In this document: one piece after another, positions 1 through 34,944 of the stretch
Layout: each line of letters begins with the position of its first letter
Position numbering within the stretch: the stretch's first letter is position 1
NCBI GenBank assembly: GCA_903920205.1
Contig: CAIXLI010000174.1
Coordinates: forward strand, 1 to 34,944
Direction of reading: 5' to 3'
Length of the DNA: 34,944 bases
From: an uncultured Pseudomonadota bacterium
GTDB taxonomy: Bacteria; Pseudomonadota; Alphaproteobacteria; UBA9219
Program-made: the position numbers and the translations under genes
Notes under the pieces: generated by a model
Database searches by the model: none
Told to the model about the DNA's origin: nothing
The model's input: only the letters and a program-made list of their open reading frames with translations

Positions 1-123
1 CAACAATCAAACACGCTGCCAGCAATTTACTCAGAACCTCAAAAGGCAAGGAAAGCCTTCAACTTAAACGACATATCGCAGCTTGGGACACCGATTTCCT
101 CTGCAATGTGATCGCATGTTAAC

Positions 124-363
124 TCAGTCGATTGCCCTGGCATCTTCCCTAATTTTTTGCTCGGCTTCAGTCCTGCCGACATGATACTGTGAGGAGAGAA
201 AATCGAGGGCGACAGCCTCCGTAACATTCCGTACGGCAAGGGAGATTTCATCCTGATGCGCGTTTTTGCCCAGACCGAGAAGAACGCCGAGATCATGCCT
301 GTTTTCGGCTATCTCTAGCGCCGCAACATTGAACACTTCCGATGTTTTCCAATCTCTTGGCAT
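124..363 (-). CDS. hypothetical small protein (79 aa)
   Basis: Complete ORF MPRDWKTSEVFNVAALEIAENRHDLGVLLGLGKN...; preceded on the minus strand by a purine-rich GGGGGAG motif about 6 nt from the ATG. No family recognised. Confidence 0.45.
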   Translation of the reverse strand: MPRDWKTSEVFNVAALEIAENRHDLGVLLGLGKNAHQDEISLAVRNVTEAVALDFLSSQYHVGRTEAEQKIREDARAID

Positions 364-595
364 AAGAACTCCCCCAAAATTACTTACAGACTATGAAACC
401 ATTTATAGGGGAATTTTCCGCCGACCGTCAAGCGTGGGGAATGGTTTCATGGAGAAATGAAGACAACACATTGGGTTCCGCATCCATATTTTTCGCGCAA
501 GAAAATTATGAGGCATGGCAGGGAAACTTGTTAGGGGCGTTTTTTACATCGTTTTATTGGGGCAGTTTCAAAAGCATCGGTCGTTACTCCATCTC

Positions 596-618
596 AAGAA
601 AAAAGGAAGCGCGCTTCC
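596..618 (-). terminator. intrinsic terminator
   Basis: GGAAGCG/CGCTTCC stem followed on the minus strand by TTTTTTCTT. Confidence 0.5.
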
Positions 619-810
619 CGCTTGGCACTCGCTTGCGCGAGGCGGCGGCATGCAGCCTGTTTGGGGTCTTTCGCCTTTGTCCCGTAATCTGCAGCTTGGT
701 GAGGACGGAAGAGACCCAAACGCCTCTTACGAGGCTTCGCTTGCGCTCGTCTCTCTGACACTTACCTGCACAGGGTATTCCCCTGCACTTTTTCCCCAAC
801 GCTCACCACC
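596..810 (-). ncRNA. candidate structured non-coding RNA of unknown class
   Basis: On the minus strand: hairpin GCCTC-GTAA-GAGGC (722-735), long stem GTTTGGGTCT/AGACCCCAAAC (659-721), hairpin CTCGC-GCAA-GCGAG (628-641), and GGAAGCGCGCTTCC followed by TTTTTTCTT (596-618). GNRA loops and the U-tract appear only on the minus strand. 5' end not defined. Confidence 0.35.
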
Positions 811-1114
811 ACCATGACTCTTAATCACAGCAGCTTGGGGTGGTTTGACACCTGCTTCTGAATGCCGATGCCGATGGGTCTGCCATCATCTTTCAAACAG
901 CTTCCATATGTTTGTTAGGTCATCACTCCTCCTTCTTCATATGCTTTTGCAACACACAGGGAAATATCACATGAGGTGGGATATTTCTGTTTTTCGCACG
1001 AAATGGGTTTGGTTAAGACGCACTCTCGCGGCAGGGCTCCCTGCTCTATTTTGGCCGTGCGGGGGGGGCTTCGCTGGACGTTACAACGCCGTTAACCCTG
1101 ACAACAAAACGCAC

Positions 1115-1160
1115 GAAAGTAATAAAGGGGTCGTTTAGCAGAGAGAAAAAATGTATAATC
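1115..1160 (+). promoter_or_regulatory. promoter with upstream GAAAGTAAT element
   Basis: GAAAGTAAT (1115-1123), TCGTTT (1131-1136), 17 nt, TATAATC (1154-1160). Same layout at 3612-3657. Confidence 0.55.
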
Positions 1161-1208
1161 CCCGAAGTAAGCTTGGGCGTGTTTCATTATTCGCAAAAGG
1201 ATTTTCTT

Positions 1209-1979
1209 ATGATGAAGGGTTTTTGGAGAGCCGTGGCGACGACTTTGGCGCTGATGACACACTCGCCAGCGTTGGCTAGTTCGCGCTATGCACCCATACA
1301 GCAGAAGGCCACAGCGCAGGCTCCTGCGAAGGCCTTGCTGCCCGGGCTCAAGATAGAAAAGGTTACCGTATCAGCTCAGGCGATCCTGGTTGAAGGCAGC
1401 GATGCCAACGCCATCAAGTATACGATGTTGCGCACAATTGAGGCCTCCCCCAAAGGACAGCTTTCGTTTGGCAAGTGCTATCAGATTTTGATCAAGAGAG
1501 AAGACGACAACAATGCCGCGCAGATTTCGGTTCTGGACAAATCATGCATCGTGATGGCTATCACCGGTATCGGTGACGGCATTTCGCCGTCCAACGCCAA
1601 AGACCCCGACTTCGACATTATGGCACAAGTTTACACGCCGAAAGGAAAAATGCCCGTACAAGCGGGAAAATTCGACACAAAGACCCGCACTTTTCATGAG
1701 CTCATCACCGTTCCTGTTCCGGATATAATGTCGCCATCACAGATTGAGGTTGTATGCTCGGCATTGAAAATGTTGAGCAGTGAGGCCTTCTACTTCAAAC
1801 GTTCATCGGGAGATTTTCCCATCCAAGATAAGATCCTATCGCTTCAGACGCACGGGAAACACGCGGAGTCGTCGCTCAAGGCTGACATCGCCTCTCGCCT
1901 CTCACAACTGGGGGGAGCGCACCGTGCCTCCGCAGCGAATCATAATAACGCCGAAACAACCATCTCGCTTCAGCTGTGA
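1209..1979 (+). CDS. secreted hypothetical protein, tandem paralog 1
   Basis: Signal peptide MMKGFWRAVATTLALMTHSPALAS; shares FGKCYQILIK...DKSCIVMAI and GKFDTKTRTFHEL with downstream paralogs. Start chosen at 1209 rather than the ORF-track start 1173. Confidence 0.7.
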   Translation: MMKGFWRAVATTLALMTHSPALASSRYAPIQQKATAQAPAKALLPGLKIEKVTVSAQAILVEGSDANAIKYTMLRTIEASPKGQLSFGKCYQILIKREDDNNAAQISVLDKSCIVMAITGIGDGISPSNAKDPDFDIMAQVYTPKGKMPVQAGKFDTKTRTFHELITVPVPDIMSPSQIEVVCSALKMLSSEAFYFKRSSGDFPIQDKILSLQTHGKHAESSLKADIASRLSQLGGAHRASAANHNNAETTISLQL

Positions 1980-2038
1980 ACGGCACGGAGCGCGATAGAA
2001 TCTTTCAGCCCGCCTTATGAATTGCACGAAGAGTTACG

Positions 2039-2791
2039 ATGAAAATGCGTTGGAAAACAATTGCCATTGCCCTAGCAGCCGTTGTAGGGACAACAACGGC
2101 GGTCCTAAGATTTTCCCCCCCCTCTTTCGCGCCAAAAGCTCAGCGCGCCAAGCCGCAAGTGATGTTCCCTGAGCTCATACTTACTCCGACTGTTGTGACC
2201 CCGCAGAATGTCTTGTTTCAGGGGATTGATGAAAACGGCACCAAATTTTTTATGTGGTCGGAAATAAATGTGGCCACGAACGACCAGTTTACGCTAGGCA
2301 GCTGCTATTCGATTATCATCAATAATAATGGCGAGCTTTTACAAATTGAAGCGATAGACTCTACCTACATCGCTATTGAGCGGATCCCCCCTGTCGACGG
2401 CGACAGCAACAAACAAAACCAAAAATCACCAATACTCAATAATATGTTGGTGATAGCCCGCACTCCCTCCGGCGAAACGCCGTCCCAAGTGGGGAAATAC
2501 AATATAATAACTGGCGAATTTACGGATCTTTCCCCTCTTTGCAATGAATGGCTTTCTGATGGAGAGGGCCTGGGGGTCTGCGCAGATCTTAGAAAGGCGG
2601 CCCTTAACGGGCTCAATAGTCTTAGCCCTGAGGAAGCAGCCGAGGTCAAAAAAGCGCTTGCTCTCCGTAACGAGGCGGAAGAGGGAGCGCTGCGCCATCA
2701 GGTTCTATCCTCCTTCCGTAGCCTGAAGTTGAGCGTTAAACCTCAAGGGACGAACGCAAAATTCTCTGGCATGAACAAGCCGACTTTATAA
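2039..2791 (+). CDS. secreted hypothetical protein, tandem paralog 2
   Basis: Hydrophobic N-terminus MKMRWKTIAIALAAVVGTTTAVL; LGSCYSIIINNNGELLQIEAIDSTYIAI and GKYNIITGEFTDL align with paralog 1. Confidence 0.7.
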   Translation: MKMRWKTIAIALAAVVGTTTAVLRFSPPSFAPKAQRAKPQVMFPELILTPTVVTPQNVLFQGIDENGTKFFMWSEINVATNDQFTLGSCYSIIINNNGELLQIEAIDSTYIAIERIPPVDGDSNKQNQKSPILNNMLVIARTPSGETPSQVGKYNIITGEFTDLSPLCNEWLSDGEGLGVCADLRKAALNGLNSLSPEEAAEVKKALALRNEAEEGALRHQVLSSFRSLKLSVKPQGTNAKFSGMNKPTL

Positions 2792-2853
2792 AAGGACAGC
2801 GTGGGCGCGGTTGAATTTTTTTATGTTTTTTTTGACAGGAAGCGGAATTGACG

Positions 2854-3570
2854 ATGAAGGAATTTTGGAGCGCCCTTCCGCTGGTTGCAATTCTTGCAAC
2901 TCCGGTTCCAGCGTTTGCGAACCGCTCCGGCAATGGGCCACTAAGAGTCACAGAAAATCATGCGTTTGCTGTCACGAGCACTCTCATAACGCCAAACTGG
3001 CTTAAATTCTCCGGAGATGAAAAGGAAAGCATTCGAGAGGAGGTGCGGTGCGGCATTGTCAATGTTTATGGCTCCCGCGATGTTGGGCTTAATGATTACT
3101 TTTACTATCGGCAAACCATCACCGAGCCCTCTTACGAGGAGCCAAGCAGGAAAAAGGAAAAAACTTCCTTCAGAGTTATTGGCTATAAGAATTACGTTGC
3201 CGCTATAGTGGTCAAGGATCATGTCGGGACAAAAGATATCGTCGTGACAGAAGGGTTCAAATTGGACGATCCTTCAGGTGAACTTGTCACCCTAAAAGGG
3301 GAATATGATCGCAGAACAGACACCCTTGAGAATTTGAAAGTCGCCCCCGAAGAAAAGTTCGCGAAACGTACAAAGATTCTCGAAATTTATACCCGCACGA
3401 GAAAGCAGGTCTTCGATCTGGCGAAGTCCCCCAAGGGGCGTCAACTATTCAAAACGACCAATACCCAAGAATATCGGGAAGAGCGGGAAAGAACGGCGTG
3501 TCTTTTTTATGATAAGGTTCTCCTTGAGCTCAAGAAGACTCTGGGTTGTCGCTCTAACCTCAGCCTATAA
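2854..3570 (+). CDS. secreted hypothetical protein, tandem paralog 3
   Basis: MKEFWSALPLVAILATPVPAFAN signal peptide nearly identical to paralog 4; GEYDRRTDTLENLKV motif. Confidence 0.75.
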   Translation: MKEFWSALPLVAILATPVPAFANRSGNGPLRVTENHAFAVTSTLITPNWLKFSGDEKESIREEVRCGIVNVYGSRDVGLNDYFYYRQTITEPSYEEPSRKKEKTSFRVIGYKNYVAAIVVKDHVGTKDIVVTEGFKLDDPSGELVTLKGEYDRRTDTLENLKVAPEEKFAKRTKILEIYTRTRKQVFDLAKSPKGRQLFKTTNTQEYREERERTACLFYDKVLLELKKTLGCRSNLSL

Positions 3571-3611
3571 ACGACGCGACAGCGTCCGTTAACCACAAAA
3601 ACAAGTCGTCT

Positions 3612-3658
3612 GAAAGTAATGACGGTGTTGTTTGGATGGGAAGAAAACGGTATAATCC
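3612..3658 (+). promoter_or_regulatory. promoter with upstream GAAAGTAAT element
   Basis: GAAAGTAAT (3612-3620), TTGTTT (3628-3633), 17 nt, TATAATCC (3651-3658). Confidence 0.6.
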
Positions 3659-3728
3659 GAGGGGAAGGCGTGGGGCGTGATTGAATTTTTTTAGCCCATC
3701 TTTTTTTTACAATAAAGGAAAATTGACG

Positions 3729-4451
3729 ATGAAGAAATTCTGGGGTGCTCTTCCGCTTATTGCAATTCTTGCAACGTCGTCGCCCGCTTTGGCTAACTTT
3801 TCCAACAAGGCACGGCAGGGGGGCACAGAAAAGCGTGGACTTTCTGTCAATGCTCCCGTTATCAAGGAAAATTGGATTGGGTTTCCTGGGATTTATGACG
3901 AAGGAGTCACCGGAGAACAGCGTATCGGAATTGTCGTGGATCCCGATAGCCACACCGTTGTTTTTAACGATTACGTTGACTACGAAGTGACAACCAACCT
4001 TCGCACGATCGAGGGTCAGCGCAAAAGGGGGCAGCGAACAACCCTGAAAATCGTTGGCTTTGAAGGCAATGTTGTCGCCATGCTTATTACAGACAAAATT
4101 GAAAATGATACATACAGAGTCGTGACAGAAGCAGGCGAACTGGATGGCACCCGAAACGGTGAGGAGACTATCAGAGAATGGGAATATAATTCGAAGACCG
4201 ATACTCTCAAAAATCCGAAGGCCTCAGACAAAAAGATCGACGACTTCTCGAAGATTGTAGCCGTATACAAGAACGTTAAAGCTCTATGCACCCAAGCGGC
4301 AACGGCACCCGGCCTTGAGGGAGAGCCCTCCCTCATAGAACAAGCCAATAAAATGACGCGCAGAGACAAGGGGAATGGGTATTTCAATCATCTGCGCAGT
4401 GAAATCAAAAAAACATTGGGAAAGCCGAAAGCAAACGGCATGACGCCATAA
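3729..4451 (+). CDS. secreted hypothetical protein, tandem paralog 4
   Basis: MKKFWGALPLIAILATSSPALAN signal peptide; WEYNSKTDTLKNPKA motif; own promoter and terminator. Confidence 0.75.
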   Translation: MKKFWGALPLIAILATSSPALANFSNKARQGGTEKRGLSVNAPVIKENWIGFPGIYDEGVTGEQRIGIVVDPDSHTVVFNDYVDYEVTTNLRTIEGQRKRGQRTTLKIVGFEGNVVAMLITDKIENDTYRVVTEAGELDGTRNGEETIREWEYNSKTDTLKNPKASDKKIDDFSKIVAVYKNVKALCTQAATAPGLEGEPSLIEQANKMTRRDKGNGYFNHLRSEIKKTLGKPKANGMTP

Positions 4452-4472
4452 AAGCAAACAACGCACCATCAT

Positions 4473-4501
4473 CCCCTGCCCCTTAAAGGCAGGGGTTTTT
4501 G
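4473..4501 (+). terminator. intrinsic terminator
   Basis: CCCCTGCC-CCTTAAA-GGCAGGGG followed by TTTTTGTT. Confidence 0.8.
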
Positions 4502-5860
4502 TTAGCGGGTTTTCTTTTTATATTCGTAGGGGTTTTCGCTTTTCTTCAACTGCCATCTGATCGGCACGCCTTCTAGTTTGAAGGTTTCGCGCAGGCCGTG
4601 GGTTAGGAAGCGTTGGTAGCTTTCCGGCAGATCGACGGGTTTGTTGACCCACAACGAGAAAGTTGGGGGGCGACTTTTCACTTGCGTCATATAGCGCAAT
4701 TTCAGGCGGCGGTTGGCGGTGATGGGCGGCGGGTGATTGGCTTCCATGTCTTCCAACCAGCGATTCAGTTTGCCGGTGGAAACGCGGGTGTTCCAGTTTT
4801 CGTACATCCGCATCGTTTCGCGCATCAGGTCTTTCAGGCCTGTTCCCTCTAACGCGCAGATTTGCACCAAGGGAAGGCCGGAGACTTGCGCCAGCGAGGC
4901 TTCCGCTTTTTCGCGGATTTGCTTGGCGACAAGCTTTTTGTCTTTGACCAAATCCCATTTGTTCAGCGCGACGACCAAGGCGCGGCCTTCTTCGATGACG
5001 TGGTGCGCGATGACGAGTTCTTGTTTGTCGAAGGGCTGCGTTGCGTCAAGCACGAGGATCACGACATGCGCCAAGCGTATGGCGCGCAAGGATTCTTGGA
5101 CGCTGATGCGTTCCAGCGTTTCGGTCACGCGGACGCGGCGGCGCATACCGGCGGTATCGACCAGACGCACGGGTCTTCCGCGATATTCCCATGCGATGGG
5201 GATGGCGTCGCGGGTCAGGCCTGGTTCAGGCCCTGTCAACATGCGGTCTTCGCCGATTAATTGGTTGATGAGCGTCGATTTTCCCGCATTCGGGCGTCCG
5301 ACAACGGCGAGGATAAGGCGTTTTTCTTCTTCGTCTTCGGCTTCTTCTTTGGGCGCGTCTTCCTCGGGGACGTATTTGGACAGGATTTCGTATAAATCCA
5401 TCAGCCCGTCGCCATGCGAGGCGGAGATGGGCAAAGGATCGCCAAAGCCTAGAGACACCGTTTCTTCCATCGAGGCGGGAAGGACGCTTCCTTCACATTT
5501 ATTGGCAATCAATACTATCGGCAGACCTGTTTTGCGTAATTCTCGAGCAATCACAGTGTCTTCCGATGTCACGCCTGCGCGGGCATCAACGATCATCAGG
5601 ATGACTTGGGTTTGTTCCAACGCTTTCTTGGTTTGCTGGGCGGTACGCGCCGACAGGCTTCCTTTGGCGCGGACGTCTTCCAGCCCCGCCGTGTCGATCA
5701 CGCGGAATTTCAGGTCAAACAGATGCCCGTCGCCTTCGCGCCAGTCGCGGGTCACCCCGGGTTGGTCGTTGACGATAGCCATTTGTTTGCCGACCAAACG
5801 GTTAAACAAGGTAGACTTTCCCACATTGGGGCGTCCGGCGATGGCGATAGTAAAAGTCAT
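4502..5860 (-). CDS. der: ribosome biogenesis GTPase Der (EngA)
   Basis: Two GTPase domains: GRPNVGKST...DTAGLED and GRPNAGKST...DTAGMRRR; KH-like C-terminus. Start at MTFTIAIAGRPNVGKS. Confidence 0.95.
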   Translation of the reverse strand: MTFTIAIAGRPNVGKSTLFNRLVGKQMAIVNDQPGVTRDWREGDGHLFDLKFRVIDTAGLEDVRAKGSLSARTAQQTKKALEQTQVILMIVDARAGVTSEDTVIARELRKTGLPIVLIANKCEGSVLPASMEETVSLGFGDPLPISASHGDGLMDLYEILSKYVPEEDAPKEEAEDEEEKRLILAVVGRPNAGKSTLINQLIGEDRMLTGPEPGLTRDAIPIAWEYRGRPVRLVDTAGMRRRVRVTETLERISVQESLRAIRLAHVVILVLDATQPFDKQELVIAHHVIEEGRALVVALNKWDLVKDKKLVAKQIREKAEASLAQVSGLPLVQICALEGTGLKDLMRETMRMYENWNTRVSTGKLNRWLEDMEANHPPPITANRRLKLRYMTQVKSRPPTFSLWVNKPVDLPESYQRFLTHGLRETFKLEGVPIRWQLKKSENPYEYKKKTR

Positions 5861-5967
5861 AAAATCAATTTCCAATCATCGTGCAGCAGAGCAAAGGTCT
5901 TCCCCTCCCCCTTTTATGAGGAAGGCATGGGAACGCCGCCGCACTATGATCGTGAATGGGGTCTAGG

Positions 5968-7293
5968 TCAACGTAGCGCTATAAGCGTGCCGTCGTCCCT
6001 TACGACATAAAACGTGCGGTCAGCGACAACAGGCGACAAATAAAGGGGGTCGCCGAGGTCGATGCTGTCGAGAGAAGCACCGTCTTGGGGCGAAAAACTC
6101 GCCAGATGGCCCTGCGCGTTAACCATCCAGAGCCGTTCCCCCGCCAAGAGGGGCCCCGCCCAGACAAGACGGTCGGAATCCTTGTCGCTGGGGTCGGTGA
6201 GTTTCGGCAAGGACTTGACCCACAGAATACGTCCACTGTCACGAGTCAGGGCGATCAGCTGGCTATCGCCGCCATAGACGAAAACGGCGTCGCCGGCGAC
6301 AACAGGCGTGTCGATGCCGCCGATGTCGGATTCCCATACGCGGTCGCCGCTTCGTTGGTCGATGGCGGCTATGCGCCCGCTGTGGCTGATCGCGTAAATG
6401 CGCCCGTGATCGATAACGGGCAGGCCGCGAATATCGGCGATGGCAGGCAACGCGCCCACTTGCGCGGGTGCCGCCAGCGAATAGTTCCACGATATGCGTC
6501 CGTTTTGGGCGCGAAGGCCGAATATCTCGCCGGAATTATAGGCGACGACGACATTGTCGCCATCCACCGCCGGACTGGACGCGCCCATCAGGGTCGCGCT
6601 TTCGGCGATGCCCGATTGATGCCACAAGATATCGCCATTCGCAGCGGCAAGCGCGTTCAGATCGTTGTCGATGCTGACGACGTAGATGCGGTTATCTCCT
6701 ACCGTCGGGGCAGCGCGTAGCGGTTTCAGCAAGGCTTTGCGCCATTTGACCGCGCCCGTTTTGGCTTCGAGCGCGAAGACGTTGCCGAAGCCCGTCGTCG
6801 CGTAGAGCGTATCGCCGTCGACCGCCAATCCGCCGCCGATTGCTTTATCGTCGCTTTCTTCCGGCGTGGTGTCGCGTTCCCATTTTCTTTCGCCAGTCTT
6901 GGTATCGAAGGCGCGGATCAGCCCTTGCGAGTCCATCGTGTAAATCACGCCGCGATCAATGACGGGATGCGCCAAAAGCTTGAAATCTGAACTCGACCCC
7001 GCGCCGATGCTGGCTTTCCATACGATCTTCGGGTTTGTTGGCGCTTCCGCATAGGGCGGCGCGTGTTCGCTGTCATAGCCCGTTTGGGGCCAGGAGAGGT
7101 TGACGATTTTGTGCGGCAAAGACGGCTTGTTCTCGGTTAGGCCTTTGTCTTGCTCCAGCGCTTTGGTTTGTTCGATCACGGCAATCCTGTCGCCTTTGAT
7201 CGTCGCGCCTATCTTTTTCGCGGAATCGCCGCAAGCGGCAAGCGAGGCTGCCGCAAGGAGAAAGACAACGGGGGCGAGAGCTGTTCCCTTCAT
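5968..7293 (-). CDS. bamB: outer membrane assembly lipoprotein BamB (PQQ-like beta-propeller)
   Basis: Lipoprotein signal MKGTALAPVVFLLAAASLAAC; repeated beta-propeller motifs (YTMDSQGLIRAFDTKTGERKW, YATTGFGNVFALEAKTGAVKW); adjacent to der and a YfgM-like gene. Confidence 0.88.
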   Translation of the reverse strand: MKGTALAPVVFLLAAASLAACGDSAKKIGATIKGDRIAVIEQTKALEQDKGLTENKPSLPHKIVNLSWPQTGYDSEHAPPYAEAPTNPKIVWKASIGAGSSSDFKLLAHPVIDRGVIYTMDSQGLIRAFDTKTGERKWERDTTPEESDDKAIGGGLAVDGDTLYATTGFGNVFALEAKTGAVKWRKALLKPLRAAPTVGDNRIYVVSIDNDLNALAAANGDILWHQSGIAESATLMGASSPAVDGDNVVVAYNSGEIFGLRAQNGRISWNYSLAAPAQVGALPAIADIRGLPVIDHGRIYAISHSGRIAAIDQRSGDRVWESDIGGIDTPVVAGDAVFVYGGDSQLIALTRDSGRILWVKSLPKLTDPSDKDSDRLVWAGPLLAGERLWMVNAQGHLASFSPQDGASLDSIDLGDPLYLSPVVADRTFYVVRDDGTLIALR

Positions 7294-7946
7294 GGGGCTT
7301 CCCCATTCAGGCTGCGCAGAACATCGGAAGCGCGGGCGGCGATGTTTTGCGGCGCGAGCGTGTTTTGGGACAAGTCGGTGAAGATTGTCTTGGCTTTGGC
7401 TTGATCGCCCAGACGGAGCGCGAGATAGGCTTGCGCTTCCAGAGCCGAGAAGCGCCATGCGGCGGATCCGACCGTTAAGGGTTGCAAACGCGCGGACAGG
7501 GTCGCGGGGTTTCCGTCGTCCAGTTGCAGGCGCACAGAAAGCAAGTCGCCCAATTGGCGGAAAACGGGCTCGGCCTTGGCGTCGGAGGCGACGCGGTCGA
7601 AAAGCTGGACCGCTTTTGTTTTATCGTTCTGATCGGCGGCCAAAGCGCCAGCCTGCAACAGCGCCAGTTCGGCGTGCCCTTGGCCCGGATTTGCATCGGC
7701 GAATTGTCGCAGCGATTCGATGTCCGCGAGCGGATTGGCGGTCGATTTTCTCACCGCAAGGAGCGACGAGGTGATGCGCTGGTTATGCTCCGCTTTCCAC
7801 GAACGATAGGCGGTAGAGGTGCCGGTCGCTAGCACAAGCCCGAGCGCAGCAATGATGACCCAAAGGCCGTATTGCTTCCACAGGGCTTCGAGCCTTTGGC
7901 GTTCGAGGTCTTCTTGGACTTCTTGGAAAAGGTTGTTGTCTGTCAT
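7290..7946 (-). CDS. YfgM/TPR-like membrane-anchored protein
   Basis: MTDNNLFQEVQEDLERQRLEALWKQYGLWVIIAALGLVLATGTSTAY single TM plus TPR-like repeats; stop overlaps bamB start. Confidence 0.8.
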   Translation of the reverse strand: MTDNNLFQEVQEDLERQRLEALWKQYGLWVIIAALGLVLATGTSTAYRSWKAEHNQRITSSLLAVRKSTANPLADIESLRQFADANPGQGHAELALLQAGALAADQNDKTKAVQLFDRVASDAKAEPVFRQLGDLLSVRLQLDDGNPATLSARLQPLTVGSAAWRFSALEAQAYLALRLGDQAKAKTIFTDLSQNTLAPQNIAARASDVLRSLNGEAP

Positions 7947-8094
7947 GGGGGCGCTTTGCATAAGGCGTGTGATGTATGTTCGCAGGGGAAGAAAGCCCCC
8001 TCGAACGACCGAGAGATGAACATAAGGTCTTGTTTGGGAGAGCACAAGAGCGGTTAAAGGGGGAGCCAAAGAAACCCGCCTGTGCATAAAAAAC

Positions 8095-8135
8095 CGCCAT
8101 TCCGTGACGCACAAAGCGCGAACACGGGATGACGG
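8095..8135. repeat. dispersed palindromic element, family A
   Basis: CGCCATTCCGTGACGCACAAAGCGCGAACACGGGATGACGG; similar to copies at 15511-15705 and 34233-34279. Confidence 0.6.
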
Positions 8136-8161
8136 TTTATTGGAAATCGATTGGCTATTCT

Positions 8162-8581
8162 TTAACCCAAAGCCACTTCCTGCGTCGAAAACGATTGATC
8201 AAGCTGACCACGGGTTGGCACAGGATAGGCACCCCTAACTGAATTAATCATTTCGGAAGAGATCCTGTTGTCTGCGTTTTTCACTGTGTTACACAATGTG
8301 ATTAGCGCCTCTTGGCTAGAAACTCCGACCATGACATACACCATATCCGGCACGGGAGATGTGACTTTAGGTGAATCCACTTCTTGCGGCGCGCAATAGA
8401 GTTTTGCGCATCCTTCGGGAAACAGCTTGACGACACGCTCACCTGCGGTCTCGCTATCGACGATTCCCCAAAGACAGAGGTTTGAGGCTTTTTTTGCGCC
8501 CGATACAAAGCATGGAAGATTTACCGTTCCGTCAAAAAATGGATAAAAGGTCTCAACGTCACGCGGCTCAAACGCAGGCAT
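8162..8581 (-). CDS. hypothetical protein (139 aa)
   Basis: Complete ORF with plausible composition; no recognised family. Confidence 0.55.
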   Translation of the reverse strand: MPAFEPRDVETFYPFFDGTVNLPCFVSGAKKASNLCLWGIVDSETAGERVVKLFPEGCAKLYCAPQEVDSPKVTSPVPDMVYVMVGVSSQEALITLCNTVKNADNRISSEMINSVRGAYPVPTRGQLDQSFSTQEVALG

Positions 8582-8707
8582 AGCTATCTTCTTACTTGAA
8601 AAAAAGCTCCTAACACCCAGAAAATCAGAATGTATTTCCTCTTAAGCTTCTAAGATATCAAAAACAATGAATTTTACAAATTGTTTCATGGGTGTTAAGG
8701 AAAAACG

Positions 8708-9757
8708 ATGTTCTTTTCCCCCCGCACTTGGACTCCACTCAATCGCCGCCGCTGGGCCAATTTCAAGGCCAATAAGCGGGGGTTTTGGTCTTTGTGGGTG
8801 TTTTTGGCGCTTTTCGGAGTGGCGTTGGGCGCGGAGTTTGTGGCTAACGACAATCCGCTCTTGGTCAAATTCGAGGGGCATTATTACGCGCCTGTTTTTT
8901 CCACCTATCCCGAAACACGCTTTGGCGGTGAGTTTGAGACGGAGGCGCGGTACCGCGACCCTTATGTTAAGAAGCTGATTGAGGCTAACGGCTGGATGAT
9001 TTGGCCCCCCATCCGGTATTCCTTCAACACGATCAATTATGATCTGGAGCAGCCTGCGCCCTCGCCGCCCTCGCGGGGGAATTGGCTGGGGACGGACGAT
9101 CAGGGGCGCGACGTTTTGGCACGGGTTATTTACGGGTTTCGTATTTCTGTTCTGTTTGGGCTGACGCTGACGATTTTGTCTTCGGTCATCGGCATCGCGG
9201 CGGGTGCCGTACAGGGCTATTTCGGCGGCATGACCGATTTGCTGATGCAGCGGTTTATCGAGATTTGGGGCGGGATGCCAGTTTTGTATCTGCTGATTAT
9301 CATGGCGAGCCTTGTGCAGCCGAATTTCTGGTGGCTGTTGATTTTGATGCTGATGTTTTCGTGGATGTCGTTGATCCATGTCGTGCGCGCCGAATTTCTG
9401 CGCGCTCGCAATTTCGATTACGTTCGCGCCGCCAAGGCTTTGGGCGCGGGCGATGTGACGATTATGTTCAAGCATATTCTGCCGAACGCGATGGTGGCGA
9501 CGTTGACCTTTTTGCCGTTTGTTTTGAACCATGCAATTACGACTCTGACGGCTTTGGATTTTCTGGGGTTTGGGTTGCCGCCCGGATCGCCTTCGCTGGG
9601 GGAGTTGCTTAATCAAGGGAAGAATAATTTGCAGGCGCCTTGGTTGGGTATTAGCGCGTTTTGCGTTTTGGCGTTGATGCTGACTCTTTTGATTTTCACG
9701 GGGGAAGCCGTGCGCGATGCTTTTGATCCGCGCAAGACGCAGGGCGATCAGTCATGA
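8708..9757 (+). CDS. yejE: microcin C/peptide-type ABC transporter permease YejE
   Basis: NWLGTDDQGRDVLARVIYGFRIS and ALDFLGFGLPPGSPSLGELLNQGKNN motifs; translationally coupled to yejF. Confidence 0.9.
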   Translation: MFFSPRTWTPLNRRRWANFKANKRGFWSLWVFLALFGVALGAEFVANDNPLLVKFEGHYYAPVFSTYPETRFGGEFETEARYRDPYVKKLIEANGWMIWPPIRYSFNTINYDLEQPAPSPPSRGNWLGTDDQGRDVLARVIYGFRISVLFGLTLTILSSVIGIAAGAVQGYFGGMTDLLMQRFIEIWGGMPVLYLLIIMASLVQPNFWWLLILMLMFSWMSLIHVVRAEFLRARNFDYVRAAKALGAGDVTIMFKHILPNAMVATLTFLPFVLNHAITTLTALDFLGFGLPPGSPSLGELLNQGKNNLQAPWLGISAFCVLALMLTLLIFTGEAVRDAFDPRKTQGDQS

Positions 9758-11358
9758 GTTTGCTGAACGTCGAAAACCTTAGCGTTACCTTCGGTCACAC
9801 TACTAGCGCCTTTGCCGCTGTACGGGGGGTATCTTTTTCGATTGAGCGCGGCGAGACAGTCGCCTTGGTCGGCGAATCCGGTTCGGGGAAATCGGTTACG
9901 GCTTTGGCTTTGCTCCAGCTCCTCCCCTATCCGAATGCGTGGCATCCTTCGGGGAGTATTGTTTTTGATGGGCAGGAAATTGTTGGGGCGAATGAATCCG
10001 TCCTGCAATCCATACGCGGCAATCGCATCGGCATGATTTTTCAGGAGCCGATGACGTCGCTGAACCCGCTGCACACCATCGGCAGGCAAATCGGGGAAGT
10101 TTTGTTTCTGCATAAGAAGATGAATGCGGAGCAAGCTCGGGCGCGGATTGTGGAGTTGTTGCATCTGGTCGCCCTGCCCGATCCAGAAAAACGGTTGAAC
10201 GCCTATCCGCACGAGCTTTCCGGCGGTCAGCGGCAGCGCGTGATGATCGCGATGGCTTTGGCAAACGACCCCGATCTATTGATCGCGGACGAGCCGACGA
10301 CTGCCCTCGATGTCACCATTCAAGCGCAGATTCTAAAGCTTTTGAAAGATTTGCAGAAGCGGCTTGGCATGGCTTTGCTTTTGATTACGCATGATCTTGG
10401 GATTGTGCGCAAAGTGGCGGACAAAGTTTGCGTCATGCAACGCGGGGAGATTGTAGAGCAAGCGCCCGCCGCGCAACTTTTCGCCGCGCCTCAACATGCC
10501 TATACCAAAATGCTTTTGGCGGCGGAGCCGAAGGGCGAGGCTTGGCCTATCGCGCCAGACGCCGAGGAAATTCTGCGCGTGGAGGATTTGAAGGTTCATT
10601 TTCCCATCCGCAAGGGCGTGTTCGGGCGTGTGACCGATTATGTTCGCGCTGTGGACGGCATTTCGCTGACCGTTCGTGCTTCGGAAACCATTGGCATCGT
10701 GGGGGAATCCGGTTCGGGCAAGACGACTTTGGGTTTGGCTCTGCTGCGTTTGATCCCGTCGCAGGGGCGCGTGGTCTTTATGGGGCAACAGATAACGGGA
10801 CTGGCGCGGGGACAGATGCGCGCTTTGCGCCGCTCGATGCAGGTAGTTTTTCAAGATCCGTTTGGGAGTTTGAGTCCGCGTATGTCGGCGGGGGATATTG
10901 TCGCCGAGGGATTAGACCTGAACAAGCTTTGTGCGACGACTGCCGAACGCGAGCGGCGCATCATCGCGGCGTTGAAGGAAGTGGGGCTTGATCCCGAGAC
11001 GCGCAATCGCTATCCGCATGAATTTTCAGGGGGGCAGCGGCAGCGGATTTCTATCGCTCGCGCTATTATTTTGCAGCCTAAATTTATCGTGTTGGACGAA
11101 CCGACTTCGGCTTTGGATATGTCCGTGCAGGCGCAGATCGTCGATTTGTTGCGCGATTTGCAACGACGGCACGGGTTGGCGTTTATGTTCATTAGCCATG
11201 ATCTGCGCGTCGTCCGCGCTTTGGCGCATCGCGTGGTGGTGATGAAGAACGGGAAGGCCGTCGAACAAGGCAACGCGGCGGATGTTTTTTCAAACCCGCA
11301 ACAGGATTATACGAAAACATTGCTGGCGGCGGCGTTGAATTTGGAAGCGAGGGAGTAG
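9754..11358 (+). CDS. yejF: ABC transporter ATP-binding protein YejF (two ATPase domains)
   Basis: Two Walker A (GESGSGKS, GESGSGKT), two LSGGQRQR/FSGGQRQR signatures, two Walker B motifs. Confidence 0.92.
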   Translation: MSLLNVENLSVTFGHTTSAFAAVRGVSFSIERGETVALVGESGSGKSVTALALLQLLPYPNAWHPSGSIVFDGQEIVGANESVLQSIRGNRIGMIFQEPMTSLNPLHTIGRQIGEVLFLHKKMNAEQARARIVELLHLVALPDPEKRLNAYPHELSGGQRQRVMIAMALANDPDLLIADEPTTALDVTIQAQILKLLKDLQKRLGMALLLITHDLGIVRKVADKVCVMQRGEIVEQAPAAQLFAAPQHAYTKMLLAAEPKGEAWPIAPDAEEILRVEDLKVHFPIRKGVFGRVTDYVRAVDGISLTVRASETIGIVGESGSGKTTLGLALLRLIPSQGRVVFMGQQITGLARGQMRALRRSMQVVFQDPFGSLSPRMSAGDIVAEGLDLNKLCATTAERERRIIAALKEVGLDPETRNRYPHEFSGGQRQRISIARAIILQPKFIVLDEPTSALDMSVQAQIVDLLRDLQRRHGLAFMFISHDLRVVRALAHRVVVMKNGKAVEQGNAADVFSNPQQDYTKTLLAAALNLEARE

Positions 11359-11395
11359 GCAAGTGCCGCTTTTGCGGAACGCCCCCATCCCACGC

Positions 11396-11418
11396 CCCCT
11401 TCCCTCGAGGGGAAGGGG
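11396..11418 (+). terminator. possible hairpin terminator between convergent yejF and gmhA
   Basis: CCCCTTCCCTCGAGGGGAAGGGG; weak T-tract only. Confidence 0.35.
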
Positions 11419-11429
11419 AGTTTGTTGGG

Positions 11430-12023
11430 TTATCGGTAATTTTCAGGAAACAGGCGGCGTTCGGTGAGCTCGATCATAATGTGGATGAGTTTGATGTGGA
11501 GTTCTTGGACGCGGTCGGCATAGGCGCCTGCGGGAGTGGCGAGGGGGATGTCGCTGGCTTCTGTCAAAGGGCTTTCGCGTTTGCCAGTTAGGGCGATGAC
11601 TTTGACGCCTTTGGCCTTGGCGGTTTGGACTGCGTTTAAAACATTGGGACTTTTACCGCTGGTGCTGATCGCAAGGAGGACATCGCCTGCACGGGCATGG
11701 GCTTCGAGATAGCGCGAGAAGACAAATTCATAGCCGTAATCATTCGACACGCAGCTGAGATGCCCTGCGTCGCTGATCGATGTTGCCGCAAGGGCGGGAC
11801 GGTCGCGGCGGAAGCGTCCCGAAAGCTCTTCCGCGAAATGCATCGCATCGCACATCGAGCCGCCATTGCCGCAACTGAACACGCGTCCGCCGTTTTTAAA
11901 CGTGTCGGCAAGGAGATCGCCCGCTTTTTCGATCAGCGCGAGCGTGTCGGCATCGGCCAGCAAATTTTGTAAGGCGGATTGGGCGTCAGTCAGGGCGGCG
12001 CGGATGGCGGCTTGCTGTGGCAT
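11430..12023 (-). CDS. gmhA: phosphoheptose isomerase / SIS-domain protein GmhA
   Basis: FSCGNGGSMCDAMHFAEELSGRF, AISTSGKSPNVL, HIKLIHIMIELTERRLF. Confidence 0.88.
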   Translation of the reverse strand: MPQQAAIRAALTDAQSALQNLLADADTLALIEKAGDLLADTFKNGGRVFSCGNGGSMCDAMHFAEELSGRFRRDRPALAATSISDAGHLSCVSNDYGYEFVFSRYLEAHARAGDVLLAISTSGKSPNVLNAVQTAKAKGVKVIALTGKRESPLTEASDIPLATPAGAYADRVQELHIKLIHIMIELTERRLFPENYR

Positions 12024-12107
12024 GAAGATTCTCCTGAGGGGTTTGGAAAGGCATCATGCCTTAGGAAGGGCGGGGTTGGCAATGAGGGAGGATTGTGATG
12101 ACGAGGA

Positions 12108-12182
12108 CTATCCCCGCTTGGTTTCTTCAATATCTTTGGCAATCTGTGCCTTCAGCACTTCGATGGTTTCCCTTATTTCCGT
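12108..12182 (-). pseudogene. possible ribF 3'-end remnant
   Basis: Minus-strand reading TEIRETIEVLKAQIAKDIEETKRG* resembles the ribF C-terminus ESLDALKAQIMVDIQEA encoded 1.4 kb away. Confidence 0.35.
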
Positions 12183-12308
12183 TTACCGTCAGGCACAAAA
12201 GGATGCAGCAATAGACCTTGACAGCAGGTGGCTTATGCCAGACTGTTCCGACTGTTAACCTTATGATTCTCTGTCTACTTAAGGGCAGATGTTCTGGAGT
12301 TTGCCGCC

Positions 12309-12584
12309 ATGAAAAAACTCTCGCGTCCTTTTTTGATGCTCTATGCGTCAGTTACCGTAGCGATAATTCTAGGCGGACCTGCATCTCACGCAGCAGAGGG
12401 CACTAAGTTCTTCCCACCTGACAATTGCCCGGAGGGCAACATCAAAGTGATTACATGGTCAGGAGAAACAGGAAAGAATCCGGCCTGTCTTCAAGTTCCG
12501 TCATGCACGGGGGAAAAGCCTTACCTGAACTTTACCGGAGAAAAATTTGTTTGCTCGGGAAAGAGCTCAGCCCCAGCGAAATAG
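12309..12584 (+). CDS. small secreted Cys-containing 'FPPDNC' protein
   Basis: Signal peptide MKKLSRPFLMLYASVTVAIILGGPASHAAE; domain FFPPDNCPEGNIKVITWSGETGKNPACLQVPSCTGEKPYLNFTGEKFVC. Confidence 0.75.
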   Translation: MKKLSRPFLMLYASVTVAIILGGPASHAAEGTKFFPPDNCPEGNIKVITWSGETGKNPACLQVPSCTGEKPYLNFTGEKFVCSGKSSAPAK

Positions 12585-12630
12585 GGTGGTAAAAATTAAT
12601 GCATCAACACTACGGTAAGGAGAAAACGAA

Positions 12631-13371
12631 ATGAACGCCTGTTGTTTTTCTGCCCCTATAGCCCGATTTTTTGCGCATGGCTCCCGCCGTGTGTTTTCTT
12701 TTTCAGCTTCCCTTATCGTCGGAACGCTGTTTTGTCTGTCCTCTGCTCAAGCAGGAAGGCTTTTCCCGCCAGACAATTGTGTCGCAGGAAAAGTGTCCAC
12801 GTTGGCATGGAGCGGCAAGGAAAAAGATAACGTTACCTGTCTTTCTGTTCCCGCATGTGCAGGCGGGGAAAGCCTTAATTTCACGGGGACAAGTTTTGTG
12901 TGCGCCCCTGTATGTGAATCTGGTCAAAGCCTAGTTCTGAGCAAGGGAGTTTTCTCCTGTTGCAGTCCATCCACAACAAAGCAAAATGTTCAGTCATGCC
13001 CTTCAGGCGAGACGGGGTCGATCTATGACTTGGTAACAACAAATTGCGATGGCACCACGTCCGTCGTCCAAAGCGGCGGGTGTTCTCCCGTTGTTTGCCA
13101 GCCGACTTTCTCAACGCAGAACTACCAGTCTTGCCCCTCTGGAGCCAGCGGCAGCATTTATGATATCGTAACAACAAATTGCGATGGGACGACATCGTCC
13201 ACGACCATCACAAATTGCAGCGTTAGCATTAATATCCAATCCTCTGGTACATGCTCAGTTGGTCAGACGATGAATGGCACCCTGTCAGGAGGCACTTTTA
13301 CACCTTGCTCGGGCTCTTCATCTTCATGTCAGACCTATGTGTGCACGGCATCAGGATTGGTGCAGCAATAG
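12631..13371 (+). CDS. secreted Cys-rich protein with FPPDNC domain and CPSG repeats
   Basis: LFPPDNCVAGKVSTLAWSGKEKDNVTCLSVPACAGGESLNFTGTSFVC aligns with 12309-12584; two 27-aa repeats QN[VY]QSCPSG..GSIYD[LI]VTTNCDGTTS. Confidence 0.75.
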   Translation: MNACCFSAPIARFFAHGSRRVFSFSASLIVGTLFCLSSAQAGRLFPPDNCVAGKVSTLAWSGKEKDNVTCLSVPACAGGESLNFTGTSFVCAPVCESGQSLVLSKGVFSCCSPSTTKQNVQSCPSGETGSIYDLVTTNCDGTTSVVQSGGCSPVVCQPTFSTQNYQSCPSGASGSIYDIVTTNCDGTTSSTTITNCSVSINIQSSGTCSVGQTMNGTLSGGTFTPCSGSSSSCQTYVCTASGLVQQ

Positions 13372-13477
13372 TTTCTTTGAAAGATTTTTAAGGGATATGG
13401 CGGAGCAGGTAGGCGGTCGACCAACGGACGACAGAGCAGAAAACAAAAAGTTTTCAATCTGGCTTCCGTTCTTCCTC

Positions 13478-14401
13478 CTACGCAAGAGGCCTCGGAGAAA
13501 AAGTCGCCGGAATGACGGCGTTGGTTACCATCGCCTCTTGAATATCCACCATAATCTGCGCTTTCAGCGCATCCAAACTCTCGAACTTTTGTTCAGGGCG
13601 GATGAAGCGGGTTAGGGTGAATTGCCATTCTTGGCCGTAGATGTCTTGGGCAAAGTCAAAAAGGTGCGCTTCAAGGGTTTCGCTTTTTCCGTCTACCGTT
13701 GGACGCAAACCGATATTGGCGATGCCTTGGTGGGTTAAACCCGCGCCCACCTGTCCGGCACGGATGGCATAGACGCCGAATTTGGGGCGCAGATAGGCGT
13801 CAAGCGCAATATTCGCTGTGGGAATGCCGAGCGTTCGTCCGCGCCCTGCCCCCTTAATGACAATTCCAGAGATCGACCAATCGCGCCCCAAAATCTGCGC
13901 CGCCGCGCCAACCTCGCCTTGCAGCAAGAGTTCGCGGATTCGGGTTGAGGAGAAAACTTCGCCCTCGCCCCCTTTGGCTTCAACTTCGGTTACGCTGATC
14001 CCATGCGGTGCGAACCACGTTCTGAGTTTTTGCATGTCGCCGCCGCGCCCGAACCCGAAGATAAAATCATGCCCCGCGACAACATGCTGTGCGCCGAAAC
14101 GTTCCAACAAAATTTGATCGACGAAATCCTGCGCCGACAGATGCGCAAGTTCGGGCGTGAAAGGCAGCGTGACGACATCGTCGATGCCAAAGGATTTTAG
14201 CAAACGCGTCCGCGCTTCAGGCGGAGTCAAACGGAAAGGCGGCAGATGTGGTTGGAAAACAGCACGGGGATGCGGTTCGAAGGTCAGAACCCGTGCAGGA
14301 ATATGCAGCGCGTGCGCTTGCGCGACGGCAGCGGCGATGACAGCCTGATGCCCGCGATGCACGCCGTCGAAATTTCCTAATGCGAAAACGCCGCCCTTCA
14401 T
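13478..14401 (-). CDS. ribF: bifunctional riboflavin kinase/FAD synthetase
   Basis: GNFDGVHRGHQAVI, FEPHPRAVF, SSTRIRELLLQG, GRGRTLGIPTANI. Confidence 0.92.
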   Translation of the reverse strand: MKGGVFALGNFDGVHRGHQAVIAAAVAQAHALHIPARVLTFEPHPRAVFQPHLPPFRLTPPEARTRLLKSFGIDDVVTLPFTPELAHLSAQDFVDQILLERFGAQHVVAGHDFIFGFGRGGDMQKLRTWFAPHGISVTEVEAKGGEGEVFSSTRIRELLLQGEVGAAAQILGRDWSISGIVIKGAGRGRTLGIPTANIALDAYLRPKFGVYAIRAGQVGAGLTHQGIANIGLRPTVDGKSETLEAHLFDFAQDIYGQEWQFTLTRFIRPEQKFESLDALKAQIMVDIQEAMVTNAVIPATFSPRPLA

Positions 14402-14551
14402 TCTTTTCGGACTTTCTTTAACTGGTGGGTAATATTTTTCTGCTTTTAAGGTCCCGCTCTGATATACCCTCCCCTCGCCCTCTCCCGCAAGAGGCGGAAC
14501 ATCCGCCGATGCCAGAGGCTCCCCCCATCGCCAACCCCCTTAGATTCGTTT

Positions 14552-15484
14552 ATGCCCTTCGATCTTCTGCCCCATTTCTTCTTTGCGCTGAACGACGGCG
14601 GACGCCTGCGTTATGCGCAGTTTGCCCCTTCTTCGAACCCCTGCGGCACTGTTCTTATCGTTCCCGGACGGCGTGAATTTATCGAAAAGAAATACGCGGA
14701 ATGCGTTCCGCCCTTGCTGGACAGGGGCTTTCGCGTTGTCGTCGTCGAGATGAGGGGGCAAGGGCTTTCTTCGCGTTTTTTGAAGGACGACGAGCGCCAG
14801 CGCGATCATAGCGACGATTTTGCGGTTTTTCTGGACGATCTGCGCGCTTTCTATGCTGGCGTCGTGCTGCCCGGATTAACGGAGCCTTTGATTGTCCACG
14901 GGCATTCGCTGGGCGGGCATCTTGTTTTGCGCTGGATTGCTGAAGATCACCCCAAGGTTGCGGGGGTCTTCTTGACCGCACCGATGGTCGCTTTGTCGGG
15001 CATGGCGGCGCAGACGGCGGCCTATGGCATCAGTTGGGCCAGCGCGCGCCTGTTCAACCACGAAACCCATTACGCCCCTACCCAGCATGATTTCGGGGAC
15101 GACGATCTGGTGTTTGCCAATAACCCTCTGACGCATGACGAAGAGCGGTTCAAGATCATCGAAAACTATTTTACGGCGCAGCCCGAACTGACTATGGGCG
15201 GCGTAACTTGGGGATGGATGCTGGCGGCCTTGCGTTCGATGAACGAGGCCAATACATGGCCTTATTTGGCGCGTATTGATATTCCGGTTCTGGCCTTGGT
15301 CGGCAACCACGATCCCGTGACTCCGCCATCCGAAATCTCGCCTTATCTGAACCATATCCCCCGCGTACGCACGCATGTCATTGAAGACGCGCGCCACGAT
15401 TTAATGAACGAGACAGAGGCCGTGCGCACAGAGGCATGGGGGCATATCGACGAGTTTTTGAGGTTGGTCATGGCGGGTGGGTAA
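14552..15484 (+). CDS. alpha/beta hydrolase (lysophospholipase / monoacylglycerol lipase-like)
   Basis: VHGHSLGGHLVLRW nucleophile elbow, LVGNHDPVTPP, DARHDLMNE. Confidence 0.85.
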   Translation: MPFDLLPHFFFALNDGGRLRYAQFAPSSNPCGTVLIVPGRREFIEKKYAECVPPLLDRGFRVVVVEMRGQGLSSRFLKDDERQRDHSDDFAVFLDDLRAFYAGVVLPGLTEPLIVHGHSLGGHLVLRWIAEDHPKVAGVFLTAPMVALSGMAAQTAAYGISWASARLFNHETHYAPTQHDFGDDDLVFANNPLTHDEERFKIIENYFTAQPELTMGGVTWGWMLAALRSMNEANTWPYLARIDIPVLALVGNHDPVTPPSEISPYLNHIPRVRTHVIEDARHDLMNETEAVRTEAWGHIDEFLRLVMAGG

Positions 15485-15510
15485 TCACGCCCTGCCTTTC
15501 TTTATAGATT

Positions 15511-15705
15511 GTCATTCCGTGGCGCGGCAACGCGAAGCGTTGGTGCGAACACGGAACCCAGAGGGCTTTTCAGCAAACAGGGTGTTGCGTTTTTGAACGC
15601 AAAGGTTTCGTTTATCTGTCTTTTACAACACATTTCAGGCACTGACATAGCTTGAGGGTAAGCACGCTGGGTTCCGTGTTCGTGCTTCGCACGCCACGGA
15701 ATGAC
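15511..15705. repeat. composite inverted repeat of family A elements (MITE-like)
   Basis: GTCATTCCGTGGCG...CGAACACGGAACCCA (15511-15560) and its inverse TGGGTTCCGTGTTCG...CGCCACGGAATGAC (15667-15705). Confidence 0.75.
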
Positions 15706-15811
15706 AGGAGTGAGAAATTAACGGTGGGCAAGCTCTCTGCGTCCGCCCCTTGCGGAAGGGGGCTTTTGCGGGGTAAGTTGCGGCGTCTTTGAACTTTACC
15801 CCAGCTTTATC

Positions 15812-16672
15812 ATGCCCTCGTCTTCCGGTTATGTTCGTCATTTTGTCGCTTGCAACCAGCATGATTTGAGCGGTTATGTCCCGTTTTTGATCGGCGGTAA
15901 ACGCTATGGGCGGATGAAAAAGGATAATGCAGCGTTCTTGCTTGAAGAAACCGACTTGTTCGCGGCGCTGGGCGACGGCCTTGCGCTTGCGGATCGTTTT
16001 GCCGATTTTTCTACACGCAGCGAGGCTTTGAAGCAGGCAACGCTTGCTTTGTCCGCGCGGCAGAAGAGATCGGCTTTGCGGCGGGAAATGTATGCCATCG
16101 TCGAAAAGTGGGGGGACGAGCCTCTTGCGCAGATTGATCGTGCCGCTGTGCCGTGGTTCGGCGTGAGGGCTTGGGGCGTGCATGTAAACGGCTTTGTCCG
16201 CAAGGAAGACGGGATTCATTTATGGATAGGCGAACGCGCCGCAAACCTTGTGGCCTATCCGGGCAAGCTTGATAACATGATCGGCGGCGGGCAGCCCATC
16301 GGCCTGACCCCCGAAGAAAATCTATGCAAAGAGGCCAAGGAAGAAGCCGGCATCGACGCGGCTTTGGCGCTGACCGCCCGAAAAGTTCGCACGATGAACT
16401 ATTTGTTCGAACGCCCCGACGGGTTGCGCACCGATACGTTGTTCCTCTATGACCTTGAACTGCCGGAAAGCGTCACGCCCCGCAACACCGACGGCGAAGT
16501 CGCCGCCTTTACTCTTATGCCCCTCCCTCAAGTCGCCGATCTCATCCGCAATACCGACAAATTCAAGTTTAACTGCCCTATGGTGATCGTCGATTTTATG
16601 ATGCGCCATGGCGCTATCACACAGCAGGACGCGGAGCATGAGGAATTAAGGAAGTGGCTGCCTCAAGCATAG
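15812..16672 (+). CDS. DUF4743/NUDIX hydrolase family protein
   Basis: Nudix-like GLTPEENLCKEAKEEAGID; N-terminal region consistent with DUF4743. Confidence 0.8.
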   Translation: MPSSSGYVRHFVACNQHDLSGYVPFLIGGKRYGRMKKDNAAFLLEETDLFAALGDGLALADRFADFSTRSEALKQATLALSARQKRSALRREMYAIVEKWGDEPLAQIDRAAVPWFGVRAWGVHVNGFVRKEDGIHLWIGERAANLVAYPGKLDNMIGGGQPIGLTPEENLCKEAKEEAGIDAALALTARKVRTMNYLFERPDGLRTDTLFLYDLELPESVTPRNTDGEVAAFTLMPLPQVADLIRNTDKFKFNCPMVIVDFMMRHGAITQQDAEHEELRKWLPQA

Positions 16673-16686
16673 CCCGCTGTTAGGAT

Positions 16687-17421
16687 TTAACCTGCAAAAG
16701 CGGGCGTTTCCAAGAGATTGCCTCGTTGCGTCTTCTTCGTGGAGGGGCGTTTTAATTCATACAAAATAAACTTGGAGACATTGCCTTTTGTCTCGTCTTG
16801 TTTTTTTCTGATCACGCAGGGTTCGTATCCGTGTTCTCTTGCAATATGAAACATGCCGTCCGTATTGGCGCCTTTTCCAAAACCAAGGAAAAGTCTTCCG
16901 TCAGGAACCAAATAATCGCGCGCCAAACTAATGTATTTTTTTAGACCTTGATAGCCAGGATCAAAGAAACTGCGCTGAACCCTTGTTAACTCGACGTGCC
17001 CCTGCTTCAGCCGACCCCGGCTGACCCACGGGGCATTCCAGAAAATCGCATGGGCTTTTTGCGCAGGAATTGGGTCGTAAACATCCCCTTCGTAAACAGA
17101 GACGCGATCTCCTAAGCCCAGTCTTTCGCTATTTTCTCGTGTACAGAGAACGGCAAAGGGATTGATATCGGTAGCCGTCAAGGAAGTAAGCCTGCATTTT
17201 TCTGTCACAGTTAAGCCAACGAGTCCGCAGCCGGACCCTATCTCGATCAGGCTTCCCGTAAGGTTTTGGCTTATCAAGCCTTGAGCAAAAAACGCTGAAC
17301 TGTCGTTTTTCTTGGGAGAAAACACATAAGGATGCAGGGCAAAATTGAGGCCATCATGCGTAAAAATGTCTGAATCTTGGGCTGTATTGACCTGACAATT
17401 GGGCAACTGAATATCTAACAT
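16687..17421 (-). CDS. class I SAM-dependent methyltransferase (PrmC/HemK-like fold)
   Basis: LIEIGSGCGLVGLTV motif I, LTATDINPFAV, AIFWNAPWVSRG. Confidence 0.75.
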   Translation of the reverse strand: MLDIQLPNCQVNTAQDSDIFTHDGLNFALHPYVFSPKKNDSSAFFAQGLISQNLTGSLIEIGSGCGLVGLTVTEKCRLTSLTATDINPFAVLCTRENSERLGLGDRVSVYEGDVYDPIPAQKAHAIFWNAPWVSRGRLKQGHVELTRVQRSFFDPGYQGLKKYISLARDYLVPDGRLFLGFGKGANTDGMFHIAREHGYEPCVIRKKQDETKGNVSKFILYELKRPSTKKTQRGNLLETPAFAG

Positions 17422-17620
17422 TACAAAAACTTTTCCTAAACACGCGCCCTAAAAAAATGAAAGCGGAAATACACAGTAAAAACCGCGCCTTCTGGCTTCG
17501 CCTCTAACCTCTATACAAATTGGATCTCTTTCCCAAAAAAATCAACCGTCAAATTACTTTCATCCCCGATTGAATTTATCTAAGCAAAGCGCTAACATAG
17601 CGGAAACAAAGCAGGAAATC

Positions 17621-18538
17621 ATGATTTACACGCATAACGACCTTTTAAAGCTTATCCACGACACACGCGCGGTTTCGATATGGAACCATACGGAGGGGCC
17701 TGTTTTCTGGTACGCCGCCAATGTGCCTGGGCCTTTTTACGTCAACACAGAAATGGTGATCGGCTCGGCTTTGTCCGAGAAATTGCTGCGCGAGATTACG
17801 GCGATCATCGCCGGAACCGTGGATGTGCAAGCCCGCGCCGAACAATTGAACCATCTGATCCTGACAGCCTATAAGGCCAACCCCGCATGGAAACGATTGA
17901 TCGCCACGATGATCGACCGCGCCCGCACGGCGTTTCCCGCCAATGCCTTTACAGTCGTGTCGGGCGGCGAGCGGCGCGATTGGCTTTTCTCCATCCCCTT
18001 TGCCCATGACAGCGAATTGCCACACCTGTTCTTGTTCAAAAACAAAGGCTCGTTCTGCGAGCATCCGTTGAAGGCGGGGCAGAATGTTTTGCATGTTTCC
18101 GACCTGATCCATCATGCGACAAGCTTCTTCGATTCATGGCAACCTGCGATGAAGGATCTTCATTTGGGATGTTGTGGCAATTTGTGTGTCACTGTGCGCG
18201 GCGATAACGGTCTACGTCGCCTGAGCGAAGCGGGACAGAAAACCGTCGCTTTGGTCACGGTCGATGTCGATTTCTTCCGCCGCTTGCATGCCGCCGATTT
18301 GATCTCGCGCGAAGTGTTTGAGGAAATCGCGGTGTTCTTTGCCTCAGCGCAGGATTGGGCAGTAACCTATTTGATCGGCAAGCCGCATTTGTTTGACGCG
18401 CCGGGCTGCGACGCGAAATCGTTTGAACGTTTGCGCGTTTTCCTCTCCCGCGATCCGTGGAATTTGCGCCCGAAGCACGAGACGTTCTTTGCGACGATGC
18501 AAAAGGCGGTCGATTTGCGGTTAGCCGAAGCGGCTTAA
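17621..18538 (+). CDS. conserved hypothetical protein
   Basis: Long ORF with strong codon structure; MIYTHNDLLKLIHDTRAVSIWNHTEGPVFWYAANVPGPFYVNTEMVIG...; family not confidently recognised. Confidence 0.75.
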   Translation: MIYTHNDLLKLIHDTRAVSIWNHTEGPVFWYAANVPGPFYVNTEMVIGSALSEKLLREITAIIAGTVDVQARAEQLNHLILTAYKANPAWKRLIATMIDRARTAFPANAFTVVSGGERRDWLFSIPFAHDSELPHLFLFKNKGSFCEHPLKAGQNVLHVSDLIHHATSFFDSWQPAMKDLHLGCCGNLCVTVRGDNGLRRLSEAGQKTVALVTVDVDFFRRLHAADLISREVFEEIAVFFASAQDWAVTYLIGKPHLFDAPGCDAKSFERLRVFLSRDPWNLRPKHETFFATMQKAVDLRLAEAA

Positions 18539-19464
18539 GCGGGCACGCCGATCCTTTTGATCTCCCAACGCAAATCGACGCCGGAATTTTCCAGCACGCG
18601 GCGACGGACTTCTTCGCCCAGGTGTTCGATCTCGGCTGCGGTCGCGTGGCCTGTATTGATAACGAAGTTGCAGTGCCTTTCGGACACTTTCGCCTGCCCG
18701 ATTTTAAGGCCCCGGCAACCAGCTGCTTCGATCAATTGCCAACTTTTGCGGCCTTGCGGATCGTTTTCGGGATTGGCAAAGGTCGAGCCGCCCGTTCTTT
18801 CGCCGATGGGTTGAGATTCGGTACGGGCTTTTTGAATTTCCTGTATGCGGTGGGCGATGGCTTCGGGGTCGCCTTCGTCGCCTTGTAAAAGCGCGGAGAC
18901 AAAAATCGTATCTGCGCCGACTTGCGTATGGCGATAGGAAAAACCGATTTGCGCGGGAGTAAGCGTATGGCGCGTGCCGTCGCGCTCGACAACATCCGCC
19001 GCGACGACGATGTCCTTGAATTCGCGCCCATAGGAACCGGCATTCATGCGCAAACCTCCGCCTATTGTCCCCGGAATGCCGCACAAAAATTCGAGCCCCT
19101 TGATCCCTGCGTTTTGCGCGGCGCGCGCGACGTTCAGGTCGATGGACGCTGCCCCTGCGTTAATTTCTTCTCCCTGAACCTTAACCGTCGAAAAACTGGG
19201 GCCGAGGCGAATGACGACGCCCGGGATACCGCCATCGCGGATCAAAGTATTCGACGCTGCGCCGAGTGTAATCACCGGAATATCGGACGGACACCGTTCG
19301 AGAAAGTAAGCCAAATCTTCGACATCGGCGGGGCGGAACAGAACCTCTGCAGGGCCGCCGACGCGAAACCATGTTTGCTCTGCCAACGGCGCGTTGGGGA
19401 CAAGCTTGCCGCGCACTTCGGGCAGGCGGTCCATAAGGCCGTTATCGAAAGAAACGCCGGACAT
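18535..19464 (-). CDS. murB: UDP-N-acetylenolpyruvoylglucosamine reductase
   Basis: TWFRVGGPAEVLF, GSYGREF, GGSTFANPENDPQGRKSWQLIEAAGCRG. Confidence 0.95.
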   Translation of the reverse strand: MSGVSFDNGLMDRLPEVRGKLVPNAPLAEQTWFRVGGPAEVLFRPADVEDLAYFLERCPSDIPVITLGAASNTLIRDGGIPGVVIRLGPSFSTVKVQGEEINAGAASIDLNVARAAQNAGIKGLEFLCGIPGTIGGGLRMNAGSYGREFKDIVVAADVVERDGTRHTLTPAQIGFSYRHTQVGADTIFVSALLQGDEGDPEAIAHRIQEIQKARTESQPIGERTGGSTFANPENDPQGRKSWQLIEAAGCRGLKIGQAKVSERHCNFVINTGHATAAEIEHLGEEVRRRVLENSGVDLRWEIKRIGVPA

Positions 19465-20927
19465 TATCCCTTCGCCTTTTGTTCAAAAATCTTCTCTAAC
19501 TCAGCGGGCAACGCATAGGCCCAAGTGCTGATGGAACCCGCGCCGAGGCAGATGACGTAGTCGCCCGGGCGCGCCAATTCGGCGATCATCGGGGCGAGAT
19601 CTTGAGGAGCATTTAGGGCATGGACGTCGCGGTGACCGTGAGCGCGGAGGCCTTCGATCAAAGAGTCGCGGTTGATGCCTTCGATAGGTTGTTCGCCCGC
19701 CGCGTAGACATCCGCGACGATGACGCTGTCGGCGTCATTGAAGGTTCTGCAGAAATCGTTGAACAGGCTCGACAGGCGCGTATAGCGGTGCGGTTGGACC
19801 ACGGCGATAATCTTGCCCTGTTCGCCTTTGGCTTGCTGCGCGGCTTTCAACGTCGCCGCAATTTCGACGGGATGATGGCCGTAATCGTCGACAATCGTAA
19901 TGCCGCCCACGGTGCCGGTGCGGGTAAAGCGGCGCTTAACGCTTTCGAATTTATTAAAGGCTGAGCGCAAGATGGAGTCGGCAAAACCGAGTTTGATGCC
20001 GACGCTAAGCGCCGCAAGGCAGTTTTGCACGTTATGGCGTCCGATCACGGGCAGGAAGATTCCTTCGATGGTTCGGGTCGTGTCAGTTTTGCGGTCGGTG
20101 TACACGACATCGAAGCGCGAGCCGTCGGTCTTGGCTTCGATATTGACGGCGCGGACATCGGCTTGCGGCGAGAAGCCGTAGGTGACGATCTTGCGGTCTT
20201 GCACGCGGGCGATCAATTCCTGAACTTCGGGATGATCGACGCACAAAACGGCGAAGCCGTAGAACGGGATGTTCTGCACGAAAGTTTCGTAAGCGCGTCG
20301 CACCGCATCGAAATCGTGGTAATGATCCATATGTTCGGGGTCGATATTGGTAACAATCGCCACCGTCGCGGGAAGCTTGGTAAAGCTGCCGTCGGATTCG
20401 TCCGATTCAACGACCATCCATTCGCCGGAGCCAAGCCGCGCATTCGTGCCATAGGCGTTGATGATGCCGCCGTTGATGACCGTGGGGTCTTGTTCCGCCG
20501 CGTCGAATAGGCAAGCGATCATCGATGTCGTCGTCGTTTTGCCATGCGTGCCGCCTACCGCCACCGCCCATTTCAGGCGCATCAATTCGCCGAGCATTTC
20601 CGCGCGGCGTACGATGGGGAGGAAAGCTTCACGCGCCGCGACGACTTCGGGATTGTCTTTCTTCACGGCGGAGGAAATAACCACGACATTCGCCGCGCCA
20701 AGATTTTCGGCTTTGTGTCCGATAGAGATCAACATGCCCTTATCGCGTAGGCGTTTGACGTTGGCGTTGTCGTTTTGATCGCTGCCTTGGACTGTGTAGC
20801 CGAGGTTATGCAGGATTTCGGCGATGCCGCTCATGCCTATGCCGCCGATGCCGACGAAATGTATAGTGCCGACGGATTGTGGCGAGAAATGCGTGCGGGT
20901 GGTCGAGCGAGTCCAAATCATCTTCAT
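19464..20927 (-). CDS. murC: UDP-N-acetylmuramate--L-alanine ligase
   Basis: [38 protein letters not shown]. Confidence 0.96.
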
Positions 20928-20978
20928 TGATCCTATCAGAAAATAAATCCCCTCCCCCCCCCCAAGGAGGAAAAAACT

Positions 20979-22118
20979 TTAGCGAGTATGCCCTAAATTA
21001 ACGGAAAGCGCAGCGGGGATTTTGACGATGCTGTCGACGCAATCGGCGAGGCCGTCAGCCGCCGTCACTTTACCCCAAGCGCGGGCGGCAGCCGCTGTTT
21101 TGGTGAGGGTCGACGGTAGGGCCATCAGCGATTCCAGCCTTACGGCAAGTGATTCGGGGGTAAACGCCTGTTCAGGTATAATCCATGCACCCCCCGCTTC
21201 CGCGACGGCTTCGGCGTTGGCGGTTTGTTCGTCCGCGTGACCGTGGGGATAGGGAACCAGAATAGAGGGCCGCCCGACGACGGTCAGTTCGGCAACCGTC
21301 GAACCTCCGGCGCGACTAATAATCAGATGGGCTTCGGACATGCGTTCGGGCACGTCCTGGAAAAAGGGCGAAAGTTCGACATCGACTCCGGCGGCGGCAA
21401 AAGAGGACCGCGCCGTTTCGACATCTTCTTTGCGGCATTGCTGGGCGATCACGATGCGGCGGCGCAGATGTTCGGGCATCAAGGCCAGAGCCTGCGGCAC
21501 GACATGGCTGAACACACGCGCTCCGAGACTGCCGCCCATAACGAGAAGCTTCATAACACCGTTTTCAGACAGCCCTGCATAGGGCGTCGCACGGAGAGCC
21601 ATGAAGGAAGGCCGCACGGGATTGCCGGTATAGACGATGCGCGTTTCGGCGGGAGGTTTCAGCCCGAGGACATGAGGGAACGACGTCGCTACGATCCGCG
21701 CCTTGCCCATCAGGGCGCGATTGGCGCGGCCCAATACGGCGTTTTGTTCGTGAAGGATAATGGGGATATTCAACTGCGCCGCCGCGTAGAGGGTCGGAAC
21801 GGAAGGATAGCCGCCGAAGCCGACGACGACCGCAGGGCGCAATTTGCTTAGACGCAGACGCGCTTGCACAACGCCGATGCCCATTTCCAGAATACTGCGT
21901 AGCTTGCCGAACATCCCCTGCCCCATAGAGCTGGCGCGGGCGCAATAGACGGGGACGGGCAGATCGCCGCCGAATTTCGAGCCGCGCTGGTCGGTCATCA
22001 GGGCAACGCGATAGCCACGCCCCAACAATTCACGAGCCAAAGCTTCGGCGGGAAAAATATGGCCTCCGGTGCCTCCGGCAGCGAGGACGACGAAAGGAAC
22101 GGAATCAGTCATGGACAT
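20979..22118 (-). CDS. murG: UDP-N-acetylglucosamine transferase MurG
   Basis: LAAGGTGGHIFPAEALA, HEQNAVLGRANR, MGGSLGARVFS, ISRAGGSTVAEL. Confidence 0.95.
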   Translation of the reverse strand: MSMTDSVPFVVLAAGGTGGHIFPAEALARELLGRGYRVALMTDQRGSKFGGDLPVPVYCARASSMGQGMFGKLRSILEMGIGVVQARLRLSKLRPAVVVGFGGYPSVPTLYAAAQLNIPIILHEQNAVLGRANRALMGKARIVATSFPHVLGLKPPAETRIVYTGNPVRPSFMALRATPYAGLSENGVMKLLVMGGSLGARVFSHVVPQALALMPEHLRRRIVIAQQCRKEDVETARSSFAAAGVDVELSPFFQDVPERMSEAHLIISRAGGSTVAELTVVGRPSILVPYPHGHADEQTANAEAVAEAGGAWIIPEQAFTPESLAVRLESLMALPSTLTKTAAAARAWGKVTAADGLADCVDSIVKIPAALSVNLGHTR

Positions 22119-23886
22119 CCTCCAGTGGATACATGCGTGCCGCGACGGGGTGATTGGCGAAGCTTGCCAATTTCAGCCACGGGCCCAGAACAACCCGCGC
22201 TTTTTCGAGCGTCGCGGAAGGCGAGAACAGCATAGCGCTTTCCGCGCCCATCCTACGCATCAATTTAAGCAGGCGTTCCGCAGGCGTCGGCGGCGAGGGG
22301 AAGTTTTCCAGCGAAAGCCTGTCTTTATCTTCAAGCTTCAAGGCCTTGCGCACGGCAGACAGCGCGACGTCATAGCCGCCAAGCTCGTCAACCAGACCTA
22401 TTTTGACCGCTTGCTCGCCCGTCCAGACGCGACCTTTGGCGATGTCGGGCATTTTTTCCAACGGGATTTTACGCGCCGCCGCTACATTGCCGACAAAGGC
22501 ATGATAGGTATTATCCAAAAGCGCGTTCACCCGCGCACGCTGGGCGGGGGTGAAGGGCGCGGTCATATTCCACATACCGGCATTCGGCGTCGTGGCTACA
22601 CCGTCCACGGACAGACCGACTTTTTGCAGCAATCCGTCGGCGGCGAATTTACCCGCGACGACGCCGATAGAGCCGGTCAGCGTGGCGGGATCGGCGATGA
22701 TCTTGTCGCCGTTCATCGCTATCCAATAACCGCCCGATGCCGCTGTTTCCCCCATCGACACGATGACGGGTTTGCCTTTCTTTTGCGCATGAATCATCGC
22801 GCGGCGGATGGTTTCCGACGCGGCGGGAGATCCCCCAGGGCTGTCGATGCGGAACAAGATGGCTTTGACATCCTCGTCTTCCGCAGCGTCGTTGAACGCG
22901 CCTGCGATGTCGTTTGCGCCCATAACATGTTCGCCAGCCAAGCCGCCGCCATCGACATTCTTATCCATAATGAGGCCTGTGCCGTATATCAGAGCGATGG
23001 TGGTCGGCTCTTTGGGGGCATCCTTGCCGTCGGCGTAGCCGAGATAGGTTCCGACATCAACTTGCTTGGCGTCCTTGCCCGCCTTGCGTTCCAGCTCTTC
23101 GTCGAGTTCATCGACATAGGCCAGACGCGTAACCAGGCCTTCCTGCTTGGCTTCTTCGTCGGTGTAGGGGCCACGCGCCATCAGGTCTTTGACATGATCG
23201 ACATCCCATTTACGGCTGGCGGCGATGCCTTCGGCGATTTGGGCGGACAGGTTCTCGACCATCGCTTGCATTTCCGCTTTCACGGGCGGGGAGAAAGCGT
23301 CGCGCTGTCCGACTTCCATAAAGGATTTGTATTCTTCGCGCTGCATAAAGTCCGCCACGACGCCGATTTTGTCCAAGGCCGTTTTAGCGAAGGGCGATTG
23401 CAGGGCGACTCCGGTCAAGCTGACGGTGCCGACGGGTTGCAGCCAGATATTTTCAAACGCGCTGGCGAGAAAATAGGCGCGGTTGCCCATCCCGAATTCG
23501 CCGAAGTCTGAACCATAGGCGTAAGTGAATTTTCCGCTGGCGCGAAAGCGCGCCAGAGCGGCGCGGATTTCCTGAGTCTGCACCAAAGTCGGTTGTTCCG
23601 TACCGAAACGCGCCGCAAGGCCCTTGACATGGGGGTCGGCCGCCGCATGATCGATGGCGTGCAGGATGTCCAGCAAGGCCAAGGGTTCGTCGTCCAGCGC
23701 GATGTTGAGCGGCGAGGGTTCGTTTTGTTCGACGATAGAGCGCGTAAAATCAATCGTCAGCACGACGCTGGCGGGTTCGGGTTCGACGTGATTTTCGCCG
23801 TAATAGGCGAGCGCGACGACAGCCGCGATAAGTACAACGACCAGAACTCCGATCAACGTGAAAAGGCGTGTAATGAATTTCAGCAC
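22105..23886 (-). CDS. sppA: signal peptide peptidase SppA (67K type)
   Basis: FRIDSPGGSPAASETIRRA, GETAASGGYWIAMNGDKIIADPATLTGSIGV; N-terminal TM; overlaps the murG start. Confidence 0.92.
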   Translation of the reverse strand: MLKFITRLFTLIGVLVVVLIAAVVALAYYGENHVEPEPASVVLTIDFTRSIVEQNEPSPLNIALDDEPLALLDILHAIDHAAADPHVKGLAARFGTEQPTLVQTQEIRAALARFRASGKFTYAYGSDFGEFGMGNRAYFLASAFENIWLQPVGTVSLTGVALQSPFAKTALDKIGVVADFMQREEYKSFMEVGQRDAFSPPVKAEMQAMVENLSAQIAEGIAASRKWDVDHVKDLMARGPYTDEEAKQEGLVTRLAYVDELDEELERKAGKDAKQVDVGTYLGYADGKDAPKEPTTIALIYGTGLIMDKNVDGGGLAGEHVMGANDIAGAFNDAAEDEDVKAILFRIDSPGGSPAASETIRRAMIHAQKKGKPVIVSMGETAASGGYWIAMNGDKIIADPATLTGSIGVVAGKFAADGLLQKVGLSVDGVATTPNAGMWNMTAPFTPAQRARVNALLDNTYHAFVGNVAAARKIPLEKMPDIAKGRVWTGEQAVKIGLVDELGGYDVALSAVRKALKLEDKDRLSLENFPSPPTPAERLLKLMRRMGAESAMLFSPSATLEKARVVLGPWLKLASFANHPVAARMYPLEDVHD

Positions 23887-23991
23887 GGACGTACCTTGTG
23901 TGGGGAAAAAAGAGAGATAAAAGAGTTATCCCAATCCAACCGATATGTCACTGGCAAATGCGTTGAGCAAAGGCTCTCTTCCCCCTCCCTC

Positions 23992-24097
23992 GTCATTCCG
24001 GAAAATGCGCAGTTGGTTCTCTTGCGGCAAAAAACAAATGGGATTCCGGATAAAATTGCATTTTGTGAAGAACAAAAAGCAATTTTTCCGGAATGAC
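23992..24097. repeat. dispersed palindromic element, family B (partial)
   Basis: GTCATTCCGGAAAATGCG...TGGGATTCCGGATAAAATTGCATTTTGTGAAGAACAAAAAGCAATTTTTCCGGAATGAC; related to 29039-29191. Confidence 0.75.
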
Positions 24098-24142
24098 GAA
24101 GGGTTTTATACGGCGCAATGCTTTTGTGCCTCACATTAACTC

Positions 24143-24184
24143 CAAAAACAAAAACGGCGCTTTGCATTCCTGCAAAGCGCCGTT
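24143..24184 (-). terminator. strong intrinsic terminator downstream of rplA
   Basis: Minus strand AACGGCGCTTTGCA-GGAA-TGCAAAGCGCCGTT followed by TTTGTTTTT. Confidence 0.9.
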
Positions 24185-24205
24185 CTGATATTCGAAAGCG
24201 ACGTT

Positions 24206-24904
24206 TTATTCGCCGATTGTTGTCAGGTCGACCTTGACGCCCGGGCCCATCGTCGAAGACAGGCTGATGCGGGAGACATAGGTGCCCTTCACGCCCGAAG
24301 GACGCGCCTTGATGATGGCGTGGATAAAGGCTTTGGCGTTCGTCAGGATATCGGCTTCCGAGAAGCTGACCTTGCCGACGCCCGCTTGAACGATACCAGC
24401 CTTTTCGGCGCGGAATTCGATCGAGCCCGCCTTGGCGGCCTTGACCGCATCGGCGACGTTCGGCGTCACGGTGCCGAGCTTCGGGTTAGGCATCAGGCCG
24501 CGCGGCCCGAGGACTTTGCCCAGCTGACCGACGATGCCCATCATATCAGGCGTCGCGATCACGCGGTCGAAGTCGCTCTTGCCCGCCATGATGGCTTCCT
24601 TGAGGTCTTCAGCGCCGACGATATCGGCTCCGGCGGCTTTGGCAGCATCGGCCTTGTCGCCCTTGGCGAACACGGCGACGCGGATGGTTTTACCCGTGCC
24701 ATGCGGCAGTTGAACGACGCCGCGCACCGCTTGATCGGATTGCTTGGTGTCGATGTCCAGATTGATCGAAACTTCGACGGATTCAACAAACTTGCGCGCT
24801 GCTTGCTTGCTGTTCGCCAGAACCAGCTTCACCGCTTCGGGTAAAGCATAGGCTTTGTTGCGATCGACGTTCTTGGAGACGTTACGGATTTTTTTGCCTT
24901 GCAT
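24206..24904 (-). CDS. rplA: 50S ribosomal protein L1
   Basis: [28 protein letters not shown]...[15 protein letters not shown]. Confidence 0.97.
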
Positions 24905-24908
24905 GATC

Positions 24909-25337
24909 TTACTCCACAACCTGAATGCCCATCGAGCGGGCGGAACCGACGATCATCTTGCTCGCCGCTTCGACGTCGTTGGCGTTCAAATCCGCCATCT
25001 TCTTCGTCGCGATTTCACGAACCTGCGCCATCGTGATGGAGCCGACCGTTTGCGTGCCCGGAGTCTGCGCACCCTTTTCGATCTTGGCAGCCTTCATGAT
25101 GAAGAAGCTGTTCGGCGGCATTTTGGTGATGAAGGTAAAGCTGCGATCCGAAAAAGCGGTAATCACGACCGGAATCGGCGTGCCTTTTTCCATGCCTTGG
25201 GTCTTGGCATTGAACTGCTTGCAGAATTCCATAATGTTCAGGCCGCGCTGACCAAGCGCGGGGCCAATCGGAGGCGACGGATTCGCAGCACCCGCTGGAA
25301 CCTGAAGCTTGATATAGCCGACGATTTCTTTTGCCAT
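24909..25337 (-). CDS. rplK: 50S ribosomal protein L11
   Basis: [38 protein letters not shown]. Confidence 0.97.
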
Positions 25338-25594
25338 ACTACTCTCCTCGTCTGCCGCGGACGAACGTCGTCCGCGAATGTAAAAACGCCCGACACAGCG
25401 CAAGCCGCGCCGGACAACCAAAATGTGAAGGGATTGTTTGTTCCCCCGACCCGTCTTTCGAAAGACAGGTTGGCGTGGTGCGGCTTCTTCGGGTATTGTG
25501 TATGTGAAGAACGCCTACCACACCGATTTCACGCGCGGTTTGTAGGACGAAAGAGCCCTGAAAGTCCAGTTGTTTCTGTTTCTAGCCCCTTAGC

Positions 25595-27067
25595 ATGCCC
25601 CTTCAAACCGCCCTCGAAGCCCTGAAACGGAAGGATTTTGCCGCTGCGCGTGATCTTATGGCGCGGGGGGATATGACCGCGTTTGGTGTTCCTCACTTTC
25701 TTATCAAGGGGTTAGCGGAGTTATCTCTTAAAGATTGGGAGGCGTGTTTGGCGACTTTCGCCGCCGCGACGGGGCGGTTTCCTGATCATGCGCTGTTCTG
25801 GCTTAATCGGGGGATTGCGGAGGAAAATCTGCGTCTGGTTAATGCCGCTGTTGTCAGTCAGGAACGTTGTTTGGCTTTAAATCCTTTACAGGCAGAGGCT
25901 TGCGGCAATTTGTCGAACCTTTACCGCAACACGCGGCGGGGCGTGGAGGCCGAGGCGATGGCGCGGCGGGCTTTGGCTTTGGGTGCCGATCGGGGGGATG
26001 CTTTAAACTGCCTTGGGCTTGCGCTGAACAGGCAGGGGAAGTTCGACGAGGCCAGAGAGACATTCATACAGGCGCATCAGGCCGCGCCCGATAATGCCGC
26101 GATTCTTGCTAATCATGCCAATTTGGAAACCAATGTTTTCGATTTCGACGCCGCTTGGCAACTTTTTGCCGCCGCTCGCGCGATTAGCGATGAGGCCGTT
26201 TTCCGGCATGACGAGGGGTTGGCGCGTTTGCTTTTTGGCGATCATGAACGAGGGTTTACGTTGTTCGAGGCGCGGTTGGAAATGCCGGAGGCGTTACGGA
26301 TTCAGCCTTTGTGCCCTCGATGGCAGGGCGAAAGCCTGAAAGGCAAAAAACTTTTGATCGTCGCGGAACAGGGGTTTGGCGATGTGATTCACTTCTGCCG
26401 TTACCAAACATGCCTGCCCGAGGGGGAGTTGGTTTGGGCGGTGCCGAAAAATTTGGTGCGCTTACTGAAAGATTCTTTGCGCGGCGAGGTTCTGGATGAA
26501 ACCGCCGCCCTGCCCGTTTGCGATTATTTTCTGCCGATGATGTCTCTGGGACTCCTAAATTCTGTTTCCCCTGAGGGAATCCACCTCTTCGCTCCACCTA
26601 CGCCTCTTTTGCCCACAGGAACGCACCCCCTAAAAATCGGCATTGTCTGGGCGGGATCAAAAACCCATCGCAGGGATGAGGAGCGGTCGATACCACTTAA
26701 ACTCTTCGCCCCGATTTTGGAATCGGTAGCGGCGGATTTTTATGCACCATTTTTGGGCGAGGCGTTGGAGGAGATTGGGGATTTTCAAATTACACGCCTT
26801 GATCCCCTGCTCACGGATTTCGCCGATACTGCCGCTTTGCTGCGTCAGATGGATTGTCTGATTACCGTGGATACGGCGGCGGCGCATGTAGCGGGCGCGC
26901 TCGGGGTCAGGACATTTTTGCTTCTGCCTCGCTGCCCCGATTGGCGGTGGGGGGTGACGGGCGATACGACACCGCTCTATCCGTCGATGACGCTTGTGCG
27001 CCAAGAGACCCACGGCGATTGGTCGGGGGCTATAGAGAGAATTCACGCGTTAGTGAAGAATCTTTAG
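25595..27067 (+). CDS. TPR protein with C-terminal GT9/heptosyltransferase-like domain
   Basis: N-terminal TPRs; C-terminal LLIVAEQGFGDVIHFCRY...CLITVDTAAAHVAGALGVRTFLLLPRCPDWRWG. Confidence 0.82.
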   Translation: MPLQTALEALKRKDFAAARDLMARGDMTAFGVPHFLIKGLAELSLKDWEACLATFAAATGRFPDHALFWLNRGIAEENLRLVNAAVVSQERCLALNPLQAEACGNLSNLYRNTRRGVEAEAMARRALALGADRGDALNCLGLALNRQGKFDEARETFIQAHQAAPDNAAILANHANLETNVFDFDAAWQLFAAARAISDEAVFRHDEGLARLLFGDHERGFTLFEARLEMPEALRIQPLCPRWQGESLKGKKLLIVAEQGFGDVIHFCRYQTCLPEGELVWAVPKNLVRLLKDSLRGEVLDETAALPVCDYFLPMMSLGLLNSVSPEGIHLFAPPTPLLPTGTHPLKIGIVWAGSKTHRRDEERSIPLKLFAPILESVAADFYAPFLGEALEEIGDFQITRLDPLLTDFADTAALLRQMDCLITVDTAAAHVAGALGVRTFLLLPRCPDWRWGVTGDTTPLYPSMTLVRQETHGDWSGAIERIHALVKNL

Positions 27068-27071
27068 GCGC

Positions 27072-27461
27072 TTATTTCTTCTGCGCCTTCGCCTTAGGGG
27101 TGGCGGGGTTACGTTCAAGGCGGATGATTTTGTTCTTGTCGTCGACATGGACGACTTTCTGTTTAATCTTCGCCGCTTCGGCGTGTGTGCCGAGGGCGAA
27201 GGCCATGATGATGACTTTGTCGCCCGGGTAAAATAATCGCGCGGGGCAACCGTTCAGGCAGATGACTCCCACCTCGCCGAGAATAGCATAAGTCTCCCAA
27301 TGCGCCGCGTTCGACAGACTATTGATGTGAATAAGTTGGGAAGGCACAATCCCAGCCGCTTTCATAAGCTGCTTGTCGATTGTGATGCTGCCCACATAGT
27401 TGATATCCGCGCCGGTGACGGTCACGCGGTGGAGTTTGCCTGTGCAGAATGTAATCAGCAT
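27072..27461 (-). CDS. panD: aspartate 1-decarboxylase
   Basis: KLHRVTVTGADINYVGSITID (GS self-cleavage site), NGCPARLFYPGDKVIIMAFA. Confidence 0.88.
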   Translation of the reverse strand: MLITFCTGKLHRVTVTGADINYVGSITIDKQLMKAAGIVPSQLIHINSLSNAAHWETYAILGEVGVICLNGCPARLFYPGDKVIIMAFALGTHAEAAKIKQKVVHVDDKNKIIRLERNPATPKAKAQKK

Positions 27462-27655
27462 GTCTTGCCTTTAAGGATAACGGGGCGGGGGAATATCATA
27501 AGGCCGCCCTTATAACGCCCCGCCGCCCAAACAGACCTGCCATGAAAGTAATTCCCTGCTTTATTGAAAAGAGATTTTATGATACAAAATCGTGCGCGAG
27601 GCAGTTGCGATGCCCCGCTTTATATTGATTAAAAACATTCTTAAGGAGAGCAAAG

Positions 27656-28021
27656 ATGAAGAAGAGCACAGTCACTCGCGTAGCCTTTGGCATTGCAACT
27701 GTTGCACTGTTGACTCTGGGCGGTTGCGGCAACAAAACAGTCACCCCAGACTCTGCGGATCCGTTGATGGGAGTGGCCAAAGCCCTGCTCACACAGGCAG
27801 ACGAAAAAAAGGATCCCCCCCACACCGCTACACGGGAAGTTACCCTTAAGGATGGAACCAAAGCCACGATTACGGTTACCCGCGCTGGTTACGAAGAAAA
27901 TGGATGGACCTTTGCTGCCACACGCCACCTTACTGGCAGAGCCGTTGTTGACCAACCAGGAAGGCCAACGCGTGCGTTTCATCTTGAAACATGTGACCCT
28001 ACTACATTGGAAAACAACTAA
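27656..28021 (+). CDS. small hypothetical lipoprotein
   Basis: Lipobox VALLTLGGC; AAGGAG RBS upstream of ATG. Confidence 0.7.
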   Translation: MKKSTVTRVAFGIATVALLTLGGCGNKTVTPDSADPLMGVAKALLTQADEKKDPPHTATREVTLKDGTKATITVTRAGYEENGWTFAATRHLTGRAVVDQPGRPTRAFHLETCDPTTLENN

Positions 28022-28049
28022 CGACCTATACAAAAACACAGTTCCATCC

Positions 28050-28994
28050 CTATCCCTTCGCCCTTGGATGCGCGGCGCGGTAGGTGGCGGAGAGTTGTTG
28101 GGGGTCTACTTTGGTATAAAGTTGCGTCGTTGACAGGGAACTGTGGCCTAAAAGTTCTTGCAGGCTGCGCAGATCGGCTCCCGAGGCCAGAAGATGCGTG
28201 GCGAAGCTGTGGCGCAGGGCGTGGGGCGTGACGCTGTCGGGCAATCCCAATTGCCGCCGCAAAGAACGCAAACTGCGTTGCGCCACGGCGGGATTCAAAG
28301 CCTCGCCGCGCAAACCGACAAAAATAGGTGTGTCGTCTTTCAACGCATAGGGACAAGCGGCGAGATATTTTTCGACCGCCACGCGCACAACAGGAAGCAA
28401 AGGAACATTCCGTTGTTTGTTGCCTTTGCCCGTCACCGTGACGCGGTCATGACGCATGATGTCGGCGCGGGTGAGGCCTAAAGCTTCGCTGATACGCAAG
28501 CCAGCGCCGTACAATACCGTAAACAAAGCCTCGTCGCGCAAGCCGATCCAACTGTCTTGCAAAGAATCCGCCGCCAGAGAAATGATGTCCTGCGCCTGCG
28601 TTTCCGTCACGGGGCGGGGCAAACGGCGCGAAGTTTTGGGGACTTTCAGCAAATCAATCGCTTCGTTGCGCATTTGGCCGCTGCGATCGCACCAGCGGAA
28701 AAAATTCCGCACTCCCGCCACGGCGCGGGCACGGGACGCCGCGCCGATATGATCCGCCGCACTATGCGCCAGCCATGCGCGGAAATCCGTTAGAGTCAGG
28801 GACGAGAGCATCGCAATCGTAATCTGCCCCCCGCGATGCAGGGTTAGAAAATGAAAAAGGTTCTGGAGATCGAAGCCGTAGGATTCGACCGTGTTATCCG
28901 CGATGCGTTTTTCATCCTGCAGCCAGCCGCGCCAACGCGCCAAAGCGTCGATCACTTCGGCGGAAAGGGGGAGGATTGTGATGTCTGCGGTCAC
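28050..28994 (-). CDS. xerC: tyrosine recombinase XerC
   Basis: YGAGLRISEAL, HALRHSFATHLLASGADLRSLQELLGHSSLSTTQLYTKV. Confidence 0.9.
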   Translation of the reverse strand: MTADITILPLSAEVIDALARWRGWLQDEKRIADNTVESYGFDLQNLFHFLTLHRGGQITIAMLSSLTLTDFRAWLAHSAADHIGAASRARAVAGVRNFFRWCDRSGQMRNEAIDLLKVPKTSRRLPRPVTETQAQDIISLAADSLQDSWIGLRDEALFTVLYGAGLRISEALGLTRADIMRHDRVTVTGKGNKQRNVPLLPVVRVAVEKYLAACPYALKDDTPIFVGLRGEALNPAVAQRSLRSLRRQLGLPDSVTPHALRHSFATHLLASGADLRSLQELLGHSSLSTTQLYTKVDPQQLSATYRAAHPRAKG

Positions 28995-29038
28995 GCGGAT
29001 ACCCTTATGACTTTTCTCTTACCCCCCAAAAAATCTTT

Positions 29039-29191
29039 GTCATTCCGCATAAATGCGCTTTTTGTTCTTCACAAAATGCGCGTTTATGCGGAATCCCATT
29101 GGGTTTTCTTGGGGCGAGAAAAACAAATGGGATTCCGGATAAATTCGCATTTTTTCAAGAAAGAGCAAAAAAGCGAATTTTCCGGAATGAC
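29039..29191. repeat. dispersed palindromic element, family B (full, bipartite)
   Basis: GTCATTCCGCATAAATGCGC...GCGCGTTTATGCGGAATCCCA, linker, TGGGATTCCGGATAAATTCGC...GCGAATTTTCCGGAATGAC. Confidence 0.8.
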
Positions 29192-29237
29192 GGGAGATTT
29201 TTAAGAGGCGTAGAGGTTCTCCTCTAAAATTCTTTTG

Positions 29238-29909
29238 TTACGCCGCCTTATTCAAAATCTTCTGCCCCGACTTCTGCCAATCAACGACGAACTGCGCCAA
29301 GCCTTTGTCGGTCAAAGGATGAGAGAAAAGCTGGCGAATGACGTTGGGGGGGATGGTGGCTACATGCGCACCCATCAAGGCCGCCTGAACGACATGTTGG
29401 GGACTGCGGACGGAGGCGACCAAAACTTCGGTCTTAAAATCGGGATAGGACGAATAGATTTGGCAAATATCCGCGATCAACTGCATGCCGCTTTCGCCGA
29501 CATCGTCCAAACGCCCGACAAAGGGAGAAACAAAGGTCGCGCCCGCTTTCGCCGCCAAAATCGCCTGCGCCGCCGAGAAGCAAAGCGTGACGTTAACCAT
29601 CGTGCCCTGTTCCGACAAATGCTTGCAAACCTTGAGGCCTGCGGGGGTCAAAGGCACCTTAACCGCGATGTTTTTGGCGATTTTTGCCAAGAACAGGCCT
29701 TCTTCCAGCATCGTTTCATAGTCGGTCGCGCCGACTTCGGCGCTGACGGGGCCCGGGACGATTGCAGAAATCTCTTTGATTAATTCGATAAAGTTGGCAT
29801 GACCAGACTTCGCCACCAGCGATGGGTTGGTCGTAACCCCGTCCAGCAAACCGGTTGCGGCAAGGTCTTTAATGTCATTAAGATCGGCGGTATCGACAAA
29901 GAATTTCAC
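29238..29909 (-). CDS. fructose-6-phosphate aldolase / transaldolase-like protein
   Basis: [61 protein letters not shown]. Confidence 0.9.
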
Positions 29910-29954
29910 GGCGCTCTCCTTGGTTCGGCTCAGTTTCGGTAGTCCTTATAGCTC

Positions 29955-31958
29955 ATGATAAATGCTTCCGCCATACCCCAGAAAACACTGCGCGTTCTTG
30001 TACCCGCGCCGTTGGGGGATGCGTATGATTATCTGCCGCCGGAAGGGGAAATCCTGCAAAAGGGCGCATTTGTCGAGGTTCCCTTTGGGGGACGCAAGAT
30101 GATCGGCGTGGTTTGGGGGGCCGGCACGGGCGAGGTGCCGGAGGATAAGCTAAAGGCCATTATACGCCCCCTACCCCTTCCTTTGGTGCCGGAAGTCAGT
30201 CGCGCCTTCGTTGATTGGGTTGCGGGATATACGCTGACTCCGGCGGGTGCCGTTTTGAAAATGATGTTTGGCAGCGCAAAATTGATCGAGCCGAAGAAGA
30301 ACGATGCTTTTGTTTGCCCCGCCTTTGATCCCGACTTTCATCAGCCTTTGTTAAGCGACGACCAGAAGAAAGCCGCCGAGGTTCTTAAAGGGAAAGTCGG
30401 GGCGCAGTCGGATACTCTTCATACCACCCTCCTCGACGGCGTTACGGGTTCCGGCAAGACGGAAGTTTTTTGCGAGGCTATCGCCGAATGTTTGAGGCAG
30501 GGGAAACAGGCTCTTGTTCTATTGCCTGAAATCGCCATGACCGCCGCGCTGATCGACAGGTTTGCGGCGCGGTTCGGTGCTAGGCCTATTGAATGGCATT
30601 CGGGGTTGGGCGAACGTCAGCGGCGTTTGCATTGGCAGGCTATTGCACGGGGCGAGGCGAAATTTATCCTTGGAGCGCGGTCAGCTTTATTCCTGCCTTA
30701 TCCCGATCTTGGCTTGATTGTTGTCGATGAAGAGCATGAAGCGGCTTATAAACAAGAAGAAGGTGCGATTTATCATGGGCGCGATATGGCGGTAGCGCGG
30801 GCGCATTTGGGGAAGATTCCCGTGGTGTTGTCCAGCGCTACGCCGTCGTTAGAGTCTTTATTCAACACGCAGCAAGGTAAATACGATCATGTCGTTCTGC
30901 GCGAGCGTTTCGGCTACGCGCAGATGCCACACATCGAGGTTGTCGATTTGCGCCGCTATAAACTATCCGCGCAGGAATTTATTAGCCCACCGTTGTTTGA
31001 CGGGTTACAAGAAACGCTCGCCGCAGGACGGCAGGCGATGTTATTTTTGAACCGGCGCGGTTATGCGCCGCTGACTTTATGCCGAAGCTGCGGTCATCGC
31101 TTGCAATGCCCGCAATGTACCGCTTGGCTGACCGAACACAAGACATCCAGCCGCCTGCATTGCCACCATTGCGGATACACCATGCGCTTGCCCAACACTT
31201 GCCCGTCTTGCGAAGCCGAAGGACGCTTTGCCGCCTGCGGTCCCGGGGTGGAGCGCATTGCGGAAGAAGTTAAAAAGCGTCTGCCCGAGGCGCGTTTTGC
31301 CGTCATGGCGAGCGATACGTTGGAAAGCCCCGAGGCGGCTCAGGCCTTGGTTGACCAAATGGCGCGGCGTGAACTCGATCTTTTGATCGGCACGCAGATT
31401 ATGGCGAAGGGATACCATTTCCCCCGCCTAACTTTTGTCGGCGTTGTGGACGGAGATCTTGGTTTGGCGGGGGGCGACCCTCGCGCCGCCGAACGCACCT
31501 TCCAGCTTTTGCAACAAATGGCGGGGCGTAGCGGGCGGGGCGAAGATGCGGGGCGCGTTCTGTTGCAAACGACAGCGCCGGAGCATCCCGTGATGAAGGC
31601 GATTATCAAGGGCGACCGCGATGCTTTTATGCAAGCTGAGCTCAACGAACGCGCTGCCTATCGCCTGCCACCCTATTGGCGTTTAGCGAGTCTGACAATT
31701 TCCGGCGAGGATGTGAATCAGGTTATCAAAGCGGCGCAACATTTGGCATCAACTGCGCCGCAGAACGAAAATTTGAGAATCCTCGGCCCCGCGCCTGCGC
31801 CCTATGCGCGGCTTCGGGGTCGTTATCGGCATCGCGTGATGGTTCAGGCGCCGCGCAGCGTCAACCTATCCGCCGTGCTGCGGCGTTGGTTGGCGACGGT
31901 CAAACTGCCGAGGAATTTGCGGCTGTTGATCGATGTCGATCCGTATAGTTTTCTTTAG
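29955..31958 (+). CDS. priA: primosomal protein N' (PriA helicase)
   Basis: DGVTGSGKTEVF, DEEHEAAYKQEE, Cys-rich zinc motifs CRSCGHRLQCPQC...CHHCGYTMRLPNTCPSC, GTQIMAKGYHFPRLTFVGVVDGD. Confidence 0.95.
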   Translation: MINASAIPQKTLRVLVPAPLGDAYDYLPPEGEILQKGAFVEVPFGGRKMIGVVWGAGTGEVPEDKLKAIIRPLPLPLVPEVSRAFVDWVAGYTLTPAGAVLKMMFGSAKLIEPKKNDAFVCPAFDPDFHQPLLSDDQKKAAEVLKGKVGAQSDTLHTTLLDGVTGSGKTEVFCEAIAECLRQGKQALVLLPEIAMTAALIDRFAARFGARPIEWHSGLGERQRRLHWQAIARGEAKFILGARSALFLPYPDLGLIVVDEEHEAAYKQEEGAIYHGRDMAVARAHLGKIPVVLSSATPSLESLFNTQQGKYDHVVLRERFGYAQMPHIEVVDLRRYKLSAQEFISPPLFDGLQETLAAGRQAMLFLNRRGYAPLTLCRSCGHRLQCPQCTAWLTEHKTSSRLHCHHCGYTMRLPNTCPSCEAEGRFAACGPGVERIAEEVKKRLPEARFAVMASDTLESPEAAQALVDQMARRELDLLIGTQIMAKGYHFPRLTFVGVVDGDLGLAGGDPRAAERTFQLLQQMAGRSGRGEDAGRVLLQTTAPEHPVMKAIIKGDRDAFMQAELNERAAYRLPPYWRLASLTISGEDVNQVIKAAQHLASTAPQNENLRILGPAPAPYARLRGRYRHRVMVQAPRSVNLSAVLRRWLATVKLPRNLRLLIDVDPYSFL

Positions 31959-32217
31959 GCTTATGCCTCCTGATATATCGTCACTCCTCGACAGCTGAAA
32001 AAGGCTAGGGAAGCTCTTTATTTTTTGTTTTTCAAAGAGTTCTATTGCTCAATATCCCCTTTATAAGAACAGGGCTCCCCTGTCTTCCTTCTTGGATGCC
32101 CTCGTTGACCCCGATCGGGAGCCGCAACGATCCCTTGGGCTAAACAGTCTAATTAAGGAATCGTTAAACTGAGTGCGCAATGATGTATGGATACGTCACT
32201 TTATTGTGGAACTTGCC

Positions 32218-34086
32218 ATGAACATTGGGACAATTCTGCCTGCTGGTTTCCTGGTCTGGGAGACAAGCCATAGACGGACAACTGTGGGGGTTGTTTGCGG
32301 GTTATTTTGGCTTTCCTGTGCCATACCCTCCCCAGCTTTCGCCGCTTCGCATCCTGGAAGCTGCGCGTCCACCAGTGGCGATGCAGCAGGTGCTTGTCAA
32401 TTTGAAGTCCAGTCATACACAGAGGCTCTTTCGCCAGCCCTCAGCATGGGCATACGGTTAGACGCAGGGATACGGGATGTTCTCTTCAACAACTTTTCCA
32501 CTGTCGGACCTAGATTCGTAAGCAACCTCAGCGGCAATGACTTTTTCGTGCCGCAGAAGACGGGGAAAGAATATTTGTCGTTTATCACATCGCCCCCGTC
32601 AGGCGTCACGATAGACTATGCCGTTGTGCCGAGGATTTATACAGCAACCCCTTCGCCCGCTTATGCTACATGCGGCACGCCGTCTCCAAGTTCGATTGAC
32701 GTTTCGGTGCCCACGGCTGCCAACTCGACTTCGCCGGTTATCGTTCATTCCTATTCCTTGGTGCTGAACCCACTCAATCCCTCAACCACGCAAACAACGG
32801 TCGGCACAACGACGCAGGGACAAAGCCCGGCGCATTTCAACTATACGCGGCAGGATTGTTCGACCGATGACGAAGGGAACAACGTCTGCACAACTGCCAA
32901 TTTCCTCGAAGACCAGCAATTGGTTTTTTCAGCAACGGGGGGTCTTCCTAGTTTTAGTTGGGGAGCACCTGTGGTGACGAGCTCTATTTCATCTGATTGT
33001 TCTAAACCCTACGCTCCCCCTATCAATGGGGTGTGCGGCGCGGCGAACGGGGACTATTCTTCGACCGCACCTTCAACCGGTTTGTGTAGTTCAGGAAACG
33101 CCAGCGCTGTAACGACAGGAAGTAGCGGGACGTGGACCTGGATGTGCTCAGGTGTCAACGGGGGAAGCAATCAATCTTGTATGGCGATGGTGCCCCCCCC
33201 ATGCAGTGCAAAGGCTGACAAAACGGCTTCGATCAGCAGCATCTGCCAACCTGTAGGGGTTTCCGTAAAGCCGCTAACATGCACGTCTGCTCACGCGCAA
33301 CCAGTCGATCTTAGCATTTTGTTGGATGCTAGCGGAAGCATGCAACCTGTCATCGCGGCTGCAGAGACCGCCTTTAAGGGACTGCTATCCAAGCTTTCGT
33401 CACATGGGTCAAACGTCAACTACAGTGTCGTTATGATTGGTGGGAGTGGGGGCTACACTCCGTCGGGTAGTGGCGGGGATGTCTGCCCCTATGGGTACCT
33501 TGCCCCCTTTGGTCACCCCAACGTCACTTCCATACTGGATAATTTGGGGCTTGTGGTCGCCGATACCAACACCCCCATCGCTGCGGCTATGAATTTTGCC
33601 GCCCGCGATTTAACCAACACGGGGCATCAGCGCGCCATGATCTTGATCAGCGATGGCGTGGATACATGTCTGGATGCCACTGGCAATCCTAATATCACGC
33701 CGACCATCCGGACGATGCAAAACAATGGCATCAAGATGTATGGCGTGCAAATTCTCAATCCCCCCACCAGCGATACGGGTAAGATAAATTTCGACACGCT
33801 TAACCTCTACAGTTCGGTTGATAATACGGGTGGCGAAATCAACGCCACGGCTTTATCCAACGCCTTGGATAGTATGATCCAAAACGCTACGCAAACATGC
33901 CAGCTTAGCGCGACGATCTATAATCCGACCGACGGCACGACAGTCGGCACTTTATCAGCGGGATCCTCCCTGACTCTTCTGCCCGGCATCTACAACGTCA
34001 CATTCTCACTTTGCGATCAAACAAGCAGCAAGACTCTTACAATTACAGCCGCCACGCAGCTTGATCCGGGGATGGTTTGCAAGTGA
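32218..34086 (+). CDS. secreted von Willebrand factor type A domain protein
   Basis: Signal peptide TTVGVVCGLFWLSCAIPSPAFA; MIDAS DASGS in VDLSILLDASGSMQPV...ADTNTPIAAAMNFA...RAMILISDGVDTC; Cys-containing CGAANGDYSSTAPSTGLCSSGN...TWTWMCSGVNGGSNQSC module. Confidence 0.85.
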   Translation: MNIGTILPAGFLVWETSHRRTTVGVVCGLFWLSCAIPSPAFAASHPGSCASTSGDAAGACQFEVQSYTEALSPALSMGIRLDAGIRDVLFNNFSTVGPRFVSNLSGNDFFVPQKTGKEYLSFITSPPSGVTIDYAVVPRIYTATPSPAYATCGTPSPSSIDVSVPTAANSTSPVIVHSYSLVLNPLNPSTTQTTVGTTTQGQSPAHFNYTRQDCSTDDEGNNVCTTANFLEDQQLVFSATGGLPSFSWGAPVVTSSISSDCSKPYAPPINGVCGAANGDYSSTAPSTGLCSSGNASAVTTGSSGTWTWMCSGVNGGSNQSCMAMVPPPCSAKADKTASISSICQPVGVSVKPLTCTSAHAQPVDLSILLDASGSMQPVIAAAETAFKGLLSKLSSHGSNVNYSVVMIGGSGGYTPSGSGGDVCPYGYLAPFGHPNVTSILDNLGLVVADTNTPIAAAMNFAARDLTNTGHQRAMILISDGVDTCLDATGNPNITPTIRTMQNNGIKMYGVQILNPPTSDTGKINFDTLNLYSSVDNTGGEINATALSNALDSMIQNATQTCQLSATIYNPTDGTTVGTLSAGSSLTLLPGIYNVTFSLCDQTSSKTLTITAATQLDPGMVCK

Positions 34087-34113
34087 AGAAGTCGGCGAGA
34101 TAAATACGGAACT

Positions 34114-34177
34114 TATGCGCGGATTCGGGGGCGTTATCGGCATCGCCGTGATGGTTCAAGCGCCGCGCAGCGTGAAC
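34114..34177 (+). pseudogene. duplicated fragment of priA 3' region
   Basis: TATGCGCGGATTCGGGGGCGTTATCGGCATCGCCGTGATGGTTCAAGCGCCGCGCAGCGTGAAC matches priA 31803-31865 with 4 mismatches and 1 inserted base. Confidence 0.9.
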
Positions 34178-34232
34178 ACGAAGCCCTTGAGCCATAAATC
34201 CATCGCCACTGTTCGCTGAAAAGCCATCTGTT

Positions 34233-34279
34233 TTCCGTGTTCGCGTCAAAGCAAGCGCGTTGCCGCGCTACGGAATGAC
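34233..34279. repeat. dispersed palindromic element, family A
   Basis: TTCCGTGTTCGCGTCAAAGCAAGCGCGTTGCCGCGCTACGGAATGAC; reverse complement matches 15511-15557. Confidence 0.75.
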
Positions 34280-34530
34280 AAATTTTTCAAAAAATAACGG
34301 ACGGTAATAGCCTTAACCCTCTTTCAGAATCGCACCGAATTACCCTTATCTGGCCATAAGTTACCCCATACAGGCAATCCAATTACTTTCATGACTTTTA
34401 TTTTAGAATAGTGAGCATGAAAGTTTTTTCACTTTCAGAGTTTGCGGGTAAGGTTGTTTTAGGAAATGATCTCTAGAAGACGTAATCGCTAGAAGATGAA
34501 GAAGAAAAATCGTTTAAAAGGAACAGCACC

Positions 34531-34740
34531 GTGTTAGTCGAACTTTCGCCAGCTACTTATCTCGCCCTTTGCGGCCTTGTCAGCGACGCGCTGCAACACC
34601 CCAGCGACGCGACTCCCCTTTTGATGCGCGCAGGGCAAGAATTGAGCGGCGTGACGGCGGGTGGCATGATCCCTTCGGAATTGGTTGAACAACCCGAATA
34701 TATCGAAAATCTTCGCCGCGCGGGTTTTGCCCGCCGCTGA
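34531..34740 (+). CDS. small hypothetical protein (69 aa)
   Basis: GTG start with AAAAGGAACAG upstream; followed 28 nt later by an intrinsic terminator. Confidence 0.6.
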   Translation: MLVELSPATYLALCGLVSDALQHPSDATPLLMRAGQELSGVTAGGMIPSELVEQPEYIENLRRAGFARR

Positions 34741-34768
34741 TGCTTTTGACGCAAAGGCTCACGATCAA

Positions 34769-34792
34769 TCCCGCCCAACGGCGGGATTTTTT
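34769..34792 (+). terminator. intrinsic terminator
   Basis: TCCCGCCCAACGGCGGGATTTTTT. Confidence 0.8.
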
Positions 34793-34842
34793 GTAGGGAA
34801 TTACGTTTTTGTACGGAAAACTGCCCTAAACCACGGCAATAA

Positions 34843-34919
34843 TGGTGCGCCCGGAGGAATTCGAATCCCCAACCTTCTGATTCGTAGTCAGATGCTCTAT
34901 CCAGTTGAGCTACGGGCGC
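34843..34919 (-). tRNA. tRNA-Arg(ACG)
   Basis: Reverse complement GCGCCCGTAGCTCAACTGGATAGAGCATCTGACTACGAATCAGAAGGTTGGGGATTCGAATTCCTCCGGGCGCACCA: 7-bp acceptor stem, anticodon ACG, TTCGAAT T-loop, encoded CCA. Confidence 0.97.
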
Positions 34920-34944
34920 TACGTCAAGGAGGCGCAACCTAACC

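Follow-up and report, generated by a model that had tools for sequence, protein, structure and literature searches.

A partial direct copy of priA beside an apparently inserted secreted-VWA gene in an uncultured alphaproteobacterium of UBA9219

How a gene for a secreted protein came to lie between a housekeeping gene and a broken copy of that same gene is the question raised by this locus of an uncultured Pseudomonadota bacterium (Alphaproteobacteria, UBA9219). The window, by which we mean the whole stretch of DNA that was analysed, covers positions 1-34,944 of contig CAIXLI010000174.1 of GCA_903920205.1, a metagenome-derived assembly of 2.32 Mb that consists of 228 contigs and is 96% complete. 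It carries on its forward strand a complete priA (29955-31958) encoding a primosomal helicase of 667 aa, in which the Pfam families PriA_3primeBD, DEAD, Zn_ribbon_PriA, Helicase_C, and PriA_C were matched. Downstream of priA follow, on the same strand, a gene for a VWA protein, a 64-nt piece of priA, half of a dispersed repeat, and a conserved ORF of 69 aa.

Insertion between priA and the 69-aa ORF

In five relatives (L051, L052, L055, L056, and L071), a gap of 196-294 bp separates priA from the same 69-aa ORF that lies at 34531-34740 (forward strand) in the window; the corresponding gap here is about 2570 bp. The ORF matched no Pfam family and shows 70-83% identity at the priA loci of six relatives. 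Both the vWA gene and the priA fragment are absent from the spacer in the five relatives. The conserved region upstream of the ORF (34358-34530, forward strand), as aligned to the same five loci, resumes in the window at about 34358-34375 and gives the approximate right edge of the insertion. The left end lies somewhere in the spacer 31959-32172, which has a GC of 0.45 and gave no repeat, duplicate, or other copy in an own-genome DNA search. The five empty sites mark about 2.4 kb (roughly 31959-34357) as a lineage-specific gain, and an insertion behind priA in this lineage is supported by this comparison.

The original prediction had pointed to empty sites in related genomes as support for an insertion, which is what the five loci provide; among the relatives examined, none carried the fragment without the vWA cargo. 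Its choice of a tRNA-Arg as the flanking marker has to be revised: the tRNA was not found beside the 69-aa ORF in the relatives' loci, and the relevant neighbour is the ORF. Apart from the tRNA, the Rfam search gave only an antisense match across that tRNA, which stayed below threshold, and the RNA fold of 34087-34320 was no better than shuffles (z 0.30).

Other inserts were found at the same place. L068 carries an unrelated 178-aa reverse ORF (5510-6046, minus strand) in the priA-ORF spacer. In genome G007, priA and the 69-aa ORF are on separate contigs (C56/C132; L144 and L145) whose breaks both fall in the spacer; a matching inverted repeat, TAGAGTCATTGCGCGAT, was read by eye near both breaks, and the insert in G007 looks like an insertion sequence. 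The different inserts in L068 and apparently in G007 suggest that the spacer tolerates insertions. The conserved block upstream of the 69-aa ORF (34370-34530, AATTACTTTCATGA ... TTAAGGTTGG.TTAGGAA) is kept in relatives and looks like a candidate conserved promoter or regulatory region.

The priA fragment and the half repeat beside it

Local alignment matched 34114-34177 (forward strand, direct orientation) to priA 31803-31865 (forward strand), a segment inside the PriA C-terminal domain, over 64 columns with 59 identities, four substitutions (priA/copy: C/A at 31812, T/G at 31820, G/A at 31847, and C/G at 31862), and one inserted C, in agreement with the original prediction. The fragment region matched the window with an E value of 7.7e-21 in BLASTN, and the priA/fragment pair was the best repeat pair in the self-comparison of the window (BLASTN, E 1.25e-18). 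The match is real and far beyond chance. Apart from the fragment, the 2.32-Mb assembly contains no second copy of this part of priA. It begins 27 bp past the stop codon of the vWA gene (34084-34086) and not immediately after it, as had been stated. It is an internal piece of priA that lacks the last 93 bp of the gene and with them the stop. Its initially PriA-like frame is shifted by the inserted C, and no frame across it is an open continuation of PriA, so that its description as frameshifted and non-coding holds, as does that of the vWA gene as lying between a complete priA 3' end and a partial direct copy, with a duplicate on either side.

Of the 63 sites compared once the inserted C is left out, the fragment shares 59 with its own priA and 45 or fewer with the priA of any of 13 relatives, the nearest relative being 79% identical over the 459 bp of the priA 3' region. 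Because the fragment is far nearer to its own priA than to any of the 13, the duplication postdates the split from all the sampled relatives, and on this evidence the fragment is a copy made within this lineage. At 31812, the copy has A and its own priA and 11 of the 13 relatives have C, which indicates that this change arose in the copy. The other three differences (31820, 31847, and 31862) are at variable third codon positions, where the side of the change is not assignable.

The end of the fragment at 34177 directly abuts a truncated dispersed repeat that starts at 34178, and this junction, at which the half repeat lacks its left half, is a new observation. From own-genome matches and a profile match, the repeat was recognised as the right half of a MITE/REPIN-like element of about 240 bp (34178-34294, forward strand), corresponding to model positions 150-266 of 312 (E 5.5e-27), with a tail at the right that may reach about 34315. 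The family has about 20 matches in the genome. In its full-length copies, such as L107, L108, and the one at 15480-15730 of the window (minus strand), a spacer of about 100 bp separates two palindromic units in inverted orientation (GTCATTCCGTGGC... and ...GCCACGGAATGAC), and these copies extend further left than the homology beginning at 34178. The priA copy thus stops exactly where the repeat homology starts and stands at the break in the repeat. A palindrome of "family A" at 34233-34279, which had been pointed out as close to the fragment, is present and is newly read as the right hairpin of this repeat. A dispersed family of paired inverted palindromes, in which truncated copies are common, resembles REPINs, in which REP doublets form hairpins (PMC3116915), and MITEs. 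In contrast to these, no Y1/RAYT transposase adjoins the family here, and none of the six Y1_Tnp loci in the genome has the family nearby, so that we only infer the mobility of the repeat. Several truncated single-hairpin copies among the family loci L106-L124 stand just after gene ends. The segment 34061-34125, which lies to the left of the fragment and reaches into it, was considered as the missing left half, which would place the priA piece inside a MITE, and was rejected: the comparison of GATAAATACGGAACTTATGCG with GATAAACGAAACCTTTGCG gave a shuffle p of about 0.12, with equally high scores in 86 of 455 background windows.

A dispersed repeat at the junction and an assembly of 228 contigs might lead one to suspect a chimeric join in the metagenome-derived contig. 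This is very unlikely, as there are five differences between the copy and priA, the sequence to the left of the copy is unique and that to its right is a distinct repeat copy, and the downstream side is syntenic with relatives.

The cargo gene and its source

The vWA gene starts with the ATG at 32218 and ends at 34086 (forward strand); the listed ORF opens at the GTG at 32173 and has 637 aa, of which residues 379-533 form the VWA domain (Pfam PF00092, E 6.3e-7). A DxSxS motif in the domain and an apparent signal peptide were read by eye. The protein has an N-terminal module and a Cys-containing unit in common with three paralogs encoded on contigs C76 and C221 of the same genome, with 62-65% protein identity for the N-terminal module. 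At the DNA level, the gene resembles the paralogs (68-70%) within coding sequence only (32294-33194), and protein similarity stops in the alignment after the Cys-containing unit. As the similarity is coding-only and ends there, the cargo is, as judged from these alignments, a chimeric gene from the host's own family of secreted proteins. The N-terminal module is strong in this genome only among the 33 genomes of the order. No orthologue of the vWA gene was found in the relatives searched, and weak relatives of the VWA domain (26-32%) occur in another family of the order. The sequences C76 1-2344 (L090) and C221 1-3237 (L089) of the own genome (G000) appear to overlap inside one gene, where both contain QDCSTDNEGHNNCTTVTFIEDQKLVFSAAGTIPS; taken together, they carry an array of three genes for secreted Cys-rich vWA paralogs, with a DNA methyltransferase-like gene on one side and an RNase HII-like gene on the other. 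Elsewhere in the window, positions 1173-4451 contain several successive ORFs for secreted proteins; in two of them, the DNA is 78% identical (near 2799-2900 and 3668-3775), suggesting a tandem duplication.

The direct-repeat layout would also be predicted if DNA from the priA 3' region, together with the vWA gene, had been imported on a circular or linear piece that recombined with priA by a single crossover; the result would be a hybrid but complete priA and, beside it, a partial one. Of the four differences between copy and priA, three are at third codon positions, as expected if the divergence partly arose while the sequence was coding, but this count is not significant. The GC (0.533, which is host-like) and GC3 of the vWA gene resemble those of the in-genome paralogs, and a search of plasmid and phage records with the vWA protein gave no match. 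We therefore consider such an import improbable. A cargo behind a housekeeping gene with direct repeats on both sides also recalls site-specific integration with attL/attR in priA, in the style of a genomic island. However, the ORF list and Pfam gave no integrase in the 2.4-kb insert, and the repeat is imperfect, lies within priA, and stops 93 bp ahead of the priA end, so that, unlike in integrase-mediated islands, no att repeat restores the 3' end of the gene; this explanation is extremely unlikely.

Formation of the duplication

Our preferred explanation, which we put forward tentatively and at slightly less than even probability, is that the 64-nt copy is the remnant of a target duplication made when the cargo was inserted, later deleted in part and decayed. 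About 2.4 kb with the chimeric secreted-VWA gene would have been inserted into the spacer between priA and the 69-aa ORF, where illegitimate or short-homology recombination would have joined it to the chromosome and directly duplicated the priA 3' region. This would be an insertion with long target duplication, with the left priA copy left complete. The right copy would have lost its last 93 bp by a deletion that ended in the middle of the MITE/REPIN-like repeat and also took the left half of the repeat, after which the right copy would have decayed. That a single event produced both duplication and insertion, with the deletion following afterwards, is our inference, and the fragment may plausibly be a target duplication that arose in this insertion. 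Of the duplication-associated insertion in the original prediction, the insertion is borne out by the five empty sites, but that it made the duplication is not established. Since every relative lacks both cargo and fragment, duplication and insertion cannot be ordered in time, and since the copy breaks off before the end of priA and is fused to half a repeat, at least one further rearrangement is needed. It also counts against a target duplication that none of the relatives, of which the nearest has 79% identity over the 459 bp of the priA 3' region, separates the steps in time and that the left spacer has no duplicate or repeat. A search for Ku in the assembly, which is 96% complete, gave nothing, and Ku-type end joining is thus not supported.

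Insertion with long target duplication is known from the restriction-modification genes of Helicobacter pylori (Nobusato et al. 2000, cited in PMC1643837 and PMC3031569). As in those cases, the gene here is absent from relatives, host sequence is duplicated directly on its two sides, and the insert contains neither a transposase nor an integrase; the direct duplicates on either side of the vWA gene match at 59 of 64 positions, and the five relatives have a single-copy empty site. The cargo here differs in being a secreted VWA gene instead of a restriction-modification gene, and the second copy in being short, truncated, decayed, and joined to half of a dispersed repeat.

A close rival, to which we give roughly one chance in three, accounts for the short internal copy almost as well as a target duplication does. 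A repair or replication fork stalled at the repeat hairpin would have switched to the nearby priA, copied 64 nt as a filler, and returned, so that the copied priA replaced the left half of the repeat and the vWA gene came separately. That the fragment ends exactly at the broken middle of the repeat and that only an internal 64-nt piece was copied both fit such a template switch, and the copied segment has a 7-bp inverted repeat (TGCGCGG/CCGCGCA) near its ends. On the other hand, the copied segment does not stand out in its folding (z -1.26), the similarity left of the fragment that might be a repeat remnant falls short of significance (shuffle p about 0.12), and an independent insertion of the vWA gene within a few tens of bp would be required.

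Overall, the locus looks like a lineage-specific rearrangement scar of a known kind, produced by ordinary recombination. It is mainly one further example of known insertion-with-duplication patterns, and it offers a clean comparative case with empty sites, a lineage-specific cargo, and a recognisable scar, in which a surface-protein gene was apparently gained behind a housekeeping gene without a recognisable transposase. One might also speculate that the MITE/REPIN-like elements of this lineage, by analogy with the gene-capturing transposons of plants, capture short pieces of host genes by template switching and help to move neighbouring genes, in which case the priA fragment would be a captured piece inside the repeat; we regard this as a long shot. 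A second repeat family is present in the window at 24010-24107 and 29029-29192, its copies being about 80% identical and occurring in both orientations.
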